From: Ruegeria atlantica
GTDB lineage: Bacteria > Pseudomonadota > Alphaproteobacteria > Rhodobacterales > Rhodobacteraceae
Length of the DNA stretch: 64,000 nt
Reading direction: 5' to 3'
Assembly (NCBI GenBank): GCA_013032095.1
Contig: WQBJ01000009.1
Coordinates: 1 to 64,000, forward strand
Below, one piece after another: positions 1 through 64,000 of the stretch. The notes beneath the pieces are model-generated. The model ran no database searches. It was not told the DNA's origin and saw nothing but the letters and a program-made list of their open reading frames with translations. Numbering within the stretch: position 1 is the stretch's first letter; the number at the start of each line of letters is the position of its first letter. Position numbers and translations under genes: made by a program.

Positions 1-7
1 CAGAGTG

Positions 8-50
8 TGACACTTCTACTTTGCAGATGTGGGACACTTTAACTTTGCGG
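8..50. mobile_element. Terminal repeats of an IS21-like element (one end only)
   Basis: Two tandem copies of a related 19-base unit lie at 8-26 (TGACACTTCTACTTTGCAG) and 32-50 (GGACACTTTAACTTTGCGG). Multiple short repeats of this kind, based on ACACTTNNACTTTGC, are typical of the ends of IS21-family insertion sequences, where they bind the IstA transposase. The body of the element would lie to the left of the window; no istA or istB coding sequence is visible here. It could be a live element or a solitary end left by a deletion. The family call is by resemblance only. Confidence 0.5.
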
Positions 51-120
51 GTACAGTGTGAAAGCCGGTAATCCATCTTATGTTAAAATACAGGTGTGAG
101 TTAGCTTGATGGTTTTACAG

Positions 121-420
121 TCAGAAACCCTGCTTGAGCATATCAATAGCTATTGTGATCTGGTCGAACTCGTCGCTTAAATTTCCCACTTGGGATTTCA
201 AGACCCCAAGGGGTATGGCCGCCAGAAACTGAGTTACCATGACAACTCGTTCACCTTGGACTTCGAAAACCGGATTGAGACGAGTCGCAGGCTTCGGGGC
301 CTCCGATATTGGCAGTAGCGGCACCACAACACGCGTATTCAGATCACTCAGGAGGTCCGTCTGGACGTCCAACAAAAAGCCATCACCGGATGGATTGGGG
401 AATACATCGTATTTCGGCAT
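121..420 (-). CDS. ccdB: CcdB-family toxin
   Basis: This 99-residue protein has the CcdB fold signature: an N-terminal MPKYDVFPNP strand, a central VVVPLLP strand and a C-terminal helix (DQITIAIDML). CcdB poisons DNA gyrase subunit A when its antitoxin is lost. It starts on the last base of ccdA (TGATG overlap), so the two are translationally coupled and antitoxin is made first. In F-plasmid CcdB the last three residues Trp-Gly-Ile are needed for gyrase poisoning; here the chain ends KQGF, so the Trp is not conserved and target or potency may differ. It lies next to an IS end, a common setting for chromosomal toxin-antitoxin pairs. Confidence 0.85.
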   Translation of the reverse strand: MPKYDVFPNPSGDGFLLDVQTDLLSDLNTRVVVPLLPISEAPKPATRLNPVFEVQGERVVMVTQFLAAIPLGVLKSQVGNLSDEFDQITIAIDMLKQGF

Positions 421-650
421 CAGAACTGTCGAAAGTTATCCAAAGGCAACCCATTCTTCTCAACATAGGAATTGGAACTTTTAAGAGCCGACGCATTTTC
501 CGCTTTCCACTGTTCAGCTTTTGCTGCTGCAACTGCTGCACGCACCCCCTCCTCCGCTGCGCGAGAAAGGTTCACTTTCAGCGACTTGGCTTCAGCCAAC
601 AAAGCACTGTCGAGCGACAGATTGGTCGGTTTTCTGGAATGTGCGTTCAT
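420..650 (-). CDS. ccdA: CcdA-family antitoxin
   Basis: This 76-residue protein is the antitoxin partner of the downstream ccdB. The N-terminus (KPTNLSLDSALLAEAKSLKVNLSRAAEEG) is a ribbon-helix-helix DNA-binding region, expected to dimerise and bind the operon's own promoter. The C-terminal third, with NGLPLDNFRQF, matches the flexible tail of CcdA that wraps CcdB. The order (antitoxin first, one-base overlap with the toxin) and size are those of the family. Autorepression by the CcdA-CcdB complex is expected from the family but no operator was identified by eye. Confidence 0.85.
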   Translation of the reverse strand: MNAHSRKPTNLSLDSALLAEAKSLKVNLSRAAEEGVRAAVAAAKAEQWKAENASALKSSNSYVEKNGLPLDNFRQF

Positions 651-1253
651 GCGATGGACCTCAATTTGTGGTTAAAATACCCGCACAAAACATGCGCGTC
701 AAATGTGCGCACACTCGCAACGCAACATTTAAGATCCAATGACCCTAAGTTCTGGCTTTGATGCCCGCAAAAAATTTTACTCTAGTGAACCGGTTGCCAG
801 ATTTTAGTTGGATCAAAGCCAGTCATGGATGCAGCCTTTTTCATGGTCGTCATGGTCTAATTGACGGCATCAGGGTTGACCGAAGACCCCGGTCAGGACC
901 TATGCGGAGCGTCCGATTGCTTGGAGCGCATGTTCTGCAACTCATCAGAGCGGCTGTCACCTTTGTTTGCCGTCAATTTGGTCATGCTTCCCTCACCCTT
1001 CCTGGAAGCATTCTTGTCACGTGCTTCATCTCTGCGCGATTTTTTGGCGCAGACATTATGACATTAGGATCTTCAAACTTTCACTATGGCGTTGCCACAC
1101 CCACCTTTTGGCAGCGGCGTTTGACTTGGTTAAGGAAAACGACCTCGCATTTGTCGGACGCTTTGCGGAATTTGAGCACTCGGGAAACCCGTGTGCGACT
1201 GACACTGAATTGTTGACCTTCGATATGATCGCATCTGGTCTACACAACACGGG
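651..1253. other. Intergenic stretch without a recognisable gene
   Basis: About 600 bases separate ccdA from the EamA transporter. Open frames of 60-150 codons exist on both strands but none gives a recognisable protein, none has a convincing ribosome binding site, and their residue composition (many His, Cys, Arg, Phe) looks like chance translation. The promoter of ccdAB must lie at its left end. The stretch may be eroded foreign DNA associated with the neighbouring IS end and toxin-antitoxin pair. Confidence 0.4.
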
Positions 1254-2207
1254 TCAGAGCCAGTTTCTTGCTGCTTTACCAGATCGCGATTTCGGCTTCT
1301 GGGCACCGCCCGTCAAGTTTGTCTGAAGTGCAACTGTAACGCCTATCACGAGAAACACGCCAGGCCATGTTGTCAGCGGAGGCTGTATGTCTCCGAACGC
1401 AAGGCCAATGAGCAGCACCAACACCGGATTCAGAAAAGTGTAGGCCGCAACGCGGGTCGGCCCGATCATCGTGGTGCTCCACTGAAACACAAAAAACGTG
1501 ACGATCGTGGTGAAAATCGACAGATAGGTGATCCCAACCCAGACGCTGCCGGGGACGGCGGTCCATTGAACGTCGCTCAATTTGGGAAACGCCAACAGGA
1601 ACAACCAAATCGTGCCCGTTGCCAGAATCCAGAATGTCATTTGGGCCATCGGCTCACCCCGATGCAAGACTTTTACCAATGTCGTGTACGTGGCCAACGC
1701 GATCGTACCGGCTAAAAAAAGGATATCCCCGGCACCGATCCGTAGCGACAAGAACGCCGAAAGATCACCCCGGAAGACGATCCAAGTCGCTCCAACAGCT
1801 CCGATAGGCAGCAAAACACGCGCTGATAACGACATCTTCTCGTGCAGCAATACTGCGGCAACGGCTGCCGTGATGAATGGGTTCAAGGCAAATATCGCCG
1901 CCGTGTTCAACGGGGTCGTCAGGCGGAGAGATGTAAACATGAACCAAAAAAACGTAACCAAAAGAAAGCTCAGAAGGCTATAGCGCAGCAGATCGCGAAG
2001 GTTTGGTCGACTCAACCCGTATCGACAGGCGACGATGGGGCCAAACAGCGCTGTTGCCAGGGCAAAGCGAATAAAGGTGAGGACTCCACTGTCGAGGTGG
2101 CCTGTGATTGCCGCCACGACCGGGAAGGACGTTGCCACCAGAAACGCCGCCCCCAACATTAGGCCATGAACCTGCCACGCTGAACCAGAGGATTGATGTG
2201 CCGACAT
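1254..2207 (-). CDS. DMT-superfamily (EamA) transporter
   Basis: This 317-residue protein is an integral membrane carrier with about ten hydrophobic segments in two homologous EamA halves, the usual architecture of the drug/metabolite transporter superfamily. The first half begins near residue 15 (LMLGAAFLVATSFPVVAAITG) and the second near residue 160 (GAGDILFLAGTIALATYTTLVK). The second half ends with the typical PTRVAAYTFLNPVLVLLIGL motif. Such proteins export amino acids or metabolites, but the substrate cannot be told. It lies 8 bases downstream of a nitroreductase gene and is probably co-transcribed with it from the promoter shared with the divergent LysR gene. Confidence 0.85.
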   Translation of the reverse strand: MSAHQSSGSAWQVHGLMLGAAFLVATSFPVVAAITGHLDSGVLTFIRFALATALFGPIVACRYGLSRPNLRDLLRYSLLSFLLVTFFWFMFTSLRLTTPLNTAAIFALNPFITAAVAAVLLHEKMSLSARVLLPIGAVGATWIVFRGDLSAFLSLRIGAGDILFLAGTIALATYTTLVKVLHRGEPMAQMTFWILATGTIWLFLLAFPKLSDVQWTAVPGSVWVGITYLSIFTTIVTFFVFQWSTTMIGPTRVAAYTFLNPVLVLLIGLAFGDIQPPLTTWPGVFLVIGVTVALQTNLTGGAQKPKSRSGKAARNWL

Positions 2208-2215
2208 GATGCCCC

Positions 2216-2830
2216 CTATTCCGCCGCGATCACATTGAAACGTTCTGGAAAGGGGCCTGCGAAGGCCATCTGCTCCAACGGTCGCCGGCCACTCGGCACT
2301 TCTCGTGCTTTCAAATCGTCCGCCAGATTTGCAGCTTCGGCACGGCGTCCAATCGTAATCCCGACTTCCAGATTAAAGCGTTTAGGCAAATCCAGCACTT
2401 TCGAGGCATTCTCGAAATCCAGACCTGCCATTGCATGTGCCGCATATCCAAAGGAGGTGGCTTGCAGTGCAATTTGCATCCAGGCCGCACCGGCATCAAA
2501 ACTATGGTATTTCGAATGGGTCATGGGGCGGGTTTCATCACCCGGCATGACCGTATCCGATAGTAAGAAAATCAAGGCCGAAGCCTCGCCCGCCCATCGC
2601 TGATTGAACGGATCGAGCAGTGACAGGAAACTCTGCCAATTCGTGTCGCCCCGCAAGGCGTAGAGGAACCTCCAAGGTTGGACGTTGTAGGCAGATGGTG
2701 CCCAGCGGCCTGCTTCAAGGATGGTAAGCAAATCCGCTACCGGCAAATCCGAGGCATCGTATGCGCGTGGCGACCAACGCGACAGAAACAATGGTGCGAT
2801 TGGGTGATCTGGAGTTCTTGCGGGGGACAT
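2216..2830 (-). CDS. Nitroreductase-family FMN oxidoreductase
   Basis: This 204-residue protein has the flavin-binding N-terminal pattern of nitroreductases (SRWSPRAYDASDLP, then ILEAGRWAPSAYNVQPWRF at about residues 37-55). A later AGAAWMQIALQATSFGYAAHAM segment forms the dimer and FMN pocket. Family members use NAD(P)H to reduce nitro groups, quinones or enones as FMN homodimers in the cytosol. The natural substrate is not evident. It is the first gene of a two-gene minus-strand unit with the EamA carrier and is divergent from a LysR regulator that likely controls it. Confidence 0.85.
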   Translation of the reverse strand: MSPARTPDHPIAPLFLSRWSPRAYDASDLPVADLLTILEAGRWAPSAYNVQPWRFLYALRGDTNWQSFLSLLDPFNQRWAGEASALIFLLSDTVMPGDETRPMTHSKYHSFDAGAAWMQIALQATSFGYAAHAMAGLDFENASKVLDLPKRFNLEVGITIGRRAEAANLADDLKAREVPSGRRPLEQMAFAGPFPERFNVIAAE

Positions 2831-2922
2831 ATCGGGCTCTCCTGTCTGACTGAATTTCAGGCTCGACTAGAGATTTACGCCCTTTCCCAATGGTAGATAA
2901 TACGACAATTGATAGCTAAAGA

Positions 2923-2939
2923 ATTCACTGATAGTGAAT
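2923..2939. promoter_or_regulatory. Perfect inverted repeat, likely LysR operator
   Basis: ATTCACT, a 3-base spacer and AGTGAAT form a perfect dyad in the divergent promoter between the nitroreductase and LysR genes, only 4 bases before the LysR ATG at 2944. Its position fits an autoregulatory LysR-type site (T-N11-A core). It occupies the place where a Shine-Dalgarno sequence would be, so repressor binding and translation initiation share the same bases. Confidence 0.5.
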
Positions 2940-2943
2940 AATA

Positions 2944-3864
2944 ATGGACCGCATGACCGCCCTCACCGTGTTTAGAACTGTTGCCGATCTCGGCAGCTTT
3001 GCCGCCGCCGCCCGCCAACTGGGCTTATCTCCCGCAGCAGTCAGCAAGAATATCAACGAGCTTGAAGCCCACCTGTCCACGCGTCTGATCCATCGAACGA
3101 CGCGCCGGATGAGCTTGACCGAGGCCGGAACGCTGTATTTTGAACGTGTGTCCCGCGTGCTTGATGATCTGGAAGAAGCTGAAGGCACACTGTTGGCCGG
3201 TCAGGACTATCCCAATGGGACACTGCGCGTCAGCGCTCCGATGACCGTCACACTTGTCAGCCTTTCGAACGCCATTCCAAGATTTCTGCATTGCTATCCT
3301 GATCTGACACTGGACCTGAATCTAGATGACCGCCGTGTAAATCTGATCGAGGAAGGCTTCGACGTTGCCCTGCGCGGCAGCGATAATCTGGAAGATTCCA
3401 GCCTTATCGCGCGCAAATTGAAGACCATGGATCATGTCCTGTGCGGCGCTCCATCCTATTTCGAAAAGTATGGATGGCCCGAACACCCACAGGACTTGAC
3501 CCGCCATAACTGCATTCAGTTCAGCTTGTCGGGTCATGCCACGAAGTGGTCCTTCCGCCGAGACAACAAAACCGAAAACGTGGCGATCAGAGGCCGCTAC
3601 CGGGTGTCTTCAAGCATCGCTGTTCGCGATGCTCTGCGGGCTGGATTCGGCCTTAGCCTGATCCCCCACATGTATGTTGCAGATGATCTGGCCAAGGGCC
3701 GTCTGTGCGCTGCGCTGGAAAGCTGGAAACCAAACGAAACCGCGCTTTATGCTGTATATCCGTCCCGACGCTACGTAGATTCAAAAGTGCGTGTTTTCCT
3801 CGACTTTCTGGTCGAAGAACTGTCACGAAAATCAGACGCGAAGCCCGAAGTCTCTGGACCATGA
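2944..3864 (+). CDS. LysR-family transcriptional regulator
   Basis: This 306-residue regulator starts with the LysR winged helix-turn-helix (FAAAARQLGLSPAAVSKNINELE at about residues 18-40). An effector-binding domain follows from residue 90, of the subgroup typified by DsdC/AaeR-like proteins with a RFLHCYPDLTLDLNLDDRRV strand. The start ATGGACCGCATGACC is canonical for the family. It is divergent from the nitroreductase-EamA unit, which it probably controls; the inducer is unknown. A perfect inverted repeat abuts its start codon. No clear Shine-Dalgarno is present. Confidence 0.9.
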   Translation: MDRMTALTVFRTVADLGSFAAAARQLGLSPAAVSKNINELEAHLSTRLIHRTTRRMSLTEAGTLYFERVSRVLDDLEEAEGTLLAGQDYPNGTLRVSAPMTVTLVSLSNAIPRFLHCYPDLTLDLNLDDRRVNLIEEGFDVALRGSDNLEDSSLIARKLKTMDHVLCGAPSYFEKYGWPEHPQDLTRHNCIQFSLSGHATKWSFRRDNKTENVAIRGRYRVSSSIAVRDALRAGFGLSLIPHMYVADDLAKGRLCAALESWKPNETALYAVYPSRRYVDSKVRVFLDFLVEELSRKSDAKPEVSGP

Positions 3865-4051
3865 TGCCCTGATAACTCGCCCCGACCAAACGGGAGTGAC
3901 GATTTCAAACAGATCTGGCGCGGCTTCTTGGATTGGAAGCGGTAAAAGGCCTACGTCCCTGCCCGCTTCATCTATCGGTGTTCGTCCTCAAACAGCCCGA
4001 CGCCAATCGAGATGGTGAGGCGTAACCTCGACCTTCAACAGAAGTATTGCT

Positions 4052-5500
4052 CTAAACGCTCAAGCAGCAGTATTTCAGTTCAAGGTAGTCGTCGATCCCA
4101 TACTTTGAACCCTCACGTCCCAGACCGCTTTCCTTGATCCCGCCAAACGGGGCCACTTCGGTGGAAATGAGGCCAGTGTTGACGCCAACCATTCCGTATT
4201 CGAGCTCTTCCATGAACCGCCAGGCCTGCGACAGATTCTGCGTATAGACATAGGACGCCAGACCAAACTCGGTGTCATTGGCTGCGGCGATCGCCTCGGC
4301 TATGTCCGCAAACCGGAATACCGGGGCCAGAGGGCCAAATGTCTCTTCCCGAGCGACAGCCATATCGGACGTGACACCGGTGATCACCGTCGGTTGGAAA
4401 AACGTCCCGCCCAGTTCATGTGCAGTACCGCCGATCATGACAGAACCACCCTTGGCAACCGCGTCGTCGATATGCTCTCGCACCTTCGTAACTGCGGCTG
4501 GGGTGATAAGCGGCCCGATGACGGACCCGTCTACGAAGCCATCGCCTACTGACAAGGACGCAACAGCAGCGCTCAGCCGGTCGACAAAGGCGTTGTGGAT
4601 GCTGTCCTGCACATAGATGCGATTGGTGCAGACGCAGGTTTGTCCGGCGTTGCGGAATTTCGAGATCATCGCCCCTTCGACCGCCTTGTCCAGATTGGCA
4701 TCGTCGCACACGATGAAGGGCGCGTTACCACCAAGCTCCAATGAGAGCTTTTTGATCTGCGCCGCCCCCTGCTCCATCAGGATTTTGCCGACGCGGGTCG
4801 ATCCGGTGAAGCTGATCTTGCGCATGATCGGGTTCTCGCAAAAGGCTTTGCCGACCCCAACTCCGTCCGTGGACGTAACCACAGAAAACACGCCCGGCGG
4901 GATACCGGCCTCTTCCCCTAGCCGCGCCATGGCAAGCGCCGACAGAGGCGTTTCCGCAGCAGGTTTCACCACCATCGCACAGCCTGCCGCCAGTGCCGGG
5001 GCAACTTTGCGGGCAATCATCGCATTAGGGAAATTCCACGGAGTAATGGCCCCGACAACGCCGACGGGTTGTTTGATGACCATGATACGCTTGTCGCGCT
5101 GATGGCCCGGAATGGTATCGCCATAGACGCGCTTTGCTTCTTCGCCGAACCATTCAACAAAGCTGGCCCCATAGAGGATTTCACCTTTGGCCTCGGCCAG
5201 CGGTTTGCCCATCTCTGCCGTCAGGATCGCACCCAGATCGTCAACATAGGCAACCATAAGGTCAAACCACTTGCGCAGGATTGCCGCACGCTCCTTCCCG
5301 GTACGCCGCGCCCAGTCTTTCTGCGCCTGCTCGGCCGCTTGGATTGCCGCGTGCGCGTCGTCGGTAGAGCAATCGGCTACCCGCGCCAAGAGCGCGCCAG
5401 TCGAAGGGTTCGTTACATCAAAACGGGTCTCGCGCTGAACCCATTCTCCGTTCAGGTACGCGGTGTCGATCAAAAGGTCGGATCGGTTCAAAGGCAGCAT
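4052..5500 (-). CDS. tgnE: Succinate-semialdehyde dehydrogenase (TgnE/GabD-like)
   Basis: This 482-residue protein is an NAD(P)-dependent succinate-semialdehyde dehydrogenase of the GabD family. The N-terminus LIDTAYLNGEW, the ITPWNFPNAMIARK cofactor region, the catalytic Glu255 in LELGGNAP and the catalytic Cys289 in GQTCVC are all present, and the second Cys291 is typical of GabD. It oxidises succinate semialdehyde to succinate. It lies last in the minus-strand operon, after a BCCT carrier and an intrinsic terminator. In the trigonelline pathway of Acinetobacter baylyi the last step is this reaction (TgnE), which fits the context; GABA catabolism is the alternative, but no transaminase is nearby. 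Confidence 0.88.
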   Translation of the reverse strand: MLPLNRSDLLIDTAYLNGEWVQRETRFDVTNPSTGALLARVADCSTDDAHAAIQAAEQAQKDWARRTGKERAAILRKWFDLMVAYVDDLGAILTAEMGKPLAEAKGEILYGASFVEWFGEEAKRVYGDTIPGHQRDKRIMVIKQPVGVVGAITPWNFPNAMIARKVAPALAAGCAMVVKPAAETPLSALAMARLGEEAGIPPGVFSVVTSTDGVGVGKAFCENPIMRKISFTGSTRVGKILMEQGAAQIKKLSLELGGNAPFIVCDDANLDKAVEGAMISKFRNAGQTCVCTNRIYVQDSIHNAFVDRLSAAVASLSVGDGFVDGSVIGPLITPAAVTKVREHIDDAVAKGGSVMIGGTAHELGGTFFQPTVITGVTSDMAVAREETFGPLAPVFRFADIAEAIAAANDTEFGLASYVYTQNLSQAWRFMEELEYGMVGVNTGLISTEVAPFGGIKESGLGREGSKYGIDDYLELKYCCLSV

Positions 5501-5521
5501 GGGTGTCTCCGGTCAGAGTAA

Positions 5522-5549
5522 AAACGGGCGAGACTGATCCCGCCCGTTT
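5522..5549 (-). terminator. Rho-independent terminator after the BCCT gene
   Basis: Read on the minus strand, AAACGGGCG and CGCCCGTTT form a 9-bp stem with a 10-base loop followed by more T residues. It lies between the BCCT gene and the succinate-semialdehyde dehydrogenase gene, so the dehydrogenase is either read through at reduced level or has its own promoter. Confidence 0.75.
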
Positions 5550-5569
5550 GTTGTGGTGTGAGTGGTGTC

Positions 5570-7237
5570 TTAGGCGTGCAGGTCGCCGTCTATTGCGGTG
5601 CCGTCAGGTGCCACCGCAGGGCTCGATGCAGCAGAGCTGTCCTCGACCAGCGATTTGATCACGCCCCAGGCCATCAGAACAACGAGGATCGAGATCGGCA
5701 GCGCCGCCGCAATTGCCGCTGTTTGCAGGGCGGACAGACCACCTGCTATCAACAGAACAGCCGCTACGAGACCCTGCGCTGTGCCCCAGACGATCCGGTG
5801 CAGCTTGGGCGGGTGGGCATTGCCCATGGACAGGATCGTGGTCACGACCAGCGTGCCCGAGTCCGAACTGGTGATGAACCAGGTGGCCAGCAGGAACGTG
5901 GCCAATGCCGAGACAATCCAGGACAGGGTGCCATTGGCCGCCAAAAGCTCGATGGTGCCATAGAGCGTGCCGCCCAGGTTCCAGCCATTGACCATTTCGA
6001 TCAGACCGGCAGTGCCAACACCCTCTGCTGCGTTCAGCTCGATGAACAGCGCATTGCCGCCAAAGATCGAGATCCAGATGAACGCCATCGTGGTGGGAAC
6101 GAACATGGCACCCAACATGAATTCGCGGATTGTGCGACCTTTCGAGATCCGCGCCACGAACATGCCGACAAACGGTGCCCAGCTCAGCCACCAGCCCCAG
6201 TAGAAGATGGTCCAACCACCCTGCCAGGCAACGTCACCCGGCTCGGACGCAGTCCAGAATCCCATCGACCACAGGCCCGTTGCATAGTCGCCTACTGCGT
6301 TCATGAAAAAACCGATCAGCCACTGAGTCGGACCTGCGAACAGAAAGAACAGCACCAGCAGGATCGACAGAATGATGTTCCATTCGGACAGAATCCGGAT
6401 GCCTTTGCCGATACCCGACACGGCGGACAGCGTGGCAATGATCGAGATTCCGATGACCAATACTACCTTCAGTGTGGTGCCCGTGCCGGTGTTGAACAGC
6501 ACGTTCAGACCTTCGGCCATCTGGGTTACGCCCAGACCCATCGAGGTCGCGATACCGAACACCGTGCCGAACACGGCCAGCAGGTCAACCGCGTGACCCG
6601 CCGGGCCATAGATGCGGTCACCCAAGATTGGGTACAACGCCGACCGGAAGGTCAGGGGCAGCTTTTTGCGGAACGCGAAATACCCCAATGCCAGACCGGT
6701 CATGGTGTAGATCGCCCAGCCGTGAAGGCCCCAGTGGAAGTTCGTGACCACAACTGCGTCAACCGCGCGCTGTACGTTCATTTCCGTGTGTCCGGCGGCA
6801 TCCGCGAACGGGTTGTTCGGATAGCCCCAGCCTGCCGCATTGTCGAAATAGAACAGCGGCTCGGCAATGCCGAAGAACAGGATGCCGATCGAGACACCTG
6901 CCGAGAACAACATGGCGAACCACGAGAAGTTGCTGAATTCAGGGCGGCTGTCATCGTCGCCTAGACGGATCGAACCGAACCGGCTGAACATCAGGAACAG
7001 ACAGACAAAGAACAGGATGACGACCGAACTGATGTAGTACCAGCTCAGCGCCCCTTCGACCCACGACCGCACGCCTTTGTAGACGCTGCTGGCGAAGTCG
7101 ACATTGAGAATAGTGAAGAGAACAAAGGCTGCAACCATCGCTTTGGATGCGATGCTCATCCCATTGTGCAGCCCTTTGAATACCCCCTTATCCGAGACCA
7201 GGTGGTCACCATTTTTGGGGGCTGGAGTTCCAGCCAT
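5570..7237 (-). CDS. BCCT-family betaine/choline/carnitine-type transporter
   Basis: This 555-residue membrane protein belongs to the betaine-carnitine-choline transporter family. The start at 7237 (MAGTPAPKNG) is chosen because GGGAGG sits 9 bases upstream; an upstream in-frame start would add 16 residues without a binding site. Family marks are the SAGVSIGILFFGIAEPL segment in TM3 and the FYWGWWLSWAPFVGMFVARI tryptophan-rich TM8 that forms the quaternary-ammonium box. The TM3 motif is GVSIG rather than the GMGIG of Na+-coupled BetP, so coupling is uncertain. Trigonelline is itself a betaine, and the gene sits directly downstream of a trigonelline-type oxygenase operon, so uptake of that compound is the natural inference. 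A strong terminator follows. Confidence 0.9.
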   Translation of the reverse strand: MAGTPAPKNGDHLVSDKGVFKGLHNGMSIASKAMVAAFVLFTILNVDFASSVYKGVRSWVEGALSWYYISSVVILFFVCLFLMFSRFGSIRLGDDDSRPEFSNFSWFAMLFSAGVSIGILFFGIAEPLFYFDNAAGWGYPNNPFADAAGHTEMNVQRAVDAVVVTNFHWGLHGWAIYTMTGLALGYFAFRKKLPLTFRSALYPILGDRIYGPAGHAVDLLAVFGTVFGIATSMGLGVTQMAEGLNVLFNTGTGTTLKVVLVIGISIIATLSAVSGIGKGIRILSEWNIILSILLVLFFLFAGPTQWLIGFFMNAVGDYATGLWSMGFWTASEPGDVAWQGGWTIFYWGWWLSWAPFVGMFVARISKGRTIREFMLGAMFVPTTMAFIWISIFGGNALFIELNAAEGVGTAGLIEMVNGWNLGGTLYGTIELLAANGTLSWIVSALATFLLATWFITSSDSGTLVVTTILSMGNAHPPKLHRIVWGTAQGLVAAVLLIAGGLSALQTAAIAAALPISILVVLMAWGVIKSLVEDSSAASSPAVAPDGTAIDGDLHA

Positions 7238-7303
7238 GTTCGTATTCCTCCCATTGATAGACGAACGTGCCGCGTGTCCTCGCACGCAGCGGGAAAGTTT
7301 GCG

Positions 7304-8767
7304 TCAGCGCATGACGAACGGATCCGGGATCGGATCGTCGCTGGTGCGCAACCAGACTGACTTGATCTTGGTGTAATCCAGCGCTGCCTGCAGACCGCCC
7401 TCACGACCATGGCCGGACAGGCCGTGGCCGCCAAACGGAGCGATGGGGCTGACGGCGCGATAGGTGTTGACCCAGACGATCCCGGCTCGAATGGCGCGGA
7501 TCATGCGATGGGCTCGGGTCAGGTTCTGGGTGAACAGGCCCGAGGCAAGCCCGAATTGGGTGTTGTTCGCGATGGCGATGGCCTCGGCTTCGGTCTCGAA
7601 AGACACGACCGACAGGACTGGACCGAAGAATTCGTTTGTCAGGCTGTCCGCGTCATGCACGTCCGAGCAATCCAGAATGGTCGGCGGGAAGTAGAACCCA
7701 TCGCGATCAATCGGGTGCCCCCCGGACACCAGCTTGGCCCCCTGCGCCACAGACCTATTGATCAGGTCTATGGCGTTGTCCCGCTGACGCAGGGTACAGA
7801 GCGGCCCAACTTCGGTGGCCATGTCATCAGGGGCGCCGACCACAATCGCCCCAGCTTTTGCTTTGAGGCGCGCCAGGAATTCATCCTTGATCGAGGCCTG
7901 AACCACAAGGCGCGATCCAGCTACGCAGCTTTGACCGGTGGCTGCGAAAATCCCTGACACCTGCGCATTTACAGCGCTTTCGAGATCGGCGTCTTCGAAC
8001 ACGATGAATGGAGACTTTCCGCCCAGTTCCAACGAGGTCGAGGCCAGGTTCTCAGCTGAGTTGCGCACGATGTGACGCGCGGTTTCCGGCCCGCCGGTAA
8101 AGGCGACATGAGCGACTTTAGGATGGCTGGTCAGGGTCGCGCCCGTGACCGGCCCGCCGGTAATGACGTTGAACACGCCTTTGGGGAACCCGGCCTGATC
8201 GAAGATGCGGGCAAATTCCAGCATCGGTGCTGGACCCTCTTCCGAGGCTTTCAATACAACGGTACAACCTGCTGCCAGTGCGGGGCCGATTTTCACCGCC
8301 GACAGGAACAGTTGAGAGTTCCAAGGCACCACAGCGGCCACAACACCGATTGGCTCGCGACGCAACCAGACCTCCATGTCCGGTTTGTCAATGGGCAGGT
8401 GGGCACCTTCGATCTTGTCGGCCAGACCAGCATAGTAGCGGTAGTAATCGGCGACATAAGCAATCTGCGCCGACGTCTCACGAATGATCTTGCCGGTATC
8501 GCGAGTTTCCAGCTCGGCCAGACGCGGAGCATTTTCGGAAATCAGGTCTGCCAATCGGGACAGCAACTTTCCACGCGCTGTCGGCGTCATCCCCGCCCAT
8601 TCCGGCGAGAAAAACGCGCGCTCAGCAGCCTCAACAGCCTGATTGACGTCTTCTGCGCTGGCCTCGGGCATCTTTGCCCAGACTGCGCCGGTGGCCGGGT
8701 CCAGACTGTCGAACTGGGTCGCACCATCCGAGAAGGTGCCGTCAATATACTGTTGAAACTGCTGCAT
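7304..8767 (-). CDS. tgnC: Aldehyde dehydrogenase, probable TgnC (MFMB dehydrogenase)
   Basis: This 487-residue protein is a complete NAD(P)-dependent aldehyde dehydrogenase with the cofactor region VVPWNSQLF, catalytic Glu247 in LELGGKSP and nucleophile Cys281 in GQSCVAG. It lies 14 bases downstream of the luciferase-type oxygenase. In the trigonelline pathway of A. baylyi, TgnC is an aldehyde dehydrogenase that oxidises the ring-opened product of TgnAB (a hydroxybutyrolactone in equilibrium with an aldehyde) to N-methylformamidomethylene-succinate. Position and family match that role. A general aldehyde dehydrogenase is the fallback reading. Confidence 0.82.
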   Translation of the reverse strand: MQQFQQYIDGTFSDGATQFDSLDPATGAVWAKMPEASAEDVNQAVEAAERAFFSPEWAGMTPTARGKLLSRLADLISENAPRLAELETRDTGKIIRETSAQIAYVADYYRYYAGLADKIEGAHLPIDKPDMEVWLRREPIGVVAAVVPWNSQLFLSAVKIGPALAAGCTVVLKASEEGPAPMLEFARIFDQAGFPKGVFNVITGGPVTGATLTSHPKVAHVAFTGGPETARHIVRNSAENLASTSLELGGKSPFIVFEDADLESAVNAQVSGIFAATGQSCVAGSRLVVQASIKDEFLARLKAKAGAIVVGAPDDMATEVGPLCTLRQRDNAIDLINRSVAQGAKLVSGGHPIDRDGFYFPPTILDCSDVHDADSLTNEFFGPVLSVVSFETEAEAIAIANNTQFGLASGLFTQNLTRAHRMIRAIRAGIVWVNTYRAVSPIAPFGGHGLSGHGREGGLQAALDYTKIKSVWLRTSDDPIPDPFVMR

Positions 8768-8781
8768 TTTAGGGCACCCCT

Positions 8782-9819
8782 TTACTGAAACGCTGGCATG
8801 ACATCTTTGATGAAGCGCTCAAGCGAGGCTTTCTTCCGCTCGAACGGCATGCTGGAGTCGATCCAGAACGAATACTCGTCATAGCCAAGCTCCTCATAGC
8901 CGCGCAGCCGATCGATGACGGTATCGACGGTGCCGATGACCAGGTCGCGTTCCATATTCTCGGGGGTGTAGAACGGATGCGCGGCGATATCTTCGTCGCT
9001 CAGCGGGTCGATCAGGCCCTGCGAGATGTCGCGCTTGTTCATGAACCAGGCACCGAAGTAGTTGTAGAACCGGTTCAGCTCGACCGCGGCCTGTTTCACA
9101 TCGGCGTCGTCCGATGCCACATAGGTATGCATCAGCAGCATGATCTTTGGTCGCGATACATCCGGGAATTTTTTGCAGGCGTCGTTGAACTTGAACATCA
9201 GGCTAGAGACTTCGTCATCGCCGTTCCACAACGGCGTCACCTGTACGTTGCAGCCGTTCGAAACGGCAAATTCGTGGCTGTTGGGATCACGCGCTGCAAC
9301 CCACATCGGTGGGCCGTTTTCCTGCACCGGTTGCGGGGCCGAAGTGGTTTTAGGGAATTTGTGGAATTCACCATCATGCTCATAGTCGCCTTCCCACAGT
9401 CCTTTCACTGCCGGGATCAGTTCGCGCATACGCTGCCCAGCTTCCCAGGCGTCCATGCCGGGCATCAGGCGCTCGTACTCAAAGCTATACGCACCGCGCG
9501 CGATGCCCAGGTCCAGACGGCCCTCGGTAATGATATCGGTCATTGCCGCTTCGCCCGCCAGACGGATCGGATGCCAGAACGGCGCGATCACAGTGCCAGT
9601 GCCCAGACGCACGTTCTTGGTGTGGCGTGCCACGTCGATCAGGTTCAGGAAAGGGTTCGGCGCGATGGTAAAGTTCATCCCGTGGTGTTCACCAGTCCAA
9701 ACCGCGTGCATACCGCCGTCATCAGCGATTTTGCACAACTGGATGAACTCGTCATACAGTTGCTTCTGGTCCTGATCGTCCGAGATCCGTTCCATATGCG
9801 CAAAGAGTGAGAATTTCAT
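8782..9819 (-). CDS. tgnB: Luciferase-like flavin monooxygenase, probable TgnB oxygenase
   Basis: This 345-residue protein is a class C two-component flavin monooxygenase of the bacterial luciferase-like family. Typical blocks are MKFSLFAHMERI at the N-terminus, HAVWTGEHHGMNFTIAPNP near residues 40-58, and NVRLGTGTVIAPFWHPIRLA. It takes reduced flavin from a separate reductase, and the flavin reductase gene is 6 bases upstream. In trigonelline degradation TgnB opens the N-methylpyridinium ring by dioxygenation. The same family also includes alkane, alkanesulfonate and pyridine oxygenases, so the substrate call rests on the operon content (reductase, aldehyde dehydrogenase, amide hydrolase, SSADH, BCCT carrier). 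Confidence 0.82.
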   Translation of the reverse strand: MKFSLFAHMERISDDQDQKQLYDEFIQLCKIADDGGMHAVWTGEHHGMNFTIAPNPFLNLIDVARHTKNVRLGTGTVIAPFWHPIRLAGEAAMTDIITEGRLDLGIARGAYSFEYERLMPGMDAWEAGQRMRELIPAVKGLWEGDYEHDGEFHKFPKTTSAPQPVQENGPPMWVAARDPNSHEFAVSNGCNVQVTPLWNGDDEVSSLMFKFNDACKKFPDVSRPKIMLLMHTYVASDDADVKQAAVELNRFYNYFGAWFMNKRDISQGLIDPLSDEDIAAHPFYTPENMERDLVIGTVDTVIDRLRGYEELGYDEYSFWIDSSMPFERKKASLERFIKDVMPAFQ

Positions 9820-9825
9820 GTCAAC

Positions 9826-10761
9826 TTAACTCCCAGCGGTGAGCGGTTTGACCTCGCCACTCACCTCGTTGCCGTAATACACCCCGAAATTCCCCATGTG
9901 GCTTTCGGCCGCGAACCGTTCCAGCATCGTACAGATGGCCGGATCGGCTACATCCATCAAAGTGGATTCGGTGATTTCAGTAAAAACACCGTTTGCCGGT
10001 TCGCCTTCGTCAGCCTGGCACAGAAATGAGATGTGTTGATGTTTGCGCGCTTCATCCTGAAAAACAGAGTAGATAAATCCCGGTTCTGCCGTCACACCGC
10101 TTACGCTGATCAGATTTGCCAGCGCGGCATTCGCACCGCCTGAGACGTCGTCGGTCTTTGGAATGGTCAGGTGACCACCGCCATCGTCCTGCAGCAGAAC
10201 CTTGCCGTCCCGTGCGATAAGAGCCGAGACCACCGTATCCGAGCGTTTGCTGAGCGCCTTGGCCTCAGCCGCCGGAGTAACATAGGCGCCGCGGGCATAG
10301 CCCAGACCTGGCGCGATGTCCTGATTGAAAGCTTTGACTTCACCAATCAGGATCAGGTGATCGCCTGCATCCACGGTCTTGTGCATGGCGCAATCGAACC
10401 ACGCAGACACGTCATCCAGAATGGGTGAGCCATGCGGGCCGGGTTGCCACTCAACCATTGCGAAACGGTCTTCGACCGGGCGGGCGAAGGTGTTGGACAC
10501 CTCGATCTGTGCCTCGGACAGGATATTGATGGCGAATTTCGATGTCTTGGCGAAGGTCTCGTAATTGCTGGAGGTATTCGCCAGGCAAACCAGAACCAAA
10601 GGCGGATCCAGCGACACCGAGGTGAAAGAGTTTGCGGTAAATCCCAGCGGGTTGCCCGCGTCGTCATGTGACGTCACAACCGTTACCCCGGTCATGAATG
10701 AGCCAAAGGCGCTGCGCAGGGCGCGTGGGTTTTGTAGTGTTGTTGGGTCGAATTCGATCAT
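9826..10761 (-). CDS. tgnA: FMN reductase partner, probable TgnA, with extra C-terminal domain
   Basis: The first ~165 of 311 residues form a HpaC-like flavin reductase domain: RSAFGSFMTGVTVVTS, GFTANSFTSVSLDPPLVLVCL, and the GDHLILIGEVKAF strand that ends the split barrel. It would reduce FMN with NADH for the adjacent luciferase-like oxygenase. The remaining ~145 residues (from about ALIARDGKVLLQDDGGG) are not part of typical short reductases (about 160-190 residues); the start resembles a Nudix-like strand pattern, but no Nudix box is visible. The gene overlaps the hydrolase gene by 4 bases (ATGA), implying translational coupling. Confidence 0.82.
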   Translation of the reverse strand: MIEFDPTTLQNPRALRSAFGSFMTGVTVVTSHDDAGNPLGFTANSFTSVSLDPPLVLVCLANTSSNYETFAKTSKFAINILSEAQIEVSNTFARPVEDRFAMVEWQPGPHGSPILDDVSAWFDCAMHKTVDAGDHLILIGEVKAFNQDIAPGLGYARGAYVTPAAEAKALSKRSDTVVSALIARDGKVLLQDDGGGHLTIPKTDDVSGGANAALANLISVSGVTAEPGFIYSVFQDEARKHQHISFLCQADEGEPANGVFTEITESTLMDVADPAICTMLERFAAESHMGNFGVYYGNEVSGEVKPLTAGS

Positions 10762-11585
10762 GTCAGTTCACCCTGTTCAGATGGCGTGTGCAACCAGTCC
10801 GTCAGCGCGGCATTGACCACGTTCGGAGCCGTCAGGTTCACCATATGCCTGTGGTCTTCGATAATAATAGCGTGTCCGCAGGGGGCGGCGTCGGCCATCG
10901 CTTGCGACATGGCTGGGGTCGAGTTCGGATCGTCATCTCCGGTCAACGCCAGCAACGGGCATCTGATATTGCTGAACCCGTCTGAATATAGCGCATCGCC
11001 GCGTGCAAAGGCCCCGTAGGCAGTAGCATAGCCGTCAATGTTCACCTCGGACAGCCAGTTGGCGACCTCATCGCGTGCGGCTTGTTCGATCGGCGTATCG
11101 CCAAACCAGCGACGCAGAGGCGTTTCCAGATCGAAAGACCCGGTTCCGATCAGTTCGGCCCGCGCGATGACGGATCTGCTTGCGGCCTCGTCCCGGCAGA
11201 ACACGCCGTTCAAAAGGGCCACGCGAGCAACCCGCTCCGGGTGGCACACGGTAAACCCGCCCGCGATAAGCGCACCCATGGAATGACCAACCAAACTGAC
11301 CCGTCCGAGCTTGAGTACATCCAGCACAGCCAGCAGCCAGTCTAGAAACACCGGCAGATTTGATCCCATGGGGATACGGTCACTGCCGCCGTGCCCCGGC
11401 ATGTCCAGTGCGATGACGTGGTGCGTTTTCGCCAGTTCCTCGATCTGTGGTCGCCAAGCCGCAGATTGCATCCCGACACCGTGGATCAGAACCACCGGTG
11501 CAGCTTTCCCCGAATGGGAAAGTCCGGCTTCGCGGTATGCGACCTGACCGAACGGCTCAGACAGCTGCAGGGTTGTCGACGTCAT
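10758..11585 (-). CDS. tgnD: Alpha/beta hydrolase, probable TgnD amide hydrolase
   Basis: This 275-residue alpha/beta hydrolase starts at 11585 (MTSTTLQLSE), where AAGGA lies upstream; a longer frame reaching 11663 lacks support. It shows the oxyanion-hole motif LIHGVGMQ, nucleophile Ser102 in VGHSMGAL, an acid in TGDDDP near residue 217 and His247 in EDHRHMVNL. In the trigonelline pathway TgnD hydrolyses N-methylformamidomethylene-succinate to succinate semialdehyde, methylamine, formate and carbon dioxide; the related vitamin B6 enzyme is also an alpha/beta hydrolase of about this size. The gene overlaps its upstream neighbour by 29 bases and its downstream neighbour by 4. Confidence 0.78.
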   Translation of the reverse strand: MTSTTLQLSEPFGQVAYREAGLSHSGKAAPVVLIHGVGMQSAAWRPQIEELAKTHHVIALDMPGHGGSDRIPMGSNLPVFLDWLLAVLDVLKLGRVSLVGHSMGALIAGGFTVCHPERVARVALLNGVFCRDEAASRSVIARAELIGTGSFDLETPLRRWFGDTPIEQAARDEVANWLSEVNIDGYATAYGAFARGDALYSDGFSNIRCPLLALTGDDDPNSTPAMSQAMADAAPCGHAIIIEDHRHMVNLTAPNVVNAALTDWLHTPSEQGELT

Positions 11586-12159
11586 GACCCAGTTCCTTAA
11601 GATCCTGATACCGATCACCGATACGGTGATGCGGACGACCACCGATGGATGCGCCAAGAGCAATCATGATCTCATCCGGTGCAGGTGCGTCTGCCACTTG
11701 CAGCTGAATGGTCAGGTAGTGGCTGCGACGTCCGCCATCATTCTTGTCCATCAGCGGGATTTGCATCGAGGCGTTTGCCGGGCCGCGCGTGTTGGTGAAG
11801 GCCAGATAGGACTTCGCGCCCACTGCCTCACGGTAGAAATTACCAAAGCGCAGGGTATGGATCAGGGCCGAGCCATGTTCGACCTCGCCGTTCACACCGA
11901 CAATTGCGGCCTTGCCGTAGCCTTCGACCTTGTCGCCGCCGCCAGTGGCCTCGAGCACCATGTCTGTCAGCATGGACCCCAAGCCTGGCGCGCAATCGTG
12001 GATCGCGGGCTTCAGGTCTTCGACAAAGCCTTGCCCTGCCCACGGATTCCGGATCACCGCGACCGCAGCAATCATCTTCAGCGGAGTCTCAGCGGCCTTA
12101 CCCCCTTCGATCAGGGTGTTTTCAACATGCAGCAGTGTTTTGCGGATTTCGGCGGGCAT
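11557..12159 (-). CDS. DUF1185 / amino-acid-synthesis (AA_synth) family protein
   Basis: This 200-residue protein belongs to PF06684. The start MPAEIRKTLL at 12159 has AAGGA just upstream. Family blocks are AVIRNPWAGQGFVEDL, GYGKAAIVGVNGEVEHGSALIH and RGPANASMQIPLMDKNDGGR. Structures of members from Bordetella and Ruegeria pomeroyi show a chorismate-mutase-like trimeric fold, and their function is unassigned. Here it is the first gene of the trigonelline-type operon, nearest the promoter, overlapping the hydrolase gene by 29 bases. That suggests a catalytic or isomerising step in the same pathway, possibly on a ring-opened intermediate, but this is inference. Confidence 0.85.
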   Translation of the reverse strand: MPAEIRKTLLHVENTLIEGGKAAETPLKMIAAVAVIRNPWAGQGFVEDLKPAIHDCAPGLGSMLTDMVLEATGGGDKVEGYGKAAIVGVNGEVEHGSALIHTLRFGNFYREAVGAKSYLAFTNTRGPANASMQIPLMDKNDGGRRSHYLTIQLQVADAPAPDEIMIALGASIGGRPHHRIGDRYQDLKELGHDVDNPAAV

Positions 12160-12191
12160 GATTTTTTCCTTGCGATTCGATGGATCGGAAT

Positions 12192-12203
12192 ATGGTATAC
12201 CAT
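12192..12203. promoter_or_regulatory. GntR/FCD-type operator in divergent promoter
   Basis: ATGGTATACCAT is a perfect 12-base palindrome between the DUF1185 gene and the divergent GntR gene. The core GGTATACC is the kind of site bound by FadR-subfamily (FCD) GntR regulators. Two further CATACC half-sites follow at about 12204-12209 and 12220-12226, so binding may extend over ~35 bases. Its place between the two start codons fits control of both transcription units. Confidence 0.65.
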
Positions 12204-12261
12204 CATACCGCATGTCAATCATACCTTGTGGGAATTTTCCCATTCCGATAGCTTGCCGCGC

Positions 12262-12954
12262 ATGAGTGCACCGAAACTAACAAAAATAGATCACCCGCCC
12301 GCGACCTTGCGCGACATGGTTCAGGAACGTATGCGAGAGGCAATCATCGAAGGGCTTTTCCAGCCAGGGCAACGACTTGTAGAACGTCCACTCTGTGATC
12401 AGCTGGGCGTCAGCAGAACCGTCATCCGTGAGACGATCCGGTATCTTGAGGCCGAAGGGCTGGTCGAAATTCTTCCCGGACGTGGCCCGATCGTGGCGGT
12501 CATGAGCTGGGAAGATGCCCGCCAGATCTACGATATCCGTCGCATGTTAGAGACGGCGGCGGCGGAGAACTGCGCCCGCAATATCACTCCGGATCGGGTG
12601 CGTGGTCTGCGCAAAGCACTGGAAAACCTCAGACGCGGTTTTTCCGACAAAACGCCTGGCGCCTTGTTTCGCGCGACATCCGACTTCTATTCAGAGATTT
12701 TCGATGGCGCGGGCCACTACATCGCATGGGACGTTGTTCAGCGACTGAATGGCCGGATCAGCCGCCTGAGAATGATGACACTGTCGTCAGCTGACCGCGA
12801 ACGCCCCGGCATTACCTATATGGAAGACATCTGTGATGCGATCACCTCCGGTGACCCTGCCGCCGCCCGGGCCGCGGTTGAACGCCACCTGAGTGACACC
12901 ACAGCAATTGCCGAACGCCTGTTCGCCTCAGAAGAAAGCGCAAAAGATGACTGA
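12262..12954 (+). CDS. GntR-family (FCD domain) regulator
   Basis: This 230-residue regulator starts at 12262 (MSAPKLTKIDH). The N-terminal winged helix has LRDMVQERMREAIIEGLFQPG, then LVERPLCDQLGVSRTVIRE, typical of the FadR subfamily. The C-terminal FCD helical domain follows (DIRRMLETAAAENCARN ... AAARAAVERHL), with the metal/ligand-binding His residues in the last helix pair. It is divergent from the trigonelline-type operon with a palindromic operator between them, so it is the likely pathway regulator, responding to trigonelline or an intermediate. Its stop overlaps the next gene by 8 bases. Confidence 0.9.
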   Translation: MSAPKLTKIDHPPATLRDMVQERMREAIIEGLFQPGQRLVERPLCDQLGVSRTVIRETIRYLEAEGLVEILPGRGPIVAVMSWEDARQIYDIRRMLETAAAENCARNITPDRVRGLRKALENLRRGFSDKTPGALFRATSDFYSEIFDGAGHYIAWDVVQRLNGRISRLRMMTLSSADRERPGITYMEDICDAITSGDPAAARAAVERHLSDTTAIAERLFASEESAKDD

Positions 12955-13240
12955 GCCACGTAAAGGGTACTGGATCGCAAACGTCACTGTTACCAACCCC
13001 GACGCATACCAGGGGTATCAGGCTCTTGCGCCCGAGGCGTTCAGCAAATTCGGAGCCCGGTTTCTGGCGCGCGGCGAAGCGGAAACCCTCGAAGGCCAAA
13101 ACTGGCAGCGGCGTGTCATTATTGAGTTTGATAGCATTGAGGCTGCCCGTGCCTGCTACGCCTCAGATGAATATCGCGCCGCCCGCGCGAAACGCGAAGC
13201 CGCCTGTACGGCAGATATCGCATTGATCGAAGGGCTTTGA
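12947..13240 (+). CDS. DUF1330 family small protein
   Basis: This 97-residue protein starts at 12947 (MTEPRKGYWIANVTV), overlapping the GntR stop by 8 bases. The pattern YWIANVTVTNPDAYQGYQ, FGARFLARGG-like strand and RRVIIEFDSIEAARACYAS is DUF1330, a dimeric ferredoxin-like alpha/beta barrel. Members often accompany catabolic operons but have no settled function. Co-transcription with the regulator is almost certain from the overlap. It might be a small-molecule-binding or isomerase-like accessory; no catalytic residue can be assigned. Confidence 0.85.
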   Translation: MTEPRKGYWIANVTVTNPDAYQGYQALAPEAFSKFGARFLARGEAETLEGQNWQRRVIIEFDSIEAARACYASDEYRAARAKREAACTADIALIEGL

Positions 13241-13472
13241 GTGGAACCCTTTCATGTACGGTGTAGTCGTTTTGGAAATCGCTCTCGCTGCAAACGGTAT
13301 CTACTGAATACCTTTCTCTGCGAATGCGGAGGACCATTCCACGTACGTCTTGTCGCTTGCGAAGTGCGGATTTTTCAAATCTTCCTGAATAGAGCTGTTG
13401 CATTTTTGCGGGTGGTTCATGCTCTTGGCCCGGACCATATTTGGGGCAAGTCGTATATCTTCAGGAGCATAC

Positions 13473-14342
13473 ATGAGCACCAAGTATTTTGCACCGCACG
13501 GAGGGCATCCCGGGCAGGAACAACTATTAACTGATCGGGCTGTTTTTACTGACGCTTATGCCGTGATTCCTAAGGGCACAATGCGGGATATTGTGACCAG
13601 CTTTCTGCCATTTTGGGAAGGCACACGCCTGTGGGTCATTTCACGTCCGCTGAGTGGGTTCGCCGAAACATTTTCGCAGTATATTATGGAAGTTCAACCC
13701 GGCGGTGGTTCCGATCGACCCGAAACCGACCCCGAAGCCGAGGGGGTTTTGTTCGTCGTCGGAGGCACAGCGACCCTGAGTGTTCAGGGCGAGACCCATG
13801 AACTGACCCCGGGCGGCTATGCTTATCTGCCTCCTGCAAGTGAATGGACCTTACACAACCGTGCCGAGGAAACACTGAGGTTCCACTGGATTCGGAAAGC
13901 TTACGAAGCGGTCGAAGGGCTGGATAAGCCTGATGTTCTGATCCTCAACGAAAACGACATCGAACCAACGCCCATGGCGGGGACAGATGGCAAATGGGCC
14001 ACGACACGGTTTGTGGACCCAAGCGATTTGCGTCACGACATGCATGTAACCATAGTGACGTTCGAGCCAGGCGCCGTCATCCCATTTCTGGAAACCCATG
14101 TGATGGAACACGGTCTGTATGTTCTGGAAGGAAAAGCAGTTTACAGGTTGAACAATGACTGGGTCGAAGTGGAGGCCGGCGATTACATGTGGCTACGCGC
14201 ATTCTGCCCGCAGGCATGCTACGCGGGTGGACCGGGCAAGTTTCGCTATCTGCTCTACAAGGATGTAAACCGGCACATGGCACTGCGACCGGGACCTGCC
14301 GCATATCCGCAAAATCAACGCCTTAGGACCGCGGCAGAGTAA
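13473..14342 (+). CDS. allE: (S)-ureidoglycine aminohydrolase
   Basis: This 289-residue bicupin starts at 13473 (MSTKYFAPHGGHP) with AGGAG 7 bases upstream. It has two cupin barrels; the second carries the metal-binding pattern ETHVMEHGLYVLEGKAVY with His and Glu ligands, as in the Mn-dependent AllE/YlbA family. It converts (S)-ureidoglycine to (S)-ureidoglycolate and ammonia, keeping stereochemistry for the next enzyme, ureidoglycolate lyase. It is convergent with bhcR (20-base overlap of the ends) and separated from the other ureide genes by the bhc operon. Only one gene of the allantoin route, allantoate amidohydrolase, is not seen in the window. Confidence 0.88.
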   Translation: MSTKYFAPHGGHPGQEQLLTDRAVFTDAYAVIPKGTMRDIVTSFLPFWEGTRLWVISRPLSGFAETFSQYIMEVQPGGGSDRPETDPEAEGVLFVVGGTATLSVQGETHELTPGGYAYLPPASEWTLHNRAEETLRFHWIRKAYEAVEGLDKPDVLILNENDIEPTPMAGTDGKWATTRFVDPSDLRHDMHVTIVTFEPGAVIPFLETHVMEHGLYVLEGKAVYRLNNDWVEVEAGDYMWLRAFCPQACYAGGPGKFRYLLYKDVNRHMALRPGPAAYPQNQRLRTAAE

Positions 14343-15180
14343 CTGTCCCGCCGATGGCCAGAGTCAACTGATGAGCCGCCTCGATAACGGGGCGGCTTAG
14401 CCGTTCAATCTCGGCCTCGCTCACCCGGCTGGTGGGTCCGGACACCGAGATACCGGCAATCGCCTCGCGATTGATGTCAAAGACCGGAGCTGCAATGCAT
14501 CGCATACCCGTGTTCTTTTCCTCGTTGTCCACCGAGAAGCCTTGCGCTCTGATAGTTGCGAGGTCCTTTTTCAGCGTCTCAGCGCTGGTAATCGACCGGT
14601 CCGTGAAGGCCTGTAAATCCACTGCGGCCAAAAGTCGGTCCAACCTGTCTTCATCCATATGAGCCAGCAACGCTTTCCCGATCCCCGATGCGTGCATCGG
14701 CGACAGCGTGCCGGGCGGAAAGAATGCGCGAATGCTGGCATGCGTTTCCACTTGGCTCAGGAAAAGCACAGAGCCTTCTTTTTCAACACCCAGATTGGCG
14801 GTCTCGCCCGTGGCTTCCATCAGCTTGCGCATAACCGGCCTGGCCCGATCTACGAGGCTGGTGCGTCGCAAGAAGCGTGAGCCAATGACAAACGCTTGGG
14901 GGCCAATATGCCAGACCTGCTCGCCGTGATCGAATTGAACCAATCCTCTGCCTTCAAGCGTCACGAGAATACGATAAACGGTAGCCGGAGACTGACCCAT
15001 TTCCTCGGACAGCGTGGTTAAAGCTTTGCCTTGCGCCTCGCTCAGATACTCAAAAACCTCCATCGCCCGATCCAGGGATTTAATCGTATTCTGCGCCGTC
15101 TTGTCATCCCATCCCCGCGGCCTTCCCCTGGCTTTTCGGCGGGTTCCGGGGCCATTATCTTGAGAATCCATAAAAACCAT
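14323..15180 (-). CDS. bhcR: BhcR, IclR-family regulator of the beta-hydroxyaspartate cycle
   Basis: This 285-residue IclR-family protein has the helix-turn-helix near residues 55-75 (LTTLSEEMGQSPATVYRILVTLE). The effector domain has the conserved SPMHASGIGKALLA and GMRCIAAPVFD motifs. It is divergent from bhcA. In Paracoccus denitrificans, BhcR in the same place binds the bhc promoter and responds to glyoxylate. The start at ATG 15180 has no clear Shine-Dalgarno; a second in-frame ATG at 15171 is possible. Its end overlaps the convergent ureidoglycine aminohydrolase gene. Confidence 0.88.
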   Translation of the reverse strand: MVFMDSQDNGPGTRRKARGRPRGWDDKTAQNTIKSLDRAMEVFEYLSEAQGKALTTLSEEMGQSPATVYRILVTLEGRGLVQFDHGEQVWHIGPQAFVIGSRFLRRTSLVDRARPVMRKLMEATGETANLGVEKEGSVLFLSQVETHASIRAFFPPGTLSPMHASGIGKALLAHMDEDRLDRLLAAVDLQAFTDRSITSAETLKKDLATIRAQGFSVDNEEKNTGMRCIAAPVFDINREAIAGISVSGPTSRVSEAEIERLSRPVIEAAHQLTLAIGGTVTLPRS

Positions 15181-15260
15181 CTGATCATTTGTGAAAGACT
15201 AATTCACCATATGAAAAATACAACTTACTGACAACAATAAATTAAATTGCGCCTTATGTG

Positions 15261-15281
15261 TTTTGAAAGGTTTTTTCAAAA
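15261..15281. promoter_or_regulatory. Inverted repeat in bhcR-bhcA promoter, candidate BhcR site
   Basis: TTTTGAAA, a 5-base spacer and TTTCAAAA form a perfect dyad 60 bases before the bhcA start, in an AT-rich divergent promoter. IclR-family operators are often such 8-by-8 dyads. The site is therefore a good candidate for BhcR binding, though no experiment is implied. Confidence 0.5.
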
Positions 15282-15340
15282 ATATATCGGGTCGGACGCC
15301 GGGGTCTTATTGTGTCGTTAACGACGGAAGGAGACCATCC

Positions 15341-16531
15341 ATGAGCTTTCAAAACCCCGTTTTCATCCCGGGTCCGACCAATATCCCCGAAAGCCTGCGC
15401 AAGGCGTGCGATATGCCCACGATCGACCACCGCTCGCCGCTGTTCGGGCAGATTCTGCACCCTGCACGCGAAGGTGTACGTAAAGTTCTGAAAAGCGACA
15501 GCGCCGAGGTCTTCATCTTCCCGTCTACCGGGACTGGCGGCTGGGAAACGGCTTTGACCAATACCCTGTCTGCCGGTGACAAGGTTCTGGCGGCCCGCAA
15601 CGGAATGTTTAGCCACCGTTGGATCGACATGTGCCAACGCCACGGTCTGAATGTTGAAATCGTCGAGACCCCTTGGGGCGAAGGTCTGCCGGCTGATCGC
15701 TACGAAGAGATTCTGACCGCCGACACGAACCACGAAATCAAAGTTGTTCTTGCCACGCATAACGAAACGGCAACTGGTGTGAAATCGGATATTGCCGCCG
15801 TGCGCAAGGCGCTGAATGCCGCCCAACATCCAGCCATGCTGTTCGTCGATGGCGTATCATCAATCGCATCGATGGATTTCCGTTTCGACGAATGGGGCGT
15901 CGACGTTGCTGTTACGGGTTCGCAAAAAGGGTTCATGCTGACAGCAGGTCTTGCCATTGTAGGCTTCAGCCAAAAGGCTATGGCTGCGACCAAATCGGGC
16001 ACCCTGCCCCGCACCTTCTTTGATGTGCATGACATGGCCAAAGGCTATGCCAATAACGCCTATCCCTACACGCCGGCAGTCGGCTTGATGAATGGCCTCA
16101 ACCAGGCCTGTGACATGCTGCTGAGTGAAGGTCTGGAAAACGTCTTTGCCCGCCACCACCGAATTGCCGAAGGTGTTCGCGCTGCCGTGGGTGCTTGGGG
16201 GCTGGAGCTTTGCGCCGCCGACCGTTCGGTGTATTCTGATACTGTAAGTGCGATCCGCACACCGGACGGCTTCAACGCCACCGATATCGTCACCCATGCG
16301 GCCGACAAGTACGGCGTTGCCTTCGGCGTGGGGCTTGGTGAAGTCGCTGGCAAGGTATTCCGCATCGGACACCTGGGAAGCCTGACGGATGTCATGACAC
16401 TGTCCGGGATCGCCACTGCTGAAATGTGCATGGCTGACCTGGGCCTGAACATCCAATTGGGTTCCGGTGTGGCCGCGGCGCAGGACTATTACCGTGGTCA
16501 TCCCGCTGCCGTTCAGAAGGACGCTGCATGA
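15341..16531 (+). CDS. bhcA: BhcA, L-aspartate-glyoxylate aminotransferase
   Basis: This 396-residue PLP enzyme belongs to the serine/alanine-glyoxylate aminotransferase family. The start MSFQNPVFIPGPTNIPE at 15341 has GGAAGGAG upstream. Marks are PSTGTGGWETA (PLP phosphate binding), LFVDGVSSIAS with the PLP-ring Asp, and the Schiff-base Lys196 in VTGSQKGFM. In the beta-hydroxyaspartate cycle it moves the amino group of aspartate to glyoxylate, giving glycine and oxaloacetate. It is the first gene of bhcABCD and overlaps bhcB by 4 bases. Confidence 0.92.
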   Translation: MSFQNPVFIPGPTNIPESLRKACDMPTIDHRSPLFGQILHPAREGVRKVLKSDSAEVFIFPSTGTGGWETALTNTLSAGDKVLAARNGMFSHRWIDMCQRHGLNVEIVETPWGEGLPADRYEEILTADTNHEIKVVLATHNETATGVKSDIAAVRKALNAAQHPAMLFVDGVSSIASMDFRFDEWGVDVAVTGSQKGFMLTAGLAIVGFSQKAMAATKSGTLPRTFFDVHDMAKGYANNAYPYTPAVGLMNGLNQACDMLLSEGLENVFARHHRIAEGVRAAVGAWGLELCAADRSVYSDTVSAIRTPDGFNATDIVTHAADKYGVAFGVGLGEVAGKVFRIGHLGSLTDVMTLSGIATAEMCMADLGLNIQLGSGVAAAQDYYRGHPAAVQKDAA

Positions 16532-17499
16532 TGAAGGATTGTAACATGTACATCCCGACTTATGAGGACATGCTCGCTGCGCATGATCGGATCGAACCCT
16601 ATATCCGCCGCACGCCGGTACGGACATCCGACTATCTCAACGAACTGACCGGTGCGCAGCTGTTCTTCAAATGCGAGAACTTTCAGGAGCCGGGCGCCTT
16701 CAAGGTACGAGGCGCCACAAATGCGGTGTTCGGTCTTGATGACGAACAGGCGAAGAAGGGTGTCGCAACTCATTCCTCAGGCAATCACGCATCGTGCCTG
16801 TCCTACGCGGCGATGAAGCGAGGCATTCCCTGCAACGTGGTTATGCCGCGCACCGCACCCCAAGCGAAGAAAGACACGGTTCGTCGATACGGCGGTAAGA
16901 TCACCGAGTGCGAGCCCTCGACATCGTCTCGCGAAGCGACCTTTGCTGAGGTTCAGGCAGCCACGGGAGGAGATTTTGTCCATCCCTACAATGATCCTCG
17001 CGTGATCGCCGGACAGGGCACCTGTTCACGCGAGTTCATTGAGCAGACCGACGGCTTGGATGCAGTGGTCGCGCCCATCGGCGGCGGCGGCATGGTGTCC
17101 GGCACCTGCCTGACCCTATCCACTCTGGCTCCGGAAACTGCGATCATAGCGGCAGAGCCTGAACAGGCTGATGATGCCTATCGTAGCTTCAAGGCTGGTC
17201 ACATCATTGCGGATGACGCTCCGAAGACGATTGCCGACGGGCTGCTGGTTCCGCTGAAAGACCTAACCTGGCACTTCGTGTCGAACCACGTCTCGGAAAT
17301 CTACACAGCTTCAGAGCAAGAGATCATCGATGCGATGAAGCTGACGTGGAAACACCTGCGGATCGTGATGGAACCATCCTCGGCCGTACCGCTGGCCACA
17401 ATCCTGAAGAACCCGGACGCATTTAATGGCAAGCGTGTCGGTCTCATCATAACCGGGGGCAATGTCGATCTGGACAAGCTGCCCTGGCTGAACACGTGA
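16528..17499 (+). CDS. bhcB: BhcB, beta-hydroxyaspartate dehydratase
   Basis: This protein of up to 323 residues is a serine/threonine dehydratase-fold PLP enzyme. EPGAFKVRGATNA carries the Schiff-base Lys59, SSGNHASCLSYAA the substrate loop, and PIGGGGMVSGT the phosphate-binding glycines. In the cycle it dehydrates (2R,3S)-beta-hydroxyaspartate to iminosuccinate. The ATG at 16528 overlaps the bhcA stop and has AGAAGGA upstream; a second start at 16546 (MYIPTYEDM) with GAAGG is also plausible and would give a protein nearer the usual length. The neighbours on both sides fix the identity. Confidence 0.92.
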   Translation: MMKDCNMYIPTYEDMLAAHDRIEPYIRRTPVRTSDYLNELTGAQLFFKCENFQEPGAFKVRGATNAVFGLDDEQAKKGVATHSSGNHASCLSYAAMKRGIPCNVVMPRTAPQAKKDTVRRYGGKITECEPSTSSREATFAEVQAATGGDFVHPYNDPRVIAGQGTCSREFIEQTDGLDAVVAPIGGGGMVSGTCLTLSTLAPETAIIAAEPEQADDAYRSFKAGHIIADDAPKTIADGLLVPLKDLTWHFVSNHVSEIYTASEQEIIDAMKLTWKHLRIVMEPSSAVPLATILKNPDAFNGKRVGLIITGGNVDLDKLPWLNT

Positions 17500-17526
17500 C
17501 ATCAATCCCGACATAGGAATACGGAA

Positions 17527-18690
17527 ATGAAAGATATGACCAATCTCGACCAATTCGAAGTAGGCTATGACATTCCGGCCAAGCCCGGAATGGATGAAGC
17601 AGATATCCAGACCCCCAGCCTGGTGCTGGATCTTGATGCGCTGGAGCGCAACATCAAGAAGATGGGCGACTATGCCAAAGCGCATGGCATGCGTCACCGC
17701 GTGCACGGGAAAATGCACAAGTCGGTGGACGTGGCGAAGCTGCAGGAAAAAATCGGTGGAGCCGTTGGCGTCTGCTGTCAGAAAGTTTCCGAGGCGGAAG
17801 TTTTTGTTCGCGGCGGTATCAAGGATGTTCTGGTGTCGAACCAGGTGCGCGATCCGGCCAAAATCGATCGTCTTGCCAGTCTGCCAAAGCTGGGCAGCCG
17901 TATCATCGTTTGTGTCGATGATTTGGACAATGTTGCGGATCTTTCGGGCGCGGCGGTCGATCATGGAACACAACTGGAGGTCTTCGTCGAAATCGACTGC
18001 GGCGCCGGGCGTTGCGGCGTGACCACGACGCCCGAAGTGATCGAAATTGCCAAAGCGGTAGAAGCGGCCGACAACCTGAAGTTCACCGGCATTCAAGCCT
18101 ATCAGGGCGCGATGCAGCACCTCGACAGCTATGAGGCGCGCAAGGAGAAGCTCGACACCGCAATCGCGATGGTTAAAGACGCCGTTGAAGGCCTCAAGGC
18201 CGAAGGCATCGAGTGCGAGCTGGTCTCGGGCGGCGGCACCGGTTCCTACTACTTCGAGTCCAATTCGGGCGTGTACAATGAACTGCAATGCGGGTCTTAC
18301 GCATTCATGGATGCCGATTACGGTCGCATCTTGGACAAAGAGGGTAACCGCATTGATCAGGGCGAGTGGGAAAACGCCTTCTTCATCCTGACCAGCGTCA
18401 TGAGCCACGCCAAGGCGGACAAAGCGATTGTTGATGCAGGCCTCAAGGCACAATCCGTGGACAGTGGTCTGCCGGTCGTCTTCGGGCGCGACGATGTCGA
18501 GTACATCAAGTGCTCGGACGAACACGGCGTTGTCATGGACCCGAATGGAGTTCTGCAGGTCAACGACAAGCTCAAGTTGGTGCCCGGCCACTGCGACCCA
18601 ACCGCGAACGTGCACGATTGGTATGTCGGTGTCCGCAACGGAAAGGTCGAATGCGTTTGGCCCGTATCCGCCCGCGGTCGCGCTTATTGA
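17527..18690 (+). CDS. bhcC: BhcC, beta-hydroxyaspartate aldolase
   Basis: This 387-residue protein is a D-threonine-aldolase-like enzyme of the alanine racemase N-terminal fold type. The PLP Lys lies in RHRVHGKMHKSVDVAK near residues 57-65, followed by GVCCQKVSEAEVF and the C-terminal metal-binding HCDPTANVHDWYVG region (about residues 358-371). It condenses glycine with glyoxylate to (2R,3S)-beta-hydroxyaspartate, the carbon-carbon bond-forming step of the cycle. GGAATACGGA precedes the ATG. A stem-loop and 115 bases separate it from bhcD. Confidence 0.92.
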   Translation: MKDMTNLDQFEVGYDIPAKPGMDEADIQTPSLVLDLDALERNIKKMGDYAKAHGMRHRVHGKMHKSVDVAKLQEKIGGAVGVCCQKVSEAEVFVRGGIKDVLVSNQVRDPAKIDRLASLPKLGSRIIVCVDDLDNVADLSGAAVDHGTQLEVFVEIDCGAGRCGVTTTPEVIEIAKAVEAADNLKFTGIQAYQGAMQHLDSYEARKEKLDTAIAMVKDAVEGLKAEGIECELVSGGGTGSYYFESNSGVYNELQCGSYAFMDADYGRILDKEGNRIDQGEWENAFFILTSVMSHAKADKAIVDAGLKAQSVDSGLPVVFGRDDVEYIKCSDEHGVVMDPNGVLQVNDKLKLVPGHCDPTANVHDWYVGVRNGKVECVWPVSARGRAY

Positions 18691-18740
18691 GCCGGACTAT
18701 TTAAGGCCGAAATGTCTGGCTCGCATGTAGCCAGATAGCC

Positions 18741-18780
18741 GCCCGCGTGCATTCCCTCCCTTCGGGAAATGCACACGGGC
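18741..18780. repeat. Stem-loop between bhcC and bhcD
   Basis: GCCCGCGTGCATTCCC pairs with GGGAAATGCACACGGGC around a short loop, giving a near-perfect ~16-bp stem. There is no T-run after it, so it is unlikely to be a strong intrinsic terminator. It more likely sets relative transcript levels or stability of bhcABC versus bhcD. Confidence 0.6.
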
Positions 18781-18805
18781 GCACGAATTCTGAACGGAGA
18801 AATAC

Positions 18806-19771
18806 ATGTTGATTGTACCCGAGCGTGAAATCGCTGACCTCATGACCCGCGAAGCGGCCTTTGATGCCGTGGAAAAGGTCTTTGCCGCAATGGCGTCTGG
18901 CGACGCCTACAACTTCCCGGTCGTGCGCGAAGCCATCGGGCACGAAGATGCACTTTATGGCTTCAAGGGTGGGTTTGATCGAGCGGGGCTGACGCTTGGC
19001 TTGAAAGCGGGCGGATACTGGCCAAACAACTTGGAAAAACGTGGGCTGATCAACCACCAGTCTACTGTTTTTCTCTTTGACCCTGACACCGGAAAACCGT
19101 CGGCTATGGTGGGCGGCAACCTTCTGACAGCCTTGCGTACCGCGGCGGCGTCTTCGGTATCGATCAAACACCTCGCTCGCAAGGACGCCAAGGTTATCGG
19201 CATGATCGGCGCTGGCCACCAGGCTGCATTCCAGTTGCGTGCGGCATTGGAACAGCGCGTCTTTGAAAAGGTCATCGGCTGGAACTACCACCCCGAGATG
19301 CTTCCAAATATCGAGAAAGTCGCCAATGATGCCGGTGTAGCGTTTGAAGCAGTCGAGCTGAATGGCATGGCGGAGGCGGATGTGATCATCTCGATCACCT
19401 CGGCGTTTGCACCGTCGCTGATGGCGGATCATGTCGCTCCCGGAACGCATGTCGCTTGTATGGGCACTGATACTAAGGGCAAGCAAGAGGTGGAAGCCGC
19501 TCTGCTGGCTAAGGCGAGTGTTTTCACCGACGAAGTTGCTCAATCCATCACCATCGGTGAAGCGCAACATGCCGTCGCCCAAGGTCTGATCGCAGAAAGC
19601 GACGTGGCTCAGCTTGGCGCGGTCATCAACGGCACAAACCCGGGCCGGACATCGGATGATCAGATCACGCTGTTCGATGGCACAGGGGTGGGCCTTCAGG
19701 ATCTCGCGGTCGCCGCATCCGTGGTGGATCTGGCCGTTCAGAAAGGGATCGCAATCAAGGTCGATTTCTGA
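18806..19771 (+). CDS. bhcD: BhcD, iminosuccinate reductase
   Basis: This 321-residue protein belongs to the ornithine cyclodeaminase/mu-crystallin family. It has GGNLLTALRTAAASSVS in the substrate domain and the Rossmann dinucleotide motif VIGMIGAGHQAAFQL at about residues 131-145. In the cycle it reduces iminosuccinate with NADH to L-aspartate, which feeds BhcA. GGAGAAATAC precedes the ATG. It closes the set bhcABCD, so the whole cycle is encoded here. Confidence 0.92.
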   Translation: MLIVPEREIADLMTREAAFDAVEKVFAAMASGDAYNFPVVREAIGHEDALYGFKGGFDRAGLTLGLKAGGYWPNNLEKRGLINHQSTVFLFDPDTGKPSAMVGGNLLTALRTAAASSVSIKHLARKDAKVIGMIGAGHQAAFQLRAALEQRVFEKVIGWNYHPEMLPNIEKVANDAGVAFEAVELNGMAEADVIISITSAFAPSLMADHVAPGTHVACMGTDTKGKQEVEAALLAKASVFTDEVAQSITIGEAQHAVAQGLIAESDVAQLGAVINGTNPGRTSDDQITLFDGTGVGLQDLAVAASVVDLAVQKGIAIKVDF

Positions 19772-20279
19772 AAGCAAACGAGTGTAACCTGCCTCGGCGA
19801 ATTGTCGGTTATTGCCTTTCCAATTTGACGCTCATGGCGACGGATGGAAGCGATTTCTCCCTTTCGCCGCTGATAGGTTGCCCCTTTGTTTACGCCATTC
19901 CGTGCACCAGCCCTGCGGGCGGCCCGGAAATTCAGGGCTGGGTATAACCCCGAACGCCAAGGGAATTACACCTTGTTCTCAAGGTAATCGCTACCATTAT
20001 CAGGAGCCCTACGAGACGAGTTCTGGTCGAATGCTTGGACTATCAACTCAGGTCACATTATATCATCGTAAAGTCAGAGAGACTGTCGCCAACGAGTTGC
20101 GTAACCGGGATCGCAAGTGTTCTGGTCTGTGCCGATACGGATGCGGAAGTGGACAGCCGGAATCACCTGAAGTGTGCCGCAGAAGGTCGTAAGGTTGACC
20201 CGGCATTGATAGGTATCGGCAAGTTCACACATAGCATGCCCTGGAAGTGACGCTCTATGGTCTGGTCAATTTCGCGGCG
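19772..20279. other. Intergenic stretch after bhcD without a recognisable gene
   Basis: About 500 bases follow bhcD. Open frames of 60-126 codons are present but give no recognisable family and lack good ribosome binding sites. The region borders a decayed permease gene and is probably part of the same eroded DNA. No terminator with a T-run was found directly after bhcD. Confidence 0.4.
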
Positions 20280-20695
20280 TTAGCGGGCGCGGATGTTTCG
20301 ACCTTCGGCCACCAGAGGAATCATGATCGGGATGAAGGCAAACGACGTCCCTTGCACGATCGGCAGCCGGGCACCAACCGGGCCAAAACCAATGGATTGG
20401 AACAATGTAGCGGCGCCCGTAAAGAACATGGGCATCTGGATCATTTAGATCTTTTGCGTTAAGTCGGGCTATTCGAGCCGAATCTAAAATCGGCCGCGTC
20501 GTACACGAAAATGGCTGGCGTGACGTTGGAAGCGAACATCGCCAGCACATGCTGAATTCCCAATGGTACCGCTTTCAGAATCGGCGGCGAGTAAATCGAA
20601 TCGCGGAGCTGTTCCGGCGTTCCGATGGATGCATCTGAGATTGTGTCTTTCCTCGCTCGAGATACGTCGACCGGCTCCTCTTCCGGCGGCGTTCC
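20280..20695 (-). pseudogene. Remnant of an NCS2 xanthine/uracil permease
   Basis: Read on the minus strand, two frames together give the N-terminal part of a nucleobase:cation symporter-2. The first, ending at 20459, contains PPILKAVPLGIQHVLAMFAS and NVTPAIFVYDAADF. The second, 20450-20280, contains MIQMPMFFTGAATLFQSIGF, then GPVGARLPIVQGTSFAFIPI and MIPLV. They are separated by a stop and frame change, and everything after the third or fourth membrane segment is missing. The gene lay directly after allA in the same direction, so it was probably the purine or ureide importer of that operon. A complete NCS2-type carrier survives at 31200, which may have made this one dispensable. Confidence 0.8.
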
Positions 20696-21181
20696 TCATT
20701 CCGTGATAGTAAAGGCCTCCTCGAACCAATGCTCTTCGAGGTTGGGGCCGGTTCCTATTCGATCCACCACAGCAAAAAGGCCGGGAGCATGAAGTGGGGT
20801 TAGCACTCCATGCCATGTATTGCGGTGATAATTCACGCCCTGCCCAGGCGCTGTTTTGAAGGCGATGGGTTGCCCCGGCGTCCCGTCTTCGTCTGGTGCC
20901 ACAACCACAACAAAGGGTTTGTCCGACAAAGGCAGGAACGCCTGACTGCCATCCGGGTGACGCTCCACCATTTCCAGTTTGAAAGGCAGGTTGAAAGCCT
21001 CTGACTGAAATACGCTGATTCCCGCTCGACCCTCATGAAAATCCAACACAGCCCGGTCGTGATATCGCGCGCATTTGCCTTGGTTGATATACTTGTCTAC
21101 GTCGCCAGACACTTCGATCACATCTCCAAACGGCGCAAAGGCCTTCGCAGTCAGAGGCCGGAGTTTCAATGCAGCCGTCAT
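20696..21181 (-). CDS. allA: Ureidoglycolate lyase
   Basis: This 161-residue protein is a ureidoglycolate lyase (AllA family, cupin-like fold). Marks are LRPLTAKAFAPFGDVIEV at the N-terminus, the KYINQGKCARYHD segment, and FKTAPGQGVNYHRNTWHGVLTPL with conserved His residues. It splits (S)-ureidoglycolate into glyoxylate and urea, which is the branch point to the beta-hydroxyaspartate cycle encoded next door. The start overlaps the stop of the PuuE-UraD gene by 4 bases. Its stop codon borders the permease remnant. Confidence 0.9.
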   Translation of the reverse strand: MTAALKLRPLTAKAFAPFGDVIEVSGDVDKYINQGKCARYHDRAVLDFHEGRAGISVFQSEAFNLPFKLEMVERHPDGSQAFLPLSDKPFVVVVAPDEDGTPGQPIAFKTAPGQGVNYHRNTWHGVLTPLHAPGLFAVVDRIGTGPNLEEHWFEEAFTITE

Positions 21182-22590
21182 GCCGCGAACTTCTCGATCA
21201 GGCGCAGCTCGGCGATCCGTTCAACCTGGCGGCAGGCCTCTGCAAATTCGGTGTCGCGATCGCTGTCGATGCGGCGATGAAAGGCTTCCAGAATGCTGGC
21301 TTTCGTGTTGTCCTTGACCGCGATGATGAAAGGGAAACCGAATTTGGTTGTGTAGGCCTCGTTCAACGACGTGAAAGTTGCGCGCTCTTCATCCGTCAGC
21401 ATATCCAGACCCGCCCCTGCCTGCTCAGCGGTACTTTCTTTTGTCAGGCGACCAGCCGCGGCAAGCTTGCCTGCCAGATCCGGGTGGGCGGTCAGGACAC
21501 CGAGGCGTTGTTCCGCGGTTGCGGATCGGAACACCCGCGCCAGCGCATTGTGAACACCGGCGGCATTGTCATGCGTCGGGCCCAGTTCCAAATCAAACGC
21601 ACCTTCTGCAATCCACGGGCTGTGTTCAAACACACCGCCGAATTCAGTGACAAAGGTTGACTGATCCATTTCGGACGGGGTCAGACGTTGCATTGGTGGG
21701 TGCTCCTTAGCCCAGTGATCAGCGATCTGTTCACGCGTGGCGAACCAGACACCGTCGTGTTTTTTGAAATGTTCCAGCGCGCGCTTAAGTGCCATCGCGC
21801 GACCCGGGCGGCCAATCAACCTGCAGTGCAGGCCAATCGACAGCATTTTAGGTGCACCGGCCTCGCCCTCTGCATACAGCAAGTCGAAGCTGTCCTTCAG
21901 ATAGCTCTCGAACTGCTCGCCATTGGTGTAACCCGCCTGGATCGCAAAGCGCATGTCATTGCAGTCCATCGTGTAGGGCACAATTAACTGATCTTTGCCG
22001 CCAGCCTTTGTCCAATAAGGCAGATCGTCGGCGTAGCTGTCGGCGATATAGGCGAAATCGCCTTCCTCAGCCGCCAGATCGATAGTGCTCATCGAGCAGC
22101 GTCCTGTGTACCAGCCACGTGGCGGCTGGCCCGTGACCTCGGTATGTAGCTGGATCGCGTCACGAATCTGCGCCCGCTCTTCTTTCGGATTCATGTCCTT
22201 GTGTTCGATCCATTTCAGACCATGGCTGGCAATCTCCCACCCGGCTTGCTTCATCGCCGCTACCTGCTGCGGTGCGCGCGCCAAGGCAGTTGCAACGCCG
22301 TAAACTGTCACAGGCAGGTCTTTCAAAAGGTGATGAACTCGCCAGAACCCGGCTCGGCTGCCATACTCGTAAATGGATTCCATATTCCAGTGCCTTTGCC
22401 CCGGCCATGGGGCGGCACCTGTGATTTCGGACAAAAACGCCTCAGAGGCGGCGTCACCGTGCAAAACGTTGTTTTCGCCGCCTTCTTCGTAGTTCAATAC
22501 GATCTGAACCGCGATCTTCGCCCCGTTCGGCCAGTTCGCCGTCGGCATCTGCCGGCCATAGCCGGTCATGTCTCTTGGATAACGCGTCAC
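21178..22590 (-). CDS. PuuE allantoinase - UraD OHCU decarboxylase fusion
   Basis: This 470-residue protein joins two enzymes. Residues ~1-305 are a PuuE-type, polysaccharide-deacetylase-fold allantoinase (RYPRDMTGYGRQMP, QIVLNYEEGGENNVLHGD, GLKWIEHKDM, SIGLHCRLIGRPGRA). Residues ~315-470 are UraD (LTPSEMDQSTFVTEFGGVFE, HPDLAGKLAAAGRLTKEST, LNEAYTTKFGFPFIIAVKDN), the 2-oxo-4-hydroxy-4-carboxy-5-ureidoimidazoline decarboxylase. The fusion catalyses two consecutive steps: OHCU to (S)-allantoin, then allantoin to allantoate. HiuH, which makes OHCU, is encoded divergently 148 bases away. Separate genes are usual, but such fusions occur in alphaproteobacteria. Confidence 0.9.
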   Translation of the reverse strand: MTRYPRDMTGYGRQMPTANWPNGAKIAVQIVLNYEEGGENNVLHGDAASEAFLSEITGAAPWPGQRHWNMESIYEYGSRAGFWRVHHLLKDLPVTVYGVATALARAPQQVAAMKQAGWEIASHGLKWIEHKDMNPKEERAQIRDAIQLHTEVTGQPPRGWYTGRCSMSTIDLAAEEGDFAYIADSYADDLPYWTKAGGKDQLIVPYTMDCNDMRFAIQAGYTNGEQFESYLKDSFDLLYAEGEAGAPKMLSIGLHCRLIGRPGRAMALKRALEHFKKHDGVWFATREQIADHWAKEHPPMQRLTPSEMDQSTFVTEFGGVFEHSPWIAEGAFDLELGPTHDNAAGVHNALARVFRSATAEQRLGVLTAHPDLAGKLAAAGRLTKESTAEQAGAGLDMLTDEERATFTSLNEAYTTKFGFPFIIAVKDNTKASILEAFHRRIDSDRDTEFAEACRQVERIAELRLIEKFAA

Positions 22591-22640
22591 GTCACTTTCC
22601 TTCTTCTTGAGATGATGAATAACCCAGATAATCGCCGATG

Positions 22641-22654
22641 TTTTTCAAAAAATA
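22641..22654. promoter_or_regulatory. AT-rich motif in puuE/hiuH promoter shared with bhc promoter
   Basis: TTTTTCAAAAAATA in the divergent promoter of the PuuE-UraD and hiuH genes is nearly the same as TTTTTCAAAAATATA at 15272-15286, which includes the right arm of the candidate BhcR operator. A common regulator is possible, but the motif is AT-rich and could match by chance. The left arm of the bhc dyad is not present here. Confidence 0.25.
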
Positions 22655-22738
22655 TGCGAAGGAGCCTTTGGGCAGACTGCCTTTGCCTCCAGTGACGAAA
22701 TCAGATTAAAAAACTTGAAAACTTGAGGAGAGGCACAA

Positions 22739-23092
22739 ATGACCGGTTATCTTACAACACATGTGCTGGATACGGCTCGTGGGTTGCCCGCCGAAGGATT
22801 GAAAATCGAACTTTATCGTATTGAAGGCACAGATCGCACGTTGCTGAAAACTCTTTTCACAAACGACGATGGTCGTACCAACGAGCAGATTCTGCCCGAA
22901 GCTGAGTTTTCACTGGGCGAATACGAGCTGATCTTCTACGCCGGAGAATACCTGAATGCCTCTGGCACCCCGCCTGAAGATCCACGTTTTCTGGATGTGA
23001 TTCCAATCCGCTTCGGGATGTCCGAGCACTCGCACTACCACGTCCCTTTGCTACTCTCGCCCTTCGGTTACTCCACCTATCGCGGTAGCTAA
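22739..23092 (+). CDS. hiuH: 5-hydroxyisourate hydrolase (HiuH, transthyretin-like)
   Basis: This 117-residue protein is a transthyretin-related 5-hydroxyisourate hydrolase. The catalytic residues are visible: His in [11 protein letters not shown], Arg in DDGRTNE, His in [19 protein letters not shown], and the family's C-terminal YRGS. It hydrolyses 5-hydroxyisourate to OHCU, between PuuD and UraD in urate catabolism. GAGGAG precedes the ATG. Its stop overlaps the convergent LysR gene by 4 bases. Confidence 0.95.
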
Positions 23093-24018
23093 GCAACCGA
23101 GCGAGACGTATTTGTCGCGGCAATCGTTGATCCGATGCGATCTATCATGAATTCCATGAAGAGACGCGTTTTTGGATCCTGCATACGTCGGTGCGTAAAC
23201 AGACATGCCATCTGTATCGGTTCCGGAGGTGTTTGTTCTGCCACCGGAACCAAAGTTCCGGCCCCGAGATGCTGAGCAACCTCAAAAATCGGCTTCAGGG
23301 CGATACCATGACCGGCCAGGGCCCAATCAGTCAGCACATCACCGTCGTCTGACTCGTAGCGTCCAGAGACGCGAAATCGTTTTGGTCCTGTGTCTGTTCT
23401 CAAGAGCCACTGGAATTCGGTCGCACCAGGAAACCGCAAACTGAGGCATTCATGCGCATCGGCAATGATGTCGTCGCCGCTTGCGGGCATCCCTCGTTTT
23501 TTGATGTATTTCGGGGATGCACACAGAACCCTCTCAACATCTGCTATTTTTCGGATACGTAAATTGCTGTCCTCGGGCTGACCCAGGAAAAAGGCCAGAT
23601 CCAGGCCCTCGGTTGTCAGATCTACCTTTCGATCAGTCAGCCGCAGTCGAACGTTAACCTCAGGGTATTCAGCAAGAAACTTTGGCACTTGGGGCGCGAT
23701 CAATCGCCGACCCACACCCAATGGTGCAGCAACGTAGAGTGAGCCTTTCAGGTTCTCTGTAATGTTGACAATTTGAGCTTCGGCCCTTTCGACCGCTTCA
23801 AGGATTTCAGCCGCCCCCCCATAGAAAGATTTTCCTTGCTCTGTGGGAGTGAGGCTGCGCGTAGTGCGCTGAAACAATCGCACACCAAGGTGCTCTTCGA
23901 GTTGTGAAATTCGCGCCGAAGTTACTGCCGGAGAAACCCGCAAATCACGACCTGCGGCGGACATGCTGCCCAGTTCATAGACCCGGACAAAGGTTCTGAT
24001 GTTATCAAGGTAAGACAT
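23089..24018 (-). CDS. LysR-family regulator in purine cluster (copy 1)
   Basis: This 309-residue LysR protein has a helix-turn-helix at residues ~16-40 ([28 protein letters not shown]) and an effector domain with [22 protein letters not shown]. It is divergent from puuD and convergent with hiuH. A second LysR at 25419-26321 is clearly paralogous (shared [30 protein letters not shown] and [13 protein letters not shown]). Both are probably purine or urate-responsive and control their divergent neighbours. The effector is not known. Confidence 0.9.
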
Positions 24019-24119
24019 TTTTTTGCATTTTTTGATACTTCTTGGTCTTTGCCAGCAATACCAGAATAAAACAGCCTCGCATAGAGTGCCAGGAACTATA
24101 GAATCTAAGGAGCAAAGCC

Positions 24120-25352
24120 ATGTACGACTTGGCCGTTATATGGGAGTGGATCGCTTTTTCCGTCCGCTGGCTACATGTGATCACCGCGATGGCCTGGATT
24201 GGGGCATCATTCTACTTTATCGCGCTTGACCTCATGCTAAAGCCGAACCCCGCCCTGCCGGATGGGGCCTACGGCGAAGAATGGGAAGTGCATGGAGGCG
24301 GGTTCTACCACACTGTCAAATATCTTGTGGCGCCCGCCCGGATGCCCGAGCACCTGACGTGGCACAAATGGCAGAGCTATACGACATGGCTCTCAGGCGC
24401 GGCGTTGCTTATGATCATCTACTGGGTTGGCGGTGAACTGTTCCTGCTCGATCCAACCAAAGTGGACCTCGCGCTGTGGCAGGGTATCCTGATCTCTGGC
24501 GGTTCACTGACGATCGGTTGGTTGCTCTACGATCAGATGTGCAAATCGAAACTGAGCGATCACCCGACCGTTCTGATGCTGCTATTGTTCGTGATCCTTG
24601 TGCTCATGTCCTGGGGCTACAACCAGATATTCACCGGTCGTGCTGCGCTTTTGCACCTTGGTGCGTTCACCGCGACGATCATGACGGCCAACGTGTTCTT
24701 CCAGATCATGCCGAACCAGCGGATCGTCGTCGAAGACCTCAAGGCCGGTCGCACGCCTGACGCCAAGTACGGGAAAATCGCCAAGGTACGATCCACGCAC
24801 AACAACTATCTGACCCTGCCGGTCGTGTTCCTGATGCTGTCGAACCACTATCCGCTGGCTTTCGGCACCGAGTATTCGTGGATCATTGCCAGCCTGATCT
24901 TCCTGACAGGCGTGACCATCCGGCACTACTTCAACACGATGCACGCAACCGGAAAGGGCCCACACTGGACCTGGGGAGTCACCGTTATTCTCATGGTTGT
25001 GATCGCTTGGCTTTCATCCGTCAGAAACGGTGAGACGTGGGAAGACGCAGAAGCACGTGAGCTGACGCCATACGAACAGAAATATGCGTCAGCCGCCGGG
25101 TTTGAGGAAGCCTATGACACGGTCCTCGGAAACTGTTCAATGTGCCACGCGCGCGAGCCTGTTTATGGCACTATGAAATGGGCTCCGAAAAAGGTTTATC
25201 TAGAAACACTCGGTGACGTCGCCCGTCAGGCCGACCAGATTTATCTGCAGGCCGGGATCAGCCACGCAATGCCGCCTCCATCGGCAGTTCAAATGGATGA
25301 AGAGGCGCGTCAGACAATCATCGCGTGGGTGCGTGAGGTTCGGGAACAATAG
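24120..25352 (+). CDS. puuD: Urate hydroxylase PuuD (membrane, cytochrome c fused)
   Basis: This 410-residue protein is a PuuD-type urate oxidase. The N-terminal ~300 residues carry about eight membrane helices (VRWLHVITAMAWIGASFYF, WLSGAALLMIIYW) with many conserved His. The C-terminal periplasmic domain has a single c-type haem site Cys339-Ser-Met-Cys342-His343 (NCSMCHA). It oxidises urate to 5-hydroxyisourate using the cytochrome chain rather than oxygen directly. A good AAGGAG precedes the ATG. It is flanked by the two LysR paralogues and ends at a hairpin terminator. Confidence 0.93.
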   Translation: MYDLAVIWEWIAFSVRWLHVITAMAWIGASFYFIALDLMLKPNPALPDGAYGEEWEVHGGGFYHTVKYLVAPARMPEHLTWHKWQSYTTWLSGAALLMIIYWVGGELFLLDPTKVDLALWQGILISGGSLTIGWLLYDQMCKSKLSDHPTVLMLLLFVILVLMSWGYNQIFTGRAALLHLGAFTATIMTANVFFQIMPNQRIVVEDLKAGRTPDAKYGKIAKVRSTHNNYLTLPVVFLMLSNHYPLAFGTEYSWIIASLIFLTGVTIRHYFNTMHATGKGPHWTWGVTVILMVVIAWLSSVRNGETWEDAEARELTPYEQKYASAAGFEEAYDTVLGNCSMCHAREPVYGTMKWAPKKVYLETLGDVARQADQIYLQAGISHAMPPPSAVQMDEEARQTIIAWVREVREQ

Positions 25353-25379
25353 ACGCGTGCCAAAAAGATGGCGGCTGGT

Positions 25380-25405
25380 AAACTGGGCTTATACGCCCAG
25401 TTTTT
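25380..25405 (+). terminator. Intrinsic terminator after puuD
   Basis: AAACTGGGC and GCCCAGTTT form a 9-bp stem around TTATAC, followed by T residues, 27 bases after the puuD stop. It probably also limits read-through from the convergent LysR gene on the other strand. Confidence 0.85.
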
Positions 25406-25418
25406 GTGCTTCATATGA

Positions 25419-26321
25419 CTACGTAAAAAAGCGTTTGCTGTGCTGCGCAATATGTTCGACGAACAGACGAATCTTGGGGTCTTGAAGCTTTTTGTGTGGA
25501 TAAAGACACCCAAAAATCGTCGGTAATGGGGGTGTCTCGGATAGAACTTCAACCAACCGGCCATCCTCAAGATACTCCCGCACATCAAAGCGCGGCTTGT
25601 TGACGATCCCCCTACCCGCCAATGCCCAATCCGTCAGCACATCACCGTCGTCCGCATCGTACTTGCCCCGGACTTCGAGTTTTCGCGGGCCCATGTCGGT
25701 GAAGAGCGTCCAGAAGTATTCGGGTGATCTGGGATAGCGCAGCAAGAGACAGTTGTGGGGCGTGTGCAGCAAGTCATCCGGCGTACCGGGCGCACCAAAT
25801 TTTGACAAGTATTCCGGCGAAGCACACAACACGCGATCACAATCCGCAAACTTTCGTAGCTTCATCGTAGAGTCCCCAGGCTCTCCGACAAAAAATGCGA
25901 TGTCCAGGCCATCGGCAAGAATGTCCACCTTGCGGTCGGAGAGACGCATGCGAATCTCTGTTTCCGGGTAGCGATCCGAGAATTCCGGAACCAGCGGTGC
26001 AACGATTCTCCGCCCAACACCCAGCGGCGCGGTGATGCGGATTGCGCCTCTGGGGGCGTCTGAAAAGCTGGCGACGCGCGCTTCGGCGTGGTCGAGCGCC
26101 AGCAGAACGGCCTTGGCTTCATCGTAAAAAACCATTCCCACTTCGGTCGGCGTCATCGACCGGGTTGTTCTGTTGAAAAGGCGAACGCCCAGATGGTTCT
26201 CCAGCTCTTTCAATCGTTTGCTGGCCACTGCGGGCGTTAAGCGCAAATCGCGTCCCCCGGACGTTATGCTGCCCAGCTCCATTACTCTGACAAAGACCCG
26301 CAGGCTTTCGATGTATGACAT
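25419..26321 (-). CDS. LysR-family regulator in purine cluster (copy 2)
   Basis: This 300-residue LysR protein has its helix-turn-helix near residues 16-40 (SITSGGRDLRLTPAVASKRLKELENHLG) and effector-domain motif [17 protein letters not shown]. It is a paralogue of the regulator at 23089-24018. It is divergent from xdhA, and a perfect inverted repeat lies in the intergenic region, so xanthine dehydrogenase genes are the likely target. The end abuts the puuD terminator. Confidence 0.9.
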   Translation of the reverse strand: MSYIESLRVFVRVMELGSITSGGRDLRLTPAVASKRLKELENHLGVRLFNRTTRSMTPTEVGMVFYDEAKAVLLALDHAEARVASFSDAPRGAIRITAPLGVGRRIVAPLVPEFSDRYPETEIRMRLSDRKVDILADGLDIAFFVGEPGDSTMKLRKFADCDRVLCASPEYLSKFGAPGTPDDLLHTPHNCLLLRYPRSPEYFWTLFTDMGPRKLEVRGKYDADDGDVLTDWALAGRGIVNKPRFDVREYLEDGRLVEVLSETPPLPTIFGCLYPHKKLQDPKIRLFVEHIAQHSKRFFT

Positions 26322-26364
26322 TCAATCCTCCCGATCCGGAAAGACTGCGCCAAGGCTATTTCTT

Positions 26365-26383
26365 TTTCAACGATCTGTTGAAA
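26365..26383. promoter_or_regulatory. Inverted repeat in LysR-xdhA promoter
   Basis: TTTCAAC, a 5-base spacer and GTTGAAA form a perfect dyad in the divergent promoter, 94 bases before xdhA. Size and position fit a LysR-type binding site for the adjacent regulator. Confidence 0.5.
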
Positions 26384-26476
26384 GTATTTGCCGTTTCCGA
26401 CGATTTTCAGGCTCAATTGTTGCTTCTATGGTCACCCCGATCACCCACCGGAAGGCAGGGTTAGAGGGAGAATACC

Positions 26477-27940
26477 ATGACGCATCGCACCGACATCCGA
26501 TTTGTCCTTAATGGCAGGGATGTGTCCGTTCCAAGCGTCGCAGCAGATCAGACACTTCTGGACTTCCTGCGATTGGAGCGCCGACTGACAGGAACGAAAG
26601 AAGGCTGCGCCGAAGGCGATTGCGGTGCATGTACCGTACTTGTCGGCCGGCTTGGAGACGCTGGTTTGACTTATGTTCCCGTCAACGCGTGCATCCGGTT
26701 TCTTGCCTCCGTCGACGGGTGCCATGTCGTAACGGTTGAACACCTGTCCGGCCCTGATGGTCGTCTGCACCCGGTTCAGCAGGCCATGATCGATCATCAC
26801 GGCAGCCAGTGCGGTTTCTGCACACCGGGTTTCGTCATGGCGCTTTACGCGCTTTGGATGCAAACACCCGAGCCAACGGAGGCGCAGGTCGAAACAGCAC
26901 TGCAGGGTAATCTGTGCCGCTGTACCGGGTATGAACCGATCATCCGGGCGGCCGTTGCCGTCAGCCGCTATGGCACCCCTGCGTCGGACCACCTGAACAC
27001 CGAACGTGAAACCATGACGGCGCGTCTGGCCGCGCTCAAAGATGGGCGGCGCGTGGTGTCCGGACCAGAGGACAACCTGAGTATTATCCCGTCCAGTGTT
27101 GATGATCTCGCCGAGTGTCTGCAGACCTATCCCAAGGCCACGATCGTGGCGGGGGCCACCGATGTGGGCCTTTGGGTCACCAAATTCCTGCGCAACATTG
27201 GGCCAGCAATTTTCACGGGCCATCTCGAAGATCTGAAATCAGTCAAGAAACAGGGTTCCCTCCTCCTGATCGGTGCCGGCGCCAGCTACACCGATTGCCA
27301 AGAACTCCTGTCAGAGCACTTGCCACACCTGTCCTCCTACTGGGATCGCATCGCAGGGTGGCAGGTGCGGAATATGGGAACGGTTGGTGGGAATATCGCC
27401 AACGGCTCCCCCATCGGTGATACGCCGCCGGTTCTTATCGCTCTTGGTGCGGAAATCACGCTGCGACGCGGTTCTGAAAGCCGGACGCTGCCTCTGGCTG
27501 ATTTCTTCATCGACTATGGCAAGCAAGACCGCCAACCCGATGAGTTCGTCGCCAGCATCCATGTGCCCCTACCCGGACCCAACGACCTGGACGCGGCCTA
27601 TAAGATTTCAAAGCGCCGTGACGAGGACATCTCTTCCGTGGCGGCTGGTATCCACATGACTGTTACAAATGGCGTCGTCAGCAACGTGCGCATCGCCTTC
27701 GGTGGCATGGCCGCAACGCCCAAGCGTGCTTCCGCCGCCGAAGCGGCCCTCAACGGCCAACCTTGGACGCGCGCAAGTTTTGAAGCCGCAGCCCACGCGC
27801 TGGCCGAGGACTTCTCGCCTCTGACAGATTGGCGGGCATCATCTGACTATCGAATGCTGACCGCTCAGAACCTGCTGCGTCGGTTCTTCCTTGAAAACGA
27901 CACCCAAACCGACAATCCCGTTCAACTGGCGTGTGCCTAG
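26477..27940 (+). CDS. xdhA: Xanthine dehydrogenase small subunit (2Fe-2S and FAD)
   Basis: This 487-residue subunit has two 2Fe-2S centres. The plant-type cluster uses Cys44, Cys49, Cys52 and Cys72 (GCAEGDCGACTV), and the second uses Cys112, Cys115, Cys147 and Cys149 (CGFCTPGF and CRCTGY). The FAD domain follows from about residue 195 (ATIVAGATDVGLWVTK, MGTVGGNIANGSPIGD). It passes electrons from the molybdenum site of XdhB to FAD and NAD+. GAGGGAG precedes the ATG, and xdhB and xdhC follow in one operon. Confidence 0.95.
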   Translation: MTHRTDIRFVLNGRDVSVPSVAADQTLLDFLRLERRLTGTKEGCAEGDCGACTVLVGRLGDAGLTYVPVNACIRFLASVDGCHVVTVEHLSGPDGRLHPVQQAMIDHHGSQCGFCTPGFVMALYALWMQTPEPTEAQVETALQGNLCRCTGYEPIIRAAVAVSRYGTPASDHLNTERETMTARLAALKDGRRVVSGPEDNLSIIPSSVDDLAECLQTYPKATIVAGATDVGLWVTKFLRNIGPAIFTGHLEDLKSVKKQGSLLLIGAGASYTDCQELLSEHLPHLSSYWDRIAGWQVRNMGTVGGNIANGSPIGDTPPVLIALGAEITLRRGSESRTLPLADFFIDYGKQDRQPDEFVASIHVPLPGPNDLDAAYKISKRRDEDISSVAAGIHMTVTNGVVSNVRIAFGGMAATPKRASAAEAALNGQPWTRASFEAAAHALAEDFSPLTDWRASSDYRMLTAQNLLRRFFLENDTQTDNPVQLACA

Positions 27941-27955
27941 TAAGGAGACGAAACA

Positions 27956-30274
27956 ATGAAAGACAACGTTTCCATCATTGGGGCGGCACACACCAACGTG
28001 AACCATGACAGTGCAATCAAGCACGTCACAGGACGTGCCGATTACACCGACGATATCGCCCTGCCCGAAGGCGCGCTTCATGCCTATCTCGGCGTTTCAG
28101 ACGTCGCGCACGCCAAGCTACTGGGTATCGATTTCACCGAAGTTCTGGCCACGCCCGGTGTGGTCGGTGTGCTGACCGCTGACGACGTGCCGGGGGCAAA
28201 TGATATCAGCCCGACTCACCTGAACGACGAACCGGTATTCCCAACCGAGGCAATTCAGTTTCACGGCCAACCAATGTTTGCCGTGGTTGCCGAAACTCGC
28301 GACATTGCGCGCCGTGCCGCGGAACTGGCAAAGATTGAATACGAGACCCTGCCCCATGCGCTGGACCCGATCGCCGCGCAGGAAGCTGGATACCCGCATG
28401 TCACAGCGCCGCTCAAACTGGAGCGCGGTGACGTCGCCCCGGCGCAGGCTGCTGCAGCCAACCGGATCAAGGGGCGCATGAGCGTTGGTGGTCAGGATCA
28501 CATGTACCTTGAAGGTCACATTGCCTTTGCCATCCCGGGCGAAGACAATGATGTGATCGTACATTGTTCCACGCAGCACCCCTCCGAGGCGCAGCATATG
28601 GTGGCGCATGTTCTTGGGGTGCCGTCCAATGCCGTTGTGGTAAATGTGCGCCGCATGGGCGGCGGATTTGGCGGCAAAGAAAGCCAGATGAACCTCTTCT
28701 GCGCTGTTGCCGCCATGGCTGCCAAAAAATGGAACCGCGCCGTGAAAATCCGCCCTGACCGGGATCAGGACATGACGGCGACCGGCAAACGCCATGACTT
28801 CGTAATCGACTACGATGTTGCCTTTGACAACTCTGGCCGTATTCAGGCGGTCGAAGGCAGCTTCGCTGCGCGCTGCGGGTTCTCGGCCGATCTTTCGGGG
28901 CCCGTTACGGACCGGGCACTTTTCCACGCGGACAACGCCTATTTCTATCCGAACGTACGCTTGAACAGCCACCCGATGAAGACCAACACGGTGTCGAATA
29001 CCGCGTTTCGCGGGTTTGGCGGGCCGCAGGGTGTGATCGCAGCAGAGCGGATGATCGAAGAAATTGCCTATGCCACCGGGCAGGACCCGCTGGATGTGCG
29101 CAAGGTAAACTTCTATGGCACCAAAGACCGCAACGTGACCCCGTACCATCAGGAGGTCGAAGACAGCATCCTCGACCGGCTGGTCGGAGAGTTGGAAGAC
29201 ACGTCCGAATATCGCCAGCGTCGGCAGGACATCATCGAGTTCAACAAGACGTCACCGATCCTGAAAAAAGGGATTGCGCTGACACCCGTCAAGTTCGGCA
29301 TTTCCTTTACAGCGACTTGGTACAATCAGGCGGGTGCACTGGTGCATGTCTACAATGACGGCTCGATCCACCTGAACCACGGCGGCACCGAAATGGGGCA
29401 AGGCCTCAACACCAAGGTCGCGCAGGTCGTGGCCGAGGCCTTCCAGGTTGACTTCAGCCGGATCAAGATTACCAAAACGACGACCGAGAAGGTTCCCAAC
29501 ACGTCAGCCACTGCGGCCTCCAGCGGAACTGATCTCAATGGCATGGCCGCGTTGAACGCGGTCGAGCAGATCAAGGCGCGTCTGGTGAAGTTCGCCGCTG
29601 AGACTTGGGACGTTGCCCCCGAGGAAGTGGTTTTCCACGCCAATCAGGTGCATGTCGGCCAAGAAGTCCTGCCATTCGATGCGTTCATCAAACAGGCCTA
29701 TCTGGCGCGTGTGCAGCTGTCGGCAGCCGGTTTCTACAAAACACCGAAAATCCACTGGGACCGGGCCAAGGGACAAGGTCGCCCATTCTACTATTACGCC
29801 TACGGTGCATCGTGTTCGGAAGTGACGATTGACACACTGACTGGCGAGTATCGGGTAGAGCGTACGGATGTTCTGCACGATGTTGGTCGCTCGCTGAACC
29901 CTGTCCTCGACAAAGGTCAGGTCGAAGGCGCCTTCATTCAGGGCATGGGGTGGCTGACCACCGAAGAGCTTTGGTGGGACGATGCTGGCCGCCTGCGCAC
30001 TCACGCTCCGTCGACGTACAAGATCCCTTTGGCGTCGGACCGTCCGCGCATCTTCAACGTGAACCTCGCAGATTGGTCGGAAAACCGTGAGTTGACCATC
30101 AAACGCTCCAAGGCAGTCGGCGAACCGCCGTTCATGCTGGGAATTTCGGTGTTCGAGGCGCTGTCGATGGCCGTAGCCTCTGTTGCCGACTACCGGGAAT
30201 GCCCACGCCTCGACGCTCCGGCCACCCCTGAGCGTGTGCTGATGGCTGTTGCACGGCTGCAAGAAGGTTCCTAA
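27956..30274 (+). CDS. xdhB: Xanthine dehydrogenase large molybdopterin subunit
   Basis: This 772-residue subunit binds the molybdenum cofactor. Visible are the N-terminal VTGRADYTDDI segment, MGGGFGGKESQ (Moco binding), AFRGFGGPQG with the substrate-positioning Arg, and the catalytic Glu in AVGEPPFMLG. It hydroxylates hypoxanthine and xanthine to urate. AAGGAG lies upstream. It forms an alpha2beta2 enzyme with XdhA and needs XdhC for insertion of sulphurated cofactor. Confidence 0.95.
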   Translation: MKDNVSIIGAAHTNVNHDSAIKHVTGRADYTDDIALPEGALHAYLGVSDVAHAKLLGIDFTEVLATPGVVGVLTADDVPGANDISPTHLNDEPVFPTEAIQFHGQPMFAVVAETRDIARRAAELAKIEYETLPHALDPIAAQEAGYPHVTAPLKLERGDVAPAQAAAANRIKGRMSVGGQDHMYLEGHIAFAIPGEDNDVIVHCSTQHPSEAQHMVAHVLGVPSNAVVVNVRRMGGGFGGKESQMNLFCAVAAMAAKKWNRAVKIRPDRDQDMTATGKRHDFVIDYDVAFDNSGRIQAVEGSFAARCGFSADLSGPVTDRALFHADNAYFYPNVRLNSHPMKTNTVSNTAFRGFGGPQGVIAAERMIEEIAYATGQDPLDVRKVNFYGTKDRNVTPYHQEVEDSILDRLVGELEDTSEYRQRRQDIIEFNKTSPILKKGIALTPVKFGISFTATWYNQAGALVHVYNDGSIHLNHGGTEMGQGLNTKVAQVVAEAFQVDFSRIKITKTTTEKVPNTSATAASSGTDLNGMAALNAVEQIKARLVKFAAETWDVAPEEVVFHANQVHVGQEVLPFDAFIKQAYLARVQLSAAGFYKTPKIHWDRAKGQGRPFYYYAYGASCSEVTIDTLTGEYRVERTDVLHDVGRSLNPVLDKGQVEGAFIQGMGWLTTEELWWDDAGRLRTHAPSTYKIPLASDRPRIFNVNLADWSENRELTIKRSKAVGEPPFMLGISVFEALSMAVASVADYRECPRLDAPATPERVLMAVARLQEGS

Positions 30275-30277
30275 GCC

Positions 30278-31156
30278 ATGGCTGCCCCGGGTTCCCTGAA
30301 CGAATTTCTGTCCGCTCAGCGTTGCGTGATCCAAGTCGCCCTTACGCGTGTGCGCGGGTCTTCTCCGCGCAATGAGGGGACAGAGATGTTCGTGGCTCCG
30401 AAGGCGCTTTGGGGAACCATTGGTGGCGGGCAATTGGAGTTCATGGCGATCAATGCCGCGCGGGACATGCTGCGTGACGGCACGCTGCACCAGGATTTGG
30501 ATGTACCGCTTGGCCCTGAAATCGGGCAATGCTGTGGTGGTCGCGTTGAGTTGAAACTGACCCGTATGCGAGTGTCAGACAAATGGGCCGCAACAGAACG
30601 TGCGGCCCGGCGCGAGGAAGCTTTGCCGCATGTATACGTCATGGGCGCAGGCCACGTCGGACGTGCATTGGCCAATCAGTTTCAGCACCTGCCGGTACGC
30701 TGCATCCTCGTCGACACACGGGCTGACGAAGTCGCACTTTGCACCGCAAATGTCGAAACCCGAGTAAGCGCTATTCCGGAAGCCGAGATCTGGAGCGCCC
30801 CAGCAGGCAGCGCATTTATTGTTTTGACCCATGATCACGGGCTCGACTTCCTGCTGACGTCTGCAGCGCTCGAACGTCAGGACGCCGCTTATGTGGGGAT
30901 GATCGGATCCGCCACCAAGCGGGTAAAGCTCAGAAACTGGGCGCAAAAAAACTGTGACGGACAGTCTATCGAACACTTGAATTGCCCCATTGGGGCAAGC
31001 GGTAGCCGCGACAAGCGGCCCAGCGTCATCGCCGCCTTCGTGGTGGCCGAAGTGATGGCTGAATTGACCTCTGAAACTGCCGCGACCGCCCTGACCGGGG
31101 CAAATCAAGCGCCCCTCGAGGGCCACCATAGCGACCGGAAAGGGAGAACGGCCTGA
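30278..31156 (+). CDS. xdhC: Xanthine dehydrogenase accessory protein XdhC
   Basis: This 292-residue chaperone binds molybdenum cofactor, protects and delivers it to XdhB. The N-terminal XdhC/CoxI domain has VRGSSPRNEGTEMFV and GTIGGGQLEF. The C-terminal Rossmann domain has VYVMGAGHVGRALA, and the MIGSATKR segment follows. It starts 3 bases after xdhB, so it is co-translated. The length is usual. Confidence 0.93.
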   Translation: MAAPGSLNEFLSAQRCVIQVALTRVRGSSPRNEGTEMFVAPKALWGTIGGGQLEFMAINAARDMLRDGTLHQDLDVPLGPEIGQCCGGRVELKLTRMRVSDKWAATERAARREEALPHVYVMGAGHVGRALANQFQHLPVRCILVDTRADEVALCTANVETRVSAIPEAEIWSAPAGSAFIVLTHDHGLDFLLTSAALERQDAAYVGMIGSATKRVKLRNWAQKNCDGQSIEHLNCPIGASGSRDKRPSVIAAFVVAEVMAELTSETAATALTGANQAPLEGHHSDRKGRTA

Positions 31157-31199
31157 CATCTGTCGGGCAATTCCGGTTAAATCAGAGGAGGAGACCGTC

Positions 31200-32801
31200 A
31201 TGGACGGGAGGACCTACGAATACAAGCTGTTTACCCGCAGCGATTTCAGCGCTTTCTGGGCGCTATTTACCGACAACCTTGTAAACTTGCTGATCCTGTC
31301 CGGGGTCTGTCAGTTCGTGTTTCAGATGCCTGCCGAAATCGTCTTCGGCCGCATCGTACCCGGTGCCGCCATTGCGATTTTGGCGGGTGTCGCTGTCTAC
31401 ACATACCTCGCCAAATGGGCAGCTACTGCTCAAGGTAAAGATGTAACCGCATTGCCCTACGGCATCTCGACGCCGGTTATGTTCGTCTACTTGTTTGGCG
31501 TGATCGGGCCCATCTACTGGGCGACCAATGACCCGATGCTTGCATGGCAAGTGGGCATTGGTGCCGGGTTCATGGGCGGTATCGTCGCTGCTCTGGGTTC
31601 CGTGGTCGGACCATACCTCAAGCGGATCACACCACGTGCAGGGATGCTGGGTACGCTTTGCGGCATTGCACTGGTCTTCATCGGCGCCGTGCCGCTGGCG
31701 GAAGTTTTCGAAAACCCAATCATCGGCTTTACGTCGCTGCTGTTTATCCTCTGGGGCCTGATCGGTCGTTTCCGCCTCCCGCGTAATGTACCTGCAGGTC
31801 TCGTCGCGATTGCTGCCGGTACCGTGATTGCCCTTGTTCTTGGTGAATCCAAAATCGACGTGAGCGGCATCGGATTCTATCCGCCGGTCCCTTACATCGG
31901 TGACCTCATCGCGGGTGTACAGTATCTGTTCGCAAACCCAGAGCTGTTCCTGGTGCTGATCCCTGTGCAGATCTACAACTTCATCGAAACGATGAACAAT
32001 GTGGAGTCGGCTGAAGCGGCAGGTGACCATTACCCGGTTGGACTGTGCCAGGTAACGGACGGTGCAGGCACGATGCTGGGAGCGCTCTTTGGCTCGCCTT
32101 TCCCAACAACCGTTTACATCGGCCACCCGGCCTACAAACGGCTTAACGCTCACGCAGGATACATCGTCGGTGTGGCTGTCGTTATTGCCGCGGCCGCATT
32201 CCTCGGCTTCCTGTCATTCCTTGCAGGCCTGATCCCGATTGCCGCCGCCGCACCCGTACTGGTTTTTGTCTCAGTAAGCCTGATCACCAATACGGCCTGG
32301 GCTGTAAAGCCGATGCACATGGCAGCGGTATCCTTCGCGATCCTGCCCCACATTTCGGCCTTCCTGATGGTCAAATGGGGTTCGTTGATGAATGCACTGC
32401 GCAGTACCGGTGTCGAAGGTTTGCCCTCTCTGGGTGATGAGGGTCTGACTGCGGCCCTTCTCATGGAAGGTGCCCATTACGAGGGGCACCTTGCCCTGAG
32501 CCAGGGAGCGATCATCACGGGTCTGATCTGGGGTGCCATTGTGGCCGATGTGATCGACGGTCGCTTCCGGATGGCAGGGGCGTTTGCTGTCGCAGGTGGG
32601 CTGATGTCTTCTGTAGGGATCATTCACTCCTACACGCTGCAGATGCCTCAGTTCGACGGGATCACAATCGGCTACCTGATTGTTGGCGCCTTTCTCTACA
32701 TTTACCCGGTGCTCGCACCGAAAGAAGACCTCGAGCATCGCGTCATCGTACCGGATGAACCTGATCTCATCGACGACGACTCGCCTGCACAACAGGCCTA
32801 A
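31200..32801 (+). CDS. NCS2-like purine permease
   Basis: This 533-residue integral membrane protein has about 12-14 helices. It belongs to the AzgA-like/NCS2-related permeases (GVCQFVFQMPAEIVFGRIVPG, ALPYGISTPVMFVYLFGVIG, GSPFPTTVYIGHPAYKR). A GGAGGAG Shine-Dalgarno precedes the ATG. It sits between xdhC and guanine deaminase, so it probably imports xanthine, guanine or hypoxanthine. The exact substrate cannot be read from the sequence. It is the only intact purine carrier in the window, since another lies in ruins at 20280-20695. Confidence 0.8.
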   Translation: MDGRTYEYKLFTRSDFSAFWALFTDNLVNLLILSGVCQFVFQMPAEIVFGRIVPGAAIAILAGVAVYTYLAKWAATAQGKDVTALPYGISTPVMFVYLFGVIGPIYWATNDPMLAWQVGIGAGFMGGIVAALGSVVGPYLKRITPRAGMLGTLCGIALVFIGAVPLAEVFENPIIGFTSLLFILWGLIGRFRLPRNVPAGLVAIAAGTVIALVLGESKIDVSGIGFYPPVPYIGDLIAGVQYLFANPELFLVLIPVQIYNFIETMNNVESAEAAGDHYPVGLCQVTDGAGTMLGALFGSPFPTTVYIGHPAYKRLNAHAGYIVGVAVVIAAAAFLGFLSFLAGLIPIAAAAPVLVFVSVSLITNTAWAVKPMHMAAVSFAILPHISAFLMVKWGSLMNALRSTGVEGLPSLGDEGLTAALLMEGAHYEGHLALSQGAIITGLIWGAIVADVIDGRFRMAGAFAVAGGLMSSVGIIHSYTLQMPQFDGITIGYLIVGAFLYIYPVLAPKEDLEHRVIVPDEPDLIDDDSPAQQA

Positions 32802-32809
32802 TCCAAACA

Positions 32810-32831
32810 GGGGCAGTCGCTGGGCTGCCCC
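32810..32831 (+). terminator. Hairpin between permease and guaD
   Basis: GGGGCAG and CTGCCCC make a 7-bp stem around a short loop directly after the permease gene. The T-run after it is poor (CTACCCTT), so it may be a weak or attenuating terminator before guanine deaminase. Confidence 0.45.
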
Positions 32832-32864
32832 CTACCCTTACCTTTCGTACAATCGAGACGATTC

Positions 32865-34214
32865 ATGACACAGAGATTGCTACGCGGTCGCCTGCTGACC
32901 TTTCATCGCGAACCGCAGAACGGCGAAGATTCCGATGCATACACCTATCTTGAAGACGGTGCATTGCTGATCCAGGATGGCATTATTCAGGATACCGGCC
33001 CCTACGCCGAGATCAGCATGAAGGCCGGGGGTGTGCCGGTGACAGACCACCGTCCTCACTTGATGATGGCTGGATTTATCGACACGCACGTCCATTTTCC
33101 GCAGGTGCAGGTGATCGCCTCGTGGGGGGCGCAGTTGTTGGACTGGCTCAACAACTACACGTTCCCGGAAGAAACCCGGTTCGCTTCGGACGAACATAGC
33201 GCACATATGGCGCGGGCGTTCTACGATCAGCTCCTTTCGCACGGTACGACGACCGCTGTCGCGTATTGTTCCGTCCACAAGGCTTCAGCGGACGCCTTCT
33301 TTACTGAGGCTACAAAGCGCAACATGCGCATGCTCGGCGGCAAGGTTTTGATGGACCGCAATGCGCCCGAGGGCCTGCTGGACACACCACAAACCGGATA
33401 TGATGACACCAAGGATCTGATCAGAGACTGGCACGGCAAGGGCCGGAACGGCTATGTCATTACACCTCGTTTTGCGATCACCTCCACGCCCGAGCAAATG
33501 GCGATGGCCCAAGCCCTCGCGCAGGAACATCCGGACTGTCACATCCAGACGCATCTGTCGGAGAACAAGGATGAGATCGCCTACACCGCACAGCTATATC
33601 CGAGTGCTCGTGACTACCTGGACGTCTATCAGTCTTATGGTCTGTTAGGCCGAAAGACGCTGCTGGGCCACTCCATCCACCTGGAGGCGCGCGAAGTCGA
33701 CGCCCTTGCGGAAACCGGCGCGCATCCGGTGTTCTGTCCGACCTCAAACCTGTTCCTCGGCAGCGGCCTCTTTGATCATGGTGGTCTGAGCGCGCGTGGT
33801 ATCTCGAACGGTATAGCCACAGATATTGGCGCAGGCACCAGTTACTCTATGCTCCAGACCCTCAACGAAGGTTACAAGATCCTGCAGTTGCAAGGGCTGG
33901 CACTGCATCCCCTGCAAGCCTTCCACTGGGCAACTCTTGGCAATGCCAGTGTTCTGGGTCTGGAAGATAAAATCGGAAATCTGGAGCCCGGCACCGAGGC
34001 GGATATCGTTGTTCTGAACGCGCGCAGCACTCCCGCCATGGCCCTGCGTATGGATCGCGTTGGCAGTCTTGCCGAGGAATTGTTTGTCTTGCAGATGATG
34101 GGAGATGATCGCGCTATCGAGGCAGTCTACGTTTCAGGATCGCCAAGTGTCGGATGCCCGGTGAGTACACCAGATCAGGAAACGGCAAATATCCCTGTAA
34201 TGACATCACCGTGA
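32865..34214 (+). CDS. guaD: Guanine deaminase
   Basis: This 449-residue amidohydrolase deaminates guanine to xanthine, feeding XdhAB. The zinc motif is in MAGFIDTHVHFPQ, further ligands are in HIQTHLSENKDE and LGHSIHLE, and the C-terminus carries GTEADIVVLN. Length agrees with bacterial guanine deaminases of about 440 residues. It is the last gene of the purine block and is probably read from the xdh promoter. Confidence 0.92.
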   Translation: MTQRLLRGRLLTFHREPQNGEDSDAYTYLEDGALLIQDGIIQDTGPYAEISMKAGGVPVTDHRPHLMMAGFIDTHVHFPQVQVIASWGAQLLDWLNNYTFPEETRFASDEHSAHMARAFYDQLLSHGTTTAVAYCSVHKASADAFFTEATKRNMRMLGGKVLMDRNAPEGLLDTPQTGYDDTKDLIRDWHGKGRNGYVITPRFAITSTPEQMAMAQALAQEHPDCHIQTHLSENKDEIAYTAQLYPSARDYLDVYQSYGLLGRKTLLGHSIHLEAREVDALAETGAHPVFCPTSNLFLGSGLFDHGGLSARGISNGIATDIGAGTSYSMLQTLNEGYKILQLQGLALHPLQAFHWATLGNASVLGLEDKIGNLEPGTEADIVVLNARSTPAMALRMDRVGSLAEELFVLQMMGDDRAIEAVYVSGSPSVGCPVSTPDQETANIPVMTSP

Positions 34215-34379
34215 CACGCAGCACGCAATAGAGGTTTTGAACAATACATCCTTGGTGCCTTTGGCCCAGATCGTGCGAGATTGGATTCTGTCTTGTCGGC
34301 AAGGTAGTTGGCCGGACAGAATTCAACTCTTCGTTGGAAACCAGTCACCTAATCGTCCACACGCAACACGGTCGGACGG

Positions 34380-35645
34380 TCACTTAGCGTTGCCCAGTGC
34401 CTCCCAAAAGCCTTCTTCTTCAGCGAAACACTTGGTGGACAGGACGGTTCCATCTTTGCCCAAAGCGCAGACAAAGGGTGAGCCTTCACGCTCCAGCCGT
34501 TCCATCACTTCGTTTTGCTCATCCCAAAGGATTTTCAACGGCAGGCCAAGCTGTTGTGCCAAACTTTCTGTCTCGTGGCGGTGTTCATCGGAATGTGCAT
34601 AGTTTGAGCTGCAGACGACATGCACCCCCGCGATGATTTCAGGGCAAGCCGCATGCAATTGAGCCAAGCGTTCGATTTCCAAATTGCCGTAGTAGTTCGA
34701 ACGGTAAGGTCCGTAGATAACAATTATTAAAAGCTGCCCTTGGCTCATTGCGGCCAGGTCATCTCGCAGACTAATGGCTTCACCTGAACAGGCGATTTCA
34801 CCCACGGGATCGGTGTTCGGCAATGTGTAGGTGAACGGAAATGCCTCATTGGTTGGGGCGGGTTCTGTCAATTGCGGTTGTTCACCCATCAGGGTCCAAA
34901 AAAACAGTTTGAGTGCTTCATATTCCGGCCGCATGGCCCATGCGCCTTCGGCCCAATAGGTTGCCTCTTCGACGTCTCCTTCAGCAAGGAATACCTGAGC
35001 TTTGACGAAATAGTTGATGGCGAGCAAATCACGCGAGAAACTGACCCGTCCTGACCTGCCACGCGCATCTTCGGCAGCCCTGCTGGCTTTTTTTGCCAGA
35101 TCGAATTTCTTTTGTTCTAAAAACCCGAGTGCCAAGAAATCCAGAAACTCGTCATCATCGCTAATGGGAACCGAGTCATATTTCTTGAGCGGCCTGAAAC
35201 CTGCTCTGGCAAAAAAGCTTTGCTTGACACCAAGCGCCGTCTGGATTTCAGGGATCAAGTCCGAAAAGGCTTCGAGTTTGCCGAGGGCGAACCTATCCAT
35301 CAGGGTTGCCCGATCATCCTCGGTCAATTCGTCGAATTTCACGCGATGTCGAAAGAACGGATCAATGGGTGGCAACAGCCGCAAACCGAATGGGAATCGT
35401 TGGTCTTCCCAAAGGTGAATGTTGCCCTCTTCATCTACAAAACGCAAAACACAGCTGTCGGCGGACCGTGCGTCGCAAAGCCGATGGGCAAACACCGTCC
35501 GGTCGCCGATGGTTTGAAGCTCCCACCCGACTTTGATTCCGGATTTGAACGCGGGGCTGCCAGGGTAAACATGCGTCACCCGCCAACCCGGCCTATCGTT
35601 TTTCTTCGCGTCTTGCTCGGGAACCAGCGTACCTTGCCAGGTCAT
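34380..35645 (-). CDS. PDZ-like / helical repeat / thioredoxin-like multidomain protein
   Basis: This 421-residue cytosolic protein shows three parts. Residues ~10-75 resemble a PDZ domain (GWRVTHVYPGSPAFKSGIKVGWELQTIGDR). Residues ~150-260 are helical TPR-like pairs (FLDFLALGFLEQKKFDLAKKASRAAEDA, NYFVKAQVFLAEGDVEEATYWAEGAWAM). Residues ~300-420 resemble a thioredoxin fold (QLLIIVIYGPYRSNYYGNLEIERL, LGLPLKILWDEQNEVMERLEREGSPFVCALG), but no CxxC motif is visible, so redox activity is doubtful. I do not recognise a named family. It has no signal peptide and stands alone between guaD and ubiX. Confidence 0.7.
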   Translation of the reverse strand: MTWQGTLVPEQDAKKNDRPGWRVTHVYPGSPAFKSGIKVGWELQTIGDRTVFAHRLCDARSADSCVLRFVDEEGNIHLWEDQRFPFGLRLLPPIDPFFRHRVKFDELTEDDRATLMDRFALGKLEAFSDLIPEIQTALGVKQSFFARAGFRPLKKYDSVPISDDDEFLDFLALGFLEQKKFDLAKKASRAAEDARGRSGRVSFSRDLLAINYFVKAQVFLAEGDVEEATYWAEGAWAMRPEYEALKLFFWTLMGEQPQLTEPAPTNEAFPFTYTLPNTDPVGEIACSGEAISLRDDLAAMSQGQLLIIVIYGPYRSNYYGNLEIERLAQLHAACPEIIAGVHVVCSSNYAHSDEHRHETESLAQQLGLPLKILWDEQNEVMERLEREGSPFVCALGKDGTVLSTKCFAEEEGFWEALGNAK

Positions 35646-35873
35646 CGTTACTGCCTTTTAATTTGTTTGAAGAAATAAGCTGGTGATGACGGTCTAGCCG
35701 GCACCGCTCCGACCGCAAGTCGCGGGTCAATTCGGTTTCAAGACTGTAGATCGGAGCATTGACAGGCACCGACTGGATGTCAGGAAAAATCGCGTTCACA
35801 CCAAAGAATCCCAAAAAACCAATACTCGCCAATAGATTGAATTATCGTGGCAGAATTGTGGTTCTTGTAGAAT

Positions 35874-36452
35874 TTACTTGTTGGCTGTGTCCGACCAGCG
35901 CGCGGCCGTGGGGTTGCCAATGCGCAGGGAATCTACCGCCCGGGCTGCGATCTGGTCGACCACATCGTCAAGGTCTTGTGGTCCAAGATAGAAGGCAGGT
36001 ACCGGTGGCATGATCACCGCCCCCATCTCGGTCGCGGCTGTCATATTGCGCAGGTGGGCGAGTGTCAGCGGTGCCTCGCGAGTCAGCAGGATCAAGGGGC
36101 GGCGTTCCTTGAGTTGAACGCTCGCCGCGCGAGTCAGCAGGTTGTCGTCCAGGCCCAGTGAGATTGCGGCAAGCGTGCGCATCGAACAGGGTGCGACGAT
36201 CATTCCGGCAACCGGGACCGAACCAGAGGCGATGCTTGCGCCCACATCTTCGGTAGCATGATGCCTTGAAACCAGATCGCGCAGTTCGTCCAGAGCATTC
36301 GCTCCGCATTCCTGCGCCAATGTCAGGTGCGCTGCAGGGCTGACGACTAGATGAATCTCGACCCCTTGCCCTGCAAGATTGCGCGCTACCGCTAGGCCAA
36401 GCGCTGCCCCTGACGCCCCAGACACACCCAGTACGACGCGCGGATTGGTCAT
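35874..36452 (-). CDS. ubiX: UbiX-family flavin prenyltransferase
   Basis: This 192-residue protein makes prenylated FMN, the cofactor of UbiD decarboxylases. Marks are GVSGASGAALGLAVARNL (FMN-binding), the APCSMRTLAAISLGLDDNLLTRAA segment, and PLILLTREAPLTLAHLRNMTAATEMGAVIMPP. It overlaps the ubiD-like gene by 4 bases, an arrangement in which cofactor and enzyme are made together. The pair lies opposite ubiTUV, which suggests work in ubiquinone synthesis, where decarboxylation of the polyprenyl-hydroxybenzoate is required. Confidence 0.92.
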   Translation of the reverse strand: MTNPRVVLGVSGASGAALGLAVARNLAGQGVEIHLVVSPAAHLTLAQECGANALDELRDLVSRHHATEDVGASIASGSVPVAGMIVAPCSMRTLAAISLGLDDNLLTRAASVQLKERRPLILLTREAPLTLAHLRNMTAATEMGAVIMPPVPAFYLGPQDLDDVVDQIAARAVDSLRIGNPTAARWSDTANK

Positions 36453-37948
36453 CGGACCAACTCCGGCATGATTCGATCCAGAAAGTCTGTGGCAAAAGCG
36501 GCGTCAGCGTCGGCAGTGCGCATGACCTCCCCCCAGTCCCGGTCTGTTTCTGAATCGATTTTGGTGGTTGCGTCGATGCCCATCTTTCCCGCCAACCCAG
36601 GCTGGGGCGAGGCAAAGTCGAGATAGTCCATGGGTGTATTTTCCAACAACATCACGTCTCGCACCGGATCCATACGCGTGGCCAGCGCCCAAGCAATATC
36701 GTCCCAATTTGCAGGGTCGATATCGGCATCGACGACCACGATCATCTTGGTATAGCTGAACTGCGGCAACATTCCCCAAAGCGCCATCATCACGCGTCGC
36801 GCCTGTCCGGGATAGCGTTTGTCGATGCTGACTACCGCCATGCGATACGAGCACGCGGCAGGAGGCAGCCAGAGGTCCCGAACCTCGGGGATCTGCGCGC
36901 GAATAGTGGGCAGAGAAAGACGTGTGAATACCTCTCCTATGATCGCGGGTTCATCCGGGGGACGTCCAGTGTAGGTGGACAGGTACAACGGTGCTTCGCG
37001 TTGTGTCACGGCGGTTACCTGCATAACCGGAAATGGTTCGGCCGGGTTGTAGTATCCGGTGTGATCGCCGAACGGACCTTCGGGGGCGGTCTCTGTGGGC
37101 GAGACCCAGCCCTCTAACACAATCTCGGCATCCGAGGGCACCAGCAGCGGGACGGTCTTGGCTGGGACCAGCCGGGGTCGCGTGCCATTCAAGGCGCCCG
37201 CGAAAGTCAGCTCGGAAACTGTTTCAGGCAGCGGCAGCGCCGCTGATAAAAGTGTCGCGGGGTTCGCGCCCAGAACAATAGCCACAGGCATTTTTTCACC
37301 GCGGTTCACCCAGCTGCGATGATGTGCGGCCCCACCACGATGAGGCAGCCAGCGCATTATCAGACGAGTTCGATCCAGAACCTGTACCCGATAAATTCCG
37401 GCGTTGTACCGGCTGACTGCATCGGCTTCGCTGCCATAAGGGCGAGTCACAACAACCGGCCAAGTGATCAGTGGCCCGGCGTCGCCGGGCCAATGGGTCT
37501 GAACGGGTAAGGTGGACAGGTCGACCTCGGCACCACTGTAGACAACGTCCTGAACCTCTGCCGAACGAACATGTTTCGGTCGAGCCGCCAGCGCCGCTTT
37601 CAACATCGGCCAGCGCGACAAAGCATCGCGTAGCCCGTCCGGTGGCGCCGGGCTGCGAAGCGCAGCCAGAAAGGCCCCTAATTCATCCAAACCATCCGGC
37701 GAAACACCAAGCCCAGCTGCGACACGCTCGGCTGTTCCGAACAGGTTCACGACCACAGGAATATCCGATCGATCACCTCGCGCGTTAACAGGATGATCGA
37801 ACCGCAATACCGGGCCTTCAGCTTCCAGCACAGCACGGTGTACGGCAGTCATCTGGTGGCACAGCGACACCGGATCAGACACGGCGCGATATTGGCCAGT
37901 GTCGTCGCACCAGCCTAGAAAGTCACGAAGAGTGGGGTATTGCGGCAA
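36449..37948 (-). CDS. ubiD: UbiD-family decarboxylase
   Basis: This 499-residue protein has the UbiD fold and the catalytic region EGPFGDHTGYYNP, whose Glu belongs to the Glu-Arg-Glu network, with an IYRVQVLDRTRLIMRW prFMN-binding region before it. The length is close to E. coli UbiD (about 497). It decarboxylates 3-polyprenyl-4-hydroxybenzoate in ubiquinone synthesis, using prenylated FMN from UbiX. Other UbiD-family members act on aromatic acids, but the divergent ubiTUV genes make the quinone role more likely. Confidence 0.88.
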   Translation of the reverse strand: MPQYPTLRDFLGWCDDTGQYRAVSDPVSLCHQMTAVHRAVLEAEGPVLRFDHPVNARGDRSDIPVVVNLFGTAERVAAGLGVSPDGLDELGAFLAALRSPAPPDGLRDALSRWPMLKAALAARPKHVRSAEVQDVVYSGAEVDLSTLPVQTHWPGDAGPLITWPVVVTRPYGSEADAVSRYNAGIYRVQVLDRTRLIMRWLPHRGGAAHHRSWVNRGEKMPVAIVLGANPATLLSAALPLPETVSELTFAGALNGTRPRLVPAKTVPLLVPSDAEIVLEGWVSPTETAPEGPFGDHTGYYNPAEPFPVMQVTAVTQREAPLYLSTYTGRPPDEPAIIGEVFTRLSLPTIRAQIPEVRDLWLPPAACSYRMAVVSIDKRYPGQARRVMMALWGMLPQFSYTKMIVVVDADIDPANWDDIAWALATRMDPVRDVMLLENTPMDYLDFASPQPGLAGKMGIDATTKIDSETDRDWGEVMRTADADAAFATDFLDRIMPELVR

Positions 37949-38008
37949 GGTACGAATGGGACAGCTCCGGTAGTCTGCCCCTCCCCTAGCAGCGAAATTC
38001 TAGCGCAG

Positions 38009-38026
38009 AATTGACAACCGTCAATT
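38009..38026. promoter_or_regulatory. FNR/CRP-family box between ubiXD and ubiTUV
   Basis: AATTGACAACCGTCAATT is a perfect inverted repeat with the TTGAC-N4-GTCAA core of FNR/CRP-superfamily sites (FnrL or NNR type). It lies in the divergent promoter between ubiD and ubiT. Regulation by low oxygen or nitrogen oxides fits oxygen-independent ubiquinone genes. Confidence 0.7.
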
Positions 38027-38093
38027 TCCCGCCTTTCGCGCCACCTTAGGACAACAGCACATATCCATGCCGCTGAGACCGCAGGAGGTCTGT

Positions 38094-38636
38094 TTGTCCG
38101 AGCCCCAAATTCCAATACCGCACTGCCCTGCGCCACTTGCGGCGGCACTTCGGGTTTTACCGCTTGCCCCCCTGTCGCTTTCGCTGACTATGTTTTCGCG
38201 TAAAATCGCTCGCAACAATCCCGGGCTATTTCAGCGTCTGGGCGCATATGCCCGGGCTGATTTTGTTCTCGACCCTGTTGACCTGCCGATAGTCCTTTGC
38301 CTCAGCCCCGATAACGGTCGACCAAAAGTGATCTTGACCCGAGGCCGCGGCGACGGGGTGGCTCGGATCTCGGGTCCGCTGGCGGCGCTGCTTGGATTGG
38401 TGCACGGAGCTTTTGACGGTGACGCGCTGTTTTTCTCGCGTGATCTGGTGGTCGAGGGTGATACAGGTGCGGCCCTTGCGCTACGCAACGCGGTCGATGA
38501 CGCCGAACTGGATCTGGCGCAAGAAGCCGCCGCTTTTGCAGGACCGTTTTCACGCCCGGTGCAACAGCTGGTTGCCCTTGCCGAACGCCAGACCGGCCTC
38601 TGCCTGACCCGACCCGAGGATGCCACGATATGGTGA
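38094..38636 (+). CDS. ubiT: UbiT, SCP2-domain lipid carrier for anaerobic ubiquinone synthesis
   Basis: This protein of 180 residues has the SCP2 sterol-carrier domain of UbiT: FVLDPVDLPIVLCLSPDNGRP, then ISGPLAALLGLVHG and DALFFSRDLVVEGDTGAALALRNAVDDAEL. UbiT binds quinone precursors and is needed for oxygen-independent ubiquinone synthesis with UbiU and UbiV. I place the start at the TTG at 38094 because AGGAGG lies exactly 5 bases before it; an ATG at 38067 gives a 9-residue extension but has no good binding site. The end overlaps ubiU. Confidence 0.85.
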   Translation: MSEPQIPIPHCPAPLAAALRVLPLAPLSLSLTMFSRKIARNNPGLFQRLGAYARADFVLDPVDLPIVLCLSPDNGRPKVILTRGRGDGVARISGPLAALLGLVHGAFDGDALFFSRDLVVEGDTGAALALRNAVDDAELDLAQEAAAFAGPFSRPVQQLVALAERQTGLCLTRPEDATIW

Positions 38637-39613
38637 TGGAAATTGTATGTCCGGCGGGCACTCCCGCCGCCTTGCGCGCAGCCGTCAAGGCCGGCGCGCA
38701 TACCGTTTATTGCGGCTTCAATGATGAGACCAATGCGCGCAACTTTCCCGGCCTCAATTTCAATCGTGCCGAAATGCGAGATGCGGTAGCATTCGCGCAT
38801 CGACACGGTTCGAAAGTACTGGTTGCCATTAATACGTTCCCCCGCGCGGGTGATGAGGCGATCTGGCATTGCGCTGTTGCGGATGCCGAATCCAGCGGCG
38901 TGGACGCCGTGATATTGGCTGACCTCGGGCTGCTGGATTACACCGCCCGCGCCCACCCAGGCCTGCGGCGACACCTATCGGTGCAAGCTGCCGCCGCAAA
39001 CGCGGACGTCATCAACTTTTACGCGGACACCTTTGGTGTCAAACGAGTGGTCCTGCCCCGCGTCTTGTCCGTGCCTGAGATCGCTGCCATCAATGCTGAA
39101 ACCGAGGTCGAAACCGAGGTCTTCGTCTTCGGTGGCCTCTGCGTCATGGCCGAGGGACGGTGTTCTTTGTCTTCCTACGCCACTGGATTGTCGCCGAATA
39201 TGAACGGCGTCTGTTCCCCGGCCAGCCACGTGGACTACACCGAGGATCAGGGTGTTCTGGACGCCCGCCTAGGCGGCTACTTGATCCACCGCGTCAACAA
39301 GGGAGAACCCGCACCCTACCCAACGTTGTGCAAGGGCTGTTTCACCGCCAGCGACAAGACCGGCCACCTGTTTGAGGATCCTGTCAGCCTGAATGCTGAG
39401 CAGTTGATCCCCCAACTGCAAAAAGCGGGCGTTACAGCATTGAAGATCGAAGGACGGCAGCGATCTAAATCCTATGTCGCGCAGGTTGTGCAGAATTTTC
39501 GCGCGGCGGTGGATGCGCTGGAGGCAGGGCGATCAATGCCCGAAGGCATGCTCGCCCGACTGTCCGAAGGGCAGGCAATGACAACCGGCGCTTACAAGAA
39601 AACGTGGAGATAA
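38630..39613 (+). CDS. ubiU: UbiU, U32-family Fe-S protein of anaerobic ubiquinone hydroxylation
   Basis: This 327-residue protein is a peptidase-U32-family member and matches UbiU. The four cysteines that hold the 4Fe-4S cluster in E. coli UbiU (169, 176, 193, 232) occur here at 171, 178, 195 and 234 with the same spacing (LCVMAEGRCSL, NGVCSPAS, TLCKGC). With UbiV it hydroxylates quinone precursors without oxygen. The start overlaps ubiT; either ATG 38630 or 38636 is possible. Confidence 0.93.
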   Translation: MVMEIVCPAGTPAALRAAVKAGAHTVYCGFNDETNARNFPGLNFNRAEMRDAVAFAHRHGSKVLVAINTFPRAGDEAIWHCAVADAESSGVDAVILADLGLLDYTARAHPGLRRHLSVQAAAANADVINFYADTFGVKRVVLPRVLSVPEIAAINAETEVETEVFVFGGLCVMAEGRCSLSSYATGLSPNMNGVCSPASHVDYTEDQGVLDARLGGYLIHRVNKGEPAPYPTLCKGCFTASDKTGHLFEDPVSLNAEQLIPQLQKAGVTALKIEGRQRSKSYVAQVVQNFRAAVDALEAGRSMPEGMLARLSEGQAMTTGAYKKTWR

Positions 39614-39617
39614 CGCG

Positions 39618-40520
39618 ATGGAGCTCACAGTCGGACCCAGCCAGTTCTTCTGGCCAGCAGAGTTCTGGAGCAGTTTCTATCAGGACTTGGCCCAATCCCC
39701 GGTGGACCATGTGGTGATCGGAGAGTTGGTCTGTTCCAAACGCCTGCCTTTCTATCAGGATCACATCCCCGATGCTATTTCTGCGCTGATCGCGGCAGGC
39801 AAGCAGGTTGCCCTGACCAGCTTGGCACTGGTCACGTTGAAACGCGAACGCAAACTGACTGCAGAGCTGGCTGAGATGGGGGTCATGGTCGAGGTTAACG
39901 ATCTGACCGCCCTAGCCCATCTGCCCGAAGGCACTGCGTTTACGGTAGGACCGTTGGTGAATGTCTACAATGAAGGGACGCTGCGATGGTTGGCCTCTCG
40001 CGGTACACGGCGGGTGTGCCTGCCGCCTGAATTGCCTCTGGCTTCGGTGGAAACATTGACCCGGACCGCTGGCGATCTGGGTATTGCGGTCGAAGTATGG
40101 GGCCACGGACGCCTACCACTGGCGATTTCAGGGCGCTGCTATCATGCCCGCTTGCACGGGCGCACCAAAGACAACTGCCAATTCGCCTGCGAAGACGACC
40201 CGGACGGATTGGAAGTGCGGACCCGTGACGGCAAGCCCTTTATGGCTATGAACGGCGTGCAGACTCTGTCCGACAGCTATGCCTGCACCGACCATCAGAT
40301 CGAACAATTGCGGGCGATCGGTGTGTCAGCCCTGCGCCTGTCGCCGCAGTCGCAAGAGTTCCTGCGCCTTTGCGCTTTGTATCGCAAGCGTGTAGATCAG
40401 CGCTTACCAAAAGGCGGGGTGGCAAAAGAGATCATGGAAAAAACCCCAGACCTGCGTCTGAGCGATGGATTCCTGACCGGATCATGCGGCGCAGCTTGGT
40501 CCGGAGAGATGATCCCTTGA
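39618..40520 (+). CDS. ubiV: UbiV, partner Fe-S protein of anaerobic ubiquinone hydroxylation
   Basis: This 300-residue U32-family protein matches UbiV. Cysteines at 39, 174, 187 and 191 (LVCSKRLP, SGRCYHARLHG, DNCQFACEDDP) have the same spacing as the cluster ligands of E. coli UbiV (39, 180, 193, 197). It forms a heterodimer with UbiU. The gene starts 4 bases after ubiU. Together ubiTUV let the cell make ubiquinone under denitrifying or anoxic conditions. Confidence 0.93.
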   Translation: MELTVGPSQFFWPAEFWSSFYQDLAQSPVDHVVIGELVCSKRLPFYQDHIPDAISALIAAGKQVALTSLALVTLKRERKLTAELAEMGVMVEVNDLTALAHLPEGTAFTVGPLVNVYNEGTLRWLASRGTRRVCLPPELPLASVETLTRTAGDLGIAVEVWGHGRLPLAISGRCYHARLHGRTKDNCQFACEDDPDGLEVRTRDGKPFMAMNGVQTLSDSYACTDHQIEQLRAIGVSALRLSPQSQEFLRLCALYRKRVDQRLPKGGVAKEIMEKTPDLRLSDGFLTGSCGAAWSGEMIP

Positions 40521-40575
40521 CACAAACCGCCCCGGGGCTTGCTGAATCCAGTCTGTACTTGGAAAGGATCAAATA

Positions 40576-41088
40576 ATGAAACTCGCAAGTGTTTCCTCGA
40601 CACAACAGGGTGAGACAGACCGAATACTCGCGGAACTGGCAAGTGACCTGCGGGCCGCCGGGACCACATTGCGAGGGATCGTCAAAGAGTTGAGCTACAC
40701 AGCGACCTACGAAAACGGATGTGACATGAGCGTCAGGGTGCTGCCCGACGGGCCGGTCATCAAGATCACTCAGGATCTGGGTGAAGGATCAGCGGCCTGC
40801 AGGCTTGATCCAGTGGCGCTTACCGATGCGGTAGCCCAGGTCGAGCGTAGTGGCTTTGACGATGTCGGCCTGTTCATTCTAAACAAATTCGGCCCCGAGG
40901 AAGCCGCCGGAAGGGGGTTTTGCGCGGTGATGGCAAAGGCGCTGGAACAGAACATTCCGGTTCTGGTCGGCGTGGGGACTGCAAATGCCAAATCTTTTCA
41001 GACGTTTGCAGGCGGATTGGCCGAGGAATTACCCGCAGATGCCGAAGTGTTAAAAAACTGGTACGCGGCCACGCGGCAGAAGGCCTGA
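40576..41088 (+). CDS. DUF2478 family protein
   Basis: This 170-residue protein starts MKLASVSSTQQGETDRILA, 55 bases after ubiV. The pattern resembles DUF2478 (LGEGSAACRLDPVALTDAVAQV, LFILNKFGPEEAAGRGFCAVMAKALEQNIPVLVGV). Members occur near molybdate transport and anaerobic respiration genes, and their function is unknown. No P-loop GK[ST] motif is visible. Its place after ubiTUV suggests joint low-oxygen expression, but no link to ubiquinone is shown. Confidence 0.75.
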   Translation: MKLASVSSTQQGETDRILAELASDLRAAGTTLRGIVKELSYTATYENGCDMSVRVLPDGPVIKITQDLGEGSAACRLDPVALTDAVAQVERSGFDDVGLFILNKFGPEEAAGRGFCAVMAKALEQNIPVLVGVGTANAKSFQTFAGGLAEELPADAEVLKNWYAATRQKA

Positions 41089-41200
41089 AAATACTAAGCC
41101 AAAACGGACGCCTAAGCAGGGTTGAGCGCAATATCATTGGCCCGGCATGGTTTCCATAATTTGAGCGCAAAAACAAAGAATGAGGCCCGCTTGCAAATGA

Positions 41201-41230
41201 AAAGGCGACCGAAACCCGGTCGCCTTTGTT
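41201..41230 (-). terminator. Intrinsic terminator after dabA
   Basis: On the minus strand, AAAGGCGACC and GGTCGCCTTT make a 10-bp stem around GGGTTTC and run into TTTTC. It lies directly downstream of the dabA stop, so it ends the dabBA transcript. Confidence 0.85.
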
Positions 41231-41233
41231 GGC

Positions 41234-43642
41234 TTACTCAGCTGCGATTGCGTGCTCGAAACCGGCACCGGTCTGGATCGGAGACCAGCTCAGGTCTCCG
41301 TCATAGCGCCAGGCCAGCTTGCCCTGATCATCCATGGCGATCAGATGCAGCCATCCGTTGTCAAACAGCGTGCGCACGTCACTGTGGCGCGACAGGACGT
41401 CCGACATTGCCTCGCGCGGCGCTTCGATTATTACCGACAGACGCAGCGGGTCGTGCTGAAGGCCTTCACCGTCATGCACCGACTGCCATGGCAGCCCCGG
41501 ACGCGGTGCGCCGCTATTGCCCTCAAGCACACCAATCCCACCGACCACATTGTGTAGAAGCTTGTTGCCGCCGCCAAACAGCTGTGGTGCTACCGTCGAT
41601 CCATAATATTGCAGGCTGATCCAGCTGACCACGACAACCGGAGCGGTCATAATCAGTTCCAGAACGCCAAAACCCTCATCCTTGCGCCAATTGTAGTTGT
41701 GCAAGAAGGCCTGACCCGCCAAATCCGCGCCATCGGTGCGGTGGCGCGGAGCCGCGATAAAAGCCCGGCACCCGGCAAGGCCCCATTCCGGGCGTGTCTC
41801 GGCCCAGTCCTGCGCCCTCTGCTGAATTTCGGTTCCCCTGTTCGCGCGCGGCAAGCGGGCAGCACGTTCCACCCGGGCCAGTTGTCCGGCAGCGTCGAGC
41901 CACTTTTGCAACTGTCTCAATTCATTTGACCAGTCGCCGTGTGGCAAGTCCTGTTCGAACATGCTGACCCGGTCAGTTGTGGTGTAATGCATCGCCGGTA
42001 TGAACACGGTATCTTCTGGGATATCGATCCCCTGCTCCCGTAGCCCCAAGCGCAGCTCGTCGTCATTCAGCAATGCTGCCAGCAACCGCGCGTTGACATC
42101 GCCCGCATGGCCGCCGCAAGCTCCGCAATGCAGCGCGCTTTCATGCGGGTTGTTGGTCACATCTGCGCCATGCCCAGCCAGCAGAACAACCCGCGCAAAG
42201 TTCTCGGTCAGCGACATGGCTGTCAGAACTGTCTTGGCCATGCCGATACGCGTGTCCAGATCAAGGCTCGGGTCCAGCTGCGGCGCCGGATCCGTTTTGC
42301 CTTTACCGCCAAGCCCCATCGCATCGCGCATGAGCTTCCCGGCATACAAAGGTCCGGTGGCCTCGACAAATGCAAAGGAAGACACGGCGGCCAGTTTGAA
42401 ACGGCCCCATGCCCGCTTGGCCCGAGCCGTATAACGGCGGGTCAAATCAGCCTTTTCCGTCTCTACAGCATGCGAGCAAACACCCGGCCGCAACAACACC
42501 GGACCGTGCTGCTCTACCACGTCCGACCCGGCGGCCTTATGGGCACTGGCAAGGCCGAAAAAACCGGCAAAGCCAAGGGTTTCTATGCCGCTATCCTGTG
42601 CTTCGAACGCTCGGCGGAATACTTCGGACCGCACGTCGATGCAGAATGCGGCCTGCACGTGCGGGCGCTCCTCGATGTTGCGCGCGGCACCCGGCAGCAA
42701 CCGTTTGGCCAGCTTGCGCTGTTCCGCCCGCTCTGCCGCCTCTTGCAAGACAGCGTCGATAACGAAGTCAGTTGTAGGTGTTACCGGGGCTTCATGCGCA
42801 GCAACAACCTCGGCCCACTTTTCGGCGATCTGATCTTGATAAAGTTCGAAAAGTGCTTCGTCGAATACCATTCGCAGAGCCAACAGCTCGGTTGCGGCGT
42901 TGTCCTGTTCGCCCTTCAACTCGGCGTCCCACAACAGATAGCGGGCGTATTGTGCCCACCCGCCCATGGTGCTGAGCCAGCGGTGATAGGCGGTGGCTGC
43001 CGCCTCGGTGCTCAGACCCAGCCGTTCGGAGGACCGCCCGATCGCGCGCCAATGCGAGCGGTTGGTCGCTGCAACAAACGCGCCGAAGCCTTTCAGCCCG
43101 TGAATTTCCGGCGTCAGGTCGCGCGTGGCGAAATCGCGCCAGGCGCTGAATACGCCTCCGGTACGGGCCTGCTGCCAAAGCGCTTGTCCCTGATCGAAAT
43201 GGCTGGCCGCCCAGACGCCGATCCGGTCTTCGATCAGACCGGGCCAATCCGTACCCGAGACCTCGGCCGCCAGTTCGGCCACTGTAGGCAGCGGCTTGGG
43301 TTGATCGGCCTGCTGGCGCATTGCTGCCATGACATCGTCAAGACTTGGAACGTTGAACTGTTTTTCAATTGCCGATAACGCGCCCAGAATGTCGGCCTCG
43401 GTGATCTCACCGGCATCCAGTTTTTCCGCCGAAAGTGACCGTTCAGGCGTGATCCGCGTGCCAGCAACCCGCGCCAGCCGGGCTGAGGTGACCGCTAGCG
43501 GCTCATTCGACTGCCCCAAGAACGGGTTCACTGCAACACTTGCGGACAGAGGAAACAGCGGTGGGATCGCCTTGGCTGCAGCGTTGGCTTTTGGCACCAA
43601 TTCCAACAGAGGGGCGGGGTAGGATTCGAGTTTGGCAAACAT
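41234..43642 (-). CDS. dabA: DabA, inorganic carbon uptake subunit (DUF2309)
   Basis: This 802-residue protein is DabA of the DAB inorganic-carbon accumulation complex. It resembles a beta-carbonic anhydrase core: Cys334 and Asp336 (FCIDVRSE), His491 and Cys506 (AGHGADV, LHCGACGGH) correspond to the zinc ligands and Asp-Arg pair seen in Halothiobacillus DabA. With DabB it converts CO2 to bicarbonate using the proton motive force. It is the second gene of dabBA. Family members occur in chemolithoautotrophs and also in heterotrophs. No RuBisCO gene is in this window, so bicarbonate is likely used for carboxylases of central metabolism. Confidence 0.92.
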   Translation of the reverse strand: MFAKLESYPAPLLELVPKANAAAKAIPPLFPLSASVAVNPFLGQSNEPLAVTSARLARVAGTRITPERSLSAEKLDAGEITEADILGALSAIEKQFNVPSLDDVMAAMRQQADQPKPLPTVAELAAEVSGTDWPGLIEDRIGVWAASHFDQGQALWQQARTGGVFSAWRDFATRDLTPEIHGLKGFGAFVAATNRSHWRAIGRSSERLGLSTEAAATAYHRWLSTMGGWAQYARYLLWDAELKGEQDNAATELLALRMVFDEALFELYQDQIAEKWAEVVAAHEAPVTPTTDFVIDAVLQEAAERAEQRKLAKRLLPGAARNIEERPHVQAAFCIDVRSEVFRRAFEAQDSGIETLGFAGFFGLASAHKAAGSDVVEQHGPVLLRPGVCSHAVETEKADLTRRYTARAKRAWGRFKLAAVSSFAFVEATGPLYAGKLMRDAMGLGGKGKTDPAPQLDPSLDLDTRIGMAKTVLTAMSLTENFARVVLLAGHGADVTNNPHESALHCGACGGHAGDVNARLLAALLNDDELRLGLREQGIDIPEDTVFIPAMHYTTTDRVSMFEQDLPHGDWSNELRQLQKWLDAAGQLARVERAARLPRANRGTEIQQRAQDWAETRPEWGLAGCRAFIAAPRHRTDGADLAGQAFLHNYNWRKDEGFGVLELIMTAPVVVVSWISLQYYGSTVAPQLFGGGNKLLHNVVGGIGVLEGNSGAPRPGLPWQSVHDGEGLQHDPLRLSVIIEAPREAMSDVLSRHSDVRTLFDNGWLHLIAMDDQGKLAWRYDGDLSWSPIQTGAGFEHAIAAE

Positions 43643-43657
43643 GAATTATGCTCCTTC

Positions 43658-45208
43658 TCAGGCTGCGGACCGCTTGGACCAACCGTCCAGCAGCTTGTCG
43701 AAAATCGCGTTGGCGTAGAGGCCGTTTGACAGGTGCACTCGGAAGCCGGCCGCCGCTGGATGCGGAGCCCAAAGTGGAAAGGTCGCCTGTGCGACGGCGA
43801 CAAAGCCAAAGCTCAGCAGAGCAAGCACGATGAGTGCCCATTCCAACGGACCCGGTGCGGGCGTGGCAGGCAGCGTTCCAGCGGTCATGTACTGAGCGAT
43901 GACCTGCAGCGCGAAATAGCTGACAGAGGTCACCAGCGCATAGACCACGGTGCGCTGGGTCAACTGGCGCGAGGCAGCATCGGCGAAGCCCTGGGCTAGT
44001 AGGTACGCAACTCCAAAGATCAGGATCACACCCAAGGCAATGGCCTGAACCGACTTGCCGTCAAAGCCCAGAGCTGTGCCAACCAGAATGTAGATCACGA
44101 TCGTTGTGACAAAGGCCCGTAGAACATTGCTGGCACTGGGCACCGCAATCGGACCGGGCCGGTTAATGGTCGCCACGTTCCGCACAGCCTCTCCCGAACT
44201 CAGGAACGCATGCGCCTTGTATAGGGAGTGCGCCACAATATGCAGCAACGCCAGCGGGAACAGGGCAAGGCCGCACTGCATCACCATGAACGCCATCTGC
44301 GCAATCGTGGACCAAGCCAGCGAAGTCTTCACCGCAGGTTGCGTCAGCATCACCAAACCGCCGAACAATGCGGTAAATCCACCCAACATCACCAGCAGCG
44401 CCATCACTCCTGGCGCGACCAGCATCACATCGGCAAAGCGGATCAGCAGGAAGCCACCCGCGTTGATCACACCTGCATGAAGCAGGGCGGAAACGGGCGT
44501 CGGAGCTTCCATAACCTCAGTCAGCCAGCCATGCACCGGGAATTGCGCTGAGGCAAGAACCGCTGCTATTGCGATCAGCAATGCCGCTGTCACGGTCAAC
44601 CAGCCAGCCTGAATCGTTGTCAGGATCGTGTGGATATCGGTTGAGCCAGTTTCGACAATCAGCAAGACCACGGCTCCGGCCAGCGCTCCTTCGCTCAATC
44701 GTGCCACGAGTGCCTTCTTACGTGCGGCGCGTTGGGCCGTTGCGCGTTTGGGGTAAAACAGCAGCAGTTTGTGAAGGGCTAAACTGGTGGTCGTCCAAGC
44801 AAACAGCAACTGGATCAGATTGCCCGACATTACCAGTAACAGGACCGACGCCAATGTCAGCGTCATCCACTGGGTGAACATGCCCTGCCGCGCTTCGCCG
44901 TCCATATAGGTGGCCGAATAACGCAGGACGATCCAACCGATAAAACTAACCAATACCAACATCACCGCGCTGACCGCATCAAGCCGTACTGACAGTCCAA
45001 TCCCGAGCAGTCCGATCAGCTCAGAGGTGCCGGGACCTTTGACCACCAGTACTGCTGCTGCCCCGGCAGCGATCAGAAAGGCAACGAAGCCTGCCAATTC
45101 GGCAAGTTTTGGCACCCTGCCAGGGCGCAGCCCCGGATGGCGCCCGGAAAGGATCGCAGCGGCAATTAAAATCATCGGGCCAAGTAGCGGCAGATAGAGA
45201 TAGTACAT
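43658..45208 (-). CDS. dabB: DabB, NADH-dehydrogenase-subunit-5-like proton channel
   Basis: This 516-residue membrane protein is of the NuoL/MrpA antiporter-like family with about 13-15 helices (GWLTEVMEAPTPVSALLHAG, LAWSTIAQMAFMVMQCG). Such proteins carry protons in complex I; here the gene sits 15 bases upstream of dabA, the diagnostic pairing of DAB complexes. It energises the DabA reaction with the proton gradient. It is the first gene of the operon and diverges from a LysR regulator. Confidence 0.9.
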   Translation of the reverse strand: MYYLYLPLLGPMILIAAAILSGRHPGLRPGRVPKLAELAGFVAFLIAAGAAAVLVVKGPGTSELIGLLGIGLSVRLDAVSAVMLVLVSFIGWIVLRYSATYMDGEARQGMFTQWMTLTLASVLLLVMSGNLIQLLFAWTTTSLALHKLLLFYPKRATAQRAARKKALVARLSEGALAGAVVLLIVETGSTDIHTILTTIQAGWLTVTAALLIAIAAVLASAQFPVHGWLTEVMEAPTPVSALLHAGVINAGGFLLIRFADVMLVAPGVMALLVMLGGFTALFGGLVMLTQPAVKTSLAWSTIAQMAFMVMQCGLALFPLALLHIVAHSLYKAHAFLSSGEAVRNVATINRPGPIAVPSASNVLRAFVTTIVIYILVGTALGFDGKSVQAIALGVILIFGVAYLLAQGFADAASRQLTQRTVVYALVTSVSYFALQVIAQYMTAGTLPATPAPGPLEWALIVLALLSFGFVAVAQATFPLWAPHPAAAGFRVHLSNGLYANAIFDKLLDGWSKRSAA

Positions 45209-45292
45209 TGTGACGTTCCCGAGTTCGTAGGCTTGGCGACGTCAGTTAGGGCAGATTGCTTGTCATTAAAAATTCATTGTTCTGTAAGTTTC

Positions 45293-45309
45293 GTTCTATT
45301 AAATAGAAC
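45293..45309. promoter_or_regulatory. Perfect inverted repeat before the dab LysR gene
   Basis: GTTCTATT, one base and AATAGAAC form a perfect dyad ending 3 bases before the LysR ATG (45313). It has the T-N11-A core of LysR sites, and the related TGTTCT is present upstream at about 45279. The Shine-Dalgarno region is taken by the dyad. Confidence 0.55.
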
Positions 45310-45312
45310 AAT

Positions 45313-46203
45313 ATGCCTTTGAATTATCACCATCTGCGGTATTTCTGGGCCGTGGCCCATGACGGGAACCTCACCCGCACGGCGCAGCGGCTGAATCTGT
45401 CGCAATCGGCCTTGTCGGTGCAGATCAAGCAATTGGAAGAACGACTTGGACACGACCTGTTTGAACGTCGAGGACGGCAGCTCTACTTGACCGAAGCCGG
45501 ACGCATCGCGCTGGATCATGCGGATTCGATTTTCTCGACAGGACAAGAACTTGTCGCCACTCTGACTGAGACTGTTCAGACCCGTAGAGCCCTGCGGGTC
45601 GGGGCTCTGGCAACCCTCTCGCGAAACTTCCAGATCGGGTTTCTGCGGCCGATCCTATCGCGCATGGATGTCGAGGTGATCCTGCGTTCGGGCAGCCCGA
45701 CCGAGTTAATGGAGGGACTGCAGACACTGAACCTCGATCTGGTGCTGATGAACCGCCCGCCGCCCGATGACAACCTGACGCCGTTTGAAACCCACCAGAT
45801 TGCTGAACAGCCCGTTAGCATCGTCGGCACGCCCGAGCGGTTGGACCCGGAACGCCCGATCAAGGAACTGTTGCAGGCTCAGCCTTTCATCCTGCCTACC
45901 ACCGACAGCAGCGTACGTACTGCGTTTGACGCCATGGCCAGCCGTATGTCAGAGCGACCACAGGTTGCGGCCGAGGTGGATGATATGGCGATGATGCGCC
46001 TGATGGCACGCGAGGATATTGGGCTGGCCCTTGTGGCCCCAATCGTTGTGAAGGACGAACTGACCTCGGGCCGGTTGGTCGAAGCGACGGAACACCCCCG
46101 CATCAGGGAGAGTTTCTACGCGGTCACCCTACGCCGCCGCTTCCCCAATCCGCTGGTCCAAGAGTTACTGTCACAGGATTCAACACCTGCCTTTCGAACC
46201 TGA
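45313..46203 (+). CDS. LysR-family regulator of dabBA (NhaR-like)
   Basis: This 296-residue protein starts with MPLNYHHLRYFWAVAHDG, a signature of NhaR-like LysR regulators, with the helix-turn-helix NLTRTAQRLNLSQSALSVQIKQLEE. The effector-binding domain spans about residues 95-290. It is divergent from dabB, so it probably controls bicarbonate uptake, as the inorganic-carbon-responsive LysR regulators do in other bacteria. No Shine-Dalgarno is visible because an inverted repeat covers that position. Confidence 0.88.
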   Translation: MPLNYHHLRYFWAVAHDGNLTRTAQRLNLSQSALSVQIKQLEERLGHDLFERRGRQLYLTEAGRIALDHADSIFSTGQELVATLTETVQTRRALRVGALATLSRNFQIGFLRPILSRMDVEVILRSGSPTELMEGLQTLNLDLVLMNRPPPDDNLTPFETHQIAEQPVSIVGTPERLDPERPIKELLQAQPFILPTTDSSVRTAFDAMASRMSERPQVAAEVDDMAMMRLMAREDIGLALVAPIVVKDELTSGRLVEATEHPRIRESFYAVTLRRRFPNPLVQELLSQDSTPAFRT

Positions 46204-46305
46204 TTTCCGCCGCTCATCATCGGGTGCTCATGTGCAGCGCGCGGATGTGGTTGATGTTCCTGACGAAGGTTTCACAGATGTCTGCGCTCCCTCAAAATTA
46301 ACCTA

Positions 46306-46350
46306 TTAGTTCGATATTTTTGCACTAATACTGCAATATAATTGAACTAA
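46306..46350. promoter_or_regulatory. Long dyad upstream of LysR gene at 46385
   Basis: TTAGTTC at 46306 and GAACTAA at 46350 are inverted repeats, with a second inner pair (GATATTTTTGCA against TGCAATATAATT). The full dyad spans 45 bases and looks like a double LysR-type binding site for the gene that starts at 46385. Confidence 0.55.
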
Positions 46351-46384
46351 TGTACCACCTGCTTCGGAAAAAAGAAAGAAACCA

Positions 46385-47359
46385 ATGCCTCGCCATTCCG
46401 CCGCAAAAGATCTGAGCCTCAAGTGGCTGGAGCTTTTTCAGATCTGTGCTCGCAAAGGCTCATTACAGGCCGCGTCCAAGGAAACGGGCCTGACAATCAG
46501 CACGGTGTCGCATCATCTTCGCAATCTTGAGGACCACTTGGGCGTTGAGCTTTTCAACCATTCCCGCAGGCCCATGGTGCTAACCCCCAAGGGGCAGGTT
46601 TTTCTCCGCAACATTGACGATGCGCTTTTTGCGATCCGCAAAGCCAAGGCCGAAGCTTCAGCCGGAAGCATTGCCGAAGCAAGCCTTCTTCGTGTTGGGA
46701 GCATCGAAGACTTCGACAGCGATATTGTTCCTGAGCTGGCCGTTTTCCTGTCGCAGCATATGCCGAGCTGCGATTTCATGTATCAGACGGATTCAAGTCA
46801 TACGATCATAGAGATGCTACGCAATCGGCATCTTGATCTGGGCATTACGACCACGCCGACTGACCGAATGCGCGACTTGCAGGAACGCTCTTTGCTGCGT
46901 GATCCATTTGTCGTGGTTCTTCCGCGCATTTGCGAACATCCCGTGTCGGACATAGTGGAAGGCCGTAGTCCCCTGCCCTTTCTGAAATTTTCAAGCAACC
47001 TAATCATTGCCCGCCAGATCGACTCGCAGATGCGTCGGCTTGGCTTGTCCTCTATGTCCAGTTTCGAATGCAGCAACAACCAGACGCTTATGGCGATGGT
47101 GGCCGCAGGGGCCGGGTGGACGATCACAACACCCTTGCTGTTTTCGCGCGCCCAGCGATTTAAAAGCAAGCTTCGGATGCATCGATTTCCGGGCAAGAGT
47201 TTCTCACGCACATTGGCCATCGTAGCGACACCGGATTGCTCAAGATCCGTGCTGGAATTAGTGGATGGCAAGATGCGTGCCCTCATCACCGAACACGCAA
47301 TTTCTCAACAATGCCAAAACTATCCCTGGCTGGCAGAAAGCTTCCGGCTGATCTCTTGA
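46385..47359 (+). CDS. LysR-family regulator near methyltransferase genes
   Basis: This 324-residue LysR protein has the helix-turn-helix SLQAASKETGLTISTVSHHLRNLEDHLG and an effector domain from about residue 105. It faces the MttB-like gene tail to tail. It probably regulates the methylated-amine genes that follow (MttB-like at 47393 and the dehydrogenase at 49109), but this is inferred only from position. A long dyad lies 34 bases upstream of its ATG. Confidence 0.88.
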   Translation: MPRHSAAKDLSLKWLELFQICARKGSLQAASKETGLTISTVSHHLRNLEDHLGVELFNHSRRPMVLTPKGQVFLRNIDDALFAIRKAKAEASAGSIAEASLLRVGSIEDFDSDIVPELAVFLSQHMPSCDFMYQTDSSHTIIEMLRNRHLDLGITTTPTDRMRDLQERSLLRDPFVVVLPRICEHPVSDIVEGRSPLPFLKFSSNLIIARQIDSQMRRLGLSSMSSFECSNNQTLMAMVAAGAGWTITTPLLFSRAQRFKSKLRMHRFPGKSFSRTLAIVATPDCSRSVLELVDGKMRALITEHAISQQCQNYPWLAESFRLIS

Positions 47360-47392
47360 TGGGCCTGCCTCTTGCTAGGCATTTGGGTGCAA

Positions 47393-48916
47393 TCAGGGAT
47401 GAAGTATATTGAACCGGGCGCGTATCTCCTCTTCCTGCGCGGGCGTCAGGTACACAGGGTTGTGCTCTTTCAGGATTTCCTGCGCGCGTTCTCGGGCGCG
47501 GGTCCATGCATCCTGTGCCCCCTTTAGCGCCCATGTCCGCGGCTCGTCCCGGTCTGCGAGTGAAGGGTAAAAATAGTCGCGCTCCATCGCGGCATAGGTC
47601 TGCAGGCCGCCCAGAAAATGACCCTCGCCCAAAACCGCATCGCAAATGGCCCCGAAGCCCAGGTTTTCTTCCGTCACCTCGATACCCCGAAGGGCGCGAT
47701 AGGTGTTCGAGTGCATTTCGTCGTCCAGCACAAAAGCTTCAAAGCTTGCACCCAACAGAGACGCGGTCATACCTGAGCTTTCATAGATCAGGTTGCCTCC
47801 GGCAAGCGCCGCCGCCATTGACGTAATACCCTTTTCCATCCCGTATTGCGCGTCGATCGCCTTCGCATCCGTCATCGAGCAGGCCACTCCAGACGGCAGC
47901 CCCAGCCAGTTCGACAGCTGCGCCGACGCCGCGTTGAGCACAGCGGTTTCCCCACTGCCGCCGGAAAACGCACCTGTCCGCAGGTCAATCACCAACGGCC
48001 AGTTGGAAAAAACCATCGGATAGCCGGGCTGGATGGCGTGTACCATCAGCAGGCTGGCCAGTGTTTCAGCCAGCGACTGCGCCAGAAATCCGGCCAGTGT
48101 AGCGGGTGCGGTCGCCCCGGCCTGAGCGGCAGTGATGCAGGATATCGGGATGTTGTGCCGGATGCACTCATAGACCACATCTACCGCGTCCTCGCCGTAG
48201 CGCATTGGCGAAATCATTGGGCTGATATGGGCCTTCATAAAGGGGCGTTTGGCAAATTCTCCCGGCCCACCTGCTGCGATGTCCAGCATCTCGACAATCG
48301 GGGCCACATATTCCGCCAGCGTGAATGACGTCGCCGTTGGCTTTGTGGTGTTTTTAAGTAAGGCAAAGGCGGTGTTGACGTCCAGGTCGTAATTGTCCGG
48401 CACATCGGTCGCGACACAGCAGCGGGTGTACCAGCTGACATTCGCCAGCGTGTCCTGAAGCCTAGTAAACTTGTGCAGGTCATCCAATGTCGAGGGTCTG
48501 TAAACGCCGCTTTCCATGTCCAGCGTCTGAACGGCGGCACCCCCGGTTCCAAAATAGACCTTGTTGCCGCCCACCTCGATTGAACGGGCCGGGTCCCGAC
48601 CATGCAGAACGAAGGTCTTGGCTGCCTGATCAATGGCCTCTTCCACTAGCGCAGGGGGAAACAAAAAGCGCCCCTCGCCATTGTCGATTGCCCCGATGGT
48701 CAACAAGTCGGCCTGCAGGCGATCGGGCACTTCGCCGACACCAAGTTTTTCAAGCAGATCCAACGCGGTGTCGTAGATCATGCGAAGGTCTGCTTCGCTG
48801 AGTGGCCTGTACGCGCCACCAATCTGACCCGGCGGACAAGGGTCAACAAGCGGTTTCGCCGAGCGCTGTGCCAGTCGCTCGCGGCGACCTCCTCTCTTTC
48901 CACGCTGCCCGGTCAT
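47393..48916 (-). CDS. Trimethylamine-methyltransferase family protein (MttB-like, non-pyrrolysine)
   Basis: This 507-residue protein belongs to the MttB family (RPLSEADLRMIYDTALDLLEKLGV, FVLHGRDPARSIEVGGNKVYFGTGG, GMTASLLGASFEAFVLDDE). No in-frame amber codon interrupts the frame, so it is the non-pyrrolysine type, which elsewhere demethylates glycine betaine or related quaternary amines to a corrinoid protein. A corrinoid protein gene is not seen in the window. AGGAG precedes the ATG. It is divergent from a GcvT/FAD dehydrogenase that could pass methyl groups to tetrahydrofolate. Confidence 0.85.
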   Translation of the reverse strand: MTGQRGKRGGRRERLAQRSAKPLVDPCPPGQIGGAYRPLSEADLRMIYDTALDLLEKLGVGEVPDRLQADLLTIGAIDNGEGRFLFPPALVEEAIDQAAKTFVLHGRDPARSIEVGGNKVYFGTGGAAVQTLDMESGVYRPSTLDDLHKFTRLQDTLANVSWYTRCCVATDVPDNYDLDVNTAFALLKNTTKPTATSFTLAEYVAPIVEMLDIAAGGPGEFAKRPFMKAHISPMISPMRYGEDAVDVVYECIRHNIPISCITAAQAGATAPATLAGFLAQSLAETLASLLMVHAIQPGYPMVFSNWPLVIDLRTGAFSGGSGETAVLNAASAQLSNWLGLPSGVACSMTDAKAIDAQYGMEKGITSMAAALAGGNLIYESSGMTASLLGASFEAFVLDDEMHSNTYRALRGIEVTEENLGFGAICDAVLGEGHFLGGLQTYAAMERDYFYPSLADRDEPRTWALKGAQDAWTRARERAQEILKEHNPVYLTPAQEEEIRARFNILHP

Positions 48917-49108
48917 GTTCGCTCCTTTTGCATCCAGACTTGGGCGCGATAGAAGAAGCGCCGACCTACTCTATTCAACGGCCACAGGTAGTATAATGAA
49001 AAATTCGAATTTAGATTTCGAAATTATTTGAATAATACGCATATCATTGCGAATTGCGGCAATGTGCAGGCCTATCTCGGCCAAACGACTGTCGGAGGCA
49101 CTCTTCAC

Positions 49109-51544
49109 ATGAAAACCCGTACCAAGGTTGTTGTCATTGGCGGTGGTATTGCCGGATGCTCAACACTTTACCACCTGACCCAAGAGGGCTGGAGCGATGT
49201 TGTCCTGGTTGAGCGCAACGAGCTGACCAGTGGCACGACCTGGCACTCGGCCGCGCAAGTGACCAACTTTGGCATGAACCAGACTATGGTCGGGCTGAAG
49301 ACGCATTCGATCAATCTGTATAAGAAGCTGTCCGAAAACCCCGAGTATCCGATCAATTACCACCATGCGGATGGGGGTATACGGTTAGCCAACACCGAGG
49401 CCCAGATGCAAGGCTACCGCCATTTCGCCTCGATGGCGCGGGGCATGGGTGTTGAGTTCGAGGTAATCGACGCAGAAGAATGCGCCCGCCGTCACCCGCT
49501 GATCTCGACGACCAACCTGCTGGGCGGGCTGTGGGATCCGCTGGACGGAGATATTGATCCGGCACAGCTCTGCCAGGCGCTGGCCTATCACGCGCGTAAG
49601 GCCGGGGCCGAAGTATACCGCAACACGCCAGTCACCGCGCTGACCCAGCACAAGGACAACACCTGGACCGTGCATACCGAGCATGGTGACATTGACTGCG
49701 ATATCGTCGTCAATGCCTGCGGTTATCGTGTCAATGAAGTGGGGGCGATGATGGGTGTCCATCACCCGATCGCCTCGATGGAGCACCAATATTTTCTGAC
49801 CGAAGACATCCCCGGCATCGCTGAAGCCGGACACCGGATGCCGCTGCTGCGCTGCCCGATCTCGGATTACTATAGCCGCCAGGAAAAGGGCGGGTTACTG
49901 GTCGGGTTCTACGAGCAGGACTGTAAACCTTGGGGCATGGACGGGATCGACCCGAACTTCGTCAATGCGCTTTGCCCCGATGACCTGGATCGCGTCATGG
50001 ACGTGCTGGCAGGCGCCTTTGAGCGCATGCCCGCGCTGGAAGAAACCGGCATCCGCTCCATTGTTAACGGCCCGATTACCTATACAATCGACGGTGCACC
50101 TCTGGTCGGACCGATCCCCGGAAAGAGAAATGCTTTCTGTATCATCGGACTGCGCGCGGGTCTGGGCGAAGGCGGCGGCCATGGCTGGTTGCTGGCACAG
50201 CAGATCGTGCACGGTGAAGCCTGTTATGACACATGGTGCCTCGATCCGCGCCGCTTTACCGGTCACGCCAATGTAGAGCTGACTTCGCTGAAAGCAATCG
50301 AGGACTATCAAAACGAATTTCGCTTTCACTTCCCGCATGAACACCGACCGGCGGGGCGCCCAGCGAAGACAACGCCTCTGACGCCGATTCTCGCCGCAGA
50401 AGGTGCCGAATTTACGGTCGTGAACGGCTGGGAGCGGGTCGACTACATCAAGCCCGCTCCGGATTTTCACCCGAGCCTGACCTTCGATTTTGACGAAGCC
50501 TTTGACGTGGTTGCAGGTGAGATCAGGAACGTCCAGAACAATGTCGGCCTTTGCGAGGTCAACGGCTTCAATCGGTTTGAAATTACCGGTACCGACCGCC
50601 ACAACTTTCTGGATCGTATGTTCTGCGGCAACATCACCAAACGCGTGGGCCGGGTTGGGTTGGGCTATCTGCTGAACCATCATGGCATGGTCAAAGCTGA
50701 AGCCACAGTCGCCAACCTGCCCGCGAGCGACCGCGGCCCCGACCGGGTCTGGTATGGCTCGGCAGCAGCGAGTGAGTATCATGACATGGATTGGCTGACC
50801 CAGCATCTGCGCAACGACGAGGATGTACAGATCCGGTCGTTAACCAACGATCAGACAATTTTGGTGCTTGCAGGCCCCAAGGCGCGGGACGTGCTGTCCG
50901 CCTGCGCGCGCGGCGATTGGTCGAAAGAGGCCTTTCCCTGGCTCTCAGTCCGCGAGTGCTTTGTCGGCTTTGCACCTGCTACGGTGATGGGCGTCAGTTT
51001 CTCGGGCGAGCTGGCCTATGAGATCCACGTGCCCAACGCCTCGCTCTATGCCGCCTATCTGGCGCTGCGCGCGGCAGGTGAAGCGCACAGCATGAAGCTG
51101 TTCGGCGTGCGCGCAGTTGAATCGATGCGGATGGAGAAAGGCTTCCTGCACTGGAAGGCTGACATCCTGACTGAATTCGACCCGTTCGAGACGGCACTGG
51201 ATCGGTTTGTCCATCTGAACAAGGGCGATTTTGTCGGCAAGGAGGCCCTGTCGCTCCGACAAACCGAGGGGCCGCGCAAAAAACTGGTGACGCTGAAGAT
51301 TGATGCCACCCATGCCCCTGCGCATGGCGGCGCTTCGCTGATGCATGGAGATCGGGTTGTCGGGACTATCACTTCGGGCGAATGGGGACACCGCACCGGG
51401 TTGAACCTTGCCTACGCCTTTGTGACCCCGAACATGGCCTCAGTGGGCAGTACAATGCAGTTGGACTTGTATGGAGACCTTGTAGCTGCGGAGGTCATCG
51501 CGCCGTCGCCTTACGATCCCGATTATACGCTGATGCGTGGCTGA
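49109..51544 (+). CDS. FAD-dependent dehydrogenase with C-terminal GcvT domains (dimethylglycine/sarcosine dehydrogenase-like)
   Basis: This 811-residue protein has an N-terminal FAD-binding Rossmann domain (KVVVIGGGIAGCSTLYHL) with ERNELTSGTTWHSAAQ; the His in GTTWHSAA is where FAD is covalently bound in mammalian dimethylglycine dehydrogenase. A FAO_M linker follows, then GcvT-type aminomethyltransferase domains from about residue 440 to the end. Such enzymes oxidise N-methyl groups and transfer the one-carbon unit to tetrahydrofolate. I start at 49109 (MKTRTKVVVIG) since GGAGG lies 10 bases upstream; an earlier in-frame start at 49028 is less likely. The substrate is not determined. Confidence 0.88.
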   Translation: MKTRTKVVVIGGGIAGCSTLYHLTQEGWSDVVLVERNELTSGTTWHSAAQVTNFGMNQTMVGLKTHSINLYKKLSENPEYPINYHHADGGIRLANTEAQMQGYRHFASMARGMGVEFEVIDAEECARRHPLISTTNLLGGLWDPLDGDIDPAQLCQALAYHARKAGAEVYRNTPVTALTQHKDNTWTVHTEHGDIDCDIVVNACGYRVNEVGAMMGVHHPIASMEHQYFLTEDIPGIAEAGHRMPLLRCPISDYYSRQEKGGLLVGFYEQDCKPWGMDGIDPNFVNALCPDDLDRVMDVLAGAFERMPALEETGIRSIVNGPITYTIDGAPLVGPIPGKRNAFCIIGLRAGLGEGGGHGWLLAQQIVHGEACYDTWCLDPRRFTGHANVELTSLKAIEDYQNEFRFHFPHEHRPAGRPAKTTPLTPILAAEGAEFTVVNGWERVDYIKPAPDFHPSLTFDFDEAFDVVAGEIRNVQNNVGLCEVNGFNRFEITGTDRHNFLDRMFCGNITKRVGRVGLGYLLNHHGMVKAEATVANLPASDRGPDRVWYGSAAASEYHDMDWLTQHLRNDEDVQIRSLTNDQTILVLAGPKARDVLSACARGDWSKEAFPWLSVRECFVGFAPATVMGVSFSGELAYEIHVPNASLYAAYLALRAAGEAHSMKLFGVRAVESMRMEKGFLHWKADILTEFDPFETALDRFVHLNKGDFVGKEALSLRQTEGPRKKLVTLKIDATHAPAHGGASLMHGDRVVGTITSGEWGHRTGLNLAYAFVTPNMASVGSTMQLDLYGDLVAAEVIAPSPYDPDYTLMRG

Positions 51545-51663
51545 ATCTGTCATGACAGAAGTTTCCGTCACGCTTCTGGTGGACGAGAGCTAGGTCACGA
51601 TAGAACTCGCATTGATGTAGGAAGTCCTGCGTATCACCACGCGGTTGAACACCGACATCGGTG

Positions 51664-52194
51664 TTGTGACCTTAACTCCTAGCCTTGGGCGAGCTGTGCC
51701 AGCATTATGACATCCCGTTCATTCTGGAATTGCTTGCCTATGCGGACGACACACGATCGGACGGGCCGGAAAAGACCGCGCTGGACTCTGTAGCAACCTT
51801 TGCCCAGCCCGAATATCTCGTCGACGCGTTTCTGATCGAAAGCCCGGTTCCGGCGACGGAAATTACCGAGTTCGATGGGCTGAGTGAGATTGCCGGTCGC
51901 CCGTGGACCATGATGTCGATGGGAGCGGATATGGGGCAGTTTCACCGTATAATGCGCTTTGCCCATGCTGCGAAATGCTCGGGCTATCTGGCCGGGCGGG
52001 CCTATTGGCATGGTGCTTTGAAACACTACCCGAATTGAGGTGAGGTATCGTCGGTCATGGTCGCAACCGCTCGGACCCTTGTCGAACCTCTGAACACCCT
52101 GACTAAGACGCACGCTGCACCGGATCATGCGTTTCATGCGATTTCGAACCGGCAAACAGGTCCACAATTCTGTCAATCCTATCAGGATCTCTGA
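51664..52194 (+). pseudogene. Remnant of a LacD-like (tagatose-bisphosphate/sulfofructose-type) aldolase
   Basis: An open frame from about 51685 to 52038 encodes only the C-terminal half of a class I aldolase: GELCQHYDIPFILELLAYAD, FLIESPVPATE, PWTMMSMGADMGQFHRIMRF and KCSGYLAGRAYW. A frame change at about 52040 leads to the expected tail up to the stop at 52194 (LNTLTKTHAAPDHAF and FCQSYQDL). The N-terminal half with the substrate-binding region is missing, replaced by unrelated sequence. It is therefore a truncated and frameshifted pseudogene. Confidence 0.7.
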
Positions 52195-52779
52195 AACAGA
52201 AACCCGCTACCAATCTTCGATCCGCGTCTCGCATAGTTTGGCGTGACGACGGAAATCAATATCTGCTCGACCTGCAGACTAGGTGAATTTTCACCCACGG
52301 CTTTAGCCACGTTGAATTTCAAAGCCAATAAATTACGGCTGTTGCGCAACCCATTGCGATTGATAATTAAAAAAGACAATCCTGTTCGGATCGCGCTCAT
52401 CATGAACATGAGGCTTGCCACGGGAATTCGGGGGTCAGTGCTCCAGACCGGCTATCTGCGCGTCGCTAAGCTAAATAAATAAAATGGCAGTTTCAGAAAC
52501 GAGCTGCTTGATGGCAAACTCGTCTTCACCCTGCGAGGGCTCCAAATTTTGATCTAAACACGGTGCGGATACTACAACTGCAAACGTCCTCATGGTGTTC
52601 AGGGTTATCTTGCAGTGCAACAAACAGCCGAGATTGAAACGCGCATTAATCTAGCGCATAGTCGCTTGAAGCTGTCCTATCCAATCGCAAATAGTCAAAG
52701 GGAATCAAGGTGCTTAAGCAGTGCCACTGCTTTCACTAAGATCAATTACCGATAGCAGAGGCCGCAATGCGTCCAGTTA
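52195..52779. other. Eroded intergenic stretch
   Basis: About 580 bases with no convincing gene. A 79-codon open frame at 52243 begins MTTEINICSTCRLGE, faintly like DUF1636 proteins, but the rest does not follow the family. Base composition is lower in GC than the neighbours. Together with the aldolase and DUF3604 remnants on either side it marks a decayed segment. Confidence 0.35.
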
Positions 52780-53044
52780 ATATACTGAAGACCATCCCCG
52801 TCCACTTCGCAATGACACCGTTCAAGGCGCAGGAACGCGTCGCGGTCCCGCCAGAAAGCAGTGGGTATTCGCTGTGTCTGGAAATGGATTTTCCAATCAC
52901 GTACTGCTCGGCGATACACATCTTCATACTGCTTGCTCGATCTATGCCGGCTTTACTCTGGCGGCCCTGTCCGCCGATGGCATCAAAACATTCGGAGGCC
53001 AGCGGCCTGACGTTGTCCCAGTTCCGATACAGGAGTACGCCTAA
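52780..53044 (+). pseudogene. Remnant of a DUF3604 family protein
   Basis: A short frame running into a stop at 53044 contains VLLGDTHLHTACSIYAGFTL, which matches the GDTHLHTSxSxDA block near the N-terminus of DUF3604 proteins (PHP-like metal site). Nothing of the remaining several hundred residues follows. From memory, DUF3604 genes commonly stand directly upstream of a membrane parvulin and a HupE/UreJ gene, as here. So this looks like the stub of a deleted third gene of that set. Confidence 0.5.
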
Positions 53045-53133
53045 GCATCTCCAATCCTGTGAACTCCATGCTAATACTTTCGAGCAAACAATTTCATCGC
53101 CGTCCCGCACCTTACGTCAAGTTGTAGTCTGAT

Positions 53134-53976
53134 ATGCGCATCCTCAAAGAACCTTTGTTTCACTTTTTCCTTCTGGGTGTCGCGATCTTCGGTTGGTTCA
53201 GTTATCTGAATGATCCGCTGTCTGCGCGCGACGACGGCAATCAGATCGTTTTCGATGAACAGGATATCGACCGCCTGATCAACCAATTCCAATCAACTTG
53301 GCAACGCCTACCTACGCCTCAGGAATTGAATGGAATGCAAGACGCTCTCCTGCGGCAAGAGATTTTGGTACGCGAGGCCCGCGCCCTTGGCCTGGATCAA
53401 GGCGACAGTGTGGTACGCAACCGTTTAGCCCAGAAAATGGAATTTCTGACCCTGTCCCTGGCCCAATCAACCAACCCGGATGACGCGACGCTGCAGGCTC
53501 ATCTGACTGAGAACAACGAGCGGTTTATGCAACCTGGCCGGCTGGCGTTCCAGCAGATCGGGCTGGATCCATCTGCTGATCCGACACAGATTGACGCAAT
53601 GCTGGTAGCGCTGAATGGCGGGGCCGACCCTGAACTGTTTTCAGGACCAAGCCTACTGCCACCCAACCAACCGCTTAGCAATGCCCAACAGGTGGACGCT
53701 AAATTCGGTCGCGGTTTTTTCGCCTCTCTCGAGGAGCTACCGCAAGGCAAGTGGGGTGGCCCGGTTCCGTCAAGCTACGGGTTACATCTTGTCAAAATTG
53801 ACATGAACGAGCCCGCAAGCCTGCCGTCCCTTGATCAGATCCGCGATGCCGTCTTGTTCGATTGGCGGCGTGATTTGAAAACTGAACTTTCAGACGCGCA
53901 ATTTGACGCGCTGCAGGCGAAATACGAAGTCACGATCCCGACTGCCGAAGATATCGCCCGGAGATTGGGCCAGTGA
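53134..53976 (+). CDS. Membrane-anchored parvulin-type peptidyl-prolyl isomerase
   Basis: This 280-residue protein has one N-terminal membrane anchor (LKEPLFHFFLLGVAIFGWFSYL) followed by a SurA-type helical segment (DIDRLINQFQSTWQRLPTPQELNGMQDALLRQEI) and a parvulin rotamase-like domain at about residues 130-230 (FASLEELPQGKWGGPVPSSYGLHLVKID). It would act in the periplasm. It overlaps the HupE/UreJ gene by 4 bases. Homologous pairs often follow a DUF3604 gene, of which only a remnant is left here. Confidence 0.8.
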   Translation: MRILKEPLFHFFLLGVAIFGWFSYLNDPLSARDDGNQIVFDEQDIDRLINQFQSTWQRLPTPQELNGMQDALLRQEILVREARALGLDQGDSVVRNRLAQKMEFLTLSLAQSTNPDDATLQAHLTENNERFMQPGRLAFQQIGLDPSADPTQIDAMLVALNGGADPELFSGPSLLPPNQPLSNAQQVDAKFGRGFFASLEELPQGKWGGPVPSSYGLHLVKIDMNEPASLPSLDQIRDAVLFDWRRDLKTELSDAQFDALQAKYEVTIPTAEDIARRLGQ

Positions 53977-54980
53977 TGAAACGCCTTCTGCTGATCTTAC
54001 TGCTTGTTCTATTGCCTGGCGTCCAGGCCTATGGGCACGCATTGGAGCCAGGATTTGCAGATGTCCGCCAATTGACCCCAGACACGTGGCAAGTTTTTTG
54101 GCGCAAGCCCGATGTTGCGGGCAGGCCTATGGCAATCGAGCTGCAACTGCCCGAAACCTGCACCCCGAGGGACGGTCCTGAACCGGGATTTGATGGCTCG
54201 GCCTGGCTCGCGGCTTGGGTCTCGGATTGTCCCGGCGGCCTGGCGCAGGGAACGGTTTCTGTTTTGGGGCTGTCAGCGCAGCGGACCGATGTTCTGTTGC
54301 GGATTCAGCTGCTGGATGGGGCAACCGATACTATCCGGCTGACGCCGGACCAGGCCGAGTATCTCGTTCCCGAACAACCCGGTACTCTGGGCATTTTCAC
54401 CAGTTATCTGGCTCTGGGTTTTGAGCATATCCTTGAAGGCTGGGATCACCTTCTTTTTGTGTTTGCCCTATTGTTGTTGATCCGGGATTTTTGGCGGCTG
54501 GTTGGCGCAATTACCGCCTTTACGCTTGCGCATTCCATTACTCTGGCGCTGGCGGCGCTAGGTCATATTTCGGTTCCTGGTCCTCCGGTCGAGGCAATCA
54601 TCGCGCTTTCTATTGTTTTTCTGGCTGTCGAAGCACTCAAATCGCGTGCTGGACATGAGCGCCTGTCCGAACGGTTCCCTTGGCTAATAGCTTTTGCGTT
54701 CGGGCTTCTGCATGGGTTGGGGTTTGCTGGCGCCCTACGCGAGATCGGTTTGCCAGCCCAAGACGTTGCTACAGCTCTGCTGGCTTTCAATTTGGGTGTA
54801 GAGGCCGGACAGCTTGCTTTTGTAAGTATTGTTCTGATGACCGCATTGCTATTGCGCACCATTGCGCCGCAAATCGCTGCAATGTGGCGGGCTCCGGGCA
54901 GCGCCTCTGGGGCCGTTATCAGCTATTGCGTTGGCGCGATCGCAACATTCTGGTTCGTTGAACGAATTATGTCTTTCTGA
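53973..54980 (+). CDS. HupE/UreJ-family membrane protein
   Basis: This 335-residue protein has a signal-like N-terminus (MKRLLLILLLVLLPGVQAYG), a ~125-residue periplasmic part, then about six C-terminal helices of the HupE/UreJ type (FLALGFEHILEGWDHLLFVF, GLLHGLGFAGALREIGLPA). Conserved His in GFEHILEGWDH and LAHSITLALAA could bind metal. HupE and UreJ are nickel or cobalt permeases; for this long variant transport is only inferred. It is translationally coupled to the parvulin gene. Confidence 0.82.
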   Translation: MMKRLLLILLLVLLPGVQAYGHALEPGFADVRQLTPDTWQVFWRKPDVAGRPMAIELQLPETCTPRDGPEPGFDGSAWLAAWVSDCPGGLAQGTVSVLGLSAQRTDVLLRIQLLDGATDTIRLTPDQAEYLVPEQPGTLGIFTSYLALGFEHILEGWDHLLFVFALLLLIRDFWRLVGAITAFTLAHSITLALAALGHISVPGPPVEAIIALSIVFLAVEALKSRAGHERLSERFPWLIAFAFGLLHGLGFAGALREIGLPAQDVATALLAFNLGVEAGQLAFVSIVLMTALLLRTIAPQIAAMWRAPGSASGAVISYCVGAIATFWFVERIMSF

Positions 54981-55269
54981 GGCACGTGACGCCGGTGCAA
55001 AGCGACTACTTTGCTATTTGCAGCTTTGCTGTAAGGCCAATCGTGTCTCGCAGACCTGTTCCATTGTCACAGTAGTCACGTTCGTAACTCCACATATAGA
55101 TCAGGTCAGAACAAAGGCTACAAAGTGCGGCAAGACTGCCGTTTGTCGCCTTGGCAAGTTGTTTTGCTCAGAACCTTTATGCGCGATCGCAATTTTTGTC
55201 TTGAGACAAGTGGCAAAACAAAGCAACGTCGATCCAGTTTTTTGGTTCAGGAAAAATAAGGTAGGCGAC

Positions 55270-55602
55270 ATGGCTGGCAAATTTGAAATCTTTGAAGACA
55301 AAGCCGGAGAGTATCGGTTTAGGCTGAAGGCCGGAAATGGTGAAATCATTTTGGCCAGTGAAGGCTATGTCCAAAAGGCCAGTGCCGAAAACGGCATTGA
55401 ATCAGTAAAAACGAACGCGGTGAATGACGACAGGTACGAACGCAAAGAAACCAAATCCGGTGGGCACATGTTTAACTTGAAAGCCAGCAATGGGCAGGTA
55501 ATTGGCACCAGCGAAAGCTACAGCAGCGGATCTGCTCGAGACAATGGCATTGAGTCCGTCAAGCGAAACGCACCCGAAGCACGCGTCGAAGATCTGACCT
55601 GA
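55270..55602 (+). CDS. YegP/DUF1508 family protein with two repeats
   Basis: This 110-residue protein contains two tandem DUF1508 repeats. Each has the pattern FEIFEDKAGEYRFRLKAGNGEIILASEGY, then KASAENGIESVKTNA, and the second repeat is MFNLKASNGQVIGTSESY followed by SARDNGIESVKRNAP. The start at 55270 (MAGKFEIFEDKAG) is the family start; a longer upstream frame reads through non-coding DNA. The function is unknown. A strong terminator follows. Confidence 0.9.
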   Translation: MAGKFEIFEDKAGEYRFRLKAGNGEIILASEGYVQKASAENGIESVKTNAVNDDRYERKETKSGGHMFNLKASNGQVIGTSESYSSGSARDNGIESVKRNAPEARVEDLT

Positions 55603-55635
55603 CCAAGGCAGAGCGTTTTATCTGAAATTCAATCC

Positions 55636-55668
55636 GGTGGCGGAGCAATGCTCGGCCACCTGTTTTTT
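55636..55668 (+). terminator. Intrinsic terminator after the YegP-like gene
   Basis: GGTGGCGGAGCA and TGCTCGGCCACC form a near-perfect 12-bp stem with a single mismatch and run into TGTTTTTT. It ends the short unit of the YegP-like gene. Confidence 0.85.
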
Positions 55669-56318
55669 CTGGGAATGTGTACAGAGTTCGACCACGATAG
55701 CCTTTGTCGCAGGTGAATGTCGTTGAAGAGCTAGCGCTAGAGTTCCCCTCGCTCAACAAGTGCTATGCGCAGTCAGCTGGACGGCATTCGCAAATCTTGC
55801 GCGATCCAACCTGGGCTCAATCCATCGGACGGACGCACTTTGTGCGCAAAACCTGCTAGCAAGCGTCCGGCCCCCCTGGGTGAAGGTCTTGTTCCTCGCC
55901 CGGCAAGCCGATGGTCGATCCCCGTTCGGATCGGATACTGCTCAGTGAGAAGCGCTGCGTTTCCCGCCGTACAAGAGGCATGATCATAACGATCCATAAA
56001 GAGAAGACCATCTTCTGCGATGCGATCGATGTTTGGCGTTTAACAACACATCATTCCGCGGTGTTAGGCAGAGATATTCCACATTCCGACATCGTCGCCC
56101 CAAATGACAGGGATATTGGCGCGCTGAAACATTAACTGGAATTTGGGGGAACACGCATTTTCAGCCTTTTTCCGATCAGTTACGGCAAGCCAACAGAGCA
56201 CGTTCAGAATGCAAAAATCTGCAATCAGATCGGATGCATCCTGTTTGAACTTCGCACGCGACATCAGGATGTCGCCGGTTTTGTATACAGTTTCCAAAGT
56301 GTGCTCTAGCCATCGGGT
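55669..56318. other. Intergenic stretch before the MFS transporter
   Basis: About 650 bases with open frames up to 77 codons on both strands, none recognisable and none with a good ribosome binding site. It probably contains the MFS promoter at its right end. No mobile element or RNA gene was recognised. Confidence 0.4.
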
Positions 56319-57563
56319 ATGATACGCGCATTAAATGAAAACTGGGCTCTGTTTCTTGGGATGCTGATGCTCATGGTTGCCAACGGCCTTTTGGCGACCC
56401 TGCTGACTATTCGGGGCGCAAGCCTTGGGTTCAGCGATTTCACAATTTCCGTGATGCAAGCCAGCTACCCCCTTGGCGCGCTGGCCGGTACCGCCCTGGC
56501 ACCGAGGTTGGTTGAAAACGTCGGGCACATTCGCGCATTCTCTGCCCTTGCGTCCTTGGTTTCCATCGCAGCCATTGTGCACCTTTTGACCAGCGATGCC
56601 ATCAGCTGGAGCATCATGCGGTTGCTTGGCGGGTTTTGTTACCCAGGTCTCTACGTGATCACCGAGAGTTGGCTGAACGCAAAATCCGAAAACAACACGC
56701 GTGCTCAGGTTCTATCGCTTTACTTTATTATTCAGCTTGCCGGGCCTGCCCTAGGTACAGCGCTGGTCGGCTTCCCCGATCCCACGGGAAATTTGTTGTT
56801 TGGCTTCGTATCAATTCTGATTTCACTGTCCATTGTACCGTTGCTTTTGTCCGGCAACAAAGCACCGGATTACGTCGCGCCAGAACGCATGTCCGTGGCT
56901 GGGCTGTACAAGATTTCACCTGTCGCCGTTCTTGGTATCACTATCGTCAGCATTGGCGTTTCAGCCTCTTACATCACGTTGCCCCTTTACGCCCTGCAAC
57001 AAGGATTTACGGCTGCACAGGCCTCTGGTGCACTCGTCGCAGCCCTAATCGCCGGGGCGCTTGTCCAATATCCTATCGGTTGGATTTCCGACCATACTGA
57101 CAGGCGCTACGTGATCATAGGTTTAGGGGTTATCACAACCCTGGCCAGTCTGTGGATGGTAGTGGATACGTCAGCGGCGCATATTGTGTATGGGTTTGTT
57201 CTGGTCGCGATCGGACTGTATCCTGCCTATTCTATCCTGACGGCGCACGCGAACGATCAGCTTAAACTGTCTCAAATTGTGCCGGCCAGTGGCACCATGG
57301 TCTTGCTTCTGAACATAGGTCTGCTCATTGGTACGTTGCTGGGTCCCAACTCCATATCTCTGTTCGGTGGCCGGGGTCTGCAGTTTCTTCTGGCTGGACT
57401 AGGTGCAATCGTGGCGCTGGTTGCATTGATCCGGCGGGTTCAAGTTGCCGCTCCAACTGAAACCGGGGACGTACAGGTTGTTGGCGTCATCGGCACTGCA
57501 CAACCAGGCGTATTACAGGCCGAGGCGCTGATTCAGGAAGAAGACCCGGATGCAGGGCAGTGA
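56319..57563 (+). CDS. MFS transporter (YcaD-like)
   Basis: This 414-residue membrane protein has 12 predicted helices in the major facilitator arrangement. The TM2-3 loop and following helix read ASYPLGALAGTALAPRLVENVGH and the second half carries PIGWISDHTDRRYVI, the A-motif equivalent. It resembles the YcaD/UMF1-like group of MFS carriers with no known substrate. It begins ATGATACGC at 56319. There is no clear operon partner; the next gene is convergent. Confidence 0.85.
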   Translation: MIRALNENWALFLGMLMLMVANGLLATLLTIRGASLGFSDFTISVMQASYPLGALAGTALAPRLVENVGHIRAFSALASLVSIAAIVHLLTSDAISWSIMRLLGGFCYPGLYVITESWLNAKSENNTRAQVLSLYFIIQLAGPALGTALVGFPDPTGNLLFGFVSILISLSIVPLLLSGNKAPDYVAPERMSVAGLYKISPVAVLGITIVSIGVSASYITLPLYALQQGFTAAQASGALVAALIAGALVQYPIGWISDHTDRRYVIIGLGVITTLASLWMVVDTSAAHIVYGFVLVAIGLYPAYSILTAHANDQLKLSQIVPASGTMVLLLNIGLLIGTLLGPNSISLFGGRGLQFLLAGLGAIVALVALIRRVQVAAPTETGDVQVVGVIGTAQPGVLQAEALIQEEDPDAGQ

Positions 57564-57681
57564 AACAGGTAAAGGTGTGTTTTTCGTTCCTGGTATCAGG
57601 CGCCTTGCTTTGGCAACAGGGCAACGAAGAAAGCCAAGAAGATCAGGCTCCTATCTAAAACTGGTCGACGCAAGGCAATCC

Positions 57682-59202
57682 TCAGTGCCAGATGTCTGGA
57701 AGCTTTTCCTTTTTTCGGGCCATGAAACCGCACAACCCATCGTCGACCCCCTCATCCAGCGGCGGCGCTTCGTAGGTTCTGAGTTGCTCTTTCCACTTCT
57801 GGTTGGCGCGCTGAGCCATGTCTGTGCCGCCCTTTTCGAACCAGGTTTCAAACGCTTGCGTGTCTGACAATTCGGCATCGTAAAAAGCAGTTTCGTAGTG
57901 CCTTAGCGTGTGGTCACATCCAAAGAAGTGGCCACCCGGGCCTACTTCGGCAAAGGCGTCCATTGCAAAGGCATCCTGATCAATTGGCAGCCCTTTAAGG
58001 AAACGGTGCATTGCACCCAGATAATCTGCATCCATGACCAGTTTTTCGTAAGACAGGGTCAGTGCCCCTTCCAGCCAGCCCGCGGATTGCAAGACAAAAT
58101 TTGCCCCACTCAGAACGGAGGCATGTAAGGCGGTCACGCTTTCCATCATCGACTGCGCATCCGGCAGCTTGGAGCTGGTGAATGCGCCCGAGCACCGAAT
58201 TGGAAGGCCAACGCGCCGCGCGAGCTGCCCGGCTACGTAGGACGCCAGCGCCGATTCCGGGGTGCCGAAAGAAGGCGAGCCAGATTTCAGATCCACTGAC
58301 GTGACAAAGTTGCCAAAGACTACCGGTGCACCCGGCCGGGCAAGTTGCGCAAGCGCGCAACCCACCAACACCTCGGAATAAGCCTGAGTCACGGCAGCAA
58401 TCATCGACACCGGAGCCGTCGCGCCGCCCAAAACGAAGGGAACGATGACAGGGCATTGCCCAGCAGCCGCGTAGGTGCGGATTGCACCGGACATCGCGTG
58501 ATCGAAAACCAATGGTGAGTTCATGTTGATGTTGCCCATGATCACGCAGTTTTCGTCGACAAAGTCGCGCCCGAACACAATACGCGCCATTTCGATACTG
58601 TCCGCCGCGCGCTCGGGTGCGGTCACCGATCCCATGAAGGGCTTGTCGCTCCATTTAAGATGAGCATAGACCATGTCCAGATGCCGTTTGTTCGCTGGCA
58701 GATCTGTCGGCTCACAGGTTGTTCCACCCGAATGATGCAGCCAGGGCGAGGCATATACCAGCTTGGTCAGGTTTTCGAAGTCCTGAATGGTGCCATAGCG
58801 GCGCCCATTTTCGAGGTCGCTGACAAAAGGCATACCGTAAGCAGGTGCAAACACGACATTGTTTCCGCCAAGTTCGATCGTTCGCGCCGGGTTGCGTGCA
58901 TGTTGGTGGAATTTCTTCGGCGCGGTCTTGAGCAATTTGTAGAGCAAACCAGGCGGGAACCGCACCCGATCCCCAAAGATGTCTGCACCCTCCTTGCGCC
59001 AGAGTTCCAAGGCTTCGGGATCGTCTATGAACCGAACCCCGACCTCATTCAATAGACGTTCGGAATGCGCCTCGATCATCTCCAGACCTTCCTCACGCAT
59101 CAGGTCATACGTTGGTATCTCACGGCGAACACCCGTGATGATCAAAGGCTCTGAGATACTCGAATTGCGACGCTCCCGGCGCCGATGAGCGGTACGTGGC
59201 AT
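57682..59202 (-). CDS. Second trimethylamine-methyltransferase family protein (MttB-like)
   Basis: This protein of 506 residues (start at 59202, MPRTAHRRRERR; a longer form from 59226 is possible) is a second MttB-family member. Family regions are EMIEAHSERLLNEVGVRF, HARNPARTIELGGNNVVFAPAYG and DAQSMMESVTALHASVLSGANFVLQSAGWLEGAL. There is no in-frame amber codon, so it is a non-pyrrolysine type. It is only distantly similar to the copy at 47393, so the two likely act on different methylated substrates. No corrinoid protein gene is adjacent. Confidence 0.85.
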   Translation of the reverse strand: MPRTAHRRRERRNSSISEPLIITGVRREIPTYDLMREEGLEMIEAHSERLLNEVGVRFIDDPEALELWRKEGADIFGDRVRFPPGLLYKLLKTAPKKFHQHARNPARTIELGGNNVVFAPAYGMPFVSDLENGRRYGTIQDFENLTKLVYASPWLHHSGGTTCEPTDLPANKRHLDMVYAHLKWSDKPFMGSVTAPERAADSIEMARIVFGRDFVDENCVIMGNINMNSPLVFDHAMSGAIRTYAAAGQCPVIVPFVLGGATAPVSMIAAVTQAYSEVLVGCALAQLARPGAPVVFGNFVTSVDLKSGSPSFGTPESALASYVAGQLARRVGLPIRCSGAFTSSKLPDAQSMMESVTALHASVLSGANFVLQSAGWLEGALTLSYEKLVMDADYLGAMHRFLKGLPIDQDAFAMDAFAEVGPGGHFFGCDHTLRHYETAFYDAELSDTQAFETWFEKGGTDMAQRANQKWKEQLRTYEAPPLDEGVDDGLCGFMARKKEKLPDIWH

Positions 59203-59577
59203 AATACACCCTGCGACTGATGGCATGTTCAGACATGCTCACGTTGTTTGCAGGTCGGAACTGCATCAGAAACGACAACCGCGATCTTTCGCGACATCAA
59301 ATCCTTCAGGGTCGGTAACAATCCCGACAATTGCCCAGTTTGATGGCGGCGTCCTTGCGTCTAGATAAATTGCTTTGCTTCAGTTTCGCCCCTGTTCGAT
59401 CCGGCCCAGCAGTATGGAACCAAGCAGAATTGCAAGACCTGCCAAAATCCTCGGCCCTGCATCGCGCTCAACGCTATATGATCAAAAGCGATTGAGATGT
59501 TTAGGTCAGAGCCATCTTCCACCCCAAGCTACATCGACAAAGTATCAGAACCAGTAGACCATGCCGGACTCTGATAG
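59203..59577. other. Intergenic stretch between ialB and MttB-like gene
   Basis: About 375 bases carry the likely promoter of the MttB-like gene on the minus strand. Open frames here are short (up to 60 codons) and unrecognised. No strong terminator for the ialB transcript was identified by eye. Confidence 0.4.
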
Positions 59578-60057
59578 TTACGGCAGAAGATCGGAGGCTT
59601 GGCTAAACCCGGTCAGATCAAAGCCGAACGTGATCGGCTCAGCCAACGCGTTCTGCGCCTCAACCCGCAACTGAGCGCCCGCGCGCATCTTTGAAATCCA
59701 GTCTGCCGAGACAGGAGAACGAGCAAAGCAGCCCTGTGCTTCGCAGGTCAGAAACTCGAGATCCGCAACTTGTGCGTCATCGACCTTGGCGACCAGACCC
59801 TGTGAAAACAGCAGTCCGAACGGCAAGGTCAAAACGGCCTCGGTTTCGTCTTTGCCGGCGGTTTTGACAAACGCGACCGAAGCCAACCTCTGGTTGTTTT
59901 CACTCAGAACGATGCTTTGGGTCATTTCGCAGACAAGCTCAGTTCCGTTCACCATATTGCTGCAATTGACTGACCAAAGCGGTGCAGTGCCGTCTTGCGC
60001 GGCAAGCGGTTGCACCAAACCCAGTGATATCCCCAAGGCGCATACCCATTTTTTCAT
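59578..60057 (-). CDS. IalB-family periplasmic protein
   Basis: This 159-residue protein has a signal peptide (MKKWVCALGISLGLVQPLAAQDG) and the invasion-associated-locus-B fold: WSVNCSNM, LVCEMTQSIVLSENNQRLASVAF, then LPFGLLFSQGLVAKVDD and TCEAQGCFARSPVSADWI, with paired cysteines for a disulphide. It is secreted to the periplasm. It lies 17 bases downstream of the autotransporter gene and is probably co-transcribed. Members in other bacteria affect host entry; in a marine species a general envelope role is more likely. Confidence 0.88.
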   Translation of the reverse strand: MKKWVCALGISLGLVQPLAAQDGTAPLWSVNCSNMVNGTELVCEMTQSIVLSENNQRLASVAFVKTAGKDETEAVLTLPFGLLFSQGLVAKVDDAQVADLEFLTCEAQGCFARSPVSADWISKMRAGAQLRVEAQNALAEPITFGFDLTGFSQASDLLP

Positions 60058-60074
60058 ACTGCTGTCCTCATTTT

Positions 60075-63000
60075 TTAGAATTGTACTCCAAGCCCCAGAC
60101 CGACTTGCAGAGCCTCGGTTGAATCTCCGAACATGTGATCCAGACTTAGATTGACAAAGCTGCTGTCATCCAGAGCAAACAGTCCCAACCGAGCCGACAC
60201 CAACCCATGTGCGTTACCGATATAGCTGGTGTTTGCAAACCCGCCATCGGCGGCGCTGGCACCGTCAAATCCGGCCAACACCGACACAGTGTCATCGGAT
60301 GAGATGATTGCCCCTGCCCTGAAACTGGCGCGCAGTTTTTGTGTTGAACTCAGGATCTGTTCCGTTCCGATTTCCAACGAGGGCACCAGCGAGTAAATCA
60401 TATCGCTGTCGTCTTGCAGAACAACGCCCGACAAAGTTGCATCACCGTTGCTTTCCGTCGCCAGTCGCATTGCGTCAACGGCAATCTCGGGCTTCAGGTA
60501 GGAGTTGCCAGCAGCGAGCCGGTGATCATAAGCAAAGCTCAGCCGCAGGTTCTGGTGGTTCATTTTATGTTTGATCGCACTGACACCAACCGTATCGACG
60601 ATGGTTCCATTGGGCAGCGTACCCCGAACCCCTCCGGCGCTAAGCGTATCATAGTCCGACCAACCCGCCGACAGCATAGCCGCGAACTCCCACGCTCCAG
60701 TGTATTTGGTCAGCGACGCGCCTAGATTGAACCGGTCGCCAGTCGCATTGTACTGCGATCCGTCTTGCAGGCTCATCTGGTCATAACCGACGGCAAATCC
60801 TGCAAATAGTTCATCCCCAACGGGCATCCGGACGCCTGCAGTCAGGTTGGTACTGTTGATGTCCAACTCATTGTAAAAGCTGGTCTGTTCGCGGTCATAA
60901 AAGGATCGTCCACCGGAGAACCAGAGACAATTGCGCGGATCATCACCGATTTGATAATCAGTGAAGCGCTCGCAATTGTGCAGAGCATCTGCAAACACTC
61001 GGGTGCCGTAGTAAGCATCCACCGCGTCTGATGCGTATCCAGCCGTTGACAGGCTGTCGATTGCGGCGATGACATCAGCTTCGTTTTGCATGTTCCCGAT
61101 CAACGCAAGCAGTTCGCCTTGCGGTATCGTCCCCTGCCCGTTCAAGACCCGGTTAATGTAGTCACCTATGGCTGCCTGGTTCGGGTTCATGTTCCGAGTC
61201 GAATAGTCAGGCGTAATCACCAGATCGATCGAGCTGCCGTCAGAAGTAACACCGTTCAAGCCGATGGAGTAATCCAGAACCACCGTATCCTCGATCGTCG
61301 TACCTGCGTCTGCCGCAGTTCCGTCGGGGTTAATAATGACCAGCGGCAAAGCCCGTTGCAGTGTATTCAGTTGCGGCATCAAAGTGCCGCCTATGGTGGC
61401 GTCTCCTGTCGCGTTAATAAGGTCGCTGTTGCCGCCTGACGCGCCGGAGGTTAGGAAATATACGTCGAAGATCGACGTCGCAGATGCACCAAAGTTCAGG
61501 CTTCCGGTCAGGTTCAGTGTCTGGCTGACATTACCGGTGAAGGTAAAGTCACTGGCCTGCACCGTGGAGGTCAGAGGCGTCGTCATGCCCAGGTCAGCCC
61601 CCAATACAAGCTCGCCATCGATCTGCATCAGCCCGGCTGCACCCAGATTGACCGTATCCGACGCATAGAAAGTCGCGCCGTCTTCAACTGTCAGCCCGTT
61701 TGTTCCTCCGCCAAGGTTCAGGTTGCCCAAGGCAGCGCCCGCAAGCGAGATCTGCTCATTGCCGTCACCGCCATTTACCAGTTGGTCATTTCCAGCGATC
61801 AGCAGAGTGCGTTCGGACAGGGTCAGCGCGTTGTCGGCGCCACCGTCCACAACGATTGAGGCAACAGCATCAGCTTGTCCCGTGCCACCCATGACCACGC
61901 CATCAAACCCAAGGGTTATTGCCCCGGCCCCGTCGCGCCCTTCGGATTGTGCAAGAATGCTGATACCACCTTCGCCGACAGACAGGATGTTGCCTGTTAA
62001 GGCCATGTCGATAGCACCACCGGAACCAACACCACCTGCGGCGCCTCGGAAGACTGAGTCCACCATACCTCCGCCACCCCCCAGCGATTGCGCCACGACA
62101 CCGATTGCGTTTTCGCCGGTCGTCAGGATGTTGCCGGATTGCGAGAAGCTGATGTCACCACCGTTACCACCATTGGCGGTTGACAGATTCACGGTGACTT
62201 GGCTGGGATCCATGTCAGTTGCGACCAGGCCGCCACCGCCACCAATGCTTTGAAGGACAAACCCGTGTGACCCGATACCGCTGGTCGTCACGTCTCCGAC
62301 ATTGGTGAACTCAATGTTACCGCCGTCCCCGGTCGAGTCGTCCTGTGCGCCCAGTGTCACATCCACGAAGCCGAGACCCGAGATTACGACTTCGCCACCG
62401 CCTGCACCGATACTCTGGACGCTTTGCCCATAGGACGCGTTGCCACTGGTGAACACGTTGCCGTTCAGAGAAAGGTCGATATCACCACCATCGTTTCTGA
62501 AACTTGGATCAGAACCCAGGATGACAGAGGCCGCTTTTTCGATGCCAGCTTGACCGTCGCCATTGCTGTTCAGCACCAACTTGCCGCCGCCGCCGCCGAT
62601 AGACTGCACCGCACCGGCTGATGAGAACGCTCCGTCGGTGCCAACATCACCCGTTCGGCTTCCGTCCACATTACCGCCGCTGGCGTCATCCGTGTTAATC
62701 GCACCCAAACGCGCGGTGATATCGATACTATCACCGTCCTGAACATCAACCGTGGTGGCCGCGGTGCCGCCGCCGCCGCCAACGCTCTGCAGCATCAAGG
62801 CTGTCGACCTGTCGCTTGTCGTCGCGATGTCGCCATTGTGAGACTGCGTCACCTGGCTGCCCGCAGTGCCCGACACCTCATCACCACCCAGGGCGATATC
62901 GCTGCTGACAATGCTGCCGGTTGTGCCCGTGCCAGATGTCTTGAAATTGACAGTGGTATCAACATTCCCGCCGCCGCCGTTCACAGACTGGGCGAACACT

Positions 63001-64000
63001 GCTTCACTGCCTGCACCATTCACCAGAATATCGCCGGTAGAATTGACGATCACTGTGCCAACCGATCCGGTCGCCCCTTCTCGGGCCCCCAATGCTTGGG
63101 AGATCACGTAGTCCAACGCTGAGACCAGCGGAGACGACACCGAATACCCGGCATTACCGCCACCGCCGCCGACGGATTGCGCATAGATGCCGAACCCGTT
63201 TTCTGCGTTCACGACGATCGAGCCTGTGTGGTTAACCGTGACGTCACCACCATCCGATCCCGATCCTCCCGATCCGCCAATGGCGATCTTGGAATACGAC
63301 TTGCCGGTCATGGTGTTCTTGAGGTCGTTAACATCCATAGCAACGGCCAGCCCACCATTGCCGCCACCGCCGCCAACGGACTGGGCAAAAATGCCATAGG
63401 CACTTGCGCCATCCACCCGGATATCCCCGGTATTCGTTACCGCCACGTTGCCCGCAACATTGCCGCTGCCGCCCGAACCACCGATATTCAATTGAGCGGT
63501 GGGCGAGCTGCTGTCGCCGGTCTTCAGCCTCAGAGTTCCGGTGATTGAGCTGCCGCCATTACCGCCGCCGCCGCCGACGGATTGCGCAAAGATGCCGTGT
63601 GCGCCTTCTCCGGTTGTCACAATCGTACCGTCGTTGGTCACCACAACGTTGCTGCCGGTGCCTCCAATACCACCCGATCCGCCAAGGCCGAATTGCAACG
63701 CCCGACGGGTGCTGGCCTCGGCGCCGCCATAGCGTCCATCGACCGAAATCGTCGAACCGCCATTGCCTCCGCCGCCGCCGACGGATTGGGCAAAAATACC
63801 GTGGCTTTCCTTGCCCGTGGTCAGGATGTTGCCGTCAACTTCGTTGGTTACGGTCACAGTGCTGCCAGATCCACCCGTGCCGCCGGTGCCGCCGATCAGA
63901 ATAGCGTTGGTTGTAGAACCTTCCGAGGAGCGGCCAAGAATAATGTTGCGCACCTGCTGGGCGTCGCCCCCGCCGCCGCCAACGGACTGCGCGTAGATGC
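60075..64000 (-). CDS. Large autotransporter adhesin (5' part outside the window)
   Basis: The frame is open to the right window edge, so at least 1300 residues are visible and the N-terminus, including signal peptide, is missing. The passenger has a dozen glycine-rich repeats with core QSVGGGGGNGG alternating with beta strands such as VTVTNEVDGNILTTG. A pertactin-like linker follows, then a C-terminal beta-barrel of about 280 residues (CLWFSGGRSFYDREQTSFYN to VGLGLGVQF) ending in Phe, as needed for outer membrane insertion. It is a type V secretion protein likely used for surface adhesion or biofilm. A small IalB gene follows. Confidence 0.88.
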   Translation of the reverse strand, partial: IYAQSVGGGGGDAQQVRNIILGRSSEGSTTNAILIGGTGGTGGSGSTVTVTNEVDGNILTTGKESHGIFAQSVGGGGGNGGSTISVDGRYGGAEASTRRALQFGLGGSGGIGGTGSNVVVTNDGTIVTTGEGAHGIFAQSVGGGGGNGGSSITGTLRLKTGDSSSPTAQLNIGGSGGSGNVAGNVAVTNTGDIRVDGASAYGIFAQSVGGGGGNGGLAVAMDVNDLKNTMTGKSYSKIAIGGSGGSGSDGGDVTVNHTGSIVVNAENGFGIYAQSVGGGGGNAGYSVSSPLVSALDYVISQALGAREGATGSVGTVIVNSTGDILVNGAGSEAVFAQSVNGGGGNVDTTVNFKTSGTGTTGSIVSSDIALGGDEVSGTAGSQVTQSHNGDIATTSDRSTALMLQSVGGGGGTAATTVDVQDGDSIDITARLGAINTDDASGGNVDGSRTGDVGTDGAFSSAGAVQSIGGGGGKLVLNSNGDGQAGIEKAASVILGSDPSFRNDGGDIDLSLNGNVFTSGNASYGQSVQSIGAGGGEVVISGLGFVDVTLGAQDDSTGDGGNIEFTNVGDVTTSGIGSHGFVLQSIGGGGGLVATDMDPSQVTVNLSTANGGNGGDISFSQSGNILTTGENAIGVVAQSLGGGGGMVDSVFRGAAGGVGSGGAIDMALTGNILSVGEGGISILAQSEGRDGAGAITLGFDGVVMGGTGQADAVASIVVDGGADNALTLSERTLLIAGNDQLVNGGDGNEQISLAGAALGNLNLGGGTNGLTVEDGATFYASDTVNLGAAGLMQIDGELVLGADLGMTTPLTSTVQASDFTFTGNVSQTLNLTGSLNFGASATSIFDVYFLTSGASGGNSDLINATGDATIGGTLMPQLNTLQRALPLVIINPDGTAADAGTTIEDTVVLDYSIGLNGVTSDGSSIDLVITPDYSTRNMNPNQAAIGDYINRVLNGQGTIPQGELLALIGNMQNEADVIAAIDSLSTAGYASDAVDAYYGTRVFADALHNCERFTDYQIGDDPRNCLWFSGGRSFYDREQTSFYNELDINSTNLTAGVRMPVGDELFAGFAVGYDQMSLQDGSQYNATGDRFNLGASLTKYTGAWEFAAMLSAGWSDYDTLSAGGVRGTLPNGTIVDTVGVSAIKHKMNHQNLRLSFAYDHRLAAGNSYLKPEIAVDAMRLATESNGDATLSGVVLQDDSDMIYSLVPSLEIGTEQILSSTQKLRASFRAGAIISSDDTVSVLAGFDGASAADGGFANTSYIGNAHGLVSARLGLFALDDSSFVNLSLDHMFGDSTEALQVGLGLGVQF
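61930..64000 (-). repeat. Passenger repeats of the autotransporter
   Basis: Twelve or so copies of a unit with the core GIFAQSVGGGGGNGG recur about every 170-210 bases, readable on the plus strand as CCGCCGCCGCCAAC clusters near 63170, 63370, 63570, 63775 and 63980. Copies near the N-terminus are almost identical, whereas those near the barrel are degenerate (QSIGAGGG, QSEGRDGAG). High identity among the right-hand copies makes copy number prone to change by recombination. Confidence 0.8.

Follow-up and report, generated by a model that had tools for sequence, protein, structure and literature searches.

The window, the 64,000-nucleotide stretch of Ruegeria atlantica DNA that was analyzed, carries between positions 4052 and 12954 a group of genes that an initial annotation had read as a complete operon for the degradation of trigonelline (tgn), a betaine made from nicotinic acid. 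All of the enzymes that it named, together with a BCCT transporter and a GntR/FCD regulator, were found where it had placed them and have strong Pfam matches. The catabolic operon spans 4052–12159 on the minus strand. Its first gene encodes an AA_synth/DUF1185 protein of the TgnF type (11557–12159, 200 aa; PF06684, 235 bits), followed by an alpha/beta hydrolase of the TgnD type (10758–11585, 275 aa; PF00561 Abhydrolase_1, 86 bits, and PF12697), the flavin reductase TgnA (9826–10761, 311 aa; PF01613 Flavin_Reduct, 148 bits), the luciferase-like flavin-dependent oxygenase TgnB (8782–9819, 345 aa; PF00296 Bac_luciferase, 183 bits) and the aldehyde dehydrogenase TgnC (7304–8767, 487 aa; PF00171 Aldedh, 540 bits). 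The last two genes encode the BCCT family transporter, a proposed trigonelline importer (5570–7237, 555 aa; PF02028, 556 bits), and a TgnE-type succinate semialdehyde dehydrogenase (SSADH; 4052–5500, 482 aa; PF00171 Aldedh, 561 bits), whose product also scored 703.5 bits in a profile search with TIGR01780, above the cut-off of 646. The first two junctions in this tgnF-tgnD-tgnA-tgnB-tgnC-bcct-tgnE order overlap by 29 and 4 bases and the remaining spacers measure 6 to 69 bases, an operon-like arrangement.

Divergent from the operon, on the plus strand, lie the regulator gene (12262–12954, 230 aa), whose product has an N-terminal GntR domain (PF00392, 62 bits) and an FCD domain (PF07729, 88.5 bits), and a DUF1330 gene (12947–13240, with an ATG at 12947; PF07045, 110 bits). 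The most likely start of the regulator is 12262 and not 11584; the longer open reading frame (11584–12954) runs antisense through the AA_synth gene. Between the divergent genes is the palindrome ATGGTATACCAT (12192–12203), a proposed GntR operator. The description of the operon as complete holds, with the AA_synth and DUF1330 genes of the cluster having been overlooked.

The tgn operon of Acinetobacter baylyi, reportedly worked out by Perchat et al. in 2018, is the source of the reaction scheme used below, and the letters D and E for the hydrolase and the SSADH are presumed to follow the same work. As a reference we used the corresponding locus of the A. baylyi type strain DSM 14961 (L161) rather than the Tgn records of strain ADP1. 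Every core gene of the window has a counterpart there, seven in all, with gene order conserved and identities of 74% for TgnB (over 344 aa), 72% for TgnC (488 aa), 66% for the AA_synth protein (196 aa), 55% for the SSADH (481 aa), 53% for the hydrolase, which is encoded at the same place (267 aa), 49% for the divergent GntR regulator (223 aa) and 47% for TgnA (295 aa). In both loci the divergent GntR gene is followed on one side by the AA_synth, hydrolase, TgnA, TgnB and TgnC genes and later the SSADH gene, and on the other by a DUF1330 gene. The A. baylyi locus carries an NCS1/cytosine-permease-type gene where the window has the BCCT gene, and only in the window does the SSADH gene immediately follow the transporter gene. 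A plasmid locus of Acinetobacter PK01 annotated as tgnA-tgnB-tgnC is also syntenic with the window operon (identities of 48%, 74% and 71%, respectively). The window contained no match (best E 0.67) to a carboxymuconolactone-decarboxylase-like gene that the Acinetobacter loci carry.

In a tree of TgnB proteins, those of the window, A. baylyi and PK01 fell into one clade (46 rows, SH-aLRT 97), apart from relatives at 35–43% identity (clade II). Together with the gene-by-gene identities, the common order and the synteny with PK01, this placement of the oxygenase supports the trigonelline-type reading well. TgnB shares its superfamily with SsuD and SfnG, as would suit a luciferase-like gene set that acts on sulfonates or sulfones, but it scored far under the curated cut-offs for both (22.5 against 518 bits for SsuD, TIGR03565; 46.4 against 383 bits for SfnG, TIGR04021). 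We rejected this possibility on those scores and give it almost no weight.

Genes of this kind are not rare in the bacterial family of the window: besides the window's own genome, 30 of 197 other family genomes searched encode a TgnB at 63–85% identity. Eleven of these 30 fall in a divergent subclade (Ib) that branches closer to the window protein than does A. baylyi TgnB (unstarred support 81–87) and whose partner genes are more divergent, a placement that counts against the trigonelline reading. Similar operons are carried by Ruegeria haliotis B1Z28 and Thalassovita mediterranea CECT 5383. For a survey of gene neighborhoods, 99 related loci (group I) were collected; five were dropped as duplicates, leaving 94 distinct loci, and another 14 were left out for short flanks, leaving 80. 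In 71 of the 80, TgnB has the AA_synth, hydrolase, TgnA, TgnC and GntR genes all as neighbors, and at least two of the other nine (L126 and L170) were missed through the distance limits used. Gene order kept across so many loci excludes chance. DUF1330 relatives are found near 55 of the 80 loci, and the window DUF1330 protein is 61% identical over 93 aa to that of a Thioclava tgn locus.

The natural substrate could be another N-methylated or plain pyridine, such as homarine, N-methylpyridinium, a nicotinate analogue or pyridine, rather than trigonelline. Identities of merely 47–55% to A. baylyi for the reductase, hydrolase, SSADH and regulator make some drift in substrate possible, and the chemistry seems to be re-used: the clade II sets in the same family keep a TgnC-like gene nearby in 23 of 23 loci and an AA_synth gene in 21 of 23. 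In marine particles of the transition zone, corrected mean concentrations are 0.6 nM for homarine and 0.14 nM for trigonelline; in the gyre they are 0.07 nM each (available text of Heal et al. 2021 and its correction, PMC10134881). Against this, TgnB and TgnC of the window are 74% and 72% identical to the A. baylyi proteins and both fall outside clade II. Heal et al. (2021) also argued, in the available text, that action of TgnAB on homarine is unlikely for steric reasons, and the correction left that argument standing. A different pyridine as the natural substrate is therefore improbable, and the locus is very probably a complete tgn operon for trigonelline with its own divergent GntR regulator, as judged from its sequence.

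The first gene of the operon fits this reading. TgnF of A. baylyi is homologous to the DUF1185 family and stimulates TgnE-dependent oxidation of succinate semialdehyde, according to the available text of PMC7913881, a role that agrees with an AA_synth gene at the head of the operon. Because a protein of the same family has already been described, we dropped the idea that AA_synth is a new, unassigned component. The Pfam family is shared almost end to end with two solved relatives, SPO0826 (2qtp) and BB2672 (3byq); their functions were not established in the available text of PMC2954203.

Regulation is not new, and the initial annotation's claim of different regulation was rejected. A. baylyi has a 49% identical GntR/FCD gene divergent at the same place, and of the 80 related loci 74 have a divergent GntR gene and three have one in the same direction, while in three none was found. 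Of 92 related loci, 78 have the inner part of the palindrome, TGGTATACCA, upstream of their AA_synth gene; this count excludes two loci (L053 and L125) with no AA_synth gene in the stretch. In a search for exact matches, the full 12-mer occurred only once in the host genome, which lends no support to a wider regulon.

The BCCT gene is where the window departs from Acinetobacter, and here the claim of different transport holds. The carrier is a BCCT family member by its PF02028 domain and by the conserved tryptophan-rich stretch, YWGWWLSW, which aligns with YWAWWISW of BetP; the solved BetP, choline (9vbp) and trimethylamine (8zw8) transporters likewise belong to the family over the whole length. 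Among the 80 related loci, 15 have ABC importers (mostly in Hyphomicrobiales), 11 have NCS1 permeases, 10 have BCCT carriers and 44 have no recognized importer. Transporters have thus been exchanged between lineages around one catabolic core. Trigonelline catabolism in rhizobia has reportedly been known since the work of Goldmann et al. in 1991. The locus of Rhizobium sp. K102 (L037) and those of related rhizobia have the same catabolic core and SSADH as the window; in K102, ABC importer genes stand where the window has the BCCT gene, and the GntR gene, unlike in the window, is not divergent next to AA_synth. A plasmid locus of Thioclava sp. FTW29 (L035) has the same core, a BCCT 72% identical to that of the window after tgnC and, as in the window, a DUF1330 gene after the regulator, but it lacks an SSADH gene in the stretch shown.

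The BCCT carrier might instead import osmolytes such as glycine betaine or carnitine and merely be located in a tgn operon. Its closest paralog in the same genome (64–65% identity) adjoins a gene for carnitine 3-dehydrogenase that scored above its cut-off, and the 44 loci without a recognized transporter indicate that linkage is not needed. However, a BCCT gene recurs a short distance after tgnC in 12 of the 94 distinct group I loci (nine with SSADH nearby), as well as in Thioclava and in the window. Four Leisingera loci (L105, L106, L107 and L147) were not counted as tgn-linked, as their BCCT pieces, 62–69% identical to the reference BCCTs and about 9.5 kb downstream, are cut by the locus end. 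Thirteen of the 14 tgn-linked BCCTs, including that of the window, form one clade in the tree. This clade has a serine at the third position of a motif, where 36 of 36 comparison BCCTs have glycine; the window motif is GVSIG, against GMGIG in BetP and GIGID in 9vbp. One solved BCCT, 8ybq, has GISIT with serine at the same position, which weakens any claim that the residue is unique to tgn-linked carriers. In Sulfitobacter sp. 20_GPM-1509m an unlike second BCCT, just 36% identical, fills the same operon slot, and in other lineages that place is held by NCS1 or ABC importers. We consider an osmolyte importer unlikely, though less so than a different pyridine substrate. A bolder proposal, to which we give even chances, is that the serine-marked clade serves specifically to import an aromatic (pyridinium) betaine and that tgn operons recruited such carriers on at least two occasions, from separate BCCT branches. 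In that case, the sets of clades II and Ib would open the rings of other N-heterocycles by parallel routes within the same bacterial family.

With trigonelline as the substrate, the BCCT carrier would import it and TgnA would supply reduced flavin to TgnB for the oxidative opening of the N-methylpyridinium ring. The product, (N-methylformamido)methylene-hydroxybutyrolactone, would be oxidized by TgnC, giving 2-((N-methylformamido)methylene)succinate, from which hydrolysis by TgnD would release succinate semialdehyde along with methylamine, formate and CO2. With the aid of TgnF, TgnE would oxidize succinate semialdehyde to succinate. The GntR protein may act as a repressor at the intergenic palindrome, with repression ending once the substrate or an intermediate binds. 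Methylamine released in this way could be used by a methylamine-type gene cluster at another place in the genome: contig C236 carries a type III glutamine synthetase-like gene above the TIGR03105 cut-off and a DmmA-type gene above its cut-off, through which methylamine might be used.

Trigonelline, a betaine that contains nitrogen, has been quantified in marine particles (Heal et al. 2021, available text). Among the matches listed in our literature search, whose coverage left out most subscription papers, the same article alone reported growth on trigonelline by a marine roseobacter. That statement, on Ruegeria pomeroyi, was deleted by the correction (PMC10134881, available text), and we dropped it as support. 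Among the matches listed, with the same coverage, no title or abstract dealt with tgn operons of Rhodobacterales or with BCCT carriers that transport trigonelline; two listed papers with both "trigonelline" and "BCCT" had trigonelline only in a reference title and in an osmolyte table, and the available text of PMC9151330, PMC11354265 and PMC6581673 added nothing on transport.

The catabolic gene set is already known, so the advance is modest; the main difference here is that another kind of transporter is built into the operon. A single catabolic core is paired with NCS1, ABC or BCCT importers according to lineage, and the locus points to sister operons as candidates for other substrates. If the dedicated-importer proposal is true, the range of BCCT substrates would no longer be confined to choline, carnitine and aliphatic betaines. 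With specific genes, a candidate transporter and a putative regulator site, the locus indicates how roseobacter-type bacteria could use trigonelline.

The operon lies on the minus strand, from 12159 down to 4052, and encodes, in that order, an AA_synth protein, an alpha/beta hydrolase, a flavin reductase (TgnA), a luciferase-like oxygenase (TgnB), an aldehyde dehydrogenase (TgnC), a BCCT carrier and a succinate-semialdehyde dehydrogenase (SSADH), with adjoining genes overlapping or separated by no more than 69 bases. For the hydrolase and SSADH, the names TgnD and TgnE follow Perchat et al. 2018, as does the reaction scheme. A GntR/FCD regulator gene (12262-12954) runs in the opposite direction and is followed by a DUF1330 gene (12947-13240). 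All genes named in the initial annotation were correct, but it missed the DUF1330 gene and the AA_synth gene, the latter overlain by a long regulator frame running antisense to it. At 13398-14342 there is an (S)-ureidoglycine aminohydrolase gene (over NCBIfam cut-offs), after which comes a gene for an IclR regulator, oppositely oriented; this is probably a separate ureide-use region.

We compared the operon with the locus of Acinetobacter baylyi DSM 14961, taken from the best 80 of 580 confirmed relatives. Identities were 74% for the oxygenase (344 aa), 72% for the aldehyde dehydrogenase (488 aa), 66% for AA_synth (196 aa), 55% for SSADH (481 aa), 53% for the hydrolase (267 aa), 49% for GntR (223 aa) and 47% for the reductase (295 aa), and the two loci share one gene order for all seven. 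The proposed complete tgn catabolic core is borne out, each of these seven genes having a collinear A. baylyi counterpart at 47-74% identity. In a plasmid collection, 1016 records matched the window oxygenase; the best 40 of these were full-length at 72-87%, and among them was a plasmid of Acinetobacter sp. PK01 with genes annotated tgnA, tgnB and tgnC. A quick-method tree of 72 oxygenases, with 21 open forks and two long-branch warnings, placed the window protein in a 46-row clade with A. baylyi and PK01 TgnB (SH-aLRT 97), separate from clade II, a set of more distant relatives. Nested in the 46-row clade and closer to the window than A. baylyi is subclade Ib (11 rows; support unstarred, 81-87). 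Growth of Ruegeria pomeroyi on trigonelline, given as better than on homarine in Heal et al. 2021, was ruled out as support, as a correction (PMC10134881) withdraws both statement and experiment.

Relatives of the window AA_synth protein in PF06684/DUF1185 include two solved structures, 2qtp and 3byq, described in PMC2954203. In A. baylyi ADP1, according to PMC7913881, TgnF, homologous to PF06684/DUF1185, boosts TgnE-dependent succinate semialdehyde oxidation, and because of this account of a homolog we label the window gene TgnF-type.

To place the operon in its family, 198 genomes (Rhodobacteraceae in GTDB's sense, source genome included) were surveyed. A match to TgnB at E 0.001 or better occurred in 168 of them, and 31, the source genome included, had one at 63-100%; the next matches reached only 35-43%. 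The other 30 comprise 19 with group I proteins (69-85% identical) and 11 with subclade Ib proteins (63-69%). The 99 group I loci (the best 80 of 580 relatives plus the 19 from the survey) yielded 94 distinct TgnB proteins, and our counts use the 80 distinct loci with at least 5 kb upstream and at least 7 kb downstream, a sample that leans to Rhodobacterales because loci were picked by similarity to the window. TgnC was found in 79, AA_synth and TgnA in 78 each and the hydrolase in 76; 71 combine these four with GntR. DUF1330 was near 55 loci and SSADH near 25.

Related sets take other forms. Near the subclade Ib oxygenases, a GntR match was found in only 2 of 11 loci and the palindrome core described below in none, some contigs being short; TgnC and the hydrolase are mostly more divergent. 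One Ib locus (L068, in another genome of the family) has AA_synth, hydrolase and TgnC at 88%, 65% and 81% to the window, with TgnA and TgnB absent between them and a more divergent TgnA/TgnB pair about 4.6 kb off. Clade II is a sister group whose oxygenases are 35-43% identical to TgnB. All 23 of its loci, from other family genomes, have a TgnC-like aldehyde dehydrogenase nearby and 21 have AA_synth, in differing gene orders; one (L088:12364-14469, from the window's genus) joins CoA-transferase family III and flavin reductase domains in one 702-aa frame. On contig C253 the source genome itself has a further luciferase-like oxygenase, which shares 27% identity with TgnB and has flavin reductase and alpha/beta hydrolase genes adjoining.

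Regulation had been thought to differ from that of known sets. However, GntR control is the usual one: with wider distance limits the gene was divergent in 74 of the 80 group I loci, in the same direction in 3 and not found in 3 (narrower limits found it in 75). Across 92 distinct loci with a placeable AA_synth gene, TGGTATACCA occurred upstream of its start in 78, at 38-60 bases from the estimated start (75 in one). The core GGTATACC of this palindrome was upstream in 80, and 88 had a site when a single mismatch was allowed; as background, for the exact 10-mer only, 81 out of 10,345 tiles, each 160 bases long and from the same loci, held it, counted sites included. The equivalent position in A. 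baylyi and A. soli holds ATTGTATACCAT. In the window the site is ATGGTATACCAT, which spans 12192-12203 and occurs nowhere else in the 6.14 Mb genome. The simplest reading of the palindrome and divergent gene would be a local GntR repressor.

Transport does differ, as the initial annotation held: a recurrent BCCT carrier, the candidate importer, takes the place of those of Acinetobacter (NCS1) and rhizobia (ABC). Among the 80 loci we recognised ABC importers in 15 (11 Hyphomicrobiales, 3 Rhodobacterales, 1 without order), NCS1 in 11 (5 Moraxellales, 5 Burkholderiales, 1 Lysobacterales), BCCT in 10 (7 Rhodobacterales, 1 Hyphomicrobiales (Pseudovibrio), 2 without order) and none in 44, a class that may hide other importers since only types resembling the reference set were counted. 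BCCT was present in 12 of all 94 distinct loci. In a quick-method tree of 48 BCCTs (16 open forks, long-branch warnings touching the Sulfitobacter row), a single clade (99) held all but one of the 14 tgn-linked carriers, the window's among these 13. The exception, from Sulfitobacter sp. 20_GPM-1509m, shares only 36% identity and falls outside that clade, which suggests a second capture by a tgn locus. All 13 clade members have Ser as the third residue of a motif (GVSIG, SVSIG or SISIG) that reads GMGIG in BetP and is presumably part of the substrate and sodium site in TM3; Gly stands there in 34 comparison BCCTs, the Sulfitobacter carrier and two more BCCTs of the source genome outside the tree. 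This Ser is not exclusive to tgn-linked carriers, as the solved BCCT 8ybq has GISIT. The closest paralog of the window carrier in its own genome adjoins a carnitine 3-dehydrogenase gene (over cut-off).

On contig C236 of the source genome, two genes score over their cut-offs: one is like type III glutamine synthetase (TIGR03105), the other is DmmA-type. Glutamate synthase large subunit-like, ammonium transporter-like and C-terminal Tdm/GcvT-like genes on this contig stay below cut-off. Because this group resembles the methylamine-use clusters of roseobacters, methylamine released from trigonelline could be usable by the source organism.
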